In this document: positions 1 to 64,000 of the stretch, one piece after another | How the letters are laid out: each line of letters begins with the position of its first letter | How positions within the stretch are numbered: position 1 is the stretch's first letter | Source of the DNA: Rhodanobacter sp. LX-99 | GTDB lineage: Bacteria > Pseudomonadota > Gammaproteobacteria > Xanthomonadales > Rhodanobacteraceae | Reading direction: 5' to 3' | Length of the DNA stretch: 64,000 nt | Assembly (NCBI RefSeq): GCF_018599185.1 | Contig: NZ_JAHFVL010000001.1 | Span: 1,736,001 to 1,800,000 of the forward strand | Program-made: the position numbers and the translations under genes | Notes under the pieces: model-generated | The model's input: only the letters and a program-made list of their open reading frames with translations | Told to the model about the DNA's origin: nothing | Databases searched by the model: none

Positions 1-728
1 GCCGCGCGGTCGATGCCGCGCGCTCGTCGCTGTCGGTGCTGCTGGGCAAGGGTCCGGATCGCGGGCTGCAGATCGCCCGGCCGCAGTTGCTGAGGCCGGC
101 CGAGCTGGCGGTGCCGTCCAACCTGCCGCTGGATCTGGTCGGCCACCGTGCCGACCTGGTCGCCGCGCGCTGGCGCGTCGAGGCGGCCGGCAAGGACATC
201 AAGGCGGCGAAGACCGCATTCCTGCCGAACATCAGCATCGGCGCGATGGCCGGCGTGATCAGCATGGGCGGCGGCAACCCGTTCAGCCTGCCGGGGCGGT
301 TCTACCAGTTCGGGCCGTCGCTCAGCCTGCCGATTTTCGACGGCGGCAAGTTGCGCGCCAACCTGTCCGGCAAGGATGCGCAATACGACCTCGCCGTGGC
401 GCAGTACAACCAGACCCTGGTCGGCGCACTCAACCAGGTCGCCGATGATTTGTCCGCGCTGCAGTCGCTGCAGCAGCAGATCGACGCGCAACAGCGCGCG
501 CAGGATGCCGCCCTGCAGGCCTGGCAACTGGCCGAACAACGTTACAAGGCCGGCATCGGCAGCTACCTGGAAGCGCTCAGTGTGCGCCAGCAGCTGCTCG
601 CCGCCGAGCGCGGCACCGCCGCGCTCGAGGCGCAGCAGGTCGATCTTTCGGTGCAGCTGATCCAGGCCCTCGGCGGTGGCTTCCAGCCGCAGGCCGACAC
701 CCCGTCTTCCACCCCATCACGTTCCTGA
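1..728 (+). CDS. Outer-membrane efflux factor (TolC/OprM family), 3' part only
   Basis: The reading frame is open from the first bases of the window to a TGA at 726-728, so about 241 C-terminal residues are present and the start lies outside. The sequence is rich in Ala, Gln and Leu heptad-like stretches (for example the run around 440-640), as expected for the alpha-helical barrel of an outer-membrane factor, and carries the family-like segment FGPSLSLPIFDGGKLRANL. Such proteins form the outer-membrane exit duct of tripartite pumps. Its stop is 9 bases from the emrA start, so it most likely works with EmrA/EmrB as a three-gene pump operon. Which OMF subfamily it belongs to cannot be settled without the N-terminus. 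Confidence 0.9.
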   Translation, partial: RAVDAARSSLSVLLGKGPDRGLQIARPQLLRPAELAVPSNLPLDLVGHRADLVAARWRVEAAGKDIKAAKTAFLPNISIGAMAGVISMGGGNPFSLPGRFYQFGPSLSLPIFDGGKLRANLSGKDAQYDLAVAQYNQTLVGALNQVADDLSALQSLQQQIDAQQRAQDAALQAWQLAEQRYKAGIGSYLEALSVRQQLLAAERGTAALEAQQVDLSVQLIQALGGGFQPQADTPSSTPSRS

Positions 729-737
729 GGCAGCCCC

Positions 738-1976
738 ATGTCCAGCCAGAATCCCACCGCGGCCGAAAGCACGGCGGCCGCTCCATCGCCGATGACGGCC
801 GCGCCGAATACGGCCGCGCCGAACACGCCGGCACCGAAGAAGAATCCGCGCGGCCTGCTGCTGCGCCTGCTCGGCATCGTGGTACTGCTCGCCGCGATCG
901 GCTGGGCGCTGTGGTATTTCCTCGACGGTCGCTGGTACGAGGGCACCGACGACGCCTACGTCAACGGCAACGTGGTGCAGATCACCCCGCAGGTGCCCGG
1001 CACCGTGGTCAGCATCGGCGCCGATGACGGCGACCTGGTGCACGCCGGCGACGTGCTGGTGCAGCTCGACCCCAGCGACGCCGACGTGGCGCTGGCCGAG
1101 GCGAAGGCGAATCTCGCCAACACCGTGCGCAAGGTGCGCGGCCTGTATTCCAGCGTGAACGGCGCCCAGGCCGACGTGGCTGCGCGCAAGACCGCGGTGG
1201 ACAAGGCGCGCGCCGATTACAACCGGCGCGTGGCGCTGGCGAAGTCCGGCGCGATCTCGGCCGAGGAGCTGGCGCACGCCAGCGACGCGCTGACCAGCGC
1301 CGAGAGCAACCTGATCACCGCGCAGCAGCAGTACCAGACCAGCAAGGTGCTGGTCGACGACACCGTGGTCGCCTCGCACCCGGACGTGCAGGCCGCTTCG
1401 GCCCGCCTGCGCGCCGCCTTCCTCGACGACGTGCGCGCCACCCTCATCGCGCCGGTGGACGGCTATGTGGCCAAACGCTCGGTGCAGGTCGGCCAGCGCG
1501 TGCAGCCCGGCGCCGCCTTGATGGCGGTGGTGCCGCTGCGCGGCGTGTGGGTGGATGCGAACTTCAAGGAAACCCAGCTCACCCACATGCGCATCGGCCA
1601 GCCGGTGACGATCGAGTCCGACGTCTACGGCGGCGCGGTGGAATACAAGGGCAAGGTGCAGAGCCTGGGCGTCGGCACCGGCAGCGCGTTCTCGCTGCTG
1701 CCGGCGCAGAACGCCACCGGCAACTGGATCAAGATCGTGCAGCGCATTCCGGTGCGCATCGTGTTCGACGACCCGACCCAGCTGGACAAGCACCCGCTGC
1801 GCATCGGCATGTCGCTGAACGTGGACGTGAGCCTGCACGACCAGAACGGCCCGATGCTGTCGCAGCAATCACCGACCAAACCCGCCTTCAGCACCGACGT
1901 CTACCGGCAGCAGCTGGCCAAGGCCGACCAGGTGATCGGGCAGATCGTCCACGCCAACATGGCCGGCGGCAAATAG
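738..1976 (+). CDS. emrA: HlyD/EmrA-family membrane fusion protein
   Basis: A 412-residue periplasmic adaptor of an MFS-type tripartite drug pump. Residues 1-35 are an Ala/Pro/Thr-rich cytoplasmic leader, a single transmembrane helix lies at about 37-60, then the biotinyl-lipoyl-like half motif (TDDAYVNGNVVQITPQVPG), a long coiled-coil hairpin of about 100 residues, the second lipoyl half (APVDGYVAKRSVQVGQRVQPG) and a beta-barrel domain. This order and length match EmrA. It follows the outer-membrane factor by 9 bases and precedes emrB by about 110 bases that hold a palindromic repeat, so the three genes probably form one unit. The substrate cannot be read from the sequence. Confidence 0.93.
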   Translation: MSSQNPTAAESTAAAPSPMTAAPNTAAPNTPAPKKNPRGLLLRLLGIVVLLAAIGWALWYFLDGRWYEGTDDAYVNGNVVQITPQVPGTVVSIGADDGDLVHAGDVLVQLDPSDADVALAEAKANLANTVRKVRGLYSSVNGAQADVAARKTAVDKARADYNRRVALAKSGAISAEELAHASDALTSAESNLITAQQQYQTSKVLVDDTVVASHPDVQAASARLRAAFLDDVRATLIAPVDGYVAKRSVQVGQRVQPGAALMAVVPLRGVWVDANFKETQLTHMRIGQPVTIESDVYGGAVEYKGKVQSLGVGTGSAFSLLPAQNATGNWIKIVQRIPVRIVFDDPTQLDKHPLRIGMSLNVDVSLHDQNGPMLSQQSPTKPAFSTDVYRQQLAKADQVIGQIVHANMAGGK

Positions 1977-1983
1977 CGCCCTT

Positions 1984-2059
1984 GCAGGAGCCCGCCCGCG
2001 GGCGATGCTTTTGTTCTGAACTCTCAAAGCAACAGCATCGCCCGCGAGCGGGCTCCTGC
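1984..2059. repeat. REPIN-like inverted pair between emrA and emrB
   Basis: Two 26-base arms (1984-2009 and 2034-2059) are inverted copies of each other with one mismatch, separated by 24 bases. The arm core is GGAGCCCGCnCGCGGGCGAT, itself partly palindromic. A solo arm with one further mismatch occurs at 55029-55053. This is the layout of a REP doublet. It lies inside an apparent operon and ends 27 bases before the emrB start. Confidence 0.85.
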
Positions 2060-2086
2060 CCATTCCAGACTAGACGACCGACACCG

Positions 2087-3613
2087 ATGACCACCCAATT
2101 CCGCCCGCCCAACCTGGCACTGAGCACGATCGGTCTGTCGCTGGCCACGTTCATGCAGGTGCTGGACACCACGATCGCCAACGTGTCGCTGCCGACCATC
2201 GCCGGCAACCTCGGCGTCAGCAGCAACCAGAGCACCTGGGTGATCACCTCGTTCGCGGTGAGCATGGCGATCGCGCTGCCGCTGACCGGGTTCCTCACCC
2301 GTCGTTTCGGCGAAGTGAAGCTGTTCGTCGCCTGCACGCTGCTGTTCGCGCTGACCTCGTTCCTGTGCGGCGTGTCGCAGAGCATGGGCATGCTGATCCT
2401 GTTCCGCGCGCTGCAGGGCGCCGTGGCCGGGCCGATGTACCCGATCACGCAGAGCCTGCTGATCGGCATCTACCCGCCGGCCCAGCGCGGCATGGCGCTG
2501 GCGCTGCTGGCGATGGTGACGGTGGTGGCGCCGATCGCCGGGCCGATCCTGGGTGGCTGGATCACCGACAACTACTCGTGGCCGTGGATCTTCTTCATCA
2601 ACGTGCCGATCGGCATCTTCGCCAGCGTGGTGGTGGCGAACCAGCTGCGCGGCAAGGTCGAGAAGACCGAGCGCCCGAAGATCGACTACGTCGGCCTGGT
2701 CAGCCTGATCATCGGCGTGGGCGCGCTGCAGATCGTGCTGGACAAGGGCAACGACGAAGACTGGTTCAACTCCACCTTCATCGTCGTCACCAGCATCGTC
2801 TCGGCGATCAGCATCGCGATCTTCCTGATCTGGGAACTGACCGACAAGGACCCGATCGTCGACCTGAAGCTGTTCCGCCACCGCAACTTCACCGTCGGCA
2901 CGATTGCGCTGGTCCTCGGTTACGCGGCGTTCTTCGCGATCGCACTGATGGTGCCGCTGTGGTTGCAGCGCAACCTCGGCTATACCTCGATCTGGGCCGG
3001 CTACGCCAGCGCGCCGCTGGGCATCATTCCGGTGCTGCTGACCTTCGTCGTCGGCAAGTACGGGCCTCGCATGGACCTGCGGCTGCTGGCGGCGGCGGCG
3101 TTCGTGGTCATGGGCCTGACCTGCTTCATGCGCTCGGACTTCTTCATCGGCATCGACTTCTACCACGTGGCGATGGTGCAGCTGTGGCAAGGGCTCGGCG
3201 TGGCGCTGTTCTTCATGCCGGTGCTGACCATCCTGCTGTCGGACCTGCAGCAGAACGAGATCGCCGCCGGCTCCGGCCTGGCCACCTTCCTGCGCACGCT
3301 GGGCGGCAGCTTCTCCGCCTCGATCACCACCTTGTTGTGGGAGCGCCGCGCAGTGACCCACCACGAGCAGTTGGCCGAGCACATCACCGCGTACAGCCCG
3401 ACCGCGCAGACGGCGATGACCCAGCTCGGTCAGGGCGACCGGCAGGTCTCCGGCAGCATCATCAACAACATGATTACCCAGCAGGGCTACCAGATCTCGT
3501 TCAACGAGGTGTTCCACGCGCTGGGCTGGATCTTCATCGCGCTGGTTCTCGTGATCTGGCTGGCCAAGCCGCCGTTCGCCCCCAAGGCCAGACCGGCCGC
3601 CGGCGGCCACTGA
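2087..3613 (+). CDS. emrB: DHA2-family MFS drug:H+ antiporter (EmrB/QacA type)
   Basis: A 508-residue inner-membrane transporter with about 14 hydrophobic helices. Residues 26-39 carry the DHA2 signature LDTTIANVSLPTIA in helix 1, followed by the MFS motif-A-like loop GFLTRRFGEVKLF, and an APIAGPILGGW segment typical of motif C antiporters. EmrB family proteins expel hydrophobic drugs through EmrA and a TolC-like duct. The ATG at 2087 is chosen because it begins right at the conserved N-terminus; the frame is open further upstream only because of GC bias. A strong bidirectional hairpin follows the stop. Confidence 0.94.
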   Translation: MTTQFRPPNLALSTIGLSLATFMQVLDTTIANVSLPTIAGNLGVSSNQSTWVITSFAVSMAIALPLTGFLTRRFGEVKLFVACTLLFALTSFLCGVSQSMGMLILFRALQGAVAGPMYPITQSLLIGIYPPAQRGMALALLAMVTVVAPIAGPILGGWITDNYSWPWIFFINVPIGIFASVVVANQLRGKVEKTERPKIDYVGLVSLIIGVGALQIVLDKGNDEDWFNSTFIVVTSIVSAISIAIFLIWELTDKDPIVDLKLFRHRNFTVGTIALVLGYAAFFAIALMVPLWLQRNLGYTSIWAGYASAPLGIIPVLLTFVVGKYGPRMDLRLLAAAAFVVMGLTCFMRSDFFIGIDFYHVAMVQLWQGLGVALFFMPVLTILLSDLQQNEIAAGSGLATFLRTLGGSFSASITTLLWERRAVTHHEQLAEHITAYSPTAQTAMTQLGQGDRQVSGSIINNMITQQGYQISFNEVFHALGWIFIALVLVIWLAKPPFAPKARPAAGGH

Positions 3614-3630
3614 AGCGGCCGGCAGGCATC

Positions 3631-3669
3631 GGACAAGGCAACGGCCCTGAACGGGCCGTTGTCTTGTCC
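3631..3669. terminator. Bidirectional terminator hairpin between emrB and pagL
   Basis: A 17-bp stem with a single G:T wobble (3631-3647 paired with 3653-3669) and a 5-base loop lies between the convergent emrB and pagL-like genes. No long T run follows, so termination efficiency is uncertain, but position and stem quality suggest shared termination. Confidence 0.7.
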
Positions 3670-3684
3670 GCGGTCGAGCGTGTG

Positions 3685-4206
3685 TCAGATGTCGAAGGCG
3701 ACGCCGACCAGCGCCATGGTCTCGCCGGCGTTCGGACGGTGCAGGCCGCCGTTGGAAATGTGCCGGATCGCCACGCTGAAATGCTTCGCCTGCCAGCCCA
3801 GCGTGCTGACGAACTGGTAGTGGCTGGAAAGCGCATGGGTGGTGTGGTTGGTGGCGGCGAGTTGTTCGCTGAAGAACAGCGGCTGGTACCAGTCGCCGGC
3901 CTCGCCGAGGTGGAAGCGTGCGCCGGCGGCGAGCAACGCCACGGAGTCGCGCGTGGTGTAACGGCTGCTGTCGGTCGTCGTGCGGCGACCGTCGATCCAG
4001 CCGAGCGAGACATCCGGTGACCAGGTGAAGCGGGTCTGGCCGAGCGGCTGCGGTGCGAACACCGCCTCGACGAAGGCGGCGTTCGCGCCGTGGCTGTCCA
4101 TGTAGCTGCGGCCGGCCTGTACTTCGAACCGCGCTGCGGCCACTGGCAGCGCAGCGGTGACCAGCGCCAGTACGAGTGCGCTGCGGATGAGGGGACGAAG
4201 GGACAT
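3685..4206 (-). CDS. pagL: PagL-like lipid A 3-O-deacylase (acyloxyacyl hydrolase family)
   Basis: A 173-residue outer-membrane protein with an N-terminal signal peptide (about residues 1-25) and alternating beta-strand character. The C-terminal part carries RHISNGG, with His149 and Ser151 in the H-x-S arrangement of the PagL active site, and Glu162 eleven residues on as the likely third member. PagL removes the 3-O-linked acyl chain of lipid A and tempers its recognition by hosts. The start at 4206 is chosen because it has a GAGG ribosome site and directly begins the signal peptide; an upstream in-frame ATG at 4245 would give a poor leader. It is a single gene, convergent with emrB. Confidence 0.85.
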   Translation of the reverse strand: MSLRPLIRSALVLALVTAALPVAAARFEVQAGRSYMDSHGANAAFVEAVFAPQPLGQTRFTWSPDVSLGWIDGRRTTTDSSRYTTRDSVALLAAGARFHLGEAGDWYQPLFFSEQLAATNHTTHALSSHYQFVSTLGWQAKHFSVAIRHISNGGLHRPNAGETMALVGVAFDI

Positions 4207-4295
4207 GGGACAACCTCGCGGTGGGGATTCTTTTGTGTACCGCATAGTTTACAAAGTGACCCGCGTCGGGCGAACCCCCTCCTTGGGTCGATTTC

Positions 4296-4312
4296 GGCAA
4301 CAGATTGTTGCC
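4296..4312. repeat. 17-bp palindrome upstream of pagL
   Basis: GGCAACA-GAT-TGTTGCC is a perfect 7-bp inverted repeat between the upstream terminator and the pagL-like gene. It could be an operator or an additional hairpin; no regulator is identified. Confidence 0.35.
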
Positions 4313-4322
4313 CCCACCATGT

Positions 4323-4349
4323 AAAAACCCCGGCACGATGGCCGGGGTT
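4323..4349 (-). terminator. Intrinsic terminator after the M16 peptidase pair
   Basis: On the minus strand a perfect 9-bp stem (AACCCCGGC / GCCGGGGTT) with a 6-base loop is followed by a run of T residues. It ends the M16 operon about 25 bases after the second gene and separates it from pagL. Confidence 0.9.
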
Positions 4350-4375
4350 CGGGTACCGCCCGAGATGGCGGGGAA

Positions 4376-5848
4376 CTACTTGCCCGCTGCCGGTTGCAAG
4401 GTCGGGCTGTCCAGGTCCAGCGCGGTCGATTCCAGCAACGCGGCCTGCGGATGCGCCTTGCGGATGTCCGCGGCGAATTGCGCGGCGTCGCCGACCACCA
4501 CCACCGTGCCGGCGCCGGCGTCCAGATGCTTGTCCGCGTACTTCTCGATCTGCTTCGGCGTCACCGCCTGCACCTTGGCGATGTACCGGCCGATCTCGTC
4601 CAGCGGCATGCCGTAGACGGCCAGCTCGCCGACCTGTTCGGCCAGCCCGGTGGTGGTTTCCAGGCTGCGGCCGTAGCCGCCGATCAGGGTGGCCTTGCGC
4701 GCGGCCAGCTCGTCGGCGGAAACCCGCGTGCCGCCCAGTCGCTTGAACTCGCCCAGCATCAGCTCGACCACCTGCGCCGCGGACGGGTTCTTGGTCTGCG
4801 CCGAGGCCAGCCACAGGCCAGCGTCGCGCAGCGGCTGCAGCCGGCTGTTGGCGCCATAGGACAGGCCGCGCTTGATGCGGATCTCCTCGTTCAAGCGCGC
4901 CGAGTACGAGCCGCCGAGCACTGCGTTGGCCACCGTGCCCACGTAGTAGCCGTCATCGCCGCGCGACGGCGCCGCATGTGCCGCGACCACGCCGGCCTGG
5001 CCGGCGCCGCGCTGGTCGATCAGCAGGATCGCCGGCACGCGGCTGGCGGCCTTGCCCGCCGCCCGCTCCGGCAGCGGCGTGGCCGGCTTCGGCCAGTCGC
5101 CGAAACTGGCCTGCGCCAGCTGCTGCGCCTGCGCCGGGGTGATGTCGCCGGCGAGGATCAGGATCGCGTTGTCTGGCCGGTACAGCGCCGCGTGCAATCG
5201 CTGCACGTCGGCGCGGCCGATCCGCGCGATCGAGGCCGGCGTGCCGCCGCGCGAATGGCCGTAGGCGCCGTCGCCGAACACGCCGCGGCTGGCGGCCAGC
5301 GAGGCCAGCGCGGTGGGCCGGCTCAGCAGCAGGCGCAGGTCGTCGATCGCCTGCGCCTGCGCCCGCTTCAACTCGGCCGCGCTGAAGTCCGGCTGGCGCA
5401 CCACCTCGGCCAGCAGGCCCAGCGCCTGCGGCAGCTTCGGCGTGGTCACGGTGATGCCGACCGCGCTTTCGTCCCAGCCGGCAGAGGCATCCAGCGAACC
5501 GCCCAGTGCCTCGGCGGCGGCGGCGATCTGCGGCGCGCTCTTGCCGGCCGCGCCCTTGGTCAGCAGGCTCGCGGTGAGGTCGGCCAGGCCGGCCAGCGAC
5601 GGCGGGTCCATCTCGCCGCCGCTGCGCAACACCAGTTGCGCGGTGACCAGCGGCAGGCCGGCGCGGCGCACGCTGATCACCTGCAAGCCGTTCGCCAGGG
5701 TTTGTGCCGTCGGCGTCGGCACGCTCAGCTGCGGCGCAGGGCCCGGCGTGGGCGGCGCGACGGGAAAATCGGCAGCCGCGGCGCTCCCGGCGGAAACAAG
5801 AATGGACGTAAAGAAGGCCAAACGGCATGCAGGCATCCGGCGGTTCAT
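4376..5848 (-). CDS. M16-family peptidase partner lacking the zinc motif
   Basis: A 490-residue protein with a signal peptide (about residues 1-26), so periplasmic. It has two M16 (insulinase-like) half domains, but where the catalytic subunit has HxxEH it reads SGGEMDPPSLAGLADL, so it cannot bind zinc there. The C-terminal half keeps an RGLSYG segment that supplies the Arg/Tyr pair used by the partner subunit in bipartite M16 enzymes. It lies 11 bases downstream of the gene with an intact HLFEH, supporting a heterodimer. The start at 5848 has a GAGGAG site; an ATG at 5863 overlapping the upstream stop is possible but would lengthen the leader by five residues. Substrate unknown. Confidence 0.9.
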   Translation of the reverse strand: MNRRMPACRLAFFTSILVSAGSAAAADFPVAPPTPGPAPQLSVPTPTAQTLANGLQVISVRRAGLPLVTAQLVLRSGGEMDPPSLAGLADLTASLLTKGAAGKSAPQIAAAAEALGGSLDASAGWDESAVGITVTTPKLPQALGLLAEVVRQPDFSAAELKRAQAQAIDDLRLLLSRPTALASLAASRGVFGDGAYGHSRGGTPASIARIGRADVQRLHAALYRPDNAILILAGDITPAQAQQLAQASFGDWPKPATPLPERAAGKAASRVPAILLIDQRGAGQAGVVAAHAAPSRGDDGYYVGTVANAVLGGSYSARLNEEIRIKRGLSYGANSRLQPLRDAGLWLASAQTKNPSAAQVVELMLGEFKRLGGTRVSADELAARKATLIGGYGRSLETTTGLAEQVGELAVYGMPLDEIGRYIAKVQAVTPKQIEKYADKHLDAGAGTVVVVGDAAQFAADIRKAHPQAALLESTALDLDSPTLQPAAGK

Positions 5849-5859
5849 TTCGCTTCTCC

Positions 5860-7224
5860 TCATTTCGTCGCTCCCTTGGCGGCCTGCGGCAGGTAGTCGA
5901 TGGTGACGCTGCGCGCGCCGGTCACGTATTTCTGCAGCACGCGGTGCACGTCCTGTTCGGTGACTTTCTGCAGCGCGGCCAGGTCGGTGTTGACGTGTTC
6001 CGGATTGCCGTCGATCAGCGCCGCCTGGCCCAGCGCGAAGGCCAGGCCCTGCGCGGTCTGGCGCTGCTTCAGTTCGCCGGTCAGCAGCTGGGTCTTCACC
6101 TTGTCCAGCTCGGCGGCGGGAATCGGCTGGGTCGCCAGCCAGATGATCTCCTCGTGCAGCAGCTTCTCCGCCTCGGCCGGCTGGTGGCCGCTGGCGAGGA
6201 TCGCGTAGGCGGTGAACAGGCCCGGGCCGACCCGGCCGTCGGCATCGGCGCCGGCCTGCTGGGCAACCTGGTGGCGATACACCAGCGACTGGTACAGCCG
6301 CGAGGAATCGCCCTGCGACAGCAGCGCGGCGGCGACCTTGAGCGGGATGCTGTCGGCCGTGTCGGACGCCGGCGGCAGCAGCCAGGTGATCGCCACCGCG
6401 GGCAGCGGCGCGGTCTCGCTGGTAACGGTGTAGCGCAGGTTCTTCTTGCGCTTCGGTTCCTGCGCGGTGACCTGCGGGATCGGCGTGGCCGGCTTCGCGA
6501 TCCAGCCGAAATACTGGTCGACCCAGGCGTCGAGCTGCTTCGGATCGAAGTCGCCGGCGACGATCAGGGTGGCGTTGTCCGGCCGGTAGAAGGTCTGGTG
6601 GAACGCGACCACGTCCGGCAGCGTCGCCGCTTCCAGGTCCTCGATGCTGCCGATCGTCGGACGCTTGTACGGATGCACGGTGTACGACTTCGGGTCGATC
6701 GCGTTGAACAGCTTGCCGTACGGATTGGCCAGCACGCTCTGCCGGTATTCCTCCTCCACCACCGCGCGCTCGGACTTGAAGTTCGCCTCGTCCACGTTGA
6801 GGTTGGACAGCCGCTCGGCCTCGGCCCACAGCAGGGTCTGCAGGTGGTTGCTCGGCACTACCTCGAAGTAGTTGGTGACGTCGTCGCCGGTGGACGCGTT
6901 GTTGGCGCCGCCGACGTCCTCGGTCAGCCGGTCGAACTGCTCGGCGTGCATGTGCTTCGTGCTCTTGAACATCAGGTGCTCGAACAGATGCGCGAAGCCG
7001 GAGCGCCCCTGCGGGTCGTCCTTCGAGCCGACGTGGTACCACACCTGCACCGCCACGTTCGGGCTGGCATGATCCTCCACGCTCAAGACCTGCAAGCCGT
7101 TCGGCAGGGTGCGCTGGTGGTATGGGATTGGCGGGATGGTTAGCTCGACCGCGGCCAGCAGCGGCGAGGCCAGCGCGGTCAGCAGGACGAGCGGGGCGAG
7201 CAAGGCAGCCGGACGCAGACGCAT
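5860..7224 (-). CDS. M16-family zinc metallopeptidase, catalytic subunit
   Basis: A 454-residue secreted peptidase with a signal peptide (about residues 1-25). HLFEH at residues 79-83 is the inverted zinc motif of M16 peptidases, and the third ligand is expected in the ERAVVEEEY stretch near residues 152-160. GGANNASTGDDVTNYF following it is typical of bacterial M16B enzymes. It is first in a two-gene operon with the zinc-less partner, with which it probably forms a clamshell that cuts short peptides in the periplasm. The ATG at 7224 directly begins the signal peptide. Confidence 0.93.
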   Translation of the reverse strand: MRLRPAALLAPLVLLTALASPLLAAVELTIPPIPYHQRTLPNGLQVLSVEDHASPNVAVQVWYHVGSKDDPQGRSGFAHLFEHLMFKSTKHMHAEQFDRLTEDVGGANNASTGDDVTNYFEVVPSNHLQTLLWAEAERLSNLNVDEANFKSERAVVEEEYRQSVLANPYGKLFNAIDPKSYTVHPYKRPTIGSIEDLEAATLPDVVAFHQTFYRPDNATLIVAGDFDPKQLDAWVDQYFGWIAKPATPIPQVTAQEPKRKKNLRYTVTSETAPLPAVAITWLLPPASDTADSIPLKVAAALLSQGDSSRLYQSLVYRHQVAQQAGADADGRVGPGLFTAYAILASGHQPAEAEKLLHEEIIWLATQPIPAAELDKVKTQLLTGELKQRQTAQGLAFALGQAALIDGNPEHVNTDLAALQKVTEQDVHRVLQKYVTGARSVTIDYLPQAAKGATK

Positions 7225-7404
7225 GGGCAGTCCCTTCGTTGGAAAGGGGCCAACCTTAGCAAGTCGGGCCGAGCTGCGCCCGTGACTTGCCGCATGCCCG
7301 CGCAGGCATGCCCGGACACCGCGCGACTTGTCCGAAGCCGAGCCGCGTGGCGGGGCGGGCGATCTGCGATGATGGTCGAACGCTAGCTTGTTGCGGGAGG
7401 TGGC

Positions 7405-8361
7405 ATGTTCCGCTGGATCAAGAACTTCTGGACGGGTTCCGGGCCCGTCGAATTCGTGAGCGCGTTCGGCATGAACGAATCCGTGGAGCGGCTGCGGGCC
7501 GCCACGCGCCGATGGTCGTTTCCGTTCGCCACGCAGGAATGCGCCGCCGGCACGGTAAAGGAAAACCGCGTGTCGCTGCAGCGAGTCATTCCGATGGTGG
7601 GCAACTCGTTCAAGCCGTTCTTCATCGGCAGGTTCGAGCAACGACAGGGCAAGGTCGTGCTGCGCGGTCGTTTCACCATGACACTGTTGGTGAAGGTGTT
7701 CATGGCGTTCTGGCTTGGCATGCTTGCATTGTTCGCGATCGCAGGCTCGGTGGCAGCCGTGGCATCGCCGAAAATCGCCATGTTCCCGCTGGCGGCCATC
7801 GGGATGATGGCCTTCGGCATCGGGCTGACGGCGCTGGGCCAATGGTTTTCGCGGAACGACGCCGCCTGGCTCACAGATGTCATGCGTACCGCACTGCAAG
7901 TACCGCCAGACACCGCCACGCCTGGCCAGGGTGCAGGCCTTGCCGACCAGGCGGGGAAAGGTAAGACACCCGTTTTCATTTACCCGCTGGCCGGACTGTT
8001 CGCCCTATTCGGGCTCTTGGGCATCATTTCGGCGATCAGCGGCATCCAGACCTATCGCGGCGGCCCTGACGGCTCCGTGATCACACCTTATGCGAACGAA
8101 ACGTTCCGTATCCTCGTCGGCACGGGCTCCATCGCGATACTCGGCATCGCCCTTGGTATCTATCGACGCACGATGTTCGCCTGGTGGTCGGGCTTCGTGC
8201 TGCTGGCGGCAAGCGTGGTCTACTCGATCATCAGCCCGCTCGTACGCACCGACCTCGGCGATGCACGCGTACCGGCACTCGTGTTCGGTGGCATTTCCGT
8301 GGTGATCGGTGTGTTCTGGGGGCGCTGGTGGCATGCACAACGCCACCACTTCCACGATTGA
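7405..8361 (+). CDS. Hypothetical six-helix membrane protein
   Basis: I do not recognise the family. The 318-residue protein has a soluble N-terminal region of about 90 residues (RWSFPFATQE, KENRVSLQRV) followed by two hydrophobic helices, a polar linker of about 45 residues, and four further helices, ending in a His-rich tail (WHAQRHHFHD). The pattern suggests an inner-membrane protein with a cytoplasmic N-domain. A GGGAGG site directly precedes the ATG. It is divergent from the M16 operon and stands alone next to the accessory region, so it may be the edge of the island or of the core genome. Confidence 0.7.
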   Translation: MFRWIKNFWTGSGPVEFVSAFGMNESVERLRAATRRWSFPFATQECAAGTVKENRVSLQRVIPMVGNSFKPFFIGRFEQRQGKVVLRGRFTMTLLVKVFMAFWLGMLALFAIAGSVAAVASPKIAMFPLAAIGMMAFGIGLTALGQWFSRNDAAWLTDVMRTALQVPPDTATPGQGAGLADQAGKGKTPVFIYPLAGLFALFGLLGIISAISGIQTYRGGPDGSVITPYANETFRILVGTGSIAILGIALGIYRRTMFAWWSGFVLLAASVVYSIISPLVRTDLGDARVPALVFGGISVVIGVFWGRWWHAQRHHFHD

Positions 8362-8496
8362 TTGCTCTGCAAAAAGGGGACTGGCTGAGCCAGCCTCCTT
8401 GCCGCACCCATCTCCTTCAGGTCGGCGGCAAGGGCAAAAGGAGGATGCAGTAGGGGATGGAGGAAGTTAAGCGCGCAACTCCCCCGGACTCTCAGC

Positions 8497-8827
8497 TCAT
8501 GTCGCCGCCTGCGCCCCACCCAGCGCCTTGCGCCGCTTCTTCTCCGCTTTGCACTCTTTGCGCGCCGCCTTGCGAATCTTGCGGTCGTAATTCCACAGGT
8601 AGATCGCCGGGGTGCTGAGCAGGGTCAGCAGCTGCGACACCAGCAGACCGCCGACGATGGCGATGCCCAGCGGCTGGCGCATTTCCGAGCCGATGCCGAA
8701 ACCGATCGCCAGCGGCAGTGCCGCGCCCATCGCGACGAGGGTGGTCATGGTGATCGGGCGGAAGCGCACCAGGGCGGCTTCGCGGATCGCCTCGAGTGCG
8801 GACAGCCCGCGTTCGCGTTCGGCGAGG
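8497..8827 (-). pseudogene. Truncated 3' end of an RND pump gene (mdtC-like duplicate)
   Basis: About 110 codons in an intact frame, from [20 protein letters not shown] to the stop, match the C-terminus of the complete RND gene ending at 16850 nearly residue for residue (for example [20 protein letters not shown] in both). Nucleotide differences are scattered, roughly one in eleven by eye, so the copy is not recent. Similarity stops abruptly near 8827, where an IS4-family transposase remnant begins. Without its transmembrane bulk and promoter it cannot work. It is either a third tandem RND gene that was mostly replaced, or a duplicate made when the island between the copies arrived. Confidence 0.85.
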
Positions 8828-8829
8828 AA

Positions 8830-9446
8830 GGGCAATGGGTGCCGTGCCGTGCGCTGTATGCATCGGCCACCGCGCGGCCACGCGATCTGGGACTGATGAA
8901 TACCGTGCGTAGCGCACCCTGGGTCTGTCGCGTCGTGGTCTACCGCAAGCCGCCTCGCGGACGAAAGCATCGCAATCGCTTGGGACACGTTGCACGCAGC
9001 AAGATCAGTCTGCAGTGCGCATCGCGCGAGCGCGAGCCTTGCTGGTCGTGGCATCACCGGCGCTCGCTGATCTGAGTGCGCGCCAGCTGGTTGCCCTGTT
9101 ATGGGCGGCGCATGCAGATCGAATGTCGTTTCGCGATTTGAAGTCGCACCGCTATGGTCAAGGCTTCGAAGACAGCCTGACGCATAGCGGCAAACGTATC
9201 GATATTCTGCTGCTGGTGAACGCGCTGGCCGCCTTTGCCAGCTGGCTCGCCGGCCTGGCCTGCGAAGCCGCTGACATGGTGCATTGGCTCTCGCCCAGAC
9301 GATCGTCGCGCAAACTCTATTCGGTTCTTCACCTCGGTCGCGAAGCACTGATCAAAGCATGGGCTATGGAGCCCATATCACGCTGGTTGGACCGGCTGGA
9401 ATCGCTGCCTGCGGCAACACTCGCCCAGATGCAGGTACCGGCATGA
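8830..9446 (+). pseudogene. IS4-family transposase remnant, 5' truncated and frameshifted
   Basis: Across several frames the translation matches the C-terminal half of an IS4-family transposase as I know it: [13 protein letters not shown] and [13 protein letters not shown] in one frame (8839 on), then [18 protein letters not shown] and [20 protein letters not shown] in another. A frame change occurs near 9035-9045. The catalytic Y-x2-R-x3-E-x6-K signature is recoverable only by reading bases 9100-9123 (YGRRMQIE) in a different frame from the following SFRDLK, so two further compensating indels are present. The N-terminal half with the first two Asp residues is missing. It abuts the truncated RND copy. 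Confidence 0.82.
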
Positions 9447-9508
9447 ATTCGTGGGGATACCTCAGACTCTGACCCCGGTTTTCCTGGCCCCGGTTTTGTC
9501 GGATCTAG

Positions 9509-9877
9509 TTACGTATGGATTAAAAGCCATGGTCTGAACCCCAAGAAAAACAAGTGCCGAAGGTACAGATACAGCCTCTCTAGACGTCCTATACGAAAGA
9601 AACTAAAACCAAGGTCTTTGCCAGCATTTTCATTGAGCTTGTCGCTACTGATTTCCCATATGTCGTGGACCCAGTAGTACGTATTGAAAGGCCTAGCGGT
9701 AATCTCACTTACTCCATGATCCTTTAATCTCTTTTGAATGAGAAGACTCACTCGATGGATCGCGCTCGTAGCGCTGTTAGCTTCAAGGAAAAAAGTGGAA
9801 TGAAATCCACACCCGCCATTGAGGTATGCGGGAGCACTCACAAATACACCTTCAATCATGACTTGATAAGCGGCCAT
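9509..9877 (-). CDS. Putative immunity protein of the RHS toxin
   Basis: A 122-residue protein with no signal peptide and no family that I recognise. It begins 11 bases after the stop of the RHS core/toxin gene, the usual place for a cognate immunity gene. Base composition is much lower in GC than the surroundings (27 of 60 bases at 9541-9600), which fits an exchangeable toxin/immunity cassette. It has a cytosolic look, with aromatic-rich segments (NTYYWVHDIWEI, RLYLYLRHLFFLG). The ribosome site is weak, so translation may be coupled to the toxin gene. The immunity role is inferred from position only. Confidence 0.6.
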   Translation of the reverse strand: MAAYQVMIEGVFVSAPAYLNGGCGFHSTFFLEANSATSAIHRVSLLIQKRLKDHGVSEITARPFNTYYWVHDIWEISSDKLNENAGKDLGFSFFRIGRLERLYLYLRHLFFLGFRPWLLIHT

Positions 9878-9888
9878 TGCTTATACGC

Positions 9889-10803
9889 CTACTGCGCTCT
9901 ATCCGGATCAGGCTTAGATTCTTCCGGTGGCGGTGGAAGCGGTAGCTCCGTCGATTGGGGTGGATTCGGATAATTAGGTACACCCATCCCAAGAGCATCA
10001 TTGAGCACGTTAATGATGTTGTTTGTTCTTGCAATGTCATCCTGTGTTGCAGGCCTAGGCGCAATATCTGGTATGTACTCTGCTGCTTCCGCCGCCTGGT
10101 TAAGTGCGCCAGCAAAACTTGCCGCTACAACGCTCACTTTTCCCCAGAATGAATGCCCCGTCTTGCCTTCAGTCTGATAGTGAGGCAGTCCCTTTGAGCC
10201 ATCCTTCAATTCATGACCCACGTGTTTGAGCTGGCCGTCGCTTCCATGAGCAGCACGCTCAACTCCACTGCTAATCTGACGGCGGTCACCAACAATATTT
10301 TGCTCGGCTCTTCGAGCTCTAATAGCCTGTTCCCGAGTAAGGCGAGCGACTCCCTGCATGCCATCCGCTGTCAGTCGAACAAGCCAAGCAACCGTTTTCT
10401 GACGCCCATCTGGATCGATGAATGTATACGGATTATTGTTGACGTATGCATACCGATTAAATCCAAACCCATCCCCCGAACTCGGCCCCACCGGATCCAC
10501 ACTCAAAAACCGCCCCACCTCCGCATCGTAGTACCGCGCCTGCATGTACACGAGCCCGGTCTCCGGGTCGCTCACATGTCCGGTATACCCCACCCCATTG
10601 GGGGCCGCGCCCATACTCGGCACCGACACCCCATACGGCGTGTACTCAAACCGTGCCGTGATGTTGCCGCTGGCATCGGCCTCCGCCAGCGGCGTCCCCT
10701 GCGGGTCGGTGTACACGTAGGTCACCGTGCCGGCATAAGTCACCGCTGCACACAGCCACAAGCTCGCCAGCGTCAACCATGATGAAATCTTTTTCATAGG
10801 CAT
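9889..10803 (-). CDS. Secreted solo RHS core protein with variable C-terminal toxin-like tail
   Basis: A 304-residue protein. Residues 1-24 form a signal peptide. Residues 25-134 are the RHS core: YVYTDPQGTPLAEADASGN, the YMQARYYDAEVGRFLSVDPVG signature and FNRYAYVNNNPYTFIDPDG, the usual junction before a polymorphic toxin. Residues 135-304 are the variable tail, with a His-rich stretch (KHVGHELKDG, LPHYQ, GHSFWG) that could bind metal, and a Pro/acidic end. I cannot name the tail domain. The gene starts 15 bases after the giant YD-repeat gene and is followed by a putative immunity gene. In ordinary RHS proteins this core is continuous with the YD shell; here it is separate with its own export signal. 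An AGGGA site precedes the ATG at 10803. Confidence 0.82.
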   Translation of the reverse strand: MPMKKISSWLTLASLWLCAAVTYAGTVTYVYTDPQGTPLAEADASGNITARFEYTPYGVSVPSMGAAPNGVGYTGHVSDPETGLVYMQARYYDAEVGRFLSVDPVGPSSGDGFGFNRYAYVNNNPYTFIDPDGRQKTVAWLVRLTADGMQGVARLTREQAIRARRAEQNIVGDRRQISSGVERAAHGSDGQLKHVGHELKDGSKGLPHYQTEGKTGHSFWGKVSVVAASFAGALNQAAEAAEYIPDIAPRPATQDDIARTNNIINVLNDALGMGVPNYPNPPQSTELPLPPPPEESKPDPDRAQ

Positions 10804-10818
10804 GACGACATCCCTAGC

Positions 10819-12705
10819 TCAAAGGCCCGAATTCAGCATGACGCTGCTGTAGTTGCTGAAGGCCGAGCAACCCGCGCTGTTGCACGCCTTCACACGGAAT
10901 TGCACCGTCCCGGTGGCAAAGATCAACTCCCTCCAAGATGTGCCTGAGCCGTTGTAGACGATGTGTACGCCGTCCTGGGGGTGCGTTTCTTCCAGTTGAT
11001 AGCTCGTGGCGCCGATCACGGTCGACCAAGTCGCACTCACCACCGGCTTGTAGGAGGGGCCACTCACACTGAGGCTGGGTGCCCCGGGCGCGGGTGGAAC
11101 CAACACCACGCTGACCGTTCCCGTGCCGCTCCACGGCCCACAGCCGCCGACATTGCACGCCTGCACCCGATACCCATAGGTGCCGTCGGTCTTGCCGCTG
11201 GCACCCCAGCTGGTATTGCCGTTCGCCTGCACCGTGGCCCAGCCGCCGCCGTTGACCTGCTCCTGCAGCGTGTAGCTGGTCGCCGCCGTCACCGCGCCCC
11301 AGCTCACCGTGTAGCTGCCGGTGTTGCTGCTTGCCGGCACACTCAGGCTGGGCGCCGCGGCCGGCGGAATCGTCACCACCACCGCGCTACTCGCTTTGTA
11401 CACACTGCAGCCGCTCGCGTTGCACGCCTGCACCTGGTACGTGTAGTTGCCGCTGGTGGTGACCGTGCTCGTGTTGCTGACGGCCGCACCGGTGTAGACG
11501 ACGCCCCAGCTGCCTGCCCCGAGACGCTGCTGCAGCGTGTAACTGGTCGCTGTGGCACTGGCCGCCCAGCTCACCGCGATGCTGCCGCTGCTGGTGGCCG
11601 GCACCGTAATGCTCGACGGCGCCATCGGTGGCAGCAGTACTGTAGTGCTGCCGGTAGCGCTCCACGGTCCGCAGCCACCCACGTTGCACGCCTGCACGTG
11701 ATAGCCGTAGGTCCCGTTGCCACGGCCACTGGTGCTCCAGCTGGTCAGGCCGTTGGTTTGCACGGTGGTCCAGGCGCCGCCATTGACCTGCTCCTGCAGG
11801 GTGTAGCTGACCGGTCCGGCTATACCGCTCCAGCTCACCGTGTAGCTGCCGGTGGCGCTGCTGGCCGGCGCGCTCAGAGTCGGCGCCGCGGTGGGTGGAT
11901 GGGTGACGACCAGCGTAGCGCTTCCAGCTTTCCACGCGCTGCAGCCGTAGGTGTTGCAGGCCTGCACCTGGTAGACGTAGCTGCCGTCGGCCAGTCCGGT
12001 AAGAGCCGCGTTGGTACCGCTGCCGGTATAGGCCGTGCTCCAGCTAACCCCGCCGTTGCCGCTCTGCTGCAGCGTGTAGCTCGTCGCCAGGTTCGCCGCG
12101 CTCCAGCTTAGTGCGACGGCGCCGGTGTTGCTGGTGGCGGGCACGCTCAGGCCGGCCGGCACGTCCGGCACCACGCCGTAGGTCGTATCCACGGTCACCG
12201 CATTGGACCCGGCCCAACCGCGCGTGCCGTGAGCATTCTTCGCCGACACTTGGTAGGTGTAGCTGCCGCTGGTGGTGCCGGCGCGGCTGATCGACGTCGC
12301 GACGGTGTTGCTGGCGATCGTGGTCCAGCCGCCACCATCCAGGCGCTCCTGCACGTCGTAGCTGGTGGTACTGGCTGGGGCTGTCCAGCTCACCGTGTAG
12401 GTGCCGTTGATGGTGCCGCTGGGCACCGTCACGGTGGGTAGTGCCGGAGTCACGCCCAGCGTGGCCGAGGTGGTCCAGGCACCACAGGTGGCAACCACGC
12501 AGCCTTCGGCGCGATAGACGTAACTGCCGCCGGCCTTGCCGCTCAGCGCCTTGCTGGCCGCGCTGCCGCTGTAGACCGTGGTCCAGCCGCCACCGTTGGC
12601 GCTCTCCTGCAGGAGGTAGCTGGTCGCTCCCGGCACGGCACCCCAGCTCACCGTGTAGCTGCCGTTGTTGGGATTGGTGTCGAAGCTGACGGCACCCGGC
12701 GCGAC
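10819..12705 (-). repeat. Seven tandem Fn3-like coding repeats of about 270 bases
   Basis: At DNA level the 3' third of the giant RHS gene repeats with a period of about 270 bases; the phrase CAGCTCACCGTGTAGCTGCC (plus strand) and close variants recur near 11300, 11835, 12390 and 12650. Units four and six, counted from the N-terminal side, are the most alike (both with YTLQEQVNGGxW and VQACNVGGCGPW), suggesting internal duplication of a two-unit block. Confidence 0.85.
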
Positions 12706-15700
12706 CAGATGCAGGCTCTCGTTGTGGGCCAGTAGCTTGCGACCCAGGTAGACGAAGTTGCTGGTCTTGCCCGTCCCGGGATTCACTTGGTACAGCAGCT
12801 GCCCGGCCTGGTTGTAGAAGTAGTACGTGGGGGCACCGCCGCCCGCGGGTGTCTTCATCACACGGCGTCCCGCCGCATCGTAGGCGTAGTCGCCGTAGCC
12901 CGGAATCTGGGTCAGCTGGTTCTTCTGGTCGAAGACCAGGTTGGCGCCGTTCTTGTTGATGACATTGCCGCGGTTGTCGTAGACGAACGTGCTACCGGCA
13001 CCACCGCTGATCGAGCCCAATTGGTTAAGCGTGTTGTAGTTGTAGGTGAGGGTCTGCCCACCGGCGATCCGCGTGCGGATGTTGTTGAGCGGATCGTAGG
13101 TGTAGCTTTCCGTGCCCCACAGGCCAGTCGCCTGCGCACTGCTCAGTCGGTTCAGCGCGTCGTAGCCGAACACCTTGGTGCGCGGGCCGCTGGCCAGGTC
13201 GTCGACCTTGATGATGTTGCCGTTGGCGTCGTAGGTGTAGTCCTCGCTGAGCACCGGCGTGGCGCCCTGGCCGTAGCTGAAGTTGCTCACCAGCTGGCGG
13301 GCGTTCTTCTCGGCCGCGTACACCGCGCCGTTGCCGTAGACGAAGTCCTTCACTTCGCCGTCCGGGAAGTAGGTCAGGCCGGTGGCGTAGCTGCCAACCT
13401 GGGTGGCGCGACCCAGCGCGTCGGGGGCATAGCTGACGTTTTCACCGTCGGGGTAATGGATCAGGCTCACGCTGCCGTAGGCGTCGTGCGCATAGCCGAT
13501 CGCCCAGGCACTCTGGCCGGTCAGCTGCAGCGACTCGCCGGTCAGTTGGCCCCGCTTGTTGCGGCTGGCCGTCCACAGGCTGAGGCCCGAGGTGGCGCTG
13601 GCCATATTGCCCAGGGCATCGTACGTATAGACCGTGCCCTGGGTGCCAACCGGCGGTGACAGGGTCAGCAGCCGGTTCATCGCGTCGTAGCTGCGCGTGA
13701 TCTTGCCGGTGGCCACCTGCTCCTGGCCGCAACCGGTACCGGTGATGGCGAGGCCTTCGGCGCTCCATGCCAGGTTGTTGGCGTTGTCGTAGGCCATGAC
13801 CGTGCTACCGCTCTCCGGCTCGGTGGTGCGGCACAGGCGGTGGTAGCTGTCGTAGATCAGCGTCTTGGTGACATCGACACTCTGCGTCGCATACAGGCCC
13901 GACTGCTGGATCGACAGCGGGTTGCCGTAAAGATCGCGGATGATGTCCTGGGTGACGTTCTCCGGCGCCTGGACCTTGGTCACCGCGTCGTAGGACGGCT
14001 GGTCGAACACCTGGTAGCTGGTGGTGGTGACCTTGCCCTTGGGGTCGGTAACCTGCCGGCGGGCACCGGACAGGTAGGCGGTGCTCGTGGTCAGCACACC
14101 CAGCTCGGAGTCCTGCCGGGTCTGGATCAACCGACCCAGCGCATCGTAGCTGCTGGTACTGCCGGCGATGCCGGCGCTGGCCGGTGTCGTGGTGAAGTTC
14201 AGGGCACTCGCGCTCGGGTACGAGGTGAAGGTCTTCTGCCCCTTCGGGTCGTAGGTGGTCAGGCCGCTGGTGGTCGAGCCGGCGACCCCACTGATGTAGC
14301 TGTCGCTCAGCACCGGGCGCAGCAAGGCGTCGAAGTACGTCACCATCCGCGCGTTGCCCTTGCTGACGGTGCGGCGCCAGTGGTTTGCACCGATCCCGCG
14401 CTCGGCGGCGGTCACGTAGTCGTAGGTGAACACCGAGGGGTACCACGCCTGTTCGTCCCCGCTGGGGTAGCTGATCTGTTTCAGCCGGCCGACCGCGTCA
14501 TAGCTGTAGGACATAGTGCTGCCGGCCTGGTCGGTGATCGACGTGATCTGGCCGAAGTCGTCGACGATGAGGCTTTGCGTACGGGTGTCCGGGTAACCGA
14601 TCGTCAGCGGGATGCCGCGCTTGTAGTTGCTCAAGCTGGTGGTGTTGGTGTTGCCGTCGGTGAAGCTCGCCAACTGACCGGCGCCGTCGAACGTGTAGCT
14701 CATGAGTTTCTGGTCGAAGCGCCAGCGCTCCTTGAGCGTCACCTTGGCCAGGTCGTAGACGTTCCGGCTCACCGTCTCGCCGGTGGTCAGGTTGTCCGTC
14801 TGCAGCGGCAGGCCCAGCACCCAGTGCGGCAGGTCGTTGAGGTAAGTGGTCTGCTCTTGCACCGCACCCTGCCCGACGATGCTGTTGAAGCGCTTGGTCT
14901 GGGTGACCTGCGCGTAGGCGTTGAACGACTCCGCCTGCCATGTGTAGCTGTCGCCATCCTGGGTGATCACGCGCTGGTTCAGCGGGGCCTGCCGCTCGAC
15001 CACCGCCAGGTTCATGCGTGACTGCAGGTTGTAGCCGTACACGCTCGGCCATAGCCCTGCATTGGAGGCGGCGTACTGGCTGGCCTCCGAGCGCAGCAGG
15101 GTCGTGCCGACCGCGCCGCTGTAATACTCGGTGCGCTGCAACTGCCCCTCGGTCTCGTCGAATCGGTTGCTGAAGGTGTTGCGTACCGCACGCCCCTGCG
15201 GATCAAGCACGTCCGTCCATACCGTACTGACGCAGCCACCGGCACAGTCCTGCAGCCAGCTAGCGTTGTCCGGGGAGTAGTTGTAGCTCCAGGTCTGGCT
15301 CGGCAAGCCGGCGCCACCGAAAGTCTTTTGGATGATCGCGAAGGTGGCGTAGACGCGCGGTGTGTAGGCGTAGCTGCTGTCGTCGGTCGTCTTCACGCAT
15401 TGTCGTGGCACGTAGGAGCGTCCGCGTACCACCGGCTTGACCTGGAACGTACCGGTCAGCCCGGATGGATGCACGATGCTGCCGCTCGGGACATTTGTCG
15501 ACAACAAGCCCAGGCTTTCGCAATCCCCTCCGCCGACAATGATCTCGCCGCTGCGTAACCCGGCCAGGTCATACGACCAGGCGCTGCCATCGGGCAGCGT
15601 GACCTTGTTCAACACGTGGTAGACATCCGTACCGTACTGGTAGGACCACGTACGAGAACCAAGCGGGGACTGCAGTGTGGCGGCACTTATGCGCGAAGTC

Positions 15701-16638
15701 CCAAGCTCATAGGAAAGATCCAACGCGCGACCGTCGCTGGCGGTAATAGCGGTGAGGTTCGCTCCGTCATAGCTGTAGGTAAGGAAGTTGCCGAAGCGAT
15801 CCTCGATACGCGTGACCAACATTGACGCCTGCCGGCGGCGCAGAAAATCATCAATGGCAACCATTGGCTGCACGCCACCATACGACTGCAGGCTCATGGG
15901 ACCAGAACCGATCGGCCGGGTCATGGTAGGTGCCCACCGGTAGACGAGGTGGTTGAACCAGTACTTGGTGCCATCCGGCGAAATGGCCAGGAAGGCCTCT
16001 CCAGGACCACTGCCATCGGTCGCAGGCAGGCAGGTAATCATCCAGTTCTGCCTGGTCACAATGGGGAAGGACGTCGTACCCATCGCTGGTGACAGGGCGT
16101 TTTCGCTGGAACGCTTGAGCAGGTCCTGACTACCGCTACCCGGTATGACGAGTTGGTATCCGGCCCACCAAGTGGCTGGTTCCCAGTCGGCGCCGCCCTG
16201 CTGCAACGCGACGGTGGGGGGCGGACCGAATAGCGTGCATCTGGCATCGCTATTGGATTGATTGATCTCCCAGCCACTGACGTTGGTCTGGTTGGCCGTC
16301 ATTGTCGTGATGCGGGGAACTTCGATATCCCAGTCGGAAAAAGCCCCATCAATCGACTCGGACTCCTTCGCTTCCCTCAGGTGATACGAACGCGATAACT
16401 GCAGCAAGGGCCCATTACCGGGCAGGCTGACGTCGGTCTGCTCGAACGACAGGCTGCCGTTGTACAGGCTCACCTGCTCGCCGAACGGGTTTTCGCCTAA
16501 CGGCTGGATGTCCTTGCTGACGCGAATCAGCTTCTTGTATTCGTCTTCGGGCGTAACCGCCGACTGGGCGTGGCATACACCGGCCAACGCAAGCAGTACT
16601 ACTGCCGACAGGCAAATCCCTTGCCAATAAACGCGCAT
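10819..16638 (-). CDS. Giant RHS/YD-repeat protein with seven C-terminal Fn3-like repeats
   Basis: A 1939-residue secreted protein with a signal peptide (about residues 1-25, ending CHAQS). Residues of roughly 40-300 resemble the N-terminal part of RHS/TcC-type shells (NPFGEQVSLYNGSLSFEQTD). YD repeats run from about 300 to 1300 (YDAVGRLKQISYP, YDALGRLIQTRQD, YDALNRLSSAQ and others) and stop at FVYLGRKLLAHN. From about residue 1311 to the end come seven fibronectin-III-like repeats of about 90 residues, each with a (T/S)SYxLQE or similar strand and a YxVQACN strand. The DPxGL core that normally closes the shell is absent and is encoded by the next gene. The ATG at 16638 has an AAGGGGAAAGAG site. 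Likely a surface or secreted cocoon for a toxin; secretion route unknown. Confidence 0.88.
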   Translation of the reverse strand: MRVYWQGICLSAVVLLALAGVCHAQSAVTPEDEYKKLIRVSKDIQPLGENPFGEQVSLYNGSLSFEQTDVSLPGNGPLLQLSRSYHLREAKESESIDGAFSDWDIEVPRITTMTANQTNVSGWEINQSNSDARCTLFGPPPTVALQQGGADWEPATWWAGYQLVIPGSGSQDLLKRSSENALSPAMGTTSFPIVTRQNWMITCLPATDGSGPGEAFLAISPDGTKYWFNHLVYRWAPTMTRPIGSGPMSLQSYGGVQPMVAIDDFLRRRQASMLVTRIEDRFGNFLTYSYDGANLTAITASDGRALDLSYELGTSRISAATLQSPLGSRTWSYQYGTDVYHVLNKVTLPDGSAWSYDLAGLRSGEIIVGGGDCESLGLLSTNVPSGSIVHPSGLTGTFQVKPVVRGRSYVPRQCVKTTDDSSYAYTPRVYATFAIIQKTFGGAGLPSQTWSYNYSPDNASWLQDCAGGCVSTVWTDVLDPQGRAVRNTFSNRFDETEGQLQRTEYYSGAVGTTLLRSEASQYAASNAGLWPSVYGYNLQSRMNLAVVERQAPLNQRVITQDGDSYTWQAESFNAYAQVTQTKRFNSIVGQGAVQEQTTYLNDLPHWVLGLPLQTDNLTTGETVSRNVYDLAKVTLKERWRFDQKLMSYTFDGAGQLASFTDGNTNTTSLSNYKRGIPLTIGYPDTRTQSLIVDDFGQITSITDQAGSTMSYSYDAVGRLKQISYPSGDEQAWYPSVFTYDYVTAAERGIGANHWRRTVSKGNARMVTYFDALLRPVLSDSYISGVAGSTTSGLTTYDPKGQKTFTSYPSASALNFTTTPASAGIAGSTSSYDALGRLIQTRQDSELGVLTTSTAYLSGARRQVTDPKGKVTTTSYQVFDQPSYDAVTKVQAPENVTQDIIRDLYGNPLSIQQSGLYATQSVDVTKTLIYDSYHRLCRTTEPESGSTVMAYDNANNLAWSAEGLAITGTGCGQEQVATGKITRSYDAMNRLLTLSPPVGTQGTVYTYDALGNMASATSGLSLWTASRNKRGQLTGESLQLTGQSAWAIGYAHDAYGSVSLIHYPDGENVSYAPDALGRATQVGSYATGLTYFPDGEVKDFVYGNGAVYAAEKNARQLVSNFSYGQGATPVLSEDYTYDANGNIIKVDDLASGPRTKVFGYDALNRLSSAQATGLWGTESYTYDPLNNIRTRIAGGQTLTYNYNTLNQLGSISGGAGSTFVYDNRGNVINKNGANLVFDQKNQLTQIPGYGDYAYDAAGRRVMKTPAGGGAPTYYFYNQAGQLLYQVNPGTGKTSNFVYLGRKLLAHNESLHLVAPGAVSFDTNPNNGSYTVSWGAVPGATSYLLQESANGGGWTTVYSGSAASKALSGKAGGSYVYRAEGCVVATCGAWTTSATLGVTPALPTVTVPSGTINGTYTVSWTAPASTTSYDVQERLDGGGWTTIASNTVATSISRAGTTSGSYTYQVSAKNAHGTRGWAGSNAVTVDTTYGVVPDVPAGLSVPATSNTGAVALSWSAANLATSYTLQQSGNGGVSWSTAYTGSGTNAALTGLADGSYVYQVQACNTYGCSAWKAGSATLVVTHPPTAAPTLSAPASSATGSYTVSWSGIAGPVSYTLQEQVNGGAWTTVQTNGLTSWSTSGRGNGTYGYHVQACNVGGCGPWSATGSTTVLLPPMAPSSITVPATSSGSIAVSWAASATATSYTLQQRLGAGSWGVVYTGAAVSNTSTVTTSGNYTYQVQACNASGCSVYKASSAVVVTIPPAAAPSLSVPASSNTGSYTVSWGAVTAATSYTLQEQVNGGGWATVQANGNTSWGASGKTDGTYGYRVQACNVGGCGPWSGTGTVSVVLVPPAPGAPSLSVSGPSYKPVVSATWSTVIGATSYQLEETHPQDGVHIVYNGSGTSWRELIFATGTVQFRVKACNSAGCSAFSNYSSVMLNSGL

Positions 16639-16849
16639 CTCTTTCCCCTTGCCTTGTGCCCGGCGTTGCGCACGGTGACGGGGCAAGGTTGGATCGTAAA
16701 TACTTACGATGTCAACCGTCGAAACCAGCGACATCAGAGCTTTGGGTGAGACGCGTATCACGTTTCCAGACGCCCCAATACCCAGCCCGCCAGTCGCCGA
16801 CCGGGTACTAGGGCATATCACGCATGCATTCGAGGACCCGCATGCCCGC

Positions 16850-19800
16850 TCAGCTCGCCGTCTGCGCCCTACCCAACGCCTTCAAGCGCTTCTTCTCCGC
16901 CTTGCGTTCCTTGCGTGCGGCCTTGCGGATCTTGCGGTCGTAATTCCACAGGTAGATCGCCGGCGTGCTGAGCAGGGTCAGCAGCTGCGACACCAGCAGA
17001 CCGCCGACGATGGCGATGCCGAGCGGCTGGCGCATCTCCGAGCCGATGCCGAAGCCGATCGCCAGCGGCAGCGCCGCGCCCATCGCGACCAGGGTGGTCA
17101 TGGTGATCGGGCGGAAGCGCACCAGGGCGGCTTCGCGGATCGCCTCCGGTGCGGACAACCCGCGCTCGCGTTCGGCGACCAGGGCGAAGTCGACCATCAG
17201 GATCGCGTTCTTCTTGACGATGCCTATGAGCATCAGGATCGCGATGATCGCCATCATCGAGATCTGCGTCTGGGTCACCAGCATGGCGAGGAACGCGCCG
17301 GCGCCGGCGGCCGGCAACGTGGACAGGATGGTCAGCGGATGGCCGAGGCTTTCGTACAGGATGCCCAGCACGATGTACATCGCCAGGATCGAGCCGAGCA
17401 GCAGCACCATGCCGTTGGACTGGGCCTGCTTCAGGCGCTGGTTGGCGCCGGTGAAATCCACCCGCATGCCGGCCGGCAGCCGAGCCGCGTAAGCAGCCTG
17501 CTCGACCAGCTTCACGCCGACGTCCTGGGTGACGTCCTTGGCCAGGTTGTAGCTGATCGTGGCCGCCTCCAACTGGTTGTGGTGGCGCACGCGCAGCGGG
17601 CTGATGTCCGGCTCGATCGTCGCCAGCGCGGACAGCGGGATCATCCGCCCCTGCTCGTTGCGCACGCGCACGTTGAGCAGCGACTCCGGGCTCACCCGCT
17701 GCGCCGCGCCGGTGCTGAGCACCACCGAATACTGGTTGATGTCGGAATAGATCTGCGACACCTGGCGCTGGCCGAACGAGTTGTACAGCGCCGAGTCGAT
17801 CGTGCCGATGCCCACGTGCAGGCGCCCGGCGGCCTCGCGGTCGATCTTCAGCAGCTGCTGCTTGCCGACCTGGTCGAAGTTGCTGCCGACGTCGCGGAAT
17901 TCCTTGATGGCGCGCAGCTGCCGCACCATCTTCAGAACCCACGGCTGCAGGTCGTCGCCGTTGGTGCTGATCAGCTGGAACTCGTACTGGCCGCCGCCGT
18001 CGCCGCTGCCGCCGCCGCCGAGGAACTGCGCGGCGCTGACCGAGACCTTCACGCCGGGCAGCTTGTCGTAGTGCTTCGACAGGCGCTCGACCACCTGCTT
18101 GATGCCTTCGTCGCGCTGGCCCGGGCCGCTGCCGCGCGGCTTCAGGTCGACGAACATCTGCGCATTGTTGCCCACCGCGCCGCCACCGCCGCCGTCGCGG
18201 CCGAGCATGGTCAGCTGGTCGAGCACGGCCGGGTCGGCCTGCATGATCTTCGCCACAGCCAGCGTGCGCTCGGTCATCTGCGCCGGCGAGATGTTCGCGT
18301 CGGCGTTGATGTCGACCTGCAGCTGGCCGGTGTCCTCGTCCGGCATGAAGGTGCCGCCGGCGGTCTTCGCCACTGCGAAGCCGAGCGCGAAGGTGAGCAG
18401 CAGCAGGGTCAACGGCTGCCAGCGCATGATCCGGCGATGATGCATCGCCCAGTCCAGCGCGCGCGCGTAGATGCGCAGCAGGTTGCGGTCGAAACTCTCC
18501 ACCGCCCGCTCGATCCGCCCGGGCGGCTTGCTGCGCTCCGGCTCGTGGGTCAGCAGGTAGGCGCACAGCGCCGGCGTCAGCGTCAGCGAGACCAACGCGG
18601 AAATCACCACCGCCGCGGTCAGCGTCACCGAGAACTCGCGCAGCAGCATGATCAGCATGTTGTTGCCGAACAAGAGCGGCGCGAACACTGCCACCAGCGA
18701 CAAGGTGATCGAGATCACCGTGAAGCCGATCTCGCGCACGCCGGTCAGCGCCGCCTGCATCGGCGGCTCGCCGCGCTCCATGTGGCGCACGATGTTCTCG
18801 ATCACCACGATCGCATCGTCCACCACGAAGCCGATGCACAGCACCAGCGCCACCAGCGACAAGGTGTTGAGCGTGTAGCCGAGCGTCCACATCACCACGA
18901 ACGCGCCGGCCAGCGACAGCGGCACGCTTAGCGTGGCGATCAGGGTCGGGCGCAGCCGGCGCAGGAACACCAGCATCACCAGCACCACCATCACGATCGA
19001 GATCAGCAGCGCCACCTGTACTTCGTGCAGCGCCGACTTGGTGGTCTGGGTGAGGTCGAACACCGGCGTCATCGTCACGTTCTGCGGCAGCGAGGCGCGC
19101 AGTTGCGGCAGGCGGGCGCGGATCGCCTCCACCGTGGCCACCGCGTTGGCCTCCGGCCGCTTGCTGATCTGCAGGCCGACCGCACGCGCGTCGTTGAACC
19201 AGGCCGCCTGGTACTCGTCCTGCTGGCCGGAGTAGACCCGCGCCACGTCGGACAGCCGCACCGGCGTGCCGTTCTTCACCGAAATCAGCAGGCGGGCGAA
19301 CTCGGCCGGCGTCTGCAGGCCGTCGCTGGCGCTCACCGTCATCTGCGTGCGGCCGTCGCTCAGCGTGCCCTGCGGCGAGGTGACGTTGGCCGCGCGCAGC
19401 GCGTTGGCCACGTCGTTCGCGGTGAGGTTCTTGGCCGCCAGCGCGGCGGTATCCAGCTCGATCCGCACCGCATGCGGCGTGCCGCCGAACACCTGCACCT
19501 GGGCCACGCCGTCGATCTGCGCCACGGCGGGCTTGAGCATGGTGTCGGCGAGGTCGAACAGCTGGTCCTGCGGCAGTCCGGTCGAGGTCAGGGTGAGGAA
19601 CAGGATCGGGATCTGCGAGGTATCGAACTTGAAGTACTGCGGCGGCGACGGCATGCCGCTGGGCAGGTCGACCGCGGCCGCGTTGATCGCCGCCTGCACG
19701 TCGCGCGCGGCGCTGTCGGCGGTGCGGTCGAAGGTGAAGCGCACCATCACCGAGGCCTGGCCCTCGCTGGCGTTGCCGTACATCTCATCGACGCCGGGAA

Positions 19801-20020
19801 TGCGCCCCAGGTGCCGCTCCAGCGGCGCCAGCACGGTGTTCGCCATGGTCTGCGCGCTGGCGCCGGGCTGGCTGGCCACCACGTAGACGCCGGGGAAATC
19901 CAGCGACGGCAAAGCGGCCACGCCGAGCAGCAGGTACGCCCACAGCCCGGCCAGCATCAGGCCGAGCGCGAGCAGCGAGGTGCCGACCGGGCGGCGAATC
20001 AGCGGGGCGAAGATGTTCAT
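16850..20020 (-). CDS. mdtC: RND multidrug efflux permease, MdtC-like
   Basis: A 1056-residue inner-membrane proton antiporter of the HAE-RND family. It starts MNIFAPLIRRPVG, has the first helix, a large periplasmic loop, the helix-4 segment FVVDDAIVVIENIVRHMERG, a second periplasmic loop with a Gly-rich stretch (QFLGGGGSGDGGG) and the final helices ending in a basic Lys/Arg tail. It is 159 bases downstream of a strongly similar RND gene, as in MdtBC heteromeric pumps. No adaptor gene (MdtA) is in the window. The start at 20020 is chosen to match the paralog; an ATG five codons upstream is possible. Its 3' end exists in a second, truncated copy at 8497-8827. Confidence 0.92.
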   Translation of the reverse strand: MNIFAPLIRRPVGTSLLALGLMLAGLWAYLLLGVAALPSLDFPGVYVVASQPGASAQTMANTVLAPLERHLGRIPGVDEMYGNASEGQASVMVRFTFDRTADSAARDVQAAINAAAVDLPSGMPSPPQYFKFDTSQIPILFLTLTSTGLPQDQLFDLADTMLKPAVAQIDGVAQVQVFGGTPHAVRIELDTAALAAKNLTANDVANALRAANVTSPQGTLSDGRTQMTVSASDGLQTPAEFARLLISVKNGTPVRLSDVARVYSGQQDEYQAAWFNDARAVGLQISKRPEANAVATVEAIRARLPQLRASLPQNVTMTPVFDLTQTTKSALHEVQVALLISIVMVVLVMLVFLRRLRPTLIATLSVPLSLAGAFVVMWTLGYTLNTLSLVALVLCIGFVVDDAIVVIENIVRHMERGEPPMQAALTGVREIGFTVISITLSLVAVFAPLLFGNNMLIMLLREFSVTLTAAVVISALVSLTLTPALCAYLLTHEPERSKPPGRIERAVESFDRNLLRIYARALDWAMHHRRIMRWQPLTLLLLTFALGFAVAKTAGGTFMPDEDTGQLQVDINADANISPAQMTERTLAVAKIMQADPAVLDQLTMLGRDGGGGGAVGNNAQMFVDLKPRGSGPGQRDEGIKQVVERLSKHYDKLPGVKVSVSAAQFLGGGGSGDGGGQYEFQLISTNGDDLQPWVLKMVRQLRAIKEFRDVGSNFDQVGKQQLLKIDREAAGRLHVGIGTIDSALYNSFGQRQVSQIYSDINQYSVVLSTGAAQRVSPESLLNVRVRNEQGRMIPLSALATIEPDISPLRVRHHNQLEAATISYNLAKDVTQDVGVKLVEQAAYAARLPAGMRVDFTGANQRLKQAQSNGMVLLLGSILAMYIVLGILYESLGHPLTILSTLPAAGAGAFLAMLVTQTQISMMAIIAILMLIGIVKKNAILMVDFALVAERERGLSAPEAIREAALVRFRPITMTTLVAMGAALPLAIGFGIGSEMRQPLGIAIVGGLLVSQLLTLLSTPAIYLWNYDRKIRKAARKERKAEKKRLKALGRAQTAS

Positions 20021-20085
20021 GGAGCTTCCGTCCACCGGTGCGGACGCAGACTGGAGCAGCGCAGGGATGGCGAGGATAGGGCAAG

Positions 20086-20147
20086 CGTTCCGTTCATGCC
20101 CACTTTATGCCCTTCGGCACGCCCCGGCGTATGTGCCTGAAGTCCAC
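20086..20147 (-). promoter_or_regulatory. Upstream element of mdtC, duplicated from mdtB
   Basis: On the minus strand GTGGACTTCAGGCACATAC is followed after 17 bases by GGCATAAAGTGGGCATGAA and CGGAACGC. The same blocks in the same order stand upstream of mdtB (23419-23483) with a spacer one base longer. GGCAT occurs twice 11 bases apart, one helical turn, which looks like a direct-repeat regulator site. Confidence 0.6.
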
Positions 20148-20179
20148 ACCCTGCCGGAAGGCAGGGGTAGCCGCCGCGA

Positions 20180-23100
20180 TTATTTCGGCAGGGCCGGCAT
20201 CTGCTGCTGCAGTATCCGCTGGCGTTTGATCTCGGCCCGCAACTGACGCCGCGCAACCTTGCGCTGGCGGTGATCGTGCTGCCACAGGTAGATCGCCGGC
20301 GTGCTCAGCAGGGTCAGCAGCTGCGACACGAACAGGCCGCCGAGGATGGCGATGCCGAGCGGCTGGCGCATCTCCGACCCGTAGCCGAAGCCGATCGCCA
20401 GCGGCAGCGCCGCGCCCATCGCCACCAGGGTGGTCATGGTGATCGGGCGGAAGCGCACCAGCGCCGCCTCGCGGATCGCCTCCGGCGGCGACATGCCGCG
20501 GTCGCGCTCGGCGACCAAGGCGAAGTCGACCATCAGGATCGCGTTCTTCTTGACGATGCCGATCAGCATCAGGATCGCGATCACCGACATCAGGGTCAGC
20601 TGGGTATGCGTGACCAGCATCGCCAGGAACGCGCCCATGCCGGCGGCCGGCAGGGTGGAAAGGATGGTCAGCGGGTGGATCAGGCTCTCGTACAGGATGC
20701 CCAGCACCACGTACATCACCAGGATCACCGCCAGCAGCATGATCAGCGCGTTGTTCATCGCATCGACCAGGCTCTGGTTGTCGCCGGAATACTTCTTCTG
20801 CACGCCGGGCGGCAGCTGCGCGGCGAACATCGCCTGGTCGACCAGCTTCAGGCCGTCCGCCTGGGTGATGCCCTTGGCCAGGTTGTAGTTGATCGCGGCC
20901 GATTCGAGCTGGTCGTAATGGTTGATCGTGACCGGCGCGATGTGCGGCTGGATCTTCGCCAGCGCGGACAGCGGGATCATCTGCCCCTTCGCATTGCGCA
21001 CATAGGTATTGAGCAGGGTGGCCGGGCTCAGCGACTCGGCGCTGCTGGCGGTGATCACCACGCGGTACTGGTTGATGTCCGAGTAGATGGTGGAGACCGG
21101 GGTCTGGCCGAACGCGTTGGCCAGCGCCGTATCCACCTGGGCCAGGCTGACGTGCAGGCGCGCGGCGGCGTTGCGGTCCACCCGCAGCATCTGCTGCTTG
21201 CCGATGCTGTCGAAGCTGGTGCTGACGTTGCGGAACTGCTTCATGCCGCGCATCACCCGCGCCAGCTTCAGGGTGGGCTGCTGCAGTGGCGTGCCGTCCA
21301 GGCTGCTGAGCTGGAACGCATACTGCCCCTTGCCGCCACCACCGCCGCCGCCACCGCCGATGAACTGGTTGACGCTGAGCGACACGTCCAGGTCCGGCAC
21401 GTTCTTGAAGTACTTGTCCAGCCGGTCGACCACCGCCTGGGAGGTGACGTGGCGGTCGCCCGGCCGGTCGCCAAGCGGCCTCAGGTCGACGAACAGGCTG
21501 GACTGGTTGCCGACCGCGCCCCCGGCGTTGTTGCCGCCGAGGAAGGTGGAGACGTCGCGCACCGCCGGATCGGCCTGGACCTTCGCCGCCACCTCCTGCG
21601 TGCGGCTGGCCAGCAGGGTGGGCGAGACGTTGGCGTCGGCGGTGATGCTCACCTGCAGCAGGCCGGTGTCCTCCTTCGGCATCAGGCCGCCGCCGGCAGT
21701 CATCACCACCACGACCGCCAGGCCGATGGTGAGCGCCAGCAGGATCAACGGCTGCCAGCGCATGATCCGGCGGTGGTGCATGGCCCAGTCCAGCGCGCGC
21801 TCGTAGATGCGCAGCATGCCGTTGTCGAAACGCTCGGCCAGGCGCTCCAGCCGCCCCGGCGTGCGCGTGCCCGCAGGCTCGTGCGCCAGCCAGGCGCCGC
21901 ACAGCGCCGGGGTGAGCGTGAGCGAGACCAGCGCCGAGATCACGATGGTGGCGATCAGGGTCACCGAGAACTCGCGCATCAGCATGGTGAACATGTTGTT
22001 GCCGAACACCATCGGCCCGAACACGGCGATCAGCGACAGCGTGATCGAGATCACCGTGAAGCCGATCTCGCGCACGCCGTTGAGCGCGGCCTGCAGCGGC
22101 GGCTCGCCGCGTTCCATGTGGCGCACGATGTTCTCGATCACCACGATCGCGTCGTCCACCACGAAGCCCACGCACAGCACCAGCGCCACCAGCGAGAAGA
22201 TGTTGAGGGTGAAGCCGAGCATCCACATCGCCACGAACGCGCCGGCCAGCGACAGCGGCACGCTGAACATCGCGATCACGGTGGGCCGCAGCCGGCGCAG
22301 GAACACCAGCATCACCAGCGCCACCATCACGATACCCATCAGCAGCGCCACCTCCACCTCGTGCAGCGCCGACAGGGTGGTCGGGGTGAAGTCGAAGATC
22401 GGGGTGATCGTCGCGTCGGCCGGCAGCAGAGCGCGCAGCTCGGGCAGGCGCGCACGGACCGCCGTCACCGTGGCCACCGCGTTCGCCTCCGGCCGCTTGT
22501 TGACCTGCATCACCACCGCGCGCTGGCCGTTGAACCACGCCGCGGCGTACTTGTCTTCCTGGCCGCTGCCGATCGTCGCCACATCGGCCAGCCGCACCGG
22601 TACGCCGTTGTGGCTGGCGACCACCAGCGCAGCGAAATCCTGCGCCGTGTGCAGCGCGTCGTTGGCGCTCACCGTCATGCGTGTGACGCCGTTGCTGAGC
22701 GTGCCCTGCGGCGAGGTGACGTTGGCGGCGCGCAGCGCATTCGCCACGTCGTTGGCGGTGATGCCCATGCCCACCAGCGCGCTGGTGTTCAGCACGATGC
22801 GTACCGCATGCGGCGTGCCGCCGCTCACCTGCACCTGGGCCACGCCGGGGATCTGCGCCACCGCCGGCTTCAGCAAGGTGTCGGTGAGGTCGTACAGCCG
22901 GTCCGGCGGCAGGCTGGCGGAGGTCAGCGAGACCAGCAGCACCGGGATCTGCGAGGTGTCGAACTTGACGTAGCCGGGCGGGCTGGGCAGCCCGGGCGGC
23001 AGGTCCGGCGCCGCCGCGTTGATCGCCGCCTGCACGTCGCGTGCGGCCTTGTCGGCGCCGCGATCCATGTTGAAGATGACCTGGATCTGCGCGCCGCCCT

Positions 23101-23356
23101 CGCTGGCGCTGGAGAACATCTGACGCACCCCGGGAATGCGCCCGAGATGGCGTTCCAGCGGCGCCACCACGGTCGAGGCCATGGTCTGCGCGCTGGCGCC
23201 GGGCATCTGCGCAAACACCGCCACGCCGGGAAACTCGATCGAAGGAAACGCCGCCACGCCGAGCAGCAGATACGCCCACAGCCCGGCCAGCATCAGCCCG
23301 AGCGCAAGCAGTGAGGTGCCGACGGGTCGGCGGACCAGCGGTGCGAAGATGTTCAA
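20180..23356 (-). CDS. mdtB: RND multidrug efflux permease, MdtB-like
   Basis: A 1058-residue HAE-RND transporter, highly similar along its whole length to the next gene (same MNIFAP-RRPVG start, same VVDDAIVVIENIVRHMERG helix-4 motif, a Gly-rich run QFIGGGGGGGGGKG in the second loop). The start codon is TTG at 23356, preceded by AGGGAGG; it is the first start in the frame and aligns exactly with the paralog. Two adjacent non-identical RND permeases are the hallmark of MdtBC-type pumps. Upstream is btuB, not an adaptor, so the membrane fusion partner must be encoded elsewhere. Confidence 0.92.
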   Translation of the reverse strand: MNIFAPLVRRPVGTSLLALGLMLAGLWAYLLLGVAAFPSIEFPGVAVFAQMPGASAQTMASTVVAPLERHLGRIPGVRQMFSSASEGGAQIQVIFNMDRGADKAARDVQAAINAAAPDLPPGLPSPPGYVKFDTSQIPVLLVSLTSASLPPDRLYDLTDTLLKPAVAQIPGVAQVQVSGGTPHAVRIVLNTSALVGMGITANDVANALRAANVTSPQGTLSNGVTRMTVSANDALHTAQDFAALVVASHNGVPVRLADVATIGSGQEDKYAAAWFNGQRAVVMQVNKRPEANAVATVTAVRARLPELRALLPADATITPIFDFTPTTLSALHEVEVALLMGIVMVALVMLVFLRRLRPTVIAMFSVPLSLAGAFVAMWMLGFTLNIFSLVALVLCVGFVVDDAIVVIENIVRHMERGEPPLQAALNGVREIGFTVISITLSLIAVFGPMVFGNNMFTMLMREFSVTLIATIVISALVSLTLTPALCGAWLAHEPAGTRTPGRLERLAERFDNGMLRIYERALDWAMHHRRIMRWQPLILLALTIGLAVVVVMTAGGGLMPKEDTGLLQVSITADANVSPTLLASRTQEVAAKVQADPAVRDVSTFLGGNNAGGAVGNQSSLFVDLRPLGDRPGDRHVTSQAVVDRLDKYFKNVPDLDVSLSVNQFIGGGGGGGGGKGQYAFQLSSLDGTPLQQPTLKLARVMRGMKQFRNVSTSFDSIGKQQMLRVDRNAAARLHVSLAQVDTALANAFGQTPVSTIYSDINQYRVVITASSAESLSPATLLNTYVRNAKGQMIPLSALAKIQPHIAPVTINHYDQLESAAINYNLAKGITQADGLKLVDQAMFAAQLPPGVQKKYSGDNQSLVDAMNNALIMLLAVILVMYVVLGILYESLIHPLTILSTLPAAGMGAFLAMLVTHTQLTLMSVIAILMLIGIVKKNAILMVDFALVAERDRGMSPPEAIREAALVRFRPITMTTLVAMGAALPLAIGFGYGSEMRQPLGIAILGGLFVSQLLTLLSTPAIYLWQHDHRQRKVARRQLRAEIKRQRILQQQMPALPK

Positions 23357-23418
23357 GCGGCCTCCCTGGCGCGCAAGCGTGGCGGGAGCGCCGAGGGCGC
23401 GGCCAGGGACGTTGCGGG

Positions 23419-23483
23419 CGTTCCATTCATGCCGACGTTATGCCAGCTGTCGCGGTCCTTGTGTATATGCCTGAAGTCCACCC
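23419..23483 (-). promoter_or_regulatory. Upstream element of mdtB
   Basis: On the minus strand GTGGACTTCAGGCATATAC, an 18-base spacer, then GGCATAACGTCGGCATGAA and TGGAACGC. It is nearly the same as the element upstream of mdtC. Conservation of the blocks but not of the spacer argues for a bound protein. Distance to the mdtB start is about 60 bases. Confidence 0.6.
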
Positions 23484-23484
23484 G

Positions 23485-23518
23485 GCATGCAGAAACCCGC
23501 TGCCGGGCTCCTGCATGC
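23485..23518 (-). repeat. REP-like hairpin after btuB
   Basis: GCATGCAG (23485-23492) pairs with CTGCATGC (23511-23518), with an inner CCCG/CGGG pair. On the minus strand it reads GCAGGAGCCCG, the same 11 bases as the start of the REP arm at 1984. It sits just beyond the btuB stop and may act in termination, though no T run follows. Confidence 0.55.
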
Positions 23519-23530
23519 GCGACTTCGGGA

Positions 23531-25384
23531 TCAGCGCTTGGCCGGGCTGTAGCGCAGGGTCAGGAACGCGCTGCGGCCGGGCTGGTTGAAGTACCAGACG
23601 GTCTCGTAGTGGCGGCCGAACACGTTCGCCAGCCGCGCCTCGACCTGCCAGTCCGGCGCGAAGTGCCAGCTGGCGCGCAGGTCGGTGGTGGCGTAGCCGC
23701 CCAGCGGATGGCGGTTGGCCGCATCGTCGTAGCTGCGCCCGGCCGCGTTGACGGTGGCGCCGACGCCGAACGCGCCGAAGCGGCGGTCCAGGTCCACCCG
23801 CGCGGTGCGCCCGGGCCGGCGCGGCAGGGTGCGGCCGTCGTTGGCGCCGCCATCCTCGTTGCGCGGCTGCAGCCAACCCAGGTAGCCCTGCAGCTGCCAG
23901 CCGGCAAGCTTGACGCCGAGCTGGCCCTCCACGCCGCGGATGCGCGCCTTGCTGATGTTGGACGGGAAGTAGTTGCTGTCCAGCGCGATCAGCTGGTCGA
24001 TGCGGGTCTGGTAGGCGTTCAACGCCCAGTTCCATGCGTCCAGTTGCTGGCTCAGGCCCAGTTCGGCGCTGCGCGATTTTTCCGGCTTCAGGTCCGGATT
24101 GCCGCTGCCGTACGGGTAGTACAGGTCGTTGAAGGTCGGCGCATGGAACGCGCTGCCGTAGCTGGCGGACAGGCGCAGGCCATGATCGAAGCGGTAGCCC
24201 CACGCCGCGGCGCCGGTGTTGTGGTTGCCGAACTGGCCGTTGTGGTCGCGCCGCGCCGACAACTGCACCTCGTGGCGGCCGAACGTGCCCTGGTACTGCA
24301 CGTAGCCGCCGGTATTGTTGCGGCGGCTGGCGAGGAAGCCGGTGTCGCTGTCGATGTGCTCGCCCTGCCAGTCGATACCGAGCGTCAGCAGCTGGTTGCT
24401 GGCCACGCTGAGGTCGTTCTGCCACGACGCCTGGTTGCGCCGCGAGTAGATGTAGCCGACGAAGTCCCGGTTCTCGTAGTTGTCGTAGCGGTCCAGATTC
24501 TGGCCCACGCTCAGCGTGGTCTTCCACGCTTCCAGCGGGTTGAAGCTGAAACTGCTGCCGGCGACCTGCTGCAGGGTGCGGCTGCGGTTCTGGTAGCTGC
24601 CGTCGAAATGGATCTCGCCGAGGCTGCGCAGCCAGGTGCCGGTGAGCTCGGCGCCGTTGTCCCAGCGGTAGCCGCCGCTGGCGCTGAGGTTCTTGTTGCG
24701 GTAGGCGTCGCGGTCCGGCTCGTCGGTGAAGCAGCCGGCGAACACCACGCCGGCGCCGATGCGGCAGGCATTGATGCCGCGCGTGTACTGGGCGCCGACG
24801 CCGAGGTTGTACCAGGCGTGCTCGCTGCCGCCGGACAGTCCGGCCTGGCCGCGCAGCAGGTTGTTGCTGCCGGTGGTCACGCTGAACGAAGGCTGCAGGC
24901 CGCCATCACGCGTACCGCGGCGGGTGAAGATCTGGATCACCCCGCCGATCGCGTCGGCGCCGTACAGGCTGGAACGCGGGCCGCGCACGATCTCGATGCG
25001 CTCGATCTGCTCCACCGGGATCTGCTCGAACGCCGCCAGCCCGGCACTGACCGAAGCCACCCGCACGCCGTCGACCAGCAGCAAGGTATGGGTGGAATTG
25101 GTGCCGCGCATGAACAGCGAGGTCTGCTGGCCGTAGCCGCCGGTGTTGGCAAAGCTCAGCCCGGGCAGCCCGGCCAGCAAATCCGGCACCGACAGCGGCT
25201 GCAGCCGCTCGATGTCGGCGCGGGTGATCACCGTCACCGACGACAGCGCCTCGTCGGCGGTGATCGCGGTGCGCGTGGCGGTGACGATCACCGGCGCCAG
25301 CGCCGACGCGTCGCTCTGGTCGGCGGCCTGCGCCGCCATCGTGTAACTGAGCAGCGCCGCTGCCAGCAGGGACTTCTTCATCAT
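23531..25384 (-). CDS. btuB: TonB-dependent vitamin B12 receptor
   Basis: A 617-residue outer-membrane receptor. Residues 1-20 are a signal peptide, PVIVTATR at 31-38 is the TonB box, followed by a plug domain (SVPDLLAGLPGLSF, RGTNSTHTLLLVDGVRV, IERIEIVRGPRSSLYGADAIGG) and a beta-barrel. The size and plug sequence fit BtuB, and a cobalamin riboswitch lies directly upstream, which makes B12 the likely ligand. It imports cobalamin across the outer membrane with energy from TonB. No other cobalamin genes are next to it in the window. Confidence 0.93.
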   Translation of the reverse strand: MMKKSLLAAALLSYTMAAQAADQSDASALAPVIVTATRTAITADEALSSVTVITRADIERLQPLSVPDLLAGLPGLSFANTGGYGQQTSLFMRGTNSTHTLLLVDGVRVASVSAGLAAFEQIPVEQIERIEIVRGPRSSLYGADAIGGVIQIFTRRGTRDGGLQPSFSVTTGSNNLLRGQAGLSGGSEHAWYNLGVGAQYTRGINACRIGAGVVFAGCFTDEPDRDAYRNKNLSASGGYRWDNGAELTGTWLRSLGEIHFDGSYQNRSRTLQQVAGSSFSFNPLEAWKTTLSVGQNLDRYDNYENRDFVGYIYSRRNQASWQNDLSVASNQLLTLGIDWQGEHIDSDTGFLASRRNNTGGYVQYQGTFGRHEVQLSARRDHNGQFGNHNTGAAAWGYRFDHGLRLSASYGSAFHAPTFNDLYYPYGSGNPDLKPEKSRSAELGLSQQLDAWNWALNAYQTRIDQLIALDSNYFPSNISKARIRGVEGQLGVKLAGWQLQGYLGWLQPRNEDGGANDGRTLPRRPGRTARVDLDRRFGAFGVGATVNAAGRSYDDAANRHPLGGYATTDLRASWHFAPDWQVEARLANVFGRHYETVWYFNQPGRSAFLTLRYSPAKR

Positions 25385-25514
25385 GTTCGTTCCTCTACGC
25401 CGCGCACCCGCGCACGGCTCACGTGTTCAATGAGCTGACGGCGAGCGGGAAGGAAGACGGAACGACGGGCAGGCGGGATCGACCGACACGTGGTTCGGCC
25501 TCGCCCACCGCGAG

Positions 25515-25715
25515 CCACCAGGAATCGTTCGGGCCGGTCTCCGGGCTGGCGAGTGGCGCGCGGTCGTCCGCATGCCTTGAACGGCGCCTTCCCGTGCTGC
25601 GCACAGTGGCATCCGCCGTTCGTGGGTCTCGCTTACCGTTGCGGGGGCAGCGCCGGCCTTGCAGTGTGTTCGCACACCACGCACCGGCTTCCCGTTTCAT
25701 CCGTCCGGCAAACGC
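25515..25715 (-). promoter_or_regulatory. Cobalamin riboswitch (B12 element)
   Basis: On the minus strand, upstream of btuB, the conserved blocks appear in order: GGGAAGCCGGTGC (25681-25693), a GCTGCCCCCGCAACGGTAAGC segment around 25632-25652, the B12 box GCCACTG (25604-25610), GGGAAGGCGCC around 25584-25594, and CCCGGAGACCGGCC ending near 25531. This order and spacing are those of the adenosylcobalamin riboswitch. It should repress btuB when cobalamin is plentiful. Confidence 0.95.
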
Positions 25716-25749
25716 GCCGTCGGGACACCTGAACCGCGCCACTTTAACG

Positions 25750-26136
25750 CCGACATGAAGTTCACGCAAATCGAACTCCCGTTAAAAGGGCGTTCTTCAG
25801 GCGCTCATCCAATTGTTCCGATTAACCACAACATTATTGAATGCTTCCACACAGGATACGAATCAAGGAAACAATAATCGCAAGATATTATTGATCACAG
25901 GATCAAAAATCGTAATTTCTTACTAATTTTTGATAATCATAAAGATTTTGTTGACGTCGGTATTTATGTCGCTTTATGTTCGGATAGCAAGCTGCTGGAT
26001 GTCATGCGACGACATAAGGCTCTATGCCTGACTGATGGAACAATCGGCGGCTGCCAGCATGCATCCGGCTTGCTTATCGATGAGCTGATCGAATTACGTC
26101 ACTTGGCCTTCGGGCTTTTCACTCTGGGGAGATTCA
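25750..26136 (+). promoter_or_regulatory. AT-rich leader and promoter of the Oar-like receptor gene
   Basis: This stretch holds no gene. Bases 25861-25980 are only 27-28 percent GC by count, against about two thirds in flanking genes. A candidate sigma-70 promoter is TTGACG (25951-25956) with TATGTT (25975-25980), spacer 18. An inverted repeat TTATGTCG (25964-25971) / CGACATAA (26010-26017) straddles the expected transcription start and could be an operator or a leader hairpin. Confidence 0.55.
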
Positions 26137-26142
26137 TTGTCA

Positions 26143-29100
26143 ATGAGCAGTCACAACAAAACCCATAATCCGAGGTGGCGCCACACCGCTCTCGCCGTGG
26201 CACTGAGCATGAGCCTCGGCGGTGTCGCCATGGCGCAGTCCACCACGGGCTCCATATTCGGCCAGGCACCGGCAGCGGCGGGCGAAACCGTCTCGGCCAC
26301 CAACGCGACGGGCCTGACGCGCGAAGTGGCCGTCGACAGCTCGGGCCGTTTCCAGATCAGCAACGTGCCGGTCGGTGTCTACACGGTCTCGCTCAAGAAG
26401 GACGGCGCGGTCGTCGACACACGCAAGGTGTCCTTGGCGCCCAATGCCGGCACAGTGGTCACGTTCAGTGCCGAAACGACATCGCTGAGCGCGGTGACCG
26501 TCTCGGCCAATGCATTGCCTGCCATCGACGTCTCCAGCGTCAGTTCGAGCACGGTCATCACCGCCGCCGACCTGCGGAAACTGCCGATCAGCCGCAACGC
26601 GGAGTCCATCGCCCTCCTCGCCCCGGGCACCGTCAAGGGCAGCGGCTTCTTCCCCAACGCGGTCGCCTTCGGCGGATCGAGTGTGTCCGAGAACGCCTAT
26701 TACGTGAACGGCTACAACACCGGCGAGCCGTACAAGAACCTGGGTGGCTTTGCGCTGCCCTACGGCGCAATCGACCAGCAGGAAACGCTGACCGGTGGTT
26801 ACAGCGCCAAGTACGGTCGCTCCGACGGTGGCGTGATCAACCAGATTGGCAAGCGCGGCACCAACGAATGGCACTTCGGTGCCCAGGTGCTCTGGCAGCC
26901 GCGGTTCCTCGAGGGCACACCGGTCAACAACCGTTACGGCAACCCCGCAATCCCCGCAGATGTCGCTAACCCCGCCAGCCCAGATGGCTTCACTCATTAC
27001 CAGTTGGAAGATCCAGCCAAGCCGGGGACGCTGAACCAGTACCGCAACGACAACAAGGAGTGGGAGACAACCTACTCCGCCTACGTTGGCGGTCCGCTGA
27101 TCCAGGACAAGCTGTTCATGTTCCTGGCAGCCGAGACCACCAGGGACCAGACCACCAATGTCGAATCGGCGGCCAATCAGAAGGTTCAGTATCTGCGTGA
27201 CAAGAACACCAAGTTCTACGGCAAGCTGGACTGGAACATCACCGACAGCAATATCCTGGAACTGACGGCGCTGAAACAGAACCAGTCCAACGGTGCCGGC
27301 AAGACTTATGAATTCGACAACAGCACGCTGAAGTCCGGGGCATTCTCCAGCAACAACGACGTGACCAAGGACAACGCGCAGTTCTACCTTGGCCACTTCA
27401 CGAGCTACATCACCGACTCGGCCACGTTGAGCATCCTGTACGGCAAGGCCCGCTTCCAGGACCCCGTTGTCTACGGCAACACCAGCCCGCTGCCCTTCAT
27501 CTCGCGGCCGTACAACCAGAATCCGGCCTACCTGCCGCCTGGCACCGGCCCGAACGGCATTGTGAACGCCCAAGGCAACACCACCTGGACCTCTCCGCAG
27601 GCGACCAATGCCACCCATGGCCTGCGTGCCGACTTCGACTACCGTCTGGGCGATCACGACCTCGCCGTCGGTATCGACAACATGAACTACAAGGCCAGCC
27701 ACCAGGGTCCGGACAACCAGAATCCGTTCAACCCGGCAGTCAACTACTACTGGCGTTACGCCCCCGTTTCCGCTAAATACCCCAACGGTCGCGTGCAGAA
27801 GCGCACGATCGGCTGGGCCACCAGCATGACGGCGAGCCAGAAGGCCTATTACCTGCAGGACGACTGGCAGGTGGCGTCCAACGTGCTGCTGAACATCGGC
27901 ATCCGCAACGACCACTTCACCAACTACAACGACGTGGGCAAGGCGTTCGTCGACGAGAAGAACCAGTGGGAGCCGCGTATCGGCGCCAGCTGGGACGTGA
28001 ATGGTGATTCCTCGTTCAAGGTCTATGGCAACGTGGGCCGCTACTACCTCGCGCTGCCGGACAATGCAGCCGAACGTGCGGCAAACCGCTCGACCTACAT
28101 CACCCAGTACTTCACCTATACCGGCATTGATGCGGACGGTGTGCCGACGGGTCTGAAATCGCTGGGCGCCCCCACGTCACCGGATGGCGAATTCGGCTTG
28201 CCCAAGAATCCGGACGAAGTCACTGCGCGCAACCTCAAGCCCGAATACGTGGATGAGTTCATCCTCGGCTTCGACAAGAAGCTCAATGACGAGTGGACCT
28301 ACGGTGCCAAGGCGATGTGGCGCGACCTGAAGACCGCCATCGACGACGAATGTTCGGCGGGCCAGATCGCCACCAAGATGATCAGCATGGGTGTCGACCC
28401 GGCCAAGGTCGATTCCAACAATCCGGATGCCGATTATTACAACTCGCTGTACGGCGCATCGTCGTGCCGCCTGATCAACCCGGGCCTTACCAATGACATG
28501 CTGGTGAAGTCGCAAAATGCGACCAGCAGCGACATGATCGTATCGATGAGCCAGAAGGATTGGGGCTATATCAATGGCGTCAGGCGCAAGATCGGTTCGT
28601 TGAACCTGTACCTGGAGCATCCGTTCGACGGCAAGTGGATGGCCCGCCTCGACTACACCTTCAGCCGCGGCTTCGGCAATACCGAGGGTCAGGTGCGTTC
28701 CGACTTCGGCCAGGGCGACGTGTCCAAGACCGAGGACTGGGACAGCTGGCAGCTGATGGACGGTCAGGATGGCGATCTGGCCAACGTGCGCAAGCACCAG
28801 ATCCGCTTCCGCGGCGCCTACCAGATCACCCCGGAATGGCTGGTCTCCGGTACGCTGCTGGCCCAGTCCGGCACGCCGAAGGAGTGCCTGGGCTACTACG
28901 GCACCGAAGGCGTCGGCGACCCGACCGGTTATAACGGCGGCGGCAGCGGCAATTACCACTGGTGCCACGGTATCCGCATGCCCCCAGGTTCGGCAGGTCA
29001 TACGCCATGGACGGAGCAGGTCAACCTCGGCGTGCACTATGCGCCGGCGTTTGCCGACCACAAGCTGGGCTTCAACCTGGACGTGATCAACGCACTGAAC

Positions 29101-29244
29101 CAGCAGCGGCCGATCCAGACCGACGCAGCGGGCGAAAGCGCCTACGATGGTGCCAACACCGTGTTCATCAACAACAGCTACGGCGACGGGATCTATTGGC
29201 AGCCGCCGCGCACGGTGCGTCTGTCGGTCCAGTACGACTACTGA
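26143..29244 (+). CDS. Oar-like TonB-dependent receptor with N-terminal carboxypeptidase-regulatory domain
   Basis: A 1033-residue outer-membrane protein. Signal peptide about residues 1-32 (ending VAMAQ). QSTTGSIFGQAP opens a CarboxypepD_reg-like beta domain (about 33-115), then a plug (VSANALPAIDVSSVSSS, RNAESIALLAPGTVKG, GGYSAKYGRSDGGVINQIGK) and a large barrel with many aromatic strands. The Oar family in Xanthomonadales carries receptors of mostly unknown ligand. A TTG at 26137 is an alternative start: GGGGAG lies 5 bases before TTG and 11 before the ATG. A terminator follows the gene, and a sulfotransferase gene comes next. Confidence 0.9.
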   Translation: MSSHNKTHNPRWRHTALAVALSMSLGGVAMAQSTTGSIFGQAPAAAGETVSATNATGLTREVAVDSSGRFQISNVPVGVYTVSLKKDGAVVDTRKVSLAPNAGTVVTFSAETTSLSAVTVSANALPAIDVSSVSSSTVITAADLRKLPISRNAESIALLAPGTVKGSGFFPNAVAFGGSSVSENAYYVNGYNTGEPYKNLGGFALPYGAIDQQETLTGGYSAKYGRSDGGVINQIGKRGTNEWHFGAQVLWQPRFLEGTPVNNRYGNPAIPADVANPASPDGFTHYQLEDPAKPGTLNQYRNDNKEWETTYSAYVGGPLIQDKLFMFLAAETTRDQTTNVESAANQKVQYLRDKNTKFYGKLDWNITDSNILELTALKQNQSNGAGKTYEFDNSTLKSGAFSSNNDVTKDNAQFYLGHFTSYITDSATLSILYGKARFQDPVVYGNTSPLPFISRPYNQNPAYLPPGTGPNGIVNAQGNTTWTSPQATNATHGLRADFDYRLGDHDLAVGIDNMNYKASHQGPDNQNPFNPAVNYYWRYAPVSAKYPNGRVQKRTIGWATSMTASQKAYYLQDDWQVASNVLLNIGIRNDHFTNYNDVGKAFVDEKNQWEPRIGASWDVNGDSSFKVYGNVGRYYLALPDNAAERAANRSTYITQYFTYTGIDADGVPTGLKSLGAPTSPDGEFGLPKNPDEVTARNLKPEYVDEFILGFDKKLNDEWTYGAKAMWRDLKTAIDDECSAGQIATKMISMGVDPAKVDSNNPDADYYNSLYGASSCRLINPGLTNDMLVKSQNATSSDMIVSMSQKDWGYINGVRRKIGSLNLYLEHPFDGKWMARLDYTFSRGFGNTEGQVRSDFGQGDVSKTEDWDSWQLMDGQDGDLANVRKHQIRFRGAYQITPEWLVSGTLLAQSGTPKECLGYYGTEGVGDPTGYNGGGSGNYHWCHGIRMPPGSAGHTPWTEQVNLGVHYAPAFADHKLGFNLDVINALNQQRPIQTDAAGESAYDGANTVFINNSYGDGIYWQPPRTVRLSVQYDY

Positions 29245-29275
29245 TAGCTGACAACGGCTGAAACTGGCCGAGCCT

Positions 29276-29305
29276 AGCCACCGACCTTCGGGTCGGTGGC
29301 TTTTT
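29276..29305 (+). terminator. Intrinsic terminator after the Oar-like receptor
   Basis: A perfect 11-bp stem (AGCCACCGACC / GGTCGGTGGCT) closed by a TTCG tetraloop and followed by TTTTT. It separates the receptor from the sulfotransferase gene, so the two are probably separately transcribed or linked by readthrough. Confidence 0.95.
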
Positions 29306-29470
29306 CATGTGGCCACCAAGCTCACCACCACAGCACGGATCGTTGCCACCTCGCAGCACGAGCAAGGTCGCCGAACCGGAGAACCACGATCATCCATTGC
29401 TTGAAACGATGCCGTAATCTGGCAGCCGGCGGATTACATTCATCGATTCGAGCAGTCGCCGGGAACACCC

Positions 29471-31093
29471 ATGAGCGTCACCGATACATCCATCTCGAGC
29501 ACCGCACTTTTCCGACGGGTCCGAGAGTTCATTGACGGCAAACAGTGGACAGCGGCGCAGAAAGCGCTCGAATCACTCTTGCAGAGTGAGCCGCAAAACG
29601 TTCCGTTACGTATCGAGCTTGCCGCCGTGATTCTCCGACAAGGCCGCATGCGTGCTGCCACTTCGCAGCTGCTGCAGGCGGTGCCGATGCTGCCCAATGA
29701 CGTCCTGACAATCATCCATCTGGCGTGGCACCTGTCGATCAATGGCGAAATTCAGGGCGCGCGCGCGTGCCTGGCGCACCTCGGGCGCGCGCCCGATCCT
29801 CCGGCAGAGGTGCTGAGCGAACAAGCTCAACTCCACTGGATGCTCGGGGAAATATCCGAAGCGCGGACATGTATGGACCGAGCCGTGGCGCAGGGTGTCA
29901 CGACAAGCAGTGAATACTATCTCAACGCCATGCTGCATCAATTCACGGGCAGGATAGCCGAGGCCGAAAGCGTGTTGCTGGCATGCCTGCAGCGCTGGCC
30001 GCGCCATGGTGACTCAGCGATCATTCTCGCCAATCTGCGCAAGCAGACACTGGAGTCAAATCACCTTGAACTCTTTCGTGGCTCGCTGGCTGGAATGGCG
30101 ACGGACAGCGTCGCTGTCCGCGACAAGTTTTCCCGAGCCGAATTTGAATCAGCGACCTTCAAGGTACATGACGACCTGGGGCAGCGAGGGGAAGCATGGG
30201 CGGCACTGGAACGCAGCAATGCGCTAATGCAAGAAATAAATCTCTACGACGAAGCCGGCGAGAGTGCACTGACCGAGGCGCTGATCCATTGCTCGGACAT
30301 ACTCGCCACGCTGACAACTGGCAGCATGCCTCGGTTCGATGGCCCGATTCCCATTTTCATCGTTGGAATGCCCCGCTCGGGAACGACCTTGCTCGACCAT
30401 ATGCTTTCTAGTCACTCGGATGTGGTTTCCGCTGGCGAGATCCTGGATTTCCAGCGGCAGTTCCATTGGGTAACCGATGTTGCGCCCAGAGGCACGGAAG
30501 GCATGCTGGCGGCTATCAGCCGCTGTGAAGAGGTGGACTTTGACTTTGCCGAGCTAGGCGCCCGCTACCTGAAACAGACCCAGTGGCGCGCACAGGGGCA
30601 TCGTTATTACATCGACAAGCTACCCATCAACGTGCGAATGGTGCCGTTCATCCGCCGCGCATTGCCGCAGGCGCGGATACTGCATATGACGCGCGATCCG
30701 ATGGATGTTTGCTGGTCCAATCTCAAGATGATGTCCGGCATGGCGTCCCCTTATTGCTACGAACAACACGCACTTGCGCACTATTACAGTGAGTATGTGC
30801 GCCTGACGGACCATTGGCGGGCAAGCTTGCCAGGCGTCATGTTCGACGTCTCATATGCCTCGCTGGTCAATGACCCTGCGGCGACTCTTCATCAGGTGTT
30901 GCACCATTGCGGACTGGAAATGGAAGAGGACTGCCTGCATCCCGAGCGCAACGTCGCGCCCGTGGCGACCCCCAGCAGCGTCCAGGTGCGCGAAGCGATT
31001 CATTCCCGCACCCTTGGCCAGTGGCGCCGCTACGCGGCCCAGCTGAGCCCGTTGCAACAAGCACTCGTCGACTACGGTGTGAGGGTCGACTGA
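29471..31093 (+). CDS. TPR-repeat sulfotransferase
   Basis: A 540-residue fusion. Residues of about 1-260 are helical TPR-like repeats (LRIELAAVILRQGRMRAATS, WMLGEISEARTCMDRAV), and from about 290 a sulfotransferase domain with the 5'-phosphosulfate loop PRSGTTLLDHML near residue 300 and a 3'-phosphate-binding-like RDPMDVCWSNLKM. The enzyme transfers sulfate from PAPS to an unknown acceptor, probably in the cytoplasm since no signal peptide is seen. Genes of this architecture next to Oar-like TonB receptors recur in Xanthomonadales and sphingomonads, to my knowledge, which hints at a shared substrate. Confidence 0.88.
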   Translation: MSVTDTSISSTALFRRVREFIDGKQWTAAQKALESLLQSEPQNVPLRIELAAVILRQGRMRAATSQLLQAVPMLPNDVLTIIHLAWHLSINGEIQGARACLAHLGRAPDPPAEVLSEQAQLHWMLGEISEARTCMDRAVAQGVTTSSEYYLNAMLHQFTGRIAEAESVLLACLQRWPRHGDSAIILANLRKQTLESNHLELFRGSLAGMATDSVAVRDKFSRAEFESATFKVHDDLGQRGEAWAALERSNALMQEINLYDEAGESALTEALIHCSDILATLTTGSMPRFDGPIPIFIVGMPRSGTTLLDHMLSSHSDVVSAGEILDFQRQFHWVTDVAPRGTEGMLAAISRCEEVDFDFAELGARYLKQTQWRAQGHRYYIDKLPINVRMVPFIRRALPQARILHMTRDPMDVCWSNLKMMSGMASPYCYEQHALAHYYSEYVRLTDHWRASLPGVMFDVSYASLVNDPAATLHQVLHHCGLEMEEDCLHPERNVAPVATPSSVQVREAIHSRTLGQWRRYAAQLSPLQQALVDYGVRVD

Positions 31094-31163
31094 ACATCCT
31101 GCAAGCGCCGCAAAGGGGATTTGCCCCAGCGCCTGTTCGGGCTTTGCGCCGCGTGAGGGTGTT

Positions 31164-32303
31164 CTATTCCGGGCTTCCACCAATCCAGCTCTGCTGCACA
31201 CGGCACTCATCGTCCAGCATCACCAGGTCGGCCCGATAGCCGGGAGCGATGCGGCCATGACTGCCGCCCAGGCCGAGGAACTCGGCGGGATAGGTGCTGG
31301 CCATGCGCACCGCTTCCTCCAGCGACAGGCCGAGCAACTGCACCGCATTGCGCACCGCGCTGGCCATGTCCAGCGCGGAACCGGCAAGCACGCCTTGTGC
31401 GGTCCGGCAGATGCCGTCTTGCACGATGACGGTTTCGCCGTTGAGCACGTAGTCGGGACGATCCGCGCCGACCGGCGGCATCGCATCGGTGACCAGCAGC
31501 ATCTTGCCGCGCGGCTTGGCGGCGATCGCCACGCGCAGGCTGGCCGGGTGCACGTGGTGGCCGTCGGCGATGATGCCGCACCAGCTGTCGGCGTCCTCCA
31601 GCGCGGCGCCGACCACGCCCGGCTCGCGGCTGCCGAACGGGGTCATCGCGTTGAACAGATGGGTGAATCCGCGCACGCCTGCCGCGAGCGCGGCACGGGT
31701 CGTCTCGTAGTCGGCCGCGGTATGCCCGGCGCAGACGATCAGCCCGGCGGCGGCCAGCGCACCGATGCTGGCCAGCGGCACCTGGTCCGGCGCCAGCGTA
31801 AGCAGGCGCACGCCGCGGTGCGGCGCGCACAGCAGCGCCAGCTCGTCGCTGCCTGGCGCGTGGAAGTATTTCGGGTCGTGCACGCCCTTGCGCGCCGGCG
31901 CCAGGTACGGGCCTTCCAGATGGATGCCGAGCACGCCCGGCACGCCTTCGGCCAGCGCCTGCTCCACGGCGGCCAGCGCCGCACGCATCACTTCCAAGCG
32001 GTCGCTGATCAGGGTCGGCAGGAAGCCGGTGGTGCCGAAGCGCCGATGCGCGGCGCCGATCCGGCGCAACGTCTCCACGGTGGGTGCCTCGTTGAACAGC
32101 ACGCCACCGCCGCCGTTGACCTGCACGTCGATGAAGCCGGGCAACAGCATCGCGCCGTGCAGATCGTGCCGATGCGCATCACGCACGCGCGGGTCGGCAG
32201 GCGGCAGCAGGTCGACGATGCGCTCGCCCTCCAGCAGCACGGCGAGATCGTCGCGCCAGCCGTCTGGGGTGAGTACTCGGGCGTTGGCAAGGGCGAGTGT
32301 CAT
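31164..32303 (-). CDS. nagA: N-acetylglucosamine-6-phosphate deacetylase
   Basis: A 379-residue amidohydrolase. It removes acetate from GlcNAc-6-phosphate to give glucosamine-6-phosphate. Seen motifs: LPGFIDVQVNGGGG near the N-terminus, the metal Glu in GIHLEGPYL (about residue 128), metal His residues in CAGHTAADY and THLFNAM, IADGHHVHP, and the catalytic Asp in LVTDAMPPVG. Length fits NagA. It is third in the order nagQ-nagB-nagA on the minus strand, separated from nagB by about 190 bases that carry a hairpin element, which may change its expression relative to nagB. Confidence 0.95.
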   Translation of the reverse strand: MTLALANARVLTPDGWRDDLAVLLEGERIVDLLPPADPRVRDAHRHDLHGAMLLPGFIDVQVNGGGGVLFNEAPTVETLRRIGAAHRRFGTTGFLPTLISDRLEVMRAALAAVEQALAEGVPGVLGIHLEGPYLAPARKGVHDPKYFHAPGSDELALLCAPHRGVRLLTLAPDQVPLASIGALAAAGLIVCAGHTAADYETTRAALAAGVRGFTHLFNAMTPFGSREPGVVGAALEDADSWCGIIADGHHVHPASLRVAIAAKPRGKMLLVTDAMPPVGADRPDYVLNGETVIVQDGICRTAQGVLAGSALDMASAVRNAVQLLGLSLEEAVRMASTYPAEFLGLGGSHGRIAPGYRADLVMLDDECRVQQSWIGGSPE

Positions 32304-32344
32304 GGCGAGTCCTGCGGGGTATCCAGGTTGAACGGCGCCTCAGC

Positions 32345-32442
32345 CCGTTCGCACTGAGCGTAGCTCGCGCCAGCGAGCGAAGTCGAAGCGTCTCCGCGTG
32401 CCCATCGACTTCGGCCTTGCGGCCTACGCTCAGGGCGAACGG
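32345..32442. repeat. Dispersed hairpin element, copy A (nagB-nagA spacer)
   Basis: A 98-base imperfect palindrome: CCGTTCGCACTGAGCGTAGC at the left edge pairs with GCCTACGCTCAGGGCGAACGG at the right, with an inner GCGAAGTCGA / TCGACTTCGG pair. The same arms recur at 34343-34457 and 61493-61614. Confidence 0.85.
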
Positions 32443-32496
32443 ATGATTTCCCAGCCAGCTGAGTACGGCGCCCAACAGATGGCAGGTTTGGTTCGA

Positions 32497-33528
32497 TCAG
32501 ACGGTTTCCGTGACCTTGTTGAGATGCGGTGGCACGTCGGGGTTGAAGCCACGGCGCAGCGACAAGGCGCTGGCGGCGCGGTAGAAGCTCTGGATGATCA
32601 GCAGCGGCGTGCACAGCGCCGGCAGCCCGCTGGCCACCGGCAGCATGCCGCTGCCGTGGCGGCCGGGCGCGGCCACGAACACCTGCGCGCCGCGGCCGCG
32701 GAATTCATCGGCCACGGCCAGCGTGCCGGCCAGCGTATCGTCGTCCTGGCCGAAACACAGCACCGGGAAGTTCGGCCCGACCAGGGCCATCGGGCCATGC
32801 TTCACCTCGGCGGCACTGAACGCCTCGGCGTGCAGGCCGCAGGTTTCCTTGAACTTCAGCGCCGCCTCCAGCGCGATGCCGAGGCCGTAGCCGCGGCCAA
32901 CCACGAACAGGTTGTGTGCATGGACCAGGCCTTCGCCCAGCGCCGACCAGTCCGCATCCCAGCCGCTGCGCAGCGCATCCGGCAACGCCTGCAGTGCGGC
33001 GCCCAGCTCGACGTCGCCGCGCCAGCGCGCGCACAGGTGCAGCACCGCGGCCAGCGCGGCGATGTAGCTCTTGGTCGCCGCCACGCTGCGCTCCGAGCCC
33101 GCGTGCAGCGGGATCACCGTGTCGGCCAGCGCCGCCAGCGGCGAATCCTCGACATTCACCAGCGCCACCACGCGTGCGCCAGCAATCTTCGCCGCCTGCG
33201 CGTTGCGCAGCAGGTCGGGGCTCTTGCCCGACTGCGAGATCGCGATGAACAGCGCGCCCTGCCACTGCTGCTCGGCCGCATAGACCGAGGTGACCGACGG
33301 CGACGCCGACGCGGTGGCGATGCCGAGCTGGGTCTCGAACACGTACTTCGCGTACGCCGCGGCGTGATCGGAGCTTCCACGCGCGCAGGTGACGATGAAG
33401 CGCGGCGGCTGCGCGCGCAGCGATTGCGCCAGCGCAGCGACGACGGCCTCGTTCGCGGCGAACTGGCGCGCGACCACCGCGGCCGACTCGTGCGCCTCCT
33501 GGTACATCAAGGTGTCGCGGGCGTCCAT
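32497..33528 (-). CDS. nagB: SIS-domain glucosamine-6-phosphate deaminase (NagB-II type)
   Basis: A 343-residue protein with two SIS sugar-phosphate domains: TCARGSSDHAAAYAKY and SQSGKSPDLLRNAQ in the first, FVVGRGYGLGIALEAALKFKE and AEVKHGPMALV in the second. This resembles the isomerase half of GlmS without its glutaminase part, the known layout of NagB-II, which converts glucosamine-6-phosphate to fructose-6-phosphate and ammonia. Placement between a GntR regulator and nagA supports catabolic use rather than a biosynthetic GlmS role. It starts 9 bases after the regulator stop. Confidence 0.9.
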   Translation of the reverse strand: MDARDTLMYQEAHESAAVVARQFAANEAVVAALAQSLRAQPPRFIVTCARGSSDHAAAYAKYVFETQLGIATASASPSVTSVYAAEQQWQGALFIAISQSGKSPDLLRNAQAAKIAGARVVALVNVEDSPLAALADTVIPLHAGSERSVAATKSYIAALAAVLHLCARWRGDVELGAALQALPDALRSGWDADWSALGEGLVHAHNLFVVGRGYGLGIALEAALKFKETCGLHAEAFSAAEVKHGPMALVGPNFPVLCFGQDDDTLAGTLAVADEFRGRGAQVFVAAPGRHGSGMLPVASGLPALCTPLLIIQSFYRAASALSLRRGFNPDVPPHLNKVTETV

Positions 33529-33537
33529 ATCGATCCT

Positions 33538-34290
33538 TCAGTCGGTCTGCAATTCGGCGACGAAATCGTAGATGTCGCCGCGATACCAGGAACAGGTGAA
33601 CTCGACCACGCGGCCGTCGTCCAGAAAACTGCGCCGCTCGATGCTCAGCCCCGCGCTGCCCACGTTGACGTGCAGCAGCCGCGCCTGCTGCGCGTTCAGC
33701 GATACCGCACGCAGCCGCTGCAGTGCACGGCGCGGGCGCGCGTTGAGTTTTTCCAGCGCCTCGTACAGCGAGTCGCGCACCAGCAGCGGATCGGGCAGCA
33801 CGCTGGCCGGCACCACGCTGCGCTCGATCGCCAACGGTTCGTCCTGGCCGTAGCGCACGCGGTGCAGGCGCACCACCAGCGAGCCGGGCGACAGGTTCAG
33901 CGCCATCGATTCCTCCGGCGTCACTTCGCCGATGCCACGCTCGAAAAACTCGGAACGCGGCGACAGGCCGCGCTCGCGCAGGTCCTCGGTGAAGCTGGTC
34001 AGCCGCGACATCGGCTTGACGATGCGCTCGGCGATGAAGGTGCCGGCACCGTGGCGCTGGGTCAGCAGGCCTTCCTCGACCAGTCCGGCGATTGCCTTGC
34101 GCACGGTCACCCGCGACAGCTTCAGCGCCTGCGACAGGTCGCGTTCGCTGGGCAGCGCCTGGCCCGGCTCGATGTCGCGGTGCTCGACGATGTTGCGGAT
34201 CGCCCGGCGCAGGCGCAGGTAGGCCAGCGGCTGGTGCGTGGCCGGATCGCGGCAGATCCGGCGGTATTCGTTGGCGAGGGCAGCTTCCAT
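33538..34290 (-). CDS. nagQ: GntR/UTRA-family regulator of GlcNAc catabolism
   Basis: A 250-residue regulator: a GntR winged helix at about residues 20-90 (ALPSERDLSQALKLSRVTVRKAI, GLLTQRHGAGTFIAE) and a UTRA ligand domain to the end (SVVPASVLPDPLLVRDSLYEAL). In Xanthomonadales, GntR-type NagQ controls amino-sugar genes and senses a GlcNAc-derived sugar phosphate; the symbol is assigned by family and context. First gene of the nag operon, so probably autoregulated. Just upstream, on its coding strand, TGGTTCGCTATTGGTAT holds two TGGT half sites that might form an operator. Confidence 0.88.
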   Translation of the reverse strand: MEAALANEYRRICRDPATHQPLAYLRLRRAIRNIVEHRDIEPGQALPSERDLSQALKLSRVTVRKAIAGLVEEGLLTQRHGAGTFIAERIVKPMSRLTSFTEDLRERGLSPRSEFFERGIGEVTPEESMALNLSPGSLVVRLHRVRYGQDEPLAIERSVVPASVLPDPLLVRDSLYEALEKLNARPRRALQRLRAVSLNAQQARLLHVNVGSAGLSIERRSFLDDGRVVEFTCSWYRGDIYDFVAELQTD

Positions 34291-34342
34291 GCGGCGAACG
34301 ATACCAATAGCGAACCACTGGAAGCAAGCCGGCCACGACCCA

Positions 34343-34457
34343 CCGTTCGCAACTGGGCGTAGCCCGCGCCAGCGGGCAAAGTCGAGGTGCGTCGCGCGGA
34401 ACCCTTCGACTTCAGCCTGCGGCCTGCGCCTGTCCTGAGCTTGGCGAAGGGTTCAGG
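34343..34457. repeat. Dispersed hairpin element, copy B (nagQ-zwf spacer)
   Basis: A degenerate copy of about 115 bases with the same left arm (CCGTTCGCAACTGGGCGTAGC) and the inner CCCTTCGACTTCAGCCTGCGG block, but the right arm is altered (CCTGAGCTTGGCGAAGGGTTC). It occupies the first third of the divergent 340-base nagQ-zwf spacer. Confidence 0.75.
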
Positions 34458-34495
34458 GTGATCGGAGTCTGCGGCGGCGACCCGACTACGGCCGG

Positions 34496-34560
34496 TCAGC
34501 TACTGTTTTTATGAATTCGTATGCACACGGGTAGCTGATCTGGTATTTCACTGGTACGAT
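34496..34560 (+). promoter_or_regulatory. Candidate control region of zwf
   Basis: A perfect inverted repeat TCAGCTAC (34496-34503) / GTAGCTGA (34531-34538) encloses a 27-base AT-richer loop, and TACGAT at 34555-34560 is a possible -10 box with no convincing -35. The repeat may be an operator; the bound protein is not identified. Confidence 0.35.
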
Positions 34561-34630
34561 CGCCAACACCCCGGGCAAGACGCGCCATCAGGCCCCTGCC
34601 CGCCATCCGGCATCGAGTCGAGGTGACTGT

Positions 34631-36094
34631 GTGACTGCTTCCTCCCAATCGGTCGAACCGTTCGACCTGGTGATCTTCGGCGGCACCGGCGATCTCGCCG
34701 TGCGCAAATTGCTGCCGGCCCTGTTCCACCGTTTCCTCGACGGCCAGATCCCGGCCAGCAGCCGCATCGTCGGCATCGCCCGCGAGGCGCTGGACGACGA
34801 CGGCTACCGCGCGCAGCTGCGCGAGGCGCTGATCGGCGTGTGCGCGGCGGCGCAGCTCGACGTGTTCCTGCAGCAGGTGTTCTACCGCCCGCTGGACGCG
34901 CGCAAGGACGAGGGCTGGGACGACTTCGCCGCCCTCATCGGCAGCCGGCCCGGGCATATCCGCGTGTTCTATCTGTCCACTTCGCCCGAGTTGTTCGTCG
35001 ACATCTGCAACCGGCTGGGCCAGTACAAGCTCAACGAAGGTGCCTCGCGCGTGGTGCTGGAGAAACCGATCGGGCGCGACCTGGCCAGCGCGAACCAGAT
35101 CAACGACGCGGTCGGCAAGGTCTTCAACGAGTCGCAGACCTTCCGCATCGACCACTACCTCGGCAAGGAAACCGTGCAGAACCTGCTGGTGCTGCGCTTC
35201 GGCAACGCGCTGTTCGAGCCGCTGTGGAACGCCGGCCATATCGACCACGTGCAGATCACCGTGGCCGAAACCCTCGGCGTCGGCCATCGCGGCGCCTACT
35301 ACGACCGCGCCGGTGCGCTGCGCGACATGGTGCAGAACCACATCCTGCAGCTGCTGTGCATGGTGGCGATGGAGCCGCCGTCGTCACTGGCGCCCGACGC
35401 GGTGCGCGACGAGAAACTGAAGGTGCTGCATTCGCTGAAAGCCATCGACGACAGCAACGCCGCCCAGCTCACCGTGCGCGGGCAGTACCGCGCCGGCGTG
35501 GCCGAGGGCGCCAGCGTGCCCGGCTATCCGGAGGAACTGGGCAACAGCAAGTCGAACACCGAAACCTTCGTGGCGTTGAAGGCCGAGATCGCGAACTGGC
35601 GCTGGGCCGGCGTGCCGTTCTACCTGCGCACCGGCAAGCGGCTGCCGAGCCGGGTGTCGGAGATCGTGGTCACCTTCAAGCCGGTGCCGCACTCGATCTT
35701 CAGCCCCGACGCCGGCACCCTGTCGCAGAACCGGCTGGTGCTGCGCCTGCAGCCGGACGAAGGCGTGAAACTGTGGCTGACCATCAAGCACCCCGGTCCC
35801 GGCGGCCTGCGCCTGCGCCACGTGCCGCTGGACATGAGCTTTGCCGAGGCGTTCGGCGTGCAGCAGCCGGATGCGTACGAACGCCTGCTGCTCGACGTGG
35901 TACGCGGCAATCCCACCCTGTTCATGCGCCGCGACGAAGTGGAAGCGGCATGGCGCTGGGCCGGCCCGATCCTGGCCGCCTGGGCCGACAGCGGCGAGGC
36001 GCCGCGGCCATACACCGCCGGCAGCTGGGGCCCGAGCGCCGCGGTGGCGCTGATCGAGCGCGACGGCCGCACCTGGAACGAAGACAGTGAGTAG
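34631..36094 (+). CDS. zwf: Glucose-6-phosphate dehydrogenase
   Basis: A 487-residue cytosolic enzyme oxidising glucose-6-phosphate to 6-phosphogluconolactone with NAD(P)+. Residues about 14-28 hold the nucleotide loop FGGTGDLAVRKLLPA, and RIDHYLGKETVQN at about 172-184 is the substrate-binding and catalytic signature. EKPIGRD is also seen. The start is GTG at 34631 with GAGGTGA five bases ahead. First of four linked genes of the Entner-Doudoroff route (zwf, pgl, edd, eda). Confidence 0.97.
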   Translation: MTASSQSVEPFDLVIFGGTGDLAVRKLLPALFHRFLDGQIPASSRIVGIAREALDDDGYRAQLREALIGVCAAAQLDVFLQQVFYRPLDARKDEGWDDFAALIGSRPGHIRVFYLSTSPELFVDICNRLGQYKLNEGASRVVLEKPIGRDLASANQINDAVGKVFNESQTFRIDHYLGKETVQNLLVLRFGNALFEPLWNAGHIDHVQITVAETLGVGHRGAYYDRAGALRDMVQNHILQLLCMVAMEPPSSLAPDAVRDEKLKVLHSLKAIDDSNAAQLTVRGQYRAGVAEGASVPGYPEELGNSKSNTETFVALKAEIANWRWAGVPFYLRTGKRLPSRVSEIVVTFKPVPHSIFSPDAGTLSQNRLVLRLQPDEGVKLWLTIKHPGPGGLRLRHVPLDMSFAEAFGVQQPDAYERLLLDVVRGNPTLFMRRDEVEAAWRWAGPILAAWADSGEAPRPYTAGSWGPSAAVALIERDGRTWNEDSE

Positions 36095-36203
36095 GCTGCG
36101 TTTACCGGCGCTTCACCCGACCGCGCCGTTGCGTGCGGCAGACTGGCGCTCCCTTCCCCACGATGCGCGCGGCCACGCCTGAGTGCCTGTCGCGATACCT
36201 GCC

Positions 36204-36917
36204 ATGACCACCCATCTGAACGTCACCACGCACAGCTTCACCGATTGCCGCGCGCAGGCCACGGCACTGGCCGAACGCGTCGCCGAACGCCTGCGCAGCG
36301 GATTGGCCGAACGCGGCCACGCCGTGCTGGCGGTCTCCGGCGGCAGCACGCCGAAGGATTTCTTCGCCAGCCTGTCGCGCGAGAAACTCGACTGGGCCAA
36401 GGTGCAGGTGACCCTGGTCGACGAACGCTGGGTGACGGAGACCGATGAGCGCTCGAATGCACGGCTGGTGAAGTCGCTGCTGCTGCAGCACGCCGCCGGT
36501 GCCGCGCAGTTCCTTCCGCTGTACACCGGCGACATCACTCCCGAAGCCGGGCTGGCCACCGCCAACGCGCGCATCGATGCGCTGCCGCTGCCGTTCGACG
36601 CGGTGGTGCTGGGCATGGGCGACGACGGCCACACTGCCTCGTTCTTCCCCGGTGGCGACCACCTGGCCGAGGCGCTGGACCTGGAAGGCCACGCCCGCGT
36701 GCTGCCGATGCATGCGCCCGGCGCCGGCGAACCGCGCATCACGCTGAGCCTGCCGACCCTGCTGGAAACGCGCGCGCTGTACCTGCTGGTGGCCGGCGAG
36801 AAGAAACGCGACCTGCTCGCCGACGCGCGGCTCGGCCTCGGCGCCGCACGGGACTACCCGGTGCGCGCGGTGCTGACCCAGCAGCGCGTGCCGGTGGCGG
36901 TGTACTGGTGCCCGTAG
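36204..36917 (+). CDS. pgl: 6-phosphogluconolactonase
   Basis: A 237-residue DevB/SOL-type lactonase that hydrolyses 6-phosphogluconolactone, the product of Zwf. Motifs: [12 protein letters not shown] near residue 45, VTLVDERWV, and [14 protein letters not shown] at about 135. The ATG at 36204 is chosen over an in-frame GTG at 36183 because the conserved protein begins here. It follows zwf by about 110 bases and precedes edd by 208 bases of hairpin-rich sequence. Confidence 0.95.
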
Positions 36918-36919
36918 TC

Positions 36920-37064
36920 GGCGGCTGAAAGCCGCCGGCTATGCGACCCACGGATGGGTCGCTCGCCGAGCAACGACGCAAGTCGTTGTTCGGTCGGAGG
37001 CTCGTCAGGCGATAGCCGGACGAGCCGAGTCGACGAGGCGCAGGACAGCGCCTTGTCGACATCA
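36920..37064 (+). ncRNA. Hairpin-rich spacer between pgl and edd, candidate structured leader
   Basis: No gene is present. Perfect or near-perfect stems seen: GGCGGC/GCCGCC (36920-36936), GCGACCCA/TGGGTCGC (36943-36962), CAACGAC/GTCGTTG with a GCAA loop (36971-36988), GGCTCGTC/GACGAGCC (36999-37026) and a 13-bp stem with one wobble (37029-37060). An outer pair CCGGCTAT (36935-36942) / ATAGCCGG (37012-37019) encloses the second and third hairpins and competes with, or would form a pseudoknot with, the 36999-37026 stem. An intrinsic terminator follows. It may be a regulated leader of edd or a structured repeat. Confidence 0.5.
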
Positions 37065-37100
37065 GGGAGTGCATGCCGTTGCTTGCACTCCCGTCTTTTT
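37065..37100 (+). terminator. Intrinsic terminator or attenuator before edd
   Basis: GGGAGTGCA (37065-37073) pairs perfectly with TGCACTCCC (37084-37092), loop of 10, followed by GTCTTTTT. It ends only 25 bases before the edd start, leaving no room for a downstream promoter, so edd expression must involve readthrough or antitermination. Confidence 0.85.
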
Positions 37101-37125
37101 CTCTCAACGATTCCGGATACATATC

Positions 37126-38943
37126 ATGAGCACGCTGCATCCCGTCGTCGCCGAAGTCACCGAACGCCTGCGCGAGCACAGCCGCGAGACGCGCGCGGCG
37201 TACCTCAGGCGGATCGACGCGATCGACCGCAGCGGGCCGCGGCGCGGGCACCTGTCCTGCGGCAACCTGGCCCACGGCTTCGCCGCCTGCGGCAGCGAAG
37301 ACAAGGCCGCACTGCGCAGCGGCCGGCGCGCCAACCTGGCCATCGTCACCGCCTACAACGACATGCTCTCGGCGCACCAGCCGTACGAACGCTACCCGGC
37401 GCTGATCCGCCAAATCGCCCGTGACGCCGGCGTCACCGCCCAGGTCGCCGGCGGCGTGCCGGCGATGTGCGACGGCATCACCCAGGGCCGGCCCGGCATG
37501 CAGCTGTCGCTGTTCTCGCGCGATGTGGTGGCGCTGGCCACCGCGGTGGCGCTGTCGCACGACATGTTCGACGGCGCGCTGTTCCTCGGCATCTGCGACA
37601 AGATCGTGCCGGGCCTGCTGATCGGCGCGCTGAGCTTCGGCCACCTGGCCGGCGCGTTCGTGCCGTCGGGGCCGATGCCCAGCGGCATCCCGAACGAGCA
37701 GAAGTCGAAGGTGCGCCAGGCCTATGCCGACGGCAAGGCGAGCAAGGCCGAGCTGCTCGAAGCCGAGGCAGCCTCGTACCACACCGCCGGTACCTGCACC
37801 TTCTACGGCACCGCCAACTCCAACCAGATGCTGATGGAGATCATGGGCCTGCACCTGCCCGGCGCCAGCTTCACCGCGCCGGACACGCCGCTGCGCGACG
37901 CGCTCACCGCCGAGGTGGTGCGCCGCGTCGCCGCGCACAGCGCGCTGGGCGATGCGTTCCTGCCGCTCGGCCACATCATCGACGAACGCGCGATCATCAA
38001 CGGCGTGATCGGCCTGCACGCCACCGGCGGCTCCACCAACCACCTGCTGCACCTGGTGGCCATCGCGCACGCCGCCGGCATCCAGTTGCGCTGGGACGAC
38101 TTCGATGCGCTGTCCGGCGTGATCCCGCTGCTGGCGCGCGTCTACCCGAACGGCTACGCCGACGTGAATCAGTTCCACGCCGCCGGCGGCATGGCCTTCC
38201 TGATCGACCAGCTGCTCGGCGCCGGCCTGCTGCACGCCGACGTGCAGACCATCTTCGGTACCGGCCTGGACGGCTACGCGCAGATCCCGCAACTCGACGA
38301 CAGCGGTGCATTGCACTGGGCGCCCGTGTCGAAGCAGAGCGGCAACCGCGGCGTGCTGCGCGGCGTCGACGAACCGTTCCGCGCCGACGGCGGCCTGCGC
38401 ATGCTCGAGGGCAACCTCGGCCGCGCGGTGATCAAGGTGTCGTCGGTGCCGGACGATCGCCTGCTGATCGAGGCGCCGGCGATCGTTTTCGACGACCAGG
38501 ACGAGGTGGCCGGCGCGTTCAAGCGCGGCGAGCTGAATCGCGACTTCGTGGCGGTGGTGCGCTTCCAGGGCCCGCGCGCGAACGGCATGCCCGAGCTGCA
38601 CAAGCTCACCCCCACGCTGGCGCTGCTGCAGGACCGCGGCCACCGCATCGCCCTGCTCACCGACGGGCGCATGTCCGGCGCCTCCGGCCGCGTGCCGGCG
38701 GCGATCCACGTGACGCCCGAGGCAGTCGCCGGCGGCAACATCGCGAAGGTCCGCAATGGCGACATGATCCGGCTGGACGCGGCGAATGGACGTCTGGACG
38801 TCCTGCTCGAAGCGCACGAACTGGACGCACGCCTGCCGCATGTCGCCGACCTGTCGCGCGAACACAGCGGCATGGGCCGCGAACTGTTCGGGCTGTTCCG
38901 CCAGGCCGCCGCCAACGCCGACCTCGGCGCCGGCGTGCTGTAG
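37126..38943 (+). CDS. edd: 6-phosphogluconate dehydratase
   Basis: A 605-residue IlvD/Edd-family iron-sulfur dehydratase making 2-keto-3-deoxy-6-phosphogluconate. Family segments: [14 protein letters not shown] near residue 85, [20 protein letters not shown] with a cluster Cys, [13 protein letters not shown] with a second Cys, [18 protein letters not shown] with a third, and [22 protein letters not shown] near the C-terminus. Length matches Edd (about 605), longer than IlvD. The ATG at 37126 lacks a clear Shine-Dalgarno; an in-frame GTG lies at 37069 within the terminator and is unlikely. eda follows by 51 bases. Confidence 0.96.
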
Positions 38944-38994
38944 TCCTGCTCCCTCTCCTGCAAGCAGGGGAAGAGCGAAACCCAGGAGTCAGAC

Positions 38995-39648
38995 GTGAGC
39001 CCCATCGAACAAAAGCAGCAGCAAGTCGAAACCCTCATGCGGCTGGCGCCGGTGATTCCGGTGGTGATCATCGACGACGCGAAGGCCGCGGTGCCGATGG
39101 CGCGCGCGCTGGTCGCCGGCGGCATCCCGACGATCGAGGTCACCCTGCGCACGCCGGCCGCACTGGAGGCGATCCGTGCGATCGCCGCCGAAGTGGAAGG
39201 CGCCGTGGTCGGCTGCGGCACCGCGCTGACCGCACGCGATCTTGCAGCCGCGAAGCAGGCCGGCGCCCGCTTCGCCGTGTCGCCCGGCACCTCGCCGCGC
39301 CTGCTCGACGCCGCCGACGACAGCGAACTGCCGCTGCTGCCCGGCGTGGCCACCGCCAGCGAGGCGATGGCCCTGCTCGAGCGCGGCTATCGCCACCTGA
39401 AGTTCTTCCCCGCGGTACCGGCCGGCGGCACCAAGCTGCTCGGCGCCTGGGCCAGCCCGTTGCCGCAGATCCGCTTCTGCCCCACCGGCGGCATCGGCCT
39501 GAGCAGCGCACCCGACTTCCTCGCCCTGCCGAACGTGCTTTGCGTCGGCGGCTCCTGGCTCACTCCCGCCGACAAGCTCGCCGCCGGCGACTGGGCCGGC
39601 ATCGAGTTGCTGGCGCGCGAGGCCGCCGGTTTGCGCCGGGCGGACTGA
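38995..39648 (+). CDS. eda: KDPG aldolase
   Basis: A 217-residue trimeric aldolase that splits 2-keto-3-deoxy-6-phosphogluconate into pyruvate and glyceraldehyde-3-phosphate. PTIEVTLRTPAAL carries the conserved Glu (about 45) and the Schiff-base Lys is in HLKFFPA near residue 136; VGCGT and PTGGI segments line the phosphate site. The start is GTG at 38995 with an AGGAG site. Last gene of the Entner-Doudoroff set. Confidence 0.96.
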   Translation: MSPIEQKQQQVETLMRLAPVIPVVIIDDAKAAVPMARALVAGGIPTIEVTLRTPAALEAIRAIAAEVEGAVVGCGTALTARDLAAAKQAGARFAVSPGTSPRLLDAADDSELPLLPGVATASEAMALLERGYRHLKFFPAVPAGGTKLLGAWASPLPQIRFCPTGGIGLSSAPDFLALPNVLCVGGSWLTPADKLAAGDWAGIELLAREAAGLRRAD

Positions 39649-39744
39649 GGACTGTCCGCGCTGCCCGGCCGCGCGATACCGGGTAAGGTTCCCCTTGCAC
39701 ATGCTCGCCGCCATCGCACGAGCCATCACCTGCAAGGATGGAAC

Positions 39745-40566
39745 TTGAATATCGGACCGCTGGCCCTCTCGTCGGCCCTGCTGGCGCTGCTGTTCGGCGT
39801 CGTCGCCGCGCTTGCCGTCGCCGGCTTCCTGGCCAGGCGCGGCTACGCCGACGCCGGCAATGCGTTGTACCTGGCGCTCGGCATCGGCCTGCTCGGCGCG
39901 CGTGCGGCTTACGTGGCCGGCTGGTGGCCGCAGTACGTGCAGCAACCGGGCAGCATGTTGAACATCCGCGACGGCGGTTTCGATCCGATCGCCGGAGCGC
40001 TCGGGCTGGTCGTGGCGGCGCTGCTGATCGGCTGGCGCCGGCCGCCCTTGCGTCGACCGCTGGCCGCCGGCGTGACCGTCGGCATCGCGGCATGGGCGTT
40101 CGCCGGACTGGTCGCGTACAAGCTGGCCGCGAACACCCATCCCGGCCTGCCGGCCCTGCTGCTGAGCGACCTGGACGGCCGCGAGGTCGCGCTGGAAAAG
40201 CTGCGCGGCCAGCCCACCGTGATCAACCTGTGGGCCACCTGGTGCGGTCCGTGCCGGCGCGAGATGCCGGTGCTGGCCGAGGCGCAGCGAACGATGCCGC
40301 GGATCCGTTTCGTGTTCGCCGACCAGGGCGAATCGGCGGCCGCGGTGAAGCAGTTCATGCAGGTGCAGCGGCTGGCGCTGGACAACGTGCTGATCGACGG
40401 CAACCTGCAGCTGTCGAACCACTACGGCGCCCGCGGCTACCCGACCACCTTGTTCCTCGACGCCGACGGTCGCCTGCGCGACATGCACATCGGCGAGCTG
40501 TCGCGCGCCACGCTGGCCGAACGCCTGCAGCGGATCCGTTCGCCGGACGCCCCGGCGCCACGCTGA
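39745..40566 (+). CDS. Membrane-anchored TlpA-like thioredoxin with Lgt-like N-terminal domain
   Basis: A 273-residue protein. Residues 1-130 have four hydrophobic helices and a loop GLLGARAAYVAGWWPQYVQQ followed by LNIRDGGFDPIAG that resembles part of prolipoprotein diacylglyceryl transferase (Lgt). Residues of about 135-265 are a TlpA/ResA-type thioredoxin fold with WATWCGPC (Cys167 and Cys170) and a GYPTTLFLD cis-Pro region. It probably reduces periplasmic disulfides from the membrane. The Lgt part is too short to be a working transferase. TTG at 39745 is used because AAGGA lies six bases ahead; an ATG at 39738 is out of frame. Confidence 0.8.
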   Translation: MNIGPLALSSALLALLFGVVAALAVAGFLARRGYADAGNALYLALGIGLLGARAAYVAGWWPQYVQQPGSMLNIRDGGFDPIAGALGLVVAALLIGWRRPPLRRPLAAGVTVGIAAWAFAGLVAYKLAANTHPGLPALLLSDLDGREVALEKLRGQPTVINLWATWCGPCRREMPVLAEAQRTMPRIRFVFADQGESAAAVKQFMQVQRLALDNVLIDGNLQLSNHYGARGYPTTLFLDADGRLRDMHIGELSRATLAERLQRIRSPDAPAPR

Positions 40567-40651
40567 CCGCGCCGCCGCGAGCTGCCTCATCGACACGCGC
40601 GCGCCGCCATCTCCACACGAGCGACTCCACGGCAATCAGGTGGCCGATCCA

Positions 40652-41287
40652 ATGGACAACCCAGATCCATCCACGCATCCGGACGCCTCGACCAGCCGCG
40701 CGCTCGGCGACATCGCGCTGGCCGGCCTGCTGGTCTTCAGCGTCGTCGCCGTGGCCGTGCAGCTGCTGCGCAGCGACCTGGACTGGATGGACGCGCCGCT
40801 CAGCCTCTACCTGCTGGATGCCTACGGCCACTGGCTGCAGGCGGCATACGTCGTGCTGGCGTTGGCGCTGGCCTCGCTTGGCGCGGGTTACTACTTCGCC
40901 TTGCGGGAGGGACGCCGCAGCGCGGCGCCATGGCTGCTGTTCGTCTGCGCCGGCGTCGGCCTGTGCGTGACCGCGCTGGCGCACAGCAACCTGCCCGGCC
41001 GCGCGCCCACGCTGGAAGGCTTGGTGCACGGCGTGGCGGCGCAGACGGCGTTCCTGTGCGTCAGCGTGGCGATGCTGCTGCAGTCGTGGTGGCTGCGCGC
41101 CAACCCGCGCTGGCGCCCACGCTTCGCACCGGCGTTCGCGCTGGCGCTGGCCTGCTTCGTGGGGATCTGGGTGGATGCGCTATGGCACGGCATGCCGCGC
41201 GGGTTGGAGCAGCGGCTGGTGATCGCGCTGATCCTGGTCTGGCTGCTGCTGGCGGCGAACTGGCTGCGGCGCCAGCGCGCCACGTGA
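40652..41287 (+). CDS. DUF998-like membrane protein
   Basis: A 211-residue protein with about six hydrophobic helices and a short polar N-terminus. The pattern of WMDAPLSLYLLDAYG followed by helices and an ALAHSNLPGRAP loop resembles the DUF998 family of unknown function. The ATG at 40652 has AGGTGG eight bases ahead and is preferred to a GTG at 40640. It follows the TlpA-like gene by 85 bases. No function can be given. Confidence 0.7.
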   Translation: MDNPDPSTHPDASTSRALGDIALAGLLVFSVVAVAVQLLRSDLDWMDAPLSLYLLDAYGHWLQAAYVVLALALASLGAGYYFALREGRRSAAPWLLFVCAGVGLCVTALAHSNLPGRAPTLEGLVHGVAAQTAFLCVSVAMLLQSWWLRANPRWRPRFAPAFALALACFVGIWVDALWHGMPRGLEQRLVIALILVWLLLAANWLRRQRAT

Positions 41288-41293
41288 AACGCC

Positions 41294-41995
41294 TTACGCC
41301 GTTTCGGCCTCCAGCCGCGCCATCACCGCGTCGGTGACGCGGGCGCAGCGCTGGCCCATGAACGGGAACGCCTCGCTCATGGTTTCGGCCAGGGTGCCCT
41401 GCAGCGACGTGCGCAGCAGCCGGCGCGCGCGGTGCAGGCGGGTCTTCACCGTCTCCGGCTTGATCGCCAGCAGGGTGGCGGTTTCCTCGACCGAGCACTC
41501 CTCCACCTCGCGCATCATGTAGACGGTGCGGAACGCCTCCGGCAGCTTGTCGATGGCGTGTTCGAGCAGGTGGCGGATCTGCGTCCGCGCGGCCGAGACC
41601 GCCGGATCCTCGCTGCCGAACTTCGAGGGGAACTGGATGATCTGGTGGGTATCGTCCATCGCCGCGTCGACCTGCTCCAGGCCGACCATGGCGTGGCGCT
41701 TGCGCAGCCGGCCGCGCGCCTCGTTCAGCACGATGCTGGTCAGCCAGGTCAGCAGGGTCGAGTCGCCGCGGAACGAATCCAGCTTGTGGTAGGCACGCAT
41801 ATACGATTCCTGCAGCACGTCTTCCGCTTCCGAATCCTCGCCGATCACGGCACGCGCGATGCGGAACAGGCGCTGGTTGCAGCGCTGCATGATGTGGCGG
41901 AACGCCTCGCGATGGCCGTCGCGGACCTGCGCCACCAGCGCGTGGTCGTCCAGCGCGGCGTAATCGACGAGTGCAACATGGGCATGGGCTGACAT
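41294..41995 (-). CDS. ECF-type RNA polymerase sigma factor
   Basis: A 233-residue sigma-70 family protein with only regions 2 and 4. Region 2: EAFRHIMQRCNQRLFRIARAV, EDVLQESYMRAYHKLDSF; region 4: LPEAFRTVYMMREVEECSVE and IKPETVKTRLHRARRLLR. An anti-sigma gene is not seen beside it; the downstream neighbour is convergent. The C-terminal extension (SEAFPFMGQRCARVTDAVMA) has a single Cys. It may control envelope or oxidative-stress genes, but its regulon cannot be told. It follows folE in the same direction by 55 bases. Confidence 0.9.
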   Translation of the reverse strand: MSAHAHVALVDYAALDDHALVAQVRDGHREAFRHIMQRCNQRLFRIARAVIGEDSEAEDVLQESYMRAYHKLDSFRGDSTLLTWLTSIVLNEARGRLRKRHAMVGLEQVDAAMDDTHQIIQFPSKFGSEDPAVSAARTQIRHLLEHAIDKLPEAFRTVYMMREVEECSVEETATLLAIKPETVKTRLHRARRLLRTSLQGTLAETMSEAFPFMGQRCARVTDAVMARLEAETA

Positions 41996-42050
41996 GGCTT
42001 TCTCCTTTTACACCTGATCTGACGCTGCGGGGTGGCCCGAGGTTCCCGGG

Positions 42051-42674
42051 TCAGCCGGCCAGCGTGGCCAGGATCTCGCCGCGCCGCGATTCCTGCGCAA
42101 ATTCGCCGAGCAGGCGCCGGGTCTGCATCGACACGCCGTGCAGGCGCACGCCGCGCGAGGACAGGCATTCGTGGCTGGCCTGCACGATCACCGCCACGCC
42201 GCGCGGGTGCAGCACCTGGGCCAGGGTATCGGCGATCTCCACGGTGAGCCGCTCCTGGATCTGCAGGCGCCGGCCGAACGCCTCGACCAGCCGCGCCAGC
42301 TTGGAGATGCCGACCACGCGCTGGTTCGGCAGGTAGGCGATGTGCACCACGCCGCGGATCGCCGCCATGTGGTGTTCGCAGGTCGACTGCAGCGGAATGT
42401 CGCGCAGGATGACCAGTTCGTCGTAGCCGCCGACTTCGCCGAAGGTGCGGCTGAGCAGGCCGGCCGGGTCCTGCCGGTAGCCGGCGAACCATTCCTCGTA
42501 CGCGCGCACCACGCGCGCCGGCGTGGCCAGCAAGCCTTCGCGCGCGGGTTCGTCACCGGCCCAGCGGATCAGCGTGCGCACGGCGGCCTCCGCCTCGGCA
42601 CGCGTGGGGCGGGGAGTTTCGCCGGCCGGCACCGGCGCGGCCGTTGAAGCGATGGATTGATCGAGTTCGAGCAT
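42051..42674 (-). CDS. folE: GTP cyclohydrolase I
   Basis: A 207-residue enzyme converting GTP to 7,8-dihydroneopterin triphosphate, the first step of tetrahydrofolate and pterin synthesis. Zinc ligands Cys99 and His102 (STCEHHM) and Cys170 (HECLSSRG) have the spacing of the E. coli enzyme. Other family segments: TPARVVRAYEEWFAGY and SKLARLVEAFGRRLQIQERL. The start at 42674 lacks an obvious ribosome site, but the frame upstream has no family sequence. Confidence 0.95.
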   Translation of the reverse strand: MLELDQSIASTAAPVPAGETPRPTRAEAEAAVRTLIRWAGDEPAREGLLATPARVVRAYEEWFAGYRQDPAGLLSRTFGEVGGYDELVILRDIPLQSTCEHHMAAIRGVVHIAYLPNQRVVGISKLARLVEAFGRRLQIQERLTVEIADTLAQVLHPRGVAVIVQASHECLSSRGVRLHGVSMQTRRLLGEFAQESRRGEILATLAG

Positions 42675-42836
42675 GTGGAGAGGCTTCGCTGGGGTGACAG
42701 CTGATCCGACGCAGGCGCCGCGTCCGAGGTTCCCGCAGCACTCCGTACACCCGCCGGAACCTGTACGCCGCTGCTGCATCTCATGGGCACCGGCAAGCTT
42801 CGCTCGCCCTTCGCCCATTCCAAGGAGACACCGCTA

Positions 42837-43367
42837 ATGAACAAGTCCCTGTTCGCCCTCGTCCTCACCCTCGGCCTCGGCTCGCTCGCCAGCGTGCACG
42901 CCGCCACCCCGGCGCCGGCCATCAACGACGCGCAGATCGCCCACATCGCCTACACCGCCGGCGCGATCGACGTCACCGCCGCCAAGCAGGCGCTGAGCAA
43001 GTCGCACAACAAGGCGGTGCTCGAGTTCGCCAAGGAAATGGCGCGTGACCACGCCGCCGTGAACGACCAGGCCCTGGCGCTGGCCAAGAAGCTGGGCGTC
43101 ACCCCGGCCGACAACGCCACCAGCCAGTCGCTGGCCAAGGGCGCCGCCGCCGAACAGACCAAGCTGGCCGCGCTCAGCGGTGCCGCCTACGACAAGGCCT
43201 ATGCCGACAACGAAGTGGCGTTCCACAAGGCCGTGCTGGCCGCACTCGACGGCACGCTGATTCCGGCCACGCAGAACGCTGAGCTGAAGTCGCTGCTGGA
43301 AACCGGTTCGAAGCTGTTCCACGAACACCAGATGCACGCCGAGCACCTGGCTGCCAGCCTGAAGTAA
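42837..43367 (+). CDS. Periplasmic DUF4142 protein
   Basis: A 176-residue protein with a signal peptide (about residues 1-22, ending SVHAAT) and a helical, ferritin-like bundle containing HIAYTAGAIDVTAAKQALS, FAKEMARDHAAVNDQALALA and a final HEHQMHAEHLAAS. The family is common in Xanthomonadales but has no proven function. An AAGGAG site precedes the ATG. It is followed after 10 bases by a cupredoxin gene, so the pair is surely cotranscribed. Confidence 0.88.
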   Translation: MNKSLFALVLTLGLGSLASVHAATPAPAINDAQIAHIAYTAGAIDVTAAKQALSKSHNKAVLEFAKEMARDHAAVNDQALALAKKLGVTPADNATSQSLAKGAAAEQTKLAALSGAAYDKAYADNEVAFHKAVLAALDGTLIPATQNAELKSLLETGSKLFHEHQMHAEHLAASLK

Positions 43368-43377
43368 GGAGCGCGCC

Positions 43378-43728
43378 ATGTTCCGCAGCACGATTCTGGT
43401 CGCCGGCCTGCTGATCATGGGCTGGGGCCTCGCGCCGGCATTCGCGGCCACCCCGGCCACAGCGTCAGCGACCCCGCAAGCACGGACCGTGCACGTGATC
43501 GTGCTCGACAAGATGGTGTTTGGTCCGATGCCCACCGGCGTACGCGCCGGTGACATCATCGAATGGGTCAACCACGACATCTTCGAACACAGCGCCACCG
43601 CCCGCGACGGCAGCTTCGACGTCGACCTGAAACCCGGTGCCACCGTGCGCACCACGGCCAAGGCCGGCTCGTTCGCGTTCTTCTGCAAGTTCCACCCTGG
43701 CATGACCGGTACCCTGGTCGCCAAGTAA
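43378..43728 (+). CDS. Periplasmic cupredoxin (plastocyanin/azurin-like)
   Basis: A 116-residue protein with a signal peptide (about residues 1-24) and a single cupredoxin domain. Type-1 copper ligands are visible: His71 (EHSAT), Cys103, His106 and Met109 in FFCKFHPGM. It probably carries electrons or copper in the periplasm. It sits 10 bases after the DUF4142 gene with GGAG ahead of the ATG, and a terminator follows. The electron partner is unknown; the tight pairing with DUF4142 suggests they act together. Confidence 0.92.
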   Translation: MFRSTILVAGLLIMGWGLAPAFAATPATASATPQARTVHVIVLDKMVFGPMPTGVRAGDIIEWVNHDIFEHSATARDGSFDVDLKPGATVRTTAKAGSFAFFCKFHPGMTGTLVAK

Positions 43729-43798
43729 CCCGGCAGCAACTCTCTCCCCTCGAGGTTGCAAGGTCGTCCTACCGCGAGCTTGCATGCTGCCGGTCCCC

Positions 43799-43844
43799 CG
43801 GCCGCAGCGCTGGATCCAAGCGATCCCGCTGCGGCCGTTTTTTT
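43799..43844 (+). terminator. Intrinsic terminator after the DUF4142-cupredoxin pair
   Basis: An 11-bp stem CGGCCGCAGCG / CGCTGCGGCCG encloses a 17-base loop and is followed by seven T residues. It also lies near the end of the convergent lipoprotein gene. Confidence 0.88.
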
Positions 43845-43850
43845 GCCGGC

Positions 43851-44192
43851 TCACTCGCCCGGCGGCACCTTGGTCAGCTCCACCCCGTCGACCGTCATCT
43901 TCCACACGCCGTCATCCTCGTGAGGCGGCATCGAGACCACGAAGGTGGTCTTGACCGGGCCGACGCCTACCACGAAGTTGTCGCCTTCGAACGCCTGCAG
44001 CGGGCCGTTGATGGACTTGCTCATATTGCCGTCCACCCGCCTGTAGTTCACGTTGCCGCTCTCGGTGATCAGCAGCGACATCGTCGTCGACCGCCACTGC
44101 CCGGCATACGCCAGCCTCTCCGGCGGCAACGGCTTGGCGCAGGCAGCCAGCAACAGACAGCACACCGTGAAAACCCACAGCATCTTGCGCAT
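43851..44192 (-). CDS. Small putative lipoprotein
   Basis: A 113-residue protein with a lipoprotein signal (LLLAACAKP: lipobox Leu-Ala-Ala-Cys near residue 18). The mature part is short and beta-rich (WRSTTMSLLITESGNVNY, FVVGVGPVKTTFVVSMPPHE). I do not recognise the family; the layout suggests a periplasmic or outer-membrane lipoprotein. A GGGGGAG site lies ahead of the ATG at 44192, which is preferred to an upstream in-frame ATG at 44249 that would bury the signal. Confidence 0.75.
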   Translation of the reverse strand: MRKMLWVFTVCCLLLAACAKPLPPERLAYAGQWRSTTMSLLITESGNVNYRRVDGNMSKSINGPLQAFEGDNFVVGVGPVKTTFVVSMPPHEDDGVWKMTVDGVELTKVPPGE

Positions 44193-44300
44193 GTTTTTCT
44201 CCCCCGGAAATCGAAAACCGGACTCGACCTGCCCGCCGTATCGACACAAACCCGGAACAACACCTCGACGGCCGCCGCGCCCGCCTGACAGTACGCAAGC

Positions 44301-44864
44301 TCAGCGGCCGGGACCAGACTGGGCCACCACCTCATACTCACTTTGCACGAGGCCGCTGGCGTACGTCCGCGTCGCGACATGCCGGAGTGCGATGTCGTGC
44401 GGAATGGCACCGAACAACGGGATCCCGCTGCCGACAAGCACGGGCACGCGCGTGATGACGAGGCGCTGGACGAGCCCGGCCCGCAGAAAGCCCTGGATGG
44501 TGATGCCGCCGTCCACATAGACATGCCGGATGCCGCGCCCGGCCAGCCGCGACACGATCTCCGCCGGGGACCCCGACATGGACTCGACCACCGCCCCGGC
44601 GGGAGCCGGCGCGAGCGGACGGGTGCTGAGCACGCAGACGGGCTTGGCGCCGTAAGGCCACGCATCGAAAGCCAGCACGGTCTCGTAGGTCTTGCGGCCG
44701 ATGACCAGCGCATCCACCGAGGCCATGAACTCCTCGTAGCCATGCGGCTCGCCGCCACCCGGGGGAAGGAAATCGAGGGCCCCGTCGACCCGCGCGATGA
44801 AGCCGTCGAGACTGGTGCCGACAAAGGCCGACACCTTCACCGCCGAGCCCGCATGCCCGGTCAT
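44301..44864 (-). CDS. Dihydrofolate reductase-family protein (RibD C-terminal-like)
   Basis: A 187-residue protein of the DHFR/RibD_C fold: VSAFVGTSLDGFIARVDGAL, ALVIGRKTYETVLAFDAWPYG, VCVLSTRPL and VYVDGGITIQGFLRAGLVQRL. Members are NAD(P)H-dependent reductases of mostly unknown substrate; nothing here points to true folate reduction. The next gene in the direction of transcription is the small lipoprotein, 108 bases on. The start at 44864 is chosen because upstream sequence is not family-like. Confidence 0.85.
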   Translation of the reverse strand: MTGHAGSAVKVSAFVGTSLDGFIARVDGALDFLPPGGGEPHGYEEFMASVDALVIGRKTYETVLAFDAWPYGAKPVCVLSTRPLAPAPAGAVVESMSGSPAEIVSRLAGRGIRHVYVDGGITIQGFLRAGLVQRLVITRVPVLVGSGIPLFGAIPHDIALRHVATRTYASGLVQSEYEVVAQSGPGR

Positions 44865-44865
44865 G

Positions 44866-45054
44866 CTACCGGCGCCCCGACAGGAACGCCCAGATGCAGA
44901 GACCGCCCGCGAGCAGCAGCGCGATCCATGAAAACCACACCGGCACGGCAAACGGCCCTACCTGCACCAGCCACCGGTTGAAGAGCCGCAACGCCTGGAC
45001 GACCGCGACTACGCCAAAGACGACACCCGACACCAGCGCGTACTTGCCCTGCAT
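44866..45054 (-). CDS. Small two-to-three-helix membrane protein
   Basis: A 62-residue protein with two clear hydrophobic helices (YALVSGVVFGVVAVVQALRL and VPVWFSWIALLLAGGLCIWAF). The ATG at 45054 has a GAGGAGGG site seven bases ahead. It ends directly before the DHFR-family gene start, with which it overlaps closely, so they are coexpressed. Function unknown. Confidence 0.75.
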   Translation of the reverse strand: MQGKYALVSGVVFGVVAVVQALRLFNRWLVQVGPFAVPVWFSWIALLLAGGLCIWAFLSGRR

Positions 45055-45306
45055 GACCGCACCCTCCTCTTCAGCGGCATCGCGAATGACCCGATGCCCG
45101 AATGAATGGCGAAACGGCGGCGACACGATGGACCGGCGTGGCTATCGGCCATGACGGCGCCGGACGCGGAGCAACCGACGTCGGCAAAGTAGCAGCTCTG
45201 CAGGCCAAAGATGTGCCGGCCAACGTGGCGTCCGCGCCACACGGCCATCATGCAACAAGGCCGCCGGCATCGGAATGCCGCCGGCCCGTCGCGCGTCACG
45301 CAGGAA

Positions 45307-47751
45307 TCAGTGCCCGGCCGGGGCGCCCTTCGCCGGCTTCACATACGTCTCGAACAGCTCGTCGATGCGGCGGTATTCGTCGTACCAGGAATCGGCGTGC
45401 ACGAAGCCGTGGCGTTCCAGCGGGTACAGCGACATCCAGAAGTTCTTCTTGTGCAGCTCGATGAAGCGCTGGTACAGGCGGATCGAATCCTCGGCGAGCA
45501 CGTTGTCGTCGATCAGGCCGTGCTGGATCAGCAGCGGATCCTGCAGTTTTTCCGCGTACTCGATCGGCGAGCTGGCCTGGTACGCCTCGGGATCGAGCTG
45601 CGGGTCGTTGAGGATGTTGGAGGTGTACTCGTGGTTGTACAGCGTCCAGTCGCTGACCGGACGCAGCGCGGCGCCGGCGGCGAACTCGCCGGGCGCGCGC
45701 AGCAGCGCCATCTCGGTCATGAAGCCGCCGTAGCTGCCGCCGTAGATGCCCACGCGCTGCGGGTCGACGTTGTGGTGCTTCACCAGCCACGCCTTGCCGT
45801 CGAGCAGGTCCTCCAGCTCCGGGTGACCCATCTGGCGGTAGATCGCGGTGCGCCAGTCACGGCCGTAACCCTCGGAGGCGCGGTAGTCCATGTCCAGCAC
45901 CACGTAGCCCTGCTGCACCAGCAGGTTGTGGAACAGCTGCTCGCGGAAGTAGTTCGACCACGACAGGGTGACGTTCTGCAGGTAGCCCGCGCCGTGCACG
46001 AAGATCACCGCCGGCTTCGATCCGGCCTGCTCGTTGGCCGGGCCGTAGTACTTCGCCCAGATCGAACCCGCGCCGTGCGAGGACGGCACCGCGACGATCT
46101 GCGGCGCGATCCAGTCGTGCGCGGTAAACGCCGGTTTCATCGTGTTGGTCAGTTCGCGCGGCGTGCCGCCGGCGGCGCTCTGCACCGCCAGCTGCGGCAG
46201 CACGTACGGCGAGGAATGCAGCACGGCGAGTTGCGTGCCGTCGGGCGACAACGCGAAGCCGTCCATGCCCTGGTAGTTCGTTACGCGCGCCAGCTCGCCA
46301 CCGGTGGTCGGCACGCGATAGACGTCGTAGCTGTACGGCGCGACCCGGTTCGTGCGCAGGTAGAACCACTGGCCGTCCTCGCTGAGCTGCGGGTGGCTCA
46401 CCTCGAACTGGCCGGTGGTCAGCGCCTTCGCCTTGCCGCCCTGCGGCTTGACGTAGAGCTGCGAGTAGCCGGTCTGCTCGCTCAGGTACCACAGCGTGCG
46501 GCCGTCCTTGAGCCAGCCGAAATCGTTGAAGTTCCAGTTGATCCAGGCACGGTCGGTAAGCCGCTGCTGGTTGACCAGGGCGTGCTTCGCGAAATCCACG
46601 CTGGCGATCCAGCGGTCCTTGTTGTCGATCGCGCGCAGCTGGATGGCGAGGTTGCGGCCGTCGTCGCTCCACGCGATGCCGCCGCCACCGCCGTCGTCCT
46701 CGCTGCCGATGATGCGCACCGCACGTTGTTCGGGTGCCTTCAGCGCCTTGGCCCGGTCGGCCTTGCCGGCCTTCTGCAGCGCGGCGACGGCGCGTGCGCG
46801 CAGGTCCTTCAGCGGATCGTCCTTGATGCCCGGCAGCGCGTCGGTGGCCAGCGGGTACGACTGGTGGTTGGCCAGGTCGAGCAGCAGCAGCGACTGCGGC
46901 GCCGGATCCTTGCGGCCCACGTACACGCGGGTCTCCTTTTGCTCGGCGTAGCCGGAGTCGGTGACGTAGTGGGTGACTTCGGGCGCCTTGCCCGCTTCGT
47001 AGCCTTTCGGCGCGGTGACCAGCAGCAGCCAGCGGCCGTCCGGCGACAGCTCGCTGTCGACCGGGGCGATCTTGTCGCCGAGGAAGAACGGCAGCGGCGC
47101 ACGCCCCGGATCGGCGGCGGCCAGCGTCTTGTCCTCGTCGCGCCGGGCCTGCTTGTCGGCCTTGATCTGGCGCAGCGTCTTGAACAGTTCCAGCTGCCGC
47201 TCGCCCAGCGCGTCGGGCAGCGATGCCTGCGGATCGTCGGCGAACTTCAGCACCGCTGCGGGCGCGGTGACGCCGCTGGCCAGGTCATGGCTGTACCAGT
47301 CGTTGCCGTCGCGGAACTGCAGGGCGCGGCCATCGGCGGAAAAACGCGGCGCGGATTCTTCCTGCGGCGTGCGCGTGACCTGGGTGCGCCGGCCGCCGGC
47401 CAACTCCACCACGAACACGTCGCCGTGCAGGATGAAGGCGGCGTGCTTGTGTGCACGGTCGAATACCGCCGGGCCGTCGGCCTGCGCCAGCGCGGCCGGG
47501 TCCAGCTTCGCGCCATGGCCTGTCGCCGGATCGACCCGGTACAGGTCGCGCAACGGGCTGCCGTCGCGCTTCAGCGAGTAGTACAGGTGGCGGCCGTCCA
47601 CGCTCCAGTACGGTTGCTCCACCGCCTGCCCGATCCAGTCGGGATTGGCCATCACGGTTTCCAGGTCGAGCGGCGTGGAGACCGGCGCGGCAGCCGCTGC
47701 GGCCGGCGCGACGGTGAAGGCTACGAGGGCGGCAAGCAGCAATCGGCGCAT
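45307..47751 (-). CDS. S9-family dipeptidyl aminopeptidase/acylaminoacyl-peptidase
   Basis: An 814-residue secreted serine peptidase with a signal peptide (about residues 1-22). The N-terminal beta-propeller spans about 25-550 and the C-terminal alpha/beta-hydrolase carries GGSYGGFM with Ser673 as nucleophile; catalytic Asp is expected in LLIQHGLIDDNVL and His in ERHGFVHAD. It probably trims peptides in the periplasm. It is divergent from a second S9 peptidase gene 149 bases away, so the two share a control region. Confidence 0.93.
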   Translation of the reverse strand: MRRLLLAALVAFTVAPAAAAAAPVSTPLDLETVMANPDWIGQAVEQPYWSVDGRHLYYSLKRDGSPLRDLYRVDPATGHGAKLDPAALAQADGPAVFDRAHKHAAFILHGDVFVVELAGGRRTQVTRTPQEESAPRFSADGRALQFRDGNDWYSHDLASGVTAPAAVLKFADDPQASLPDALGERQLELFKTLRQIKADKQARRDEDKTLAAADPGRAPLPFFLGDKIAPVDSELSPDGRWLLLVTAPKGYEAGKAPEVTHYVTDSGYAEQKETRVYVGRKDPAPQSLLLLDLANHQSYPLATDALPGIKDDPLKDLRARAVAALQKAGKADRAKALKAPEQRAVRIIGSEDDGGGGGIAWSDDGRNLAIQLRAIDNKDRWIASVDFAKHALVNQQRLTDRAWINWNFNDFGWLKDGRTLWYLSEQTGYSQLYVKPQGGKAKALTTGQFEVSHPQLSEDGQWFYLRTNRVAPYSYDVYRVPTTGGELARVTNYQGMDGFALSPDGTQLAVLHSSPYVLPQLAVQSAAGGTPRELTNTMKPAFTAHDWIAPQIVAVPSSHGAGSIWAKYYGPANEQAGSKPAVIFVHGAGYLQNVTLSWSNYFREQLFHNLLVQQGYVVLDMDYRASEGYGRDWRTAIYRQMGHPELEDLLDGKAWLVKHHNVDPQRVGIYGGSYGGFMTEMALLRAPGEFAAGAALRPVSDWTLYNHEYTSNILNDPQLDPEAYQASSPIEYAEKLQDPLLIQHGLIDDNVLAEDSIRLYQRFIELHKKNFWMSLYPLERHGFVHADSWYDEYRRIDELFETYVKPAKGAPAGH

Positions 47752-47900
47752 GGATTCTTCCCGGGCAAAAAGGCCAGCATAACCGAGCGCGCCGCCGGCA
47801 CGCGGCCACCCCTGCCGAAAGTCAGACGTCGGTGGCTGCAACGGCGGCGGCGCGTTGCTACTCTCCCCAGCTCCCACAGTCTTCCCATGGAATCCCCGCC

Positions 47901-50063
47901 ATGCGCCTCGCTCCCCTCATCGCCACCCTGCTGCTCGCCGCCGGCAGCGCCGCCGCGGCCCAGCTGCCGCCGGCGAACCCGTCGCCGAAGCCGCCGCTCG
48001 AAGTCGCGTTGATCGGCGAGTCGCAGCCGCTGCCGCCGCCCACGCCACAGCATGCCGCATCCGGCGAATTCCACGGCGTCAGCGTGGCCGACCCGTACCG
48101 CTGGCTGGAAAACCCGGACGACCCGGCGGTGCGGCAGTGGATCGCGGCGCAGAACGCGTACACCGAAGCCGCCTTGGCGGCGATGCCGCAAGGCAAGACG
48201 CTCACCGCGCGAGTGCAGCAACTGGCGATCACCTCGACCACGCGCTCCGGTCCGATGCTGGCCGGCGGCACCCTGTTCTACCTGCAGCAGACTCCGCCGC
48301 AGCCGCAGCCGATGCTGATCGCGCAGGCGTGGCCGGACGGTGCAGCGAAGGTGCTGGTGGATCCGAACGCCGACCACGGCGGTACCGCGATCACCGCGTA
48401 CTGGCCATCGCCGCGTGGGCGCTACCTCGCCTACGGCACCGCCGAAGGCGGCAGCGAGCTGACCACCCTCCGCGTGCTCGACGTGGCCAGCGGCAAAATC
48501 CTGCCCGACACCCTGCCCTGGGCCGGCGGCGGCACCACGCCGCAGGGCCTGGCCTGGGATGCTGACGAACGCGGCTTCAGCTATGTGCGCTTCGCGCCGC
48601 CAACGGCGGGGCAGGAAGTGGAACAGTTCCACGCCACCCTGGTGCACCACGCGCTGGGCCAGGCCGCCACGGCGGACAGCGTGGTGTTCGGCAAGGACTA
48701 CGCGAAGACCGCCGAGTACGTGCTGGTGAATGCGCCGGCCACCGCGCAGGCCGCGGTGCTTGCCTACGACGGCGACGGCGGCCCGGCGGAGGTGTTCCTG
48801 CACCGCGGCGACCGCTTCGAGCGCGTGCTCGGCCGCGACGCCGACGTGCGCACGGCCGCCTGGGTGAATGGACGTCTATACGCCGCCTCGTTCCGTGATG
48901 CGCCGCGCGGCCGCATCGTGGCCATCGGCGACGACGGCAAGCCCGTGCCGGTGCTGGCCGAGCGCGAGGGCGCGATCCAGCAGATCGCCCCGCTCGGCGG
49001 CGGCTTCCTGGTGGTGCGCAGCTGGGGCCCGGACTGGTGGGTCGAGCAGTACGGCGCCGACGCCAGCTTCGTGCGCCGGCTGCCGCTGCCGCCGCATGGT
49101 GTCGGCATCGGCGAGATCGCCTCCGAGTCCGGCCAGGACAAGGCGCTGATCAGCTACAGTGGCTGGACCACGCCCGCGCGCTGGGCCGAATACGATGGCC
49201 GCAGCGGCAGCCTGAAAACCGTGTTCGAGGTGAGGCCGGCCGCCGACTACTCGAAGGTGGTCGTGCAGCGCATCGACGGTACCTCGAAAGACGGCACGAA
49301 GATTCCGGTGACCGTGCTGTCGCTGCCGGGCACCACCCCGAACGGCGCGCGGCCCACCATCCTGTACAGCTACGGCGGTTTCGACATCCCGATCAAGCCG
49401 GGCTTCATCGGCTCCAGCCTGGCCTGGCTGGAACACGGCGGCGTGCTCGCCTACGCCAACATCCGCGGCGGCAACGAGAACGGCCAGGCCTGGCACGCGC
49501 AGGGGCAGAAGCTCGACAAGCAGAACGTGTTCGACGACTTCCACGCCGCCGCGCTGGCGCTGATCGACACGCGCTGGACCGACCGCGCGCACCTGGGCAT
49601 CCTCGGCGGCAGCAACGGCGGCCTGCTGATGGGCACGCAGATCGTGCAGCACCCCGGCGACTACCGCGCGGTGGTGGCGCGCGTGGGCATCTACGACATG
49701 CTGCGGCACGAGACCGACTTCGCCAACGGCCCGTACAATATCCCCGAATACGGCAGCATCATGGACCCGGCGCAGTTCAAGGCCACCCTGGCCTACTCGC
49801 CGCTGCAGCACGTGCAGGCGAACACCGCCTACCCGGCGGTGCTGCTCACCACCGGCGAAAACGATCCGCGGGTGGCGCCATGGCAGTCGCGCAAGTTCGC
49901 CGCCGCACTGCAGAACGCCAGCAGCTCGCGCCAGCCGATCCTGCTGCTGACCCGCATGAACGCCGGCCACGGCGTCGGCGCCCCGTTCAGCCAGCGCGTC
50001 GGCGACACCGCGATCGGGCTGACCTTCTTCGCGCATGAGCTGGGGCTTGGCGTCACGCCGTGA
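47901..50063 (+). CDS. Prolyl oligopeptidase-family serine peptidase
   Basis: A 720-residue secreted S9A enzyme with a signal peptide (about residues 1-20). DPYRWLENPDDPAVRQWIAAQN near residue 65 is typical of prolyl oligopeptidases, then a seven-bladed propeller, then the hydrolase domain with YGGFDIP, GGNENGQAWHAQG and GGSNGGLLMG where Ser571 is the nucleophile. The Asp is in TGENDPRV and the His in MNAGHGVG. It cleaves after proline in short peptides. The ATG at 47901 begins the signal peptide. Export of a POP with a proline-rich leader (PPANPSPKPP) is common in this order. Confidence 0.94.
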   Translation: MRLAPLIATLLLAAGSAAAAQLPPANPSPKPPLEVALIGESQPLPPPTPQHAASGEFHGVSVADPYRWLENPDDPAVRQWIAAQNAYTEAALAAMPQGKTLTARVQQLAITSTTRSGPMLAGGTLFYLQQTPPQPQPMLIAQAWPDGAAKVLVDPNADHGGTAITAYWPSPRGRYLAYGTAEGGSELTTLRVLDVASGKILPDTLPWAGGGTTPQGLAWDADERGFSYVRFAPPTAGQEVEQFHATLVHHALGQAATADSVVFGKDYAKTAEYVLVNAPATAQAAVLAYDGDGGPAEVFLHRGDRFERVLGRDADVRTAAWVNGRLYAASFRDAPRGRIVAIGDDGKPVPVLAEREGAIQQIAPLGGGFLVVRSWGPDWWVEQYGADASFVRRLPLPPHGVGIGEIASESGQDKALISYSGWTTPARWAEYDGRSGSLKTVFEVRPAADYSKVVVQRIDGTSKDGTKIPVTVLSLPGTTPNGARPTILYSYGGFDIPIKPGFIGSSLAWLEHGGVLAYANIRGGNENGQAWHAQGQKLDKQNVFDDFHAAALALIDTRWTDRAHLGILGGSNGGLLMGTQIVQHPGDYRAVVARVGIYDMLRHETDFANGPYNIPEYGSIMDPAQFKATLAYSPLQHVQANTAYPAVLLTTGENDPRVAPWQSRKFAAALQNASSSRQPILLLTRMNAGHGVGAPFSQRVGDTAIGLTFFAHELGLGVTP

Positions 50064-50165
50064 ACGCAGCGGAGACGTGCTGACTACCCTGCACGTTGCC
50101 ACTGCGGCATGATGATCGCTCACGCGACGCGAGGGCGCCGGTGCTAACTGGGGGGAGGAATCACG

Positions 50166-50933
50166 ATGAAAAAGGCCATACCCTGTGCGGCCATGCTTCT
50201 ACTGGCCTGTTCCTTGACGGCATACGCCGCCGAGAAGCGCGAACAGACTTACAGAGTTGGTGCCGACGTGGATGCAAAAGGGCATATCACTGCCACTCAG
50301 GTCGACCCAAACGTACCCGCATCGATCGCCGCCGTGCTGAACTCCGCGGTCAAGCAATGGCAATTCGTGCCGGCGACACTCAGCGGTCGACCGGTACCGG
50401 CGCATACGTTCATCCGCACCAAGCTGCAGGCATTGCCGAACGCGAGCGGTCAGTACGATCTGCGCATCAGCTTCATGGGCAACGGCCCCCGCCTCGATAA
50501 TCGGACACCGCCGCGATACCCTGCGGACGCGCTCAGCAGGCGCCAAGCGGCGTTCCTCATCCTCGACGCCACCGTGCAGCCGAACGGTCATTTGACCGAC
50601 ATGAAAGTGAGCAACAAGTTCGCGGATTGGCCCGTACCGCCGTCGTTCAAGGTTGCCGTACTGGCGGCCGCCAAACAGTGGCATGCCATCCCGGAGCAGG
50701 TCGATGGCCAGCCGGTGGCAACGCAACTGCGTATACCGTTTATCTTTACTGTTGATGGTCAGACTTACACCGCGCAACAAACCCGGATCCTGCGCGAAGC
50801 CGCGCGCATGCATGCCGCGGCAGCGGACGCAGAGACCGCCCAGCCCGCCATTCCGTTGCCATCGGAACAGGAGGTTGCGCTGGATAGTCCGCTGCATCCC
50901 AGCGCCGTCGCCACGATCACCAACGCCCCCTGA
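50166..50933 (+). CDS. Secreted protein with two TonB-C-terminal-like domains
   Basis: A 255-residue protein with a signal peptide (about residues 1-22). Two segments resemble the TonB C-terminal fold: VDAKGHITATQVDPNVPAS with VKQWQFVPATLSGRPV, and PPRYPADALSRRQ with VQPNGHLTDMKVSN and AAKQWHAIPEQVDGQPV. There is no membrane anchor or Pro-rich span as in a true TonB, so it cannot transduce energy by itself. A LLLAC stretch could alternatively be a lipobox. The esterase gene starts 16 bases after its stop. Confidence 0.7.
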   Translation: MKKAIPCAAMLLLACSLTAYAAEKREQTYRVGADVDAKGHITATQVDPNVPASIAAVLNSAVKQWQFVPATLSGRPVPAHTFIRTKLQALPNASGQYDLRISFMGNGPRLDNRTPPRYPADALSRRQAAFLILDATVQPNGHLTDMKVSNKFADWPVPPSFKVAVLAAAKQWHAIPEQVDGQPVATQLRIPFIFTVDGQTYTAQQTRILREAARMHAAAADAETAQPAIPLPSEQEVALDSPLHPSAVATITNAP

Positions 50934-50949
50934 CCCCGCCGAGTACCGC

Positions 50950-51612
50950 ATGCCCCTGCCCACCGTCGAACACGAAACCGCCACCCACCCGCGCTACAGC
51001 ATCCTCTGGCTGCACGGCCTCGGCGCGGATGGCAACGACTTCGCGCCGATCGTGCCGGAGCTGGTGGATCCGGCATGGCCGCCGCTGCGCTTCGTGTTCC
51101 CGCATGCGCCGGTGCGGCCGGTGACGATCAACAACGGCATGTCGATGCGCGCGTGGTACGACATCGTCGGTTTCGATGCGCACGCGCGCCAGGACGAAGC
51201 CGGCATCCGCGCCTCGATTGCCGCTACCGAAGCGCTGATCGCGCGCGAGCACGAGCGCGGCGTGCCGAGCGAGCGGATCTTCCTCGCCGGCTTCTCGCAG
51301 GGCGGCGCGATCGCGCTGTCCGCGGGCCTGCGCCATACGGAAAAGCTGGCCGGCATCATCGCGCTGTCGACCTACCTGCCGATCGCCGCCACGCTCACCG
51401 CCGAGCGCAGCGCCGCGAACGCGGCCACGCCGATCTTCTGGGGCCACGGCACGGCTGATCCGGTGGTGGTGCTGCAGCGTGGCACCGACTCGCGCGATGC
51501 GCTGCAGGCGCTGGGCCACACGGTGGACTGGCACACCTACCCGATGGCCCATGCGGTGTGCGCCGAGGAGATCGACGACCTGCGTCGCTGGCTGGGCCGG
51601 CGGCTGGCGTAA
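50950..51612 (+). CDS. Carboxylesterase (phospholipase/carboxylesterase family)
   Basis: A 220-residue cytosolic alpha/beta hydrolase. LHGLGADGNDF at 21-31 forms the oxyanion loop; the triad is Ser117 (GFSQGG), Asp170 (GTADPVV) and His201 (MAHAV). This is the layout of EstB/acyl-protein thioesterase-like enzymes that act on short-chain esters. The frame is open upstream but the family sequence begins at the ATG at 50950. Confidence 0.94.
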   Translation: MPLPTVEHETATHPRYSILWLHGLGADGNDFAPIVPELVDPAWPPLRFVFPHAPVRPVTINNGMSMRAWYDIVGFDAHARQDEAGIRASIAATEALIAREHERGVPSERIFLAGFSQGGAIALSAGLRHTEKLAGIIALSTYLPIAATLTAERSAANAATPIFWGHGTADPVVVLQRGTDSRDALQALGHTVDWHTYPMAHAVCAEEIDDLRRWLGRRLA

Positions 51613-51642
51613 GCGCGACCGCGCTGCGGCATACTTGGCTGC

Positions 51643-52695
51643 ATGCGCGAACCCATGTCCCGCCGCGGCCCGCACGGCCATATCGAACATAGCCCGCTGC
51701 CGGACTTCTGCCGGCTGCCGGCGCTGTTCGCGCTGCTCGTGGTGGGCGCGCTGACGGTGACCCTGATGTGGCTGGCACGCGACGACCCGCGCGACTGGTC
51801 CGCCTACAGCGTCGGCATGCTGTTCGTGACCTTGCTGGGCATGGTGGTGGCGGTGACGCTGTGCACGCTGCGGCCGTGGCTGCAACGCCTGCCGGGGCAC
51901 CTGCCGTATGTCGGCGTATGGCTGCTGATCCTGCTGCTTGTGCTGGTCGCCAGCATCGTGGCGCACTGGTTCGACGGTGCGTTGCAGATGCATCTGGTGC
52001 GCAGCAGCCTGCCCGTGTTCGTACGCGACAACGTGCTGATCGCCGCCCTGCTCGGCGCCGCGATGCTGCGCTATTTCTACGTGCTGGCGCAGTGGCAGGC
52101 GCGGCTGGCGGCGGTCACCCGCGCCCAGGTCGAGGCGCTGCAGGCACGCATCCGCCCGCACTTCCTGTTCAACAGCATGAATACCGTGGCGGCGCTGATC
52201 CGGGTCGATCCCGACGCCGCGGAACGCACGGTGGAGGACCTGTCCGAACTGTTCCGCGCCGCACTGGGCCAGCACGACACCGACGACGGCACGCTGGGCG
52301 AGGAGCTGGCGCTGGTCGAGCGCTACCTGGCGATCGAGCAGTTGCGGCTGGGCGCGCGCCTGCGCGTGCGCCGCGAACTGCACGACCTGCCCGCCGACTT
52401 TCCGCTGCCGCGGCTGCTGCTGCAGCCGCTGGTGGAGAACGCGGTGCGCCACGGCGTCCAGCCGCTGCGCGAAGGCGGCGAGGTGGTCCTGCGCGGCCAG
52501 CGCGACGGCAACGGCGTGCGCATCGAGATCATCAACCCGCTGCCGGCCACCCCGCCCGCCGCCGGCAACGGCCATGGCCTGGACAGCGTGCGCCGGCGCG
52601 TCGCCTACCGCTACGGCCCGCTGGCGACGGTGCAGGCCGGGCCGCAGGACGATCGCTTCGTGGTGCTGCTGCAGCTGCCGGGAGGAGCCGCCTGA
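51643..52695 (+). CDS. algZ: LytS/AlgZ-type sensor histidine kinase
   Basis: A 350-residue membrane kinase. Four hydrophobic helices (about 28-150) precede a His_kinase domain with RIRPHFLFNSMNTVAALIR, whose His near residue 172 is the phosphorylation site, and an ATPase domain with LVENAVRHGV and GNGHGLDSVRRR. It lacks an extracellular sensor domain. AlgZ-family kinases phosphorylate the LytTR regulator encoded next; the stop and start overlap by one base. An in-frame ATG at 51655 is an alternative start. Signal unknown. Confidence 0.9.
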   Translation: MREPMSRRGPHGHIEHSPLPDFCRLPALFALLVVGALTVTLMWLARDDPRDWSAYSVGMLFVTLLGMVVAVTLCTLRPWLQRLPGHLPYVGVWLLILLLVLVASIVAHWFDGALQMHLVRSSLPVFVRDNVLIAALLGAAMLRYFYVLAQWQARLAAVTRAQVEALQARIRPHFLFNSMNTVAALIRVDPDAAERTVEDLSELFRAALGQHDTDDGTLGEELALVERYLAIEQLRLGARLRVRRELHDLPADFPLPRLLLQPLVENAVRHGVQPLREGGEVVLRGQRDGNGVRIEIINPLPATPPAAGNGHGLDSVRRRVAYRYGPLATVQAGPQDDRFVVLLQLPGGAA

Positions 52696-53399
52696 TGCGC
52701 GTGTTGATCGTCGACGACGAGCCGCTGGCGCGCGCTCGCATGGCCGCGCTGCTCGGTGAATGCGCCGGCGTGGAGGTCGTCGGCAACGTCGGCGACGGCG
52801 AAGCCGCGCTCGTCGCGCTCGGCGAGCTGCAGCCGGACGCCTTGCTGCTCGACATCAACATGCCCGGCATCGACGGCGTCGCGCTGGCGCAGCGCCTGGC
52901 CGGGCGCGCGCGGCCGCAGGTGATCTTCTGCACCGCCTACGAAGCGCATGCGCTGGCGGCGTTCGAGCTGGGCGCGGCCGATTACCTGTTGAAACCGGTA
53001 CGGCTCGACCGCCTGCGCGAGGCGCTGCAACGCGCGCAACGCCGCCTCGCCGACGCCCCGCGCGAACCGGTCGCGTACCTGCACGGCCGCCTGCGCGGCG
53101 AACAGGTGCGCATCGCGCTGGACGAAGTGATCTGCCTGCTCGCCGACGAAAAATACGTCGTCGTGCAACACCGCCGCGGCGAACTGCTGATCGAAGAATC
53201 GCTGCGCCAGCTGGAAGAAGCCTACCCCGACCAGCTGATCCGCCTGCACCGCAACTGCCTCGTCCCGCCGCCGCGCCTGCTCGGCCTCAAGACCCTCGCC
53301 GACGGCCGCGTGCTGGCCCGCCTCGACGGCAGCGAACTGAACCCCGAGATCAGCCGGCGCAATTTGCCAGCGGTAAGAAAACTACTGCGACTGGGGTGA
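52695..53399 (+). CDS. algR: LytTR response regulator, AlgR-like
   Basis: A 234-residue regulator. The receiver has the acidic pair DD at 7-8, phospho-acceptor Asp53 (LLLDINMPGIDG), Thr80 and Lys100 (YLLKP). Residues of about 128-234 form a LytTR DNA-binding domain (EQVRIALDEVICLLADEKY, LIRLHRNCLVPPPRL). It overlaps algZ by one base, so the pair is translationally coupled. In pseudomonads AlgR controls alginate and twitching; no such genes are near here, so its targets are open. Confidence 0.93.
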   Translation: MRVLIVDDEPLARARMAALLGECAGVEVVGNVGDGEAALVALGELQPDALLLDINMPGIDGVALAQRLAGRARPQVIFCTAYEAHALAAFELGAADYLLKPVRLDRLREALQRAQRRLADAPREPVAYLHGRLRGEQVRIALDEVICLLADEKYVVVQHRRGELLIEESLRQLEEAYPDQLIRLHRNCLVPPPRLLGLKTLADGRVLARLDGSELNPEISRRNLPAVRKLLRLG

Positions 53400-53518
53400 A
53401 TGGCAACGCGAGCGACTGGCAAACATCCCGGCGACATTTCATGCGTATCCGAGTGCCGCGCCGTCAACTGCGCGGTCACGCAGCGGGAAGTAACATGCCG
53501 CCATTGCCGGGAGCTGCC

Positions 53519-53734
53519 ATGACAAACCACCCCTTCAAAGTCGGCGACCACGTGCGCTGGAATTCGGAAGCCGGCTACGTGACCGGCCGGATCATCAAGG
53601 TGCATACGCGCGACACGGAATACAAAGGCCACACGCGCCGCTGCAGCGAGGCCGATCCGCAGTACGAGATCCAGAGCGACAAGACCGACCACGTCGCCAT
53701 GCACAAGGGCGCGGCGCTGCACAAGATCGACTGA
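53519..53734 (+). CDS. HVA1-family (DUF2945) small protein
   Basis: A 71-residue protein: KVGDHVRWNSEAGYVTGRII and YEIQSDKTDHVAMHKGAALHKI are the signature of the hypervirulence-associated HVA1/TUDOR-like family (DUF2945) of unknown function. GGGAG lies five bases before the ATG. The DUF488 gene begins one base after its stop, so they are cotranscribed. Confidence 0.88.
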   Translation: MTNHPFKVGDHVRWNSEAGYVTGRIIKVHTRDTEYKGHTRRCSEADPQYEIQSDKTDHVAMHKGAALHKID

Positions 53735-53735
53735 G

Positions 53736-54281
53736 ATGCCCGACGGCCCCGCCACGATCTGGACCATCGGCCACTCCACCCGCACGCTGCAGGAGTTCCT
53801 TGGCCTGCTCGCCGAATACCGGATCGAGGCGATCGCCGACGTGCGGCGCTTTCCCGGTTCGCGCCGCTACCCGCATTTCGCCGGCGGCGCGCTGGCCGCC
53901 ACGCTGCCCGCGCACGGCATCGCCTACCAGTGGCTGCCGAAGCTCGGCGGCCGCCGCAAGGTACGACCGGGTTCGCCGAATACCGCGTGGCGCAACGCCT
54001 CGTTCCAGGGCTACGCGGATTACACCGCCACCGCGGAATTCGCCGAAGGCCTCGCCGAGCTGTTGAAGCTGGCCGCCGGCAAGCGCACCGCGCTGATGTG
54101 CGCCGAGGCGGTGTGGTGGCGCTGCCACCGCTCGCTGATCGCCGACGTGCTGAAACTGCGCGGGATCGAGGTGATCCACATCATCGATGCGACGCACACG
54201 ACGGTGCATCCGTATACGTCGCCGGCGCGGATTATGGATGGAAAGTTGAGTTATGCGGCGCCGCAGGGGGAGTTGCTGTAG
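53736..54281 (+). CDS. DUF488-family protein
   Basis: A 181-residue protein with TIGHSTRTLQEFLGLL, the ADVRRFPGSRRYPHF motif and CAEAVWWRCHRSLIADVL, all hallmarks of DUF488. The conserved Cys/His and Arg residues suggest an enzyme, possibly a nucleic-acid-related one, but no activity is established to my knowledge. Coexpressed with the HVA1 gene. Confidence 0.9.
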   Translation: MPDGPATIWTIGHSTRTLQEFLGLLAEYRIEAIADVRRFPGSRRYPHFAGGALAATLPAHGIAYQWLPKLGGRRKVRPGSPNTAWRNASFQGYADYTATAEFAEGLAELLKLAAGKRTALMCAEAVWWRCHRSLIADVLKLRGIEVIHIIDATHTTVHPYTSPARIMDGKLSYAAPQGELL

Positions 54282-54422
54282 CGCCTCGGCGCATACCTCG
54301 GCGTCGCACGTCGACCCGAAGCGGACAGGCTGGCCGAGACCCCGCTGCAAACTCTCCCAGAGCATTGTCGATTTCCGATCATCAGCTTCGTCGTCAGTGC
54401 ATCCCCACCCAAAGGATCTCCC

Positions 54423-54794
54423 ATGAAATACGTCGGCCTGGCCTACTTCACCCCCGAAAAATTCGCCGCGATGGCACCAGACGATGTCAAGGAACTGGTG
54501 AGCCAATGCCCGGCATTGGACGAGAAGATGCGCGCCACCGGCAAGGTTCTGGTTTCCGCGTCGCTTGGCGACATGGACAGCTGGAGGACGCTTCGCCCGC
54601 GCAGCGGCAAGACGCACGTCAGCGATGGGCCTTACACCGAGTCGAAGGAAGTGGTGGGCGGCCTGTTCATCATCGAGGCGGACAGCCGTGACGAGGCGCT
54701 GCGCATCGCATCCATGCACCCCGCCGCCACGCTGGGCGAAGAAGGCGGATGGGCCATCGAGCTTATCCCCATGGATTTCTACCTGGCCCAATGA
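54423..54794 (+). CDS. YciI/DGPF-domain protein
   Basis: A 123-residue YCII-related protein: MKYVGLAYFTPEKFAAM, VSDGPYTESKEVVGGLFIIE (the DGPF-type motif) and a dimeric ferredoxin-like fold. Such genes often stand beside an ECF sigma factor gene, which is not present here. Function unknown. Confidence 0.88.
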   Translation: MKYVGLAYFTPEKFAAMAPDDVKELVSQCPALDEKMRATGKVLVSASLGDMDSWRTLRPRSGKTHVSDGPYTESKEVVGGLFIIEADSRDEALRIASMHPAATLGEEGGWAIELIPMDFYLAQ

Positions 54795-55111
54795 TGGCTT
54801 GGACGCCTGCATCAAGAATGCTTCGGCGCCCTTTCTCCACAAACGCCTTTACGGCCTCGTGAGTCACCTCGGCTCTTCCGCTCCTGCAACCGCGCAGCAG
54901 TTGCACACCGAGTGCGGGACGGGATGGCCCGTACTCTGCCCGGGGCCCCTTGCGCGGCGGTGGGTCGGGGTCGACAGGCCGCAGGCAGACGAAAGCGCTT
55001 TGCCTTGAATCCGCATCAGCGCGACAGAAGCATCGCCCGCGAGCGGGCTCCTACCGGGGCACGAGTCATCCGCGCAGTAGCGCAAGGCATGCGCGCGCGA
55101 GGCAACCCCGA
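54795..55111. other. Gene-free spacer of 317 bases with a solo REP arm
   Basis: The open frames here are short and match nothing I recognise. Bases 55029-55053 carry a solo copy of the REP arm of the 1984-2059 doublet, differing at one base. It lies about 60 bases beyond the gnd stop, in the convergent yciI-gnd spacer. Confidence 0.7.
55029..55053. repeat. Solo REP arm
   Basis: AGCATCGCCCGCGAGCGGGC followed by TCCTA; the 25 bases match the right arm of the REPIN-like doublet at 2034-2059 except one change at its end. The core is a short palindrome (GCCCGCGAGCGGGC). Confidence 0.8.
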
Positions 55112-56017
<906 letters not shown>

Positions 56018-56051
56018 CGTGTTCACTCCGTAACGGGAAAGGTTGTCGTGT

Positions 56052-57386
56052 TCATGCGCGCCGCTGGCCGGCATCCAGCCAGCCGCCGTCGAAGCCGGCG
56101 CGGCGCAGGCCGTCGGCGATCCAGCGGCAGCCGCGCATCAGTTCCCACAGCATGCCGCTGCGATGGTTCTCCACCATCAGCACGATCGGGCCAAGGTTGA
56201 GGCCGAAGCAGTACGGCGACACCCAGCCGTCCAGCAACTGGCCGGGCTTGTCGACCCAAGTCTGGTTGAAGCTGGCCTTGAAGCCGTAGGGATGCGCGTC
56301 GTGCAGCTGCAGCGTGTGGATGAAGTGGTGCACTGTCGGCAGCACGATTTCCGGCGCGAACGGCAGCGACGCCACCACCGCCCACGGCGCCAGCGTGCCA
56401 TCGTCGATGCCGTACGGCGCGCCGCGGCCGACGTAGTCCTCGAAGCGGCGCTCGATGCCGTCGATCTTCCGCGTCGCCGGACCGGGACCATCGCTGGCGG
56501 TGATGCCCCAGCAGTGATCGCTGTAGCCTTTGAAGCCGAGCGGGTTGTCGCTGGCGTAGCGCTGTTGGACCAGGGTGGCGCGCCGGCTGTTCTCGAAGTA
56601 GTCGATGCCCTTGTCGCGCATGAACGCGTCGCGGATGCCGCGAAAGTCGATCCACACCTGCGACAGCTGGTGGGTGAACAGCGGGCCGCAGTACAGGTAG
56701 TCGATGTCGTAGCAGCGCTTCCACTCGTAGGTGGACGACCAGGCCGCATAGGCCGCGGGCGGCAGCGCATGGGTGGGCGAGCCGAGCGCCAGCACGTACA
56801 GCAGCAGGCCCTCGTCGTAGCCCTGCCAGCGATGCGGGATGAAGCCGCTTTCCGGGTGCCAGCCGTGGCCGATGGTGCCGTCGGCGGCCTGCGCCCACGG
56901 CCACTCCGCGCGCCGGTAGAGGAAGTTCGCCGTGTCGCGGATTTCCTTCTGCTCGGCGGTGTCGTCGTCGAAGTACGCCGCGGCGGTCAGCATGCCGGCG
57001 AACAGGAAGGCGCTGTCCACCGTGGACAGCTCGCACTGCCACGCGCGCCTGCCGGTCTGCATGTCGAGGAAGTGGTAGTAGAAGCCGCGGTGGCCAGTGG
57101 CATCGGGTTCGGTGCCCTGCGCGCTGTCGCGGAAGAAACGCAATGTGGCCAGCGTGCGCCCGATCGCCGTGTGGCGGTTCATCAGGCCGCGCTCGACCGC
57201 CACCGGGTAGCAGCTCAGCGCCAATCCGGTCGCGGCGATGCTGGCCGGCCAGTCCGGCGCGGTCTTGTCCGCGACCAGGCCGTTCTGCGGGTTCGTCTCG
57301 CACTGGAAGTAGGCGAACGCCTTGTTCTGCAGGTGCCGCAGCTGCGTGCCGGATTCGAGCGGATGACTGGGCGGATGGGAACGCAT
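56052..57386 (-). CDS. Glucoamylase-like protein (PF10091; GH144/GH189-type fold)
   Basis: A 444-residue (alpha/alpha)6-barrel protein: FAYFQCETNPQNGLVADKT, STVDSAFLFAGMLTAA, DYLYCGPLFTHQLSQVWIDF, CWGITASDGPGP, and GFKASFNQTW. It belongs to the Glycoamylase family that includes stand-alone endo-beta-1,2-glucanases (GH144) and the middle transglycosylating domain of cyclic beta-1,2-glucan synthase (GH189). No signal peptide is seen, so it is cytosolic. It lies 34 bases downstream of gnd's start and is divergent from a gene resembling the C-terminal part of the same synthase. Which of the two activities it has cannot be told. Confidence 0.82.
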   Translation of the reverse strand: MRSHPPSHPLESGTQLRHLQNKAFAYFQCETNPQNGLVADKTAPDWPASIAATGLALSCYPVAVERGLMNRHTAIGRTLATLRFFRDSAQGTEPDATGHRGFYYHFLDMQTGRRAWQCELSTVDSAFLFAGMLTAAAYFDDDTAEQKEIRDTANFLYRRAEWPWAQAADGTIGHGWHPESGFIPHRWQGYDEGLLLYVLALGSPTHALPPAAYAAWSSTYEWKRCYDIDYLYCGPLFTHQLSQVWIDFRGIRDAFMRDKGIDYFENSRRATLVQQRYASDNPLGFKGYSDHCWGITASDGPGPATRKIDGIERRFEDYVGRGAPYGIDDGTLAPWAVVASLPFAPEIVLPTVHHFIHTLQLHDAHPYGFKASFNQTWVDKPGQLLDGWVSPYCFGLNLGPIVLMVENHRSGMLWELMRGCRWIADGLRRAGFDGGWLDAGQRRA

Positions 57387-57575
57387 GGATCTGGTCGTGG
57401 CCTGTCGCGGTGAGGGCAGCCCGGGCACGGAAGACGCCGCGCCGTCGGCGCCGGATCGCACGCCCGATGGATGCCGCATGCATCCTACTCCGCGGCATGG
57501 TGAAGCGCGGGTTGACGCCACCTATGCCTCGCCCGGCGCATGCTGGGGTTTTCGTCGCCGTCGACAGGAGTCGCC

Positions 57576-60500
57576 ATGTCATCGCCTTCCTCCCGCAGCA
57601 CCGATGCGGAGCAGCGCTGCCTGCTGTCCAACGGCCGCTACAGCGTGATGCTGGGCGCGAACGGCTCCGGCTTCAGCCGCTGGCGCGGCCTGGCGGTGAC
57701 GCGCTGGCGCGAGGACCCGGTCGGCGACGGCTGGGGCAGCTACCTGCTGCTGCGCGACGAAGACAGCGGCGAAACGTGGTCGGCCAGTCGGCAGCCGTAC
57801 GGCAACCGCACGCCGGACGACGCGGTCGCGTTCGATGCCGGGCGGGCCCGTTTCAGCCGGCGCCACCACAGCGTGCACAGCGTGCTGGACGTGGCGGTGG
57901 CGGCCGACGCCGACATCGAACTGCGCCGGCTCACCCTGAGCAACCACGGCGACCGCACGCGCACGCTGTCGCTGACTTCGTACGCCGAGCTGGTGCTCGG
58001 CCCGATCGGCGCCGACAACGCGCACCCGGCGTTCTCCAAGATGTTCGTGCAGACCGAATGGAGCGCCACGCGCGGCATCCTGCTGGCCACGCGGCGTCGG
58101 CGCGACGGCAGCGAGGCCGAAGTGTGGACGGCGCAGGCGCTGCAGATCGCCGGGAAGGATGACGGCGATGCCGGTGAATTCGAAACCGACCGCGCACGCT
58201 TCCTCGGCCGCCTGCGCACGCTGCGCCATGCGCAGGCGATGCAGCCGGGCGCCGCGCTGTCGAACACCGTCGGCTGCGTGCTCGATCCGGTGTTCAGCCT
58301 GCGCCGCCGCTTCACGCTGGCGCCGAACGGCAGCGTGGCCCTGATGCTGTGGACGCGACTGGCCGATTCGCGCGACGGCGCCATGGCCCTGACCGCGCAA
58401 CTCGGCGATCCGGACGCCGCCGCGCGGCTGTTCGACGGCGCGGCGCAACGTGCCGAAGCCGAGTGCGCACAGCTCGGCATCGACGCCACGCAGGCGACGC
58501 GGTTCGCCCGCTGGATGAGCGCGCTGCTGTACAACGATCCGTGCCAGCGCGCGGCACCCGACGCGCTGGCGCGCGGCCGCGGCGGCGCGCCGGTGCTGTG
58601 GTCCGCCGGCATCTCCGGCGACCGGCCGATCATCCTGCTGCGCCTCGGCGAGGCCGACGACCTGTCGCGCGTAAGCGAGGTGCTGCAGGCGCAGCAGCAC
58701 TGGCGCCGCCAGCAACTTGCCGTCGACGTGGTGCTGCTGCAGGCCGCCGGCGATGCACGGCAGGCTGCGCTCGATTCGCTGGTGGGTGCGCAGCAGGCGC
58801 GCCTGAAAACCGACGGCCCGTTGCCCAAGGCCGAACTGTTCGCGTTGCGCGACGACGCGATCGGCGAGGATTTGCGCAGCGGCTTGCTGACGGTGGCGCG
58901 CGTGGTGCTGGACGCGGCGCAACCGACACAGATCGCCGCCGGATCGTCGCCCGCCCCCGCCGCGCCGGCGCCGATCCGCGCGACCGCCATGGCTGCGGCC
59001 GTCGCCGCCAACGCCGATGCGCCGGAATTCGCCAACGGCCACGGCGGCTTCGTCGACGGCGGCCGCGCCTACCGGATCGAACTCGACGGGCAGCGCCCCA
59101 CGCCCGCGCCATGGGTGAACGTGATGGCGAACCCCGCGTTCGGCTGCATGCTGTCGGCCGAAGGCGGCGGTTATGCGTGGTCGCTCAACAGCCAGCAGAA
59201 TCCGCTGACGCCGTGGCCGAACGACCCGGTCAGCGACAGCCCGCACGACGTGCTGTACCTGCGCGACGAGGACACCGGCGTGCTGTGGAGCGCGTGCGCG
59301 CTGCCGATCCGCGTGGCCGACGCGCACTACGCGGCCACCCACGGCAAGGGCTGGACGCGCTTCGAGCACGACGCGCACGGCATCGAACTGGAGCTGCTGC
59401 AGTGCGTGCCGACGGACGATCCGCTCAAGCTGTCGCGCCTGCGCCTGTGCAATCGCTCGCCGCGCACGCGGCGGCTGTCGGTGACCGGCTACGTGGAGTG
59501 GGCGCTGGGCGCGAACGGCAGCACGCCGGCGCCGTTCGTGATCACCTCGCGCGACGAACGCACCGGTGCGTTGTTCGCGCGCAACCGCTGGCGGCCCGAC
59601 TTCGGCGACCGCGTGGCCTTCATCGACCTGGCCGGGCCCGCGCATTCGATGAGCGGCGACCGCCACGAATTCCTGGGACCGCTCGGCACGGTCGCGCAGC
59701 CACAGGCGCTGCGCGACGGTACGCCGCTGTCCGGCCGCCTCGGCGCCGGGCTGGAGCCCTGCGGCGCGCTGCAGGTGCGCATCGAACTGCCGCCCGGCAC
59801 GCAACTCGACCTGCGGCTCCTGCTCGGCGAAGCCGCCGACGAGAGCGCGGCGCAGGCGCTGGTCGAGAAATATCGCGCGGCCGATATCGCGGGCGTGCTC
59901 GCCGACGTCGCCGCGCAATGGAACGGCCTGCTCGACGCCGTGCAGGTGCGCACGCCCGATCGCGCGCTGGACATCCTGCTCAACGACTGGCTGCTGTACC
60001 AGGTCACCAGCTGCCGGCTGTGGGCGCGCACCGCCTACTTCCAGGCCAGCGGTGCCTACGGTTTCCGCGACCAGCTGCAGGACGTGATGGCGCTGTGCGT
60101 GAGCCGCCCCGACCTCGCCCGCGAACACCTGCTGCGCGCGGCCGGCCGCCAGTTCGCCGAGGGCGACGTGCAGCACTGGTGGCTGCCGCCGGGCGGCCAG
60201 GGCATCCGCACCAAGGTCAGCGACGACCGCCTGTGGCTGGCGTATGTCGCCGCGCACTACGTCGAGGTGAGCGGCGATGCGGCCGTGCTGGACGAGGTGC
60301 TGCCGTTCCTCGCCGGCCAGCCGATCCCCGACGGCGCCACCGACGCGTTCTTCCAGCCCGAACGCTCCGACCGGCAAGCCAGCGTGTACGAACACTGCGC
60401 GCTCGCGATCGACAGCAGCCTCACCCGCGGCGCGCACGGCCTGCCGCTGATCGGCACCGGCGACTGGAACGACGGCATGAACGCGGTCGGTGCCGAAGGT

Positions 60501-61460
60501 CGCGGCGAGAGCAGCTGGCTCGGCTGGTTCTTGCTCGCCACGATCGCGAAATTCGCGCCGCATGCCGAACAGCGCGGCGAGGCCGAACGCGCGCAGCGCT
60601 GGCGCGGCCATGCCGACGACCTGCGTGCCGCGCTGGAACGCGCCTGGGATGGCCAGTGGTATCGCCGCGGATACTACGACGACGGCGCGCCGCTCGGTTC
60701 GCACGAAAGCGACGAATGCCGCATCGACACCATCGCGCAATCGTGGAGCGTGCTGGCCGGCAGCCGCGACCGCGAACACGCCGCGCAGGCCATGGCCGCG
60801 GTCGACCGCCTGCTGGTCGACCACCCGAACCGGATCCACCGCCTGTTCACCCCGCCGTTCGACCACAGCCGGGAGAACCCCGGCTACGTCAAGGGCTACC
60901 CGCCCGGCGTGCGCGAGAACGGCGGCCAGTACACGCACGGTGCGGCGTGGTCGATCTTCGCCTGGGCCGGCCTCGGCGACGGCGACCGCGCCGGCCGCCT
61001 GTTCGACCTGCTCAACCCGATCCATCACGGCGACAGCCCCGCCGCGGTGGAGCGCTACAAGGTCGAACCCTATGTCGCCTGCGCCGACGTCTACTCGGTC
61101 GCCCCGCACGTCGGCCGCGGCGGCTGGACCTGGTACACCGGCTCCGCCGCGTGGCTGTACCGCGCCGGGTTGGAGGCCGTGCTCGGCTTCCGGCTGCGCG
61201 GCGATCGGCTGTGCATCGAGCCGTGCATCCCGAAGGACTGGCCGGGCTTCCGGCTCAGCTACCGGCATCGTGGCAAGCAGCAGGTCACCTGCTACGAGAT
61301 CAGCGTGGAGAATCCGGACGGTGTCTGTCGCGGCGTCGCACGCGTCGAATTGGACGGCCAAACGCCGGCCACCGGCAATGAGGTGCCACTGGTCGACGAC
61401 GGCGAGGCGCACCGGTTACTTATTGTTCTCGGTAGACTTGAGCCAAACCCGCGGATGTAA
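57576..61460 (+). CDS. GH94-family protein resembling the C-terminal half of cyclic beta-1,2-glucan synthase
   Basis: A 1294-residue protein. Two GH94 beta-sandwich domains (about 10-300 and 540-820: RWRGLAVTRWREDPVGDGWG and GGGYAWSLNSQQNPLTPWPN) precede a GH94 catalytic barrel with FRDQLQDVMALCVSRPDLA, EGDVQHWWLPPGGQGIRTK, GTGDWNDGMN (Asp963 and Asp966; the general acid is in this motif) and HGAAWSIFAWA. This order equals residues after the middle domain of cyclic beta-1,2-glucan synthase (NdvB/Cgs), but the GT84 glycosyltransferase part is missing. It could be a phosphorylase trimming or degrading beta-1,2-glucans. CAGGAG lies just before the ATG. No signal peptide. Confidence 0.88.
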   Translation: MSSPSSRSTDAEQRCLLSNGRYSVMLGANGSGFSRWRGLAVTRWREDPVGDGWGSYLLLRDEDSGETWSASRQPYGNRTPDDAVAFDAGRARFSRRHHSVHSVLDVAVAADADIELRRLTLSNHGDRTRTLSLTSYAELVLGPIGADNAHPAFSKMFVQTEWSATRGILLATRRRRDGSEAEVWTAQALQIAGKDDGDAGEFETDRARFLGRLRTLRHAQAMQPGAALSNTVGCVLDPVFSLRRRFTLAPNGSVALMLWTRLADSRDGAMALTAQLGDPDAAARLFDGAAQRAEAECAQLGIDATQATRFARWMSALLYNDPCQRAAPDALARGRGGAPVLWSAGISGDRPIILLRLGEADDLSRVSEVLQAQQHWRRQQLAVDVVLLQAAGDARQAALDSLVGAQQARLKTDGPLPKAELFALRDDAIGEDLRSGLLTVARVVLDAAQPTQIAAGSSPAPAAPAPIRATAMAAAVAANADAPEFANGHGGFVDGGRAYRIELDGQRPTPAPWVNVMANPAFGCMLSAEGGGYAWSLNSQQNPLTPWPNDPVSDSPHDVLYLRDEDTGVLWSACALPIRVADAHYAATHGKGWTRFEHDAHGIELELLQCVPTDDPLKLSRLRLCNRSPRTRRLSVTGYVEWALGANGSTPAPFVITSRDERTGALFARNRWRPDFGDRVAFIDLAGPAHSMSGDRHEFLGPLGTVAQPQALRDGTPLSGRLGAGLEPCGALQVRIELPPGTQLDLRLLLGEAADESAAQALVEKYRAADIAGVLADVAAQWNGLLDAVQVRTPDRALDILLNDWLLYQVTSCRLWARTAYFQASGAYGFRDQLQDVMALCVSRPDLAREHLLRAAGRQFAEGDVQHWWLPPGGQGIRTKVSDDRLWLAYVAAHYVEVSGDAAVLDEVLPFLAGQPIPDGATDAFFQPERSDRQASVYEHCALAIDSSLTRGAHGLPLIGTGDWNDGMNAVGAEGRGESSWLGWFLLATIAKFAPHAEQRGEAERAQRWRGHADDLRAALERAWDGQWYRRGYYDDGAPLGSHESDECRIDTIAQSWSVLAGSRDREHAAQAMAAVDRLLVDHPNRIHRLFTPPFDHSRENPGYVKGYPPGVRENGGQYTHGAAWSIFAWAGLGDGDRAGRLFDLLNPIHHGDSPAAVERYKVEPYVACADVYSVAPHVGRGGWTWYTGSAAWLYRAGLEAVLGFRLRGDRLCIEPCIPKDWPGFRLSYRHRGKQQVTCYEISVENPDGVCRGVARVELDGQTPATGNEVPLVDDGEAHRLLIVLGRLEPNPRM

Positions 61461-61492
61461 GGGCGGGCAACGCCCGCACTGCTGCGAACTCT

Positions 61493-61614
61493 CCCCCGTT
61501 CGCCCTGAGCGTAGCCGCGAAGCGGCGAAGTCGAAGGGCCGACGCCATGTGGCTTTATGGTTACGGGGGCCCTTCGACTTCGGCCTGCAGCCTACGCTCA
61601 GGGTGAACGGGGGG
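61493..61614. repeat. Dispersed hairpin element, copy C (after the GH94 gene)
   Basis: The best-preserved copy, about 120 bases: CCCCCGTTCGCCCTGAGCGT at the left pairs with CTACGCTCAGGGTGAACGGG at the right, with inner GGCGAAGTCGAAGGG / CCCTTCGACTTCGGCC arms. It fills the convergent spacer between the GH94 gene and ntrC and may serve as terminator for both. Confidence 0.9.
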
Positions 61615-61624
61615 TGAGGCGTTC

Positions 61625-63004
61625 TCAGCTCTTTCGGGCGCGCGAGGCGCCGAGCTTGCGGGTCAGCGTGTTGCGCCCCACGCCCAGCGCCTGCGCGGCG
61701 TTCTGCCGATGACCGTCGGCCGCCTGCAGCGCCACGTTGAGCAGGGTCTGGTCGAGCGCCGCGCGGGCGCGCGCGTGGATGTCCGCCTCGCCGTCGGCCA
61801 GCGCCTGCACCGCCCACTCGCGCAACGCGTCGGTCCATTCGCCGCCGCGCGCCGTGTCGGCGCTGCTGCCGAGGTCGCCCGGCAGGATCTCGCTGCCGGG
61901 CGCGATCACCGCCAGTCGCCGGCACAGGTTTTCCAGTTCGCGCACGTTGCCGGGGTAGTCGCGCTGGGCGACCAGTTTCAGTGCGGCCTTGGAAAAACGC
62001 TTCGGCGGCAGTTTCAGTTCCTGAGCGGTGGCGGCGAGGAAGTGCCGGGCCAGCAGCGGGATGTCGCTGCGGCGCGTGCGCAGCGGCGGCAGCTCGATGC
62101 GCACCACGTCGAGGCGGTGCATCAGATCGGCGCGGAACGCTCCGGCGGCGACGCGCATGGCCAGGTCCTGGTGGGTGGCGGCGACGATGCGCACGTTGCA
62201 GCGGATCAGCTCGCGCCCGCCCACGCGGTAGAACTCGCCGCCGGCCAGCACGCGCAGCAGGCGCGTCTGCAGCGCCAGCGGCATGTCGCCGATTTCGTCG
62301 AGGAACAGCGTGCCGCCCTCGGCCTGCTCGAAGCGGCCGGCGACGCGGCGGGTGGCGCCGGTGAACGCGCCGGCCTCGTGGCCGAACAGTTCGCTCTCCA
62401 GCAGCTCGCTGGGGATCGCCGCGGTGTTCAGCGCCACGAAGGGTTGGCCGCGGCGCGCGCTTTCCTCGTGCAGCGCGCGCGCCACCAGTTCCTTGCCGGT
62501 ACCGGTCTCGCCGGTGACCAGCACGTTGAGGTCGCTGGCGGCGACGCGGCCGATCAGCCGGAACACCTCGCGCATCGGCGCGCTCTCGCCGAGCAACGCA
62601 TGGTTCGGCGCGATCGCGTGGCCGGCAGCCACCGTCGGCGCGGCCGCGCTGGCCAGCGCGCGCTGCACCGCCGCCACCGCCTGGTCGAGGTCGAACGGCT
62701 TGGCCAGGTAGTCGACGGCGCCAAGGCGATACGCCGCCGCCGCGGTGGCCACGTCGGTGTACGCGCTCATCACGATCACCGGGCCGATGCCCTGCGCCTG
62801 CAGCTCGCCAAGCAGGCCCAGCCCGTCCTCGCCCGGCATGCGCACGTCGGTGAGCAGCAGCGCGGGGCGCGCTTCGCGCAGTGCCGCGCGCACGCCCGCC
62901 ACCGCATCGAACTCGCGCACCGCGAGCCCGGCATCGCGCAGCGCCTCGGCCAGCACGAAGCGCACGCCGCGGTCGTCGTCGACGATCCAGATTTCTTCAG
63001 TCAT
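61625..63004 (-). CDS. ntrC: Nitrogen regulation response regulator NtrC
   Basis: A 459-residue sigma-54 activator. Receiver with phospho-acceptor Asp53 ([13 protein letters not shown]) and YLAKPFD; AAA+ domain with Walker [19 protein letters not shown], the sigma-54-contacting GAFTGA and a Walker B stretch [14 protein letters not shown]-terminal Fis-type helix-turn-helix ending [20 protein letters not shown], which is characteristic of NtrC. It activates nitrogen-scavenging promoters. The start overlaps the ntrB stop by eight bases. Confidence 0.94.
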
Positions 63005-64000
63005 GCGCGCGCTCCAGTGGCAGGTACAGCGAGAACACCGTGTGGCCGGAGCGGCTGGTGTAGCGCAGCTCGCCGCCGTGTTCGTGCGCGATCTCGCGCG
63101 ACAGCGCCAGGCCGAGGCCGCTGCCGTCGGCGCGGCCGGAAACCAGCGGCTGGAACAGCGTGTCGCGCAGCGCCACGGGCACGCCGGCGCCATCGTCGAT
63201 CACGTCCACCCGCAGCGCCATGCGCAGCATCCGCTCGCCGACGCGCGCGCCGTGCTCGACCCGCGTGCGCAAGGTGAGCGTGCACGCGCCGGCTTCCAGC
63301 GCGTTGCGCGCCAGGTTCAGCAGCACCTGCTGCAGCCGGTCCGCGTCGCCGTGCAGGTCGGGCACGCTGGGGTCGTAGTCGTGATGCAGCTGCGGCGGCG
63401 CGGGTTCGGCCAGCAGCAGGTCGCACAGCCGTTCCAGCAGGCGATGGATGTTGACCGGGCCGAGCTGCGGCGCGCCGTCGTGATGCAGCAGGCGGTTCGC
63501 CAGCGCACCGAGCCGGTCGGCCTCGCCGATGATCATCCCGGCCAGCGCCTGCAGGTCTTCGTTGTCGACCCGCCGCTGCAGCAATTGCGCCGCACCGCGC
63601 AGGCCGGCCAGCGGGTTCTTCACCTCGTGCGCGAAGCCGCGCAGGGTGGCCGACAGCGGCGAGGCGGCCGACGGCAGCTCGGCCAGCACGTGCACTTCCA
63701 GCAGCAGGCCATCGCCGAACGGCTGCAGCGCGATGTCCGCGCTGATCTCGCGGCCATCGGCCGCGGCCAGCGCCACCCCGCGCCAGTGCGCCGGCCGCTG
63801 CTCCGCCAGCACCTTCGCCGCCTGTGCCATGCCCTCGTCCGCGCCGTCCAGCAGCAGCCCCAGCGGCTGCCCCGCCACGCTGCGGAAACCCAGCTCCAGG
63901 CATTCGACCAGGGCGGGATTGAGCCAGCGCAGACGCAGGTCCGCGTCGACCAGGGCCAGCCCGGTCGCCATCTGCTCCGCCCACGTCCGCCACGCCAGGT
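62997..64000 (-). CDS. glnL: Nitrogen regulation sensor kinase NtrB, 5' end outside the window
   Basis: The frame stays open past 64000, so about 334 C-terminal residues are visible. A PAS-like domain (ATGLALVDADLRLRWLNPAL) is followed by the H-box LRGFAHEVKNPLAGLRGAAQ, the N-box NLARNALEAGA and G-boxes (VIDDGAGVP, GSGLGLALSREIAHEHGG). NtrB phosphorylates NtrC under nitrogen limitation and is switched off by PII. The overlap with ntrC supports coupled translation. Confidence 0.94.
   Translation of the reverse strand, partial: LAWRTWAEQMATGLALVDADLRLRWLNPALVECLELGFRSVAGQPLGLLLDGADEGMAQAAKVLAEQRPAHWRGVALAAADGREISADIALQPFGDGLLLEVHVLAELPSAASPLSATLRGFAHEVKNPLAGLRGAAQLLQRRVDNEDLQALAGMIIGEADRLGALANRLLHHDGAPQLGPVNIHRLLERLCDLLLAEPAPPQLHHDYDPSVPDLHGDADRLQQVLLNLARNALEAGACTLTLRTRVEHGARVGERMLRMALRVDVIDDGAGVPVALRDTLFQPLVSGRADGSGLGLALSREIAHEHGGELRYTSRSGHTVFSLYLPLERAHD

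What the first reader, a model, noticed from the sequence alone, without database searches (positions are those of the whole stretch)
9509..16638. RHS toxin split into a signal-peptide-bearing shell and a separately exported core-toxin protein
Seen: the 1939-residue YD-repeat protein ends its repeats at FVYLGRKLLAHN, exactly where a standard RHS protein continues into the (Y/H)TDxxGxP core. That core (YVYTDPQGTPLAEAD to FIDPDG) is instead in the next gene, 15 bases on, with its own signal peptide and a variable tail, followed by an AT-richer small gene. Known: in RHS/TcC proteins the core and the toxin are covalently part of the shell and cleaved inside. Inference: shell and cargo are exported separately and assemble outside the cytoplasm, or the small protein is a free toxin carrying only the core as a docking tag.
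Basis: partly seen in the sequence, partly recalled or inferred. Interest (0 to 1): 0.75.

Follow-up and report, generated by a model that had tools for sequence, protein, structure and literature searches.

The report
Two-part secreted RHS toxin
A bacterial toxin that normally comes as one giant capsule-plus-poison protein is here, and in many related bacteria, encoded as two separately exported proteins, an empty capsule and a cork carrying the poison, so one capsule could in principle be loaded with different poisons.

Summary
A 1939-residue YD-repeat shell with a signal peptide (16638-10819, -) lacks the RHS core. The core (TIGR03696, E 1.7e-24) plus a variable tail is in a 304-residue protein with its own signal peptide, 15 bp downstream, followed by an AT-rich 122-residue gene.

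It is no local frameshift. In the loci examined, 48 of 88 non-fused cores lie -40 to 246 bp after a YD/FN3 gene and 81 of 88 have a signal-peptide-like start. In 59 family genomes, non-fused shells (400 bits or more) were seen only beside small cores. Some one-chain relatives sit inside the split clade; another has FN3 between barrel and core in one chain. A fused relative's model matches known RHS cocoons, core included.

Published genetics fits: in the Xanthomonas perforans Bcn-A bacteriocin the shell gene, ORF4 and T2SS are needed for killing and ORF5 gives immunity. ORF4, given a secondary role there, is by sequence a signal-peptide/RHS-core/tail protein.

Best reading: a two-part, probably T2SS-exported RHS toxin whose plug and cargo dock in trans. 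Docking is inferred. New variant of a known kind.

The parts
10819..16638 (-). Shell protein, 1939 aa: signal peptide, YD-repeat barrel, FN3-like repeats, no RHS core
16567..16638 (-). Signal peptide of the shell (MRVYWQGICLSAVVLLALAGVCHA)
   Evidence: sequence; hydrophobic SP-like start in 33 of 34 related shells
12721..16566 (-). YD-repeat barrel region, to FVYLGRKLLAHN
   Evidence: PF05593, 4 stretches; PDB RhsP match of residues 1134-1267 to chain 864-1009
10822..12720 (-). Seven FN3-like repeats, 633 aa, where other RHS proteins have the core
   Evidence: repeat spacing 86-94 aa; weak fn3
10804..10818 (-). 15-bp gap between shell stop and core-protein start
9889..10803 (-). Plug-toxin protein, 304 aa: signal peptide, RHS core, variable tail
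   Evidence: TIGR03696 E 1.7e-24; 1809 homologues of 0.55-1.75 times its length
10732..10803 (-). Signal peptide of the plug-toxin (MPMKKISSWLTLASLWLCAAVTYA)
   Evidence: sequence; SP-like start in 81 of 94 core ORFs, that is 81 of 88 non-fused
10402..10731 (-). RHS core (GTVTYVYTDPQG to FIDPDG), with both DP aspartates (D103, D130)
   Evidence: D103 and D130 invariant in the 76-row alignment A1; 43 distinct PDB sequences matched at E <= 0.001
9892..10401 (-). Tail (putative toxin), conserved H197, GLPHYQ and GH.FW; family unassigned
   Evidence: alignment A2; block pLDDT 87-96 over residues 141-220; no family
9509..9877 (-). 122-aa AT-rich gene, putative immunity protein for the tail
   Evidence: homologue directly after a fused core ORF with the same tail type in L003, 36% identity; only 2 homologues in the protein database

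Best explanation
This is a two-part secreted RHS (YD-repeat) antibacterial toxin. Gene 1 makes an exported barrel lacking its C-terminal plug, ending instead in FN3-like domains that probably serve attachment or recognition. Gene 2 makes a separately exported 'plug-toxin': the RHS core, which in known RHS structures is the aspartyl-protease plug closing the barrel, joined to a polymorphic toxin tail. Both cross the inner membrane by signal peptide; the core docks in the open barrel end in trans and carries the tail inside; the complex leaves probably by type II secretion, and the core cleaves off the tail as in one-chain RHS proteins. Gene 3 protects the producer. Shown: gene order, domains, signal-peptide-like starts, conservation, co-occurrence, fused and FN3-in-line relatives, and a fused relative's model that matches RHS cocoons through the core. 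Shown by others for Bcn-A: the need for shell gene, ORF4 and T2SS, and a downstream immunity gene. Inferred: docking in trans, encapsulation, cleavage, export route here, roles of FN3 and of gene 3.
Against: No complex was predicted or measured; the model is of a fused relative, and its last ~40 core residues, with the aspartates, are of low confidence (block pLDDT 69 to 35). 24 of 88 non-fused cores have no YD/FN3 ORF in the upstream DNA held; G027, G030, G046 and G053 have small cores but no shell of 400 bits; of seven loci taken around P0124-like cores one, L108, has no shell. So some cores may act without a shell. Bcn-A also needs ORF2 (124 aa), for which the window pair has no neighbour; not searched elsewhere. 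The own genome also has a T6SS (VipB). Bcn-A activity: mostly >100 kDa (legend) but 50 kDa and higher (text). At most 12 of 76 tails got a toxin-type Pfam family, and the window's got none.
Confidence: 0.7

Rival explanations
1. The small protein is a free secreted toxin; its core is a leftover, and the shell is an independent FN3 adhesin.
For: 24 of 88 non-fused cores have no YD/FN3 ORF in the upstream DNA held; G027, G030, G046, G053 have small cores without a 400-bit shell; some tails match stand-alone enzyme families.
Against: Nearly all well-conserved columns of A1 lie in the core, including both aspartates; a fused relative's core is ordered over its first ~70 residues (block pLDDT 80-93), while residues 51-130 of the window's protein alone are not (37-53); one-chain forms inside the split clade; Bcn-A needs shell and ORF4 (PMC7259588); short FN3 ORFs precede cores in L095 and L096.
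Confidence: 0.13
2. Small cores are reservoir cassettes: toxin-tail variants kept for recombination into the shell operon or into fused genes, not expressed as cargo.
For: Tandem array with near-identical starts and different tails (L106); orphan RHS-CT modules are known elsewhere (recalled).
Against: 81 of 88 keep a start codon and signal-peptide-like segment before the core, unlike headless orphan modules (recalled); Bcn-A ORF4 is needed for activity (PMC7259588).
Confidence: 0.1
3. A fragmented ordinary RHS gene: frameshift, deletion or assembly error.
For: Some relatives are one chain (L051, L065, L080, L081, L083-L085, L097).
Against: Conserved over many genera, signal-peptide-like segment before the core, extra domains at the joint, varying frame relation.
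Confidence: 0.02
4. A T6SS-delivered RHS effector whose cargo gene is separate.
For: Own genome has the T6SS sheath protein VipB.
Against: Both proteins have signal-peptide-like starts; no PAAR or VgrG match in the shell; Bcn-A depends on T2SS (PMC7259588).
Confidence: 0.03

Closest known systems
Bcn-A bacteriocin locus, Xanthomonas perforans (PMC7259588; abstract passage, sections 18 and 19 and other passages seen)
   Same: Large YD shell gene (1398 aa; modelled barrel 482-1308), small signal-peptide protein ORF4 (290 aa) that I find to be an RHS-core protein, immunity gene next; shell gene and ORF4 both needed for killing; T2SS needed
   Different: Two further genes (ORF2, ORF3) in between, ORF2 essential; authors call ORFA the toxin and give ORF4 a secondary role; window shell has seven FN3-like repeats and the cargo gene follows at 15 bp
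Tc toxins, TcB-TcC
   Same: Hollow YD shell made of two proteins, core protease and variable toxin in the second
   Different: Cut lies mid-barrel: TcB (9c4k_P) aligns over model 38-641 and TcC (4igl_D) over 634-1192, against ~1091 here. Here the second protein is plug plus toxin only, with its own signal peptide
T6SS Rhs effectors (Rhs1/Tre23, RhsP, Tse5, Tse15, RhsA)
   Same: Barrel, C-terminal aspartyl-protease plug, polymorphic toxin (PMC8636562, passages)
   Different: One chain, T6SS-delivered; no signal peptide and no FN3 between barrel and plug (recalled, apart from the passages)
Bacterial teneurin-like proteins (PMC13018210; abstract and passages seen)
   Same: Often Sec-exported YD shell, two DPxG motifs, polymorphic toxin, extra gene immediately downstream of almost all
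   Different: One chain
Orphan RHS-CT modules (recalled; PMC3150448 seen only in the listing)
   Same: Displaced core/toxin tails near RHS genes
   Different: Here most have their own start and signal peptide

Membership tests
RHS/YD-repeat polymorphic toxin | YD-repeat barrel | tested here: met
   PF05593 in shell, 4 stretches; a fused relative's model matches RHS cocoons
RHS/YD-repeat polymorphic toxin | RHS-associated core with DP..DPxG aspartates | tested here: met
   TIGR03696 in 76 of 76 A1 members; D103 and D130 invariant in A1
RHS/YD-repeat polymorphic toxin | Polymorphic toxin tail | tested here: met
   For the family: toxin-type Pfam families in at most 12 of 76 tails, tails otherwise not alignable; the window's own tail is unassigned
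RHS/YD-repeat polymorphic toxin | Barrel, core and toxin in one polypeptide | tested here: not met
   Separate ORFs, each with a signal-peptide-like start
RHS/YD-repeat polymorphic toxin | Downstream immunity gene that neutralises the toxin | not testable with these tools
   Third gene travels with the same tail type in L003; activity not testable
TcB-TcC | SpvB/beta-propeller TcB with mid-barrel split | tested here: not met
   No SpvB or TcB family among matches of the shell; split at the barrel/plug joint
T6SS Rhs effector | PAAR or VgrG-linked N-terminus | tested here: not met
   No such match in the shell; signal peptide instead
Bcn-A type multi-gene bacteriocin | Shell gene without core, plus signal-peptide core protein, plus next small gene | tested here: met
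   Window; ORF4 placed via P0123, P0124; L107, L110. The Bcn-A sequence itself was not held
Bcn-A type multi-gene bacteriocin | T2SS-dependent export and need for an ORF2-like gene | not tested
   gspD present; no ORF2 homologue was searched for

The most novel reading that the evidence does not exclude
A breech-loading toxin: one exported, unplugged RHS shell is loaded after export, from its open end, with any of several plug-toxin proteins in the genome, orphan copies included, so the arsenal is changed by which cork docks rather than by DNA recombination.
Probability: 0.33. Interest if true: 0.86.

Novelty: new variant of a known kind. Interest (0 to 1): 0.67.

Why it matters
RHS toxins are understood as capsules built around cargo on the same chain. 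A conserved two-protein form, with the cut at the barrel/plug joint and both parts carrying signal peptides, asks how a folded shell can be loaded from outside and lets loading, cleavage and release be tested with separable parts. It also offers a concrete re-reading of the Bcn-A bacteriocin (shell = carrier, ORF4 = toxin) and a likely role for many small 'RHS repeat-associated core domain-containing proteins' in databases (1809 homologues of similar length; whether each has a shell was not tested).

Full report
Observation. The shell gene (16638..10819, -) encodes 1939 residues with a signal peptide and ends its YD repeats at residue 1306. After 15 bp comes a 304-residue gene with its own signal peptide, a TIGR03696 core at 54-133 (E 1.7e-24) and a 170-residue tail; after 11 bp follows a 122-residue gene. 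GC is 0.630 (YD), 0.675 (FN3), 0.594 (signal peptide plus core), 0.529 (tail) and 0.444 (third gene), against 0.675 for the window, as one would expect of an exchanged toxin/immunity end.

Conservation. The genome scan confirmed 425 relatives of the core protein and kept the best, 77 loci, mostly from genera of the Rhodanobacteraceae (family placement recalled). With the own-genome second copy (L002), scripts found 94 core ORFs of 40 bits or more: 6 are in one frame with YD repeats; 81 of the other 88 begin with a signal-peptide-like segment before the core by a simple hydrophobicity rule (several of the 7 exceptions are cut, masked or partial). Of the 88, 48 start -40 to 246 bp after a YD or FN3 ORF (31 at 27 bp or less), 8 lie further downstream, 24 have no YD/FN3 ORF in the upstream DNA held and 8 have under 2 kb of upstream DNA. 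The frame relation varies (10/13/25), so the split is not a frameshift. Three far records (Psychrobium, Cognaticolwellia, Pleionea) keep the order. 33 of 34 shells have an SP-like start; 43-684 residues (median 486, 38 shells) follow the YD end. In several shells this part begins with a GWAC-type region rather than FN3.

Co-occurrence. In 59 genomes of the family (26 genera), I read small, non-fused cores (open frame under 700 aa, 80 bits or more) in 24, and shells of 400 bits or more in 20 of those 24; the other 35 have no non-fused shell of that strength, and 4 of them have fused ones. p is 3.8e-12 as first run, 3.0e-11 with non-fused shells only (G004, whose strong shells are mostly fused, not counted) and 4.6e-8 with any shell. 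The cut-offs were chosen after seeing the lists, and the lists omit weak matches. G004 aside, cores are as many as or more than shells: one shell with four cores in G021, G009 and G001, one with two in the window's genome. Of the four genomes with small cores but no 400-bit shell (G027, G030, G046, G053), G046 and G027 have a short FN3 ORF right before a core, as if the shell had decayed, and G030 has a weaker fused one.

Cargo. Tails of the 76 A1 members hit Tox-REase-7 (2), and once each LHH, HNH, HNH_5, Ntox24, MafB19 and OTT_1508 deaminases, lysozyme, glucosaminidase, M15 and M91 peptidase families, so at most 12 of 76. The window's tail has conserved H197, GLPHYQ and GH.FW but no assigned family or fold. 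The same tail type occurs behind fused and split cores, and a 36%-identical third gene follows it in a Xanthomonas record (L003), which fits a toxin/immunity pair.

Precedent. PMC7259588 (sections 18 and 19 and passages, abstract included) mapped the Bcn-A bacteriocin of X. perforans: deleting ORFA (1398 aa, YD barrel), ORF2 or ORF4 (290 aa, signal peptide, two predicted membrane helices) abolished killing; ORF5 gave immunity; activity was lost in an xpsD mutant host; it was in supernatant, mostly above 100 kDa by the legend and 50 kDa and higher by the text. The authors took ORFA for the toxin and gave ORF4 a secondary role, noting some identity of ORF4 to WapA and RhsA. The printed ORF4 segments match P0123 (90%) and P0124 (290 aa, 78%), both with TIGR03696, so ORF4 is very probably a plug-toxin of this kind. 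I then took seven loci around P0124-like cores of 130 matching genomes among 398 of the order. Five (L104, L105, L107, L109, L110) have an intact YD shell gene before the core, one (L106) an interrupted one, one (L108) none. L107 and L110 repeat the Bcn-A plan: shells of 1401 and 1397 aa ending 97-98 residues after the YD match with no core, two small ORFs, then a signal-peptide core protein. The Bcn-A sequence itself was not held, so that link rests on ORF4 plus architecture.

Mechanism and limits. Likely steps: Sec export of both, trans docking of the core as plug with tail inside, T2SS release (gspD present; a T6SS is also present), FN3-mediated contact, core autocleavage, tail entry. Only gene order, domains, conservation and, in Bcn-A, the genetic need for shell gene, ORF4, T2SS and immunity are shown. 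Docking, loading order, FN3 role and use of orphan cores are inference.

Noticed in passing
window 8495-8825 vs 16848-17178 (and 8561-8831 vs 20250-20520): The RHS island is bracketed by a truncated extra copy of the 3' end of an RND efflux gene: 92% identity over 331 bp to the gene upstream of the shell, 85% over 274 bp to the next RND gene (ACR_tran). Possibly a duplication made when the island entered.
   Followed up: partly
window 9015-9446 (+): A 143-aa ORF that looks like a transposase remnant (recalled impression); no Pfam match at 0.01.
   Followed up: partly
G000:C1:1353652-1354005 (L002 1441-2373): Second plug-toxin in the own genome, signal-peptide-like start, different tail, followed by a 124-aa gene with DUF6572; no shell in the 1.4 kb upstream held.
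   Followed up: partly
L106 (G370:C1:2299500-2319400): Interrupted shell followed by a tandem array of signal-peptide cores: four with near-identical starts and different tails plus a partial fifth: a cassette array.
   Followed up: partly
L082 468-7034: Single frame with four FN3 domains between YD barrel and core and an Ntox47 tail.
   Followed up: partly
L107 9718-10412, L110 9773-10452: Two small ORFs with hydrophobic, signal-like starts (judged by eye) between shell and core, one with a sub-threshold DUF5992 match; likely counterparts of Bcn-A ORF2/ORF3, role unknown.
   Followed up: no
L008, L015, L042, L056, L057, L061, L072: After the YD barrel these shells begin with a GWAC/GWTC-motif region instead of an FN3 repeat (first 30 residues seen).
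   Followed up: no
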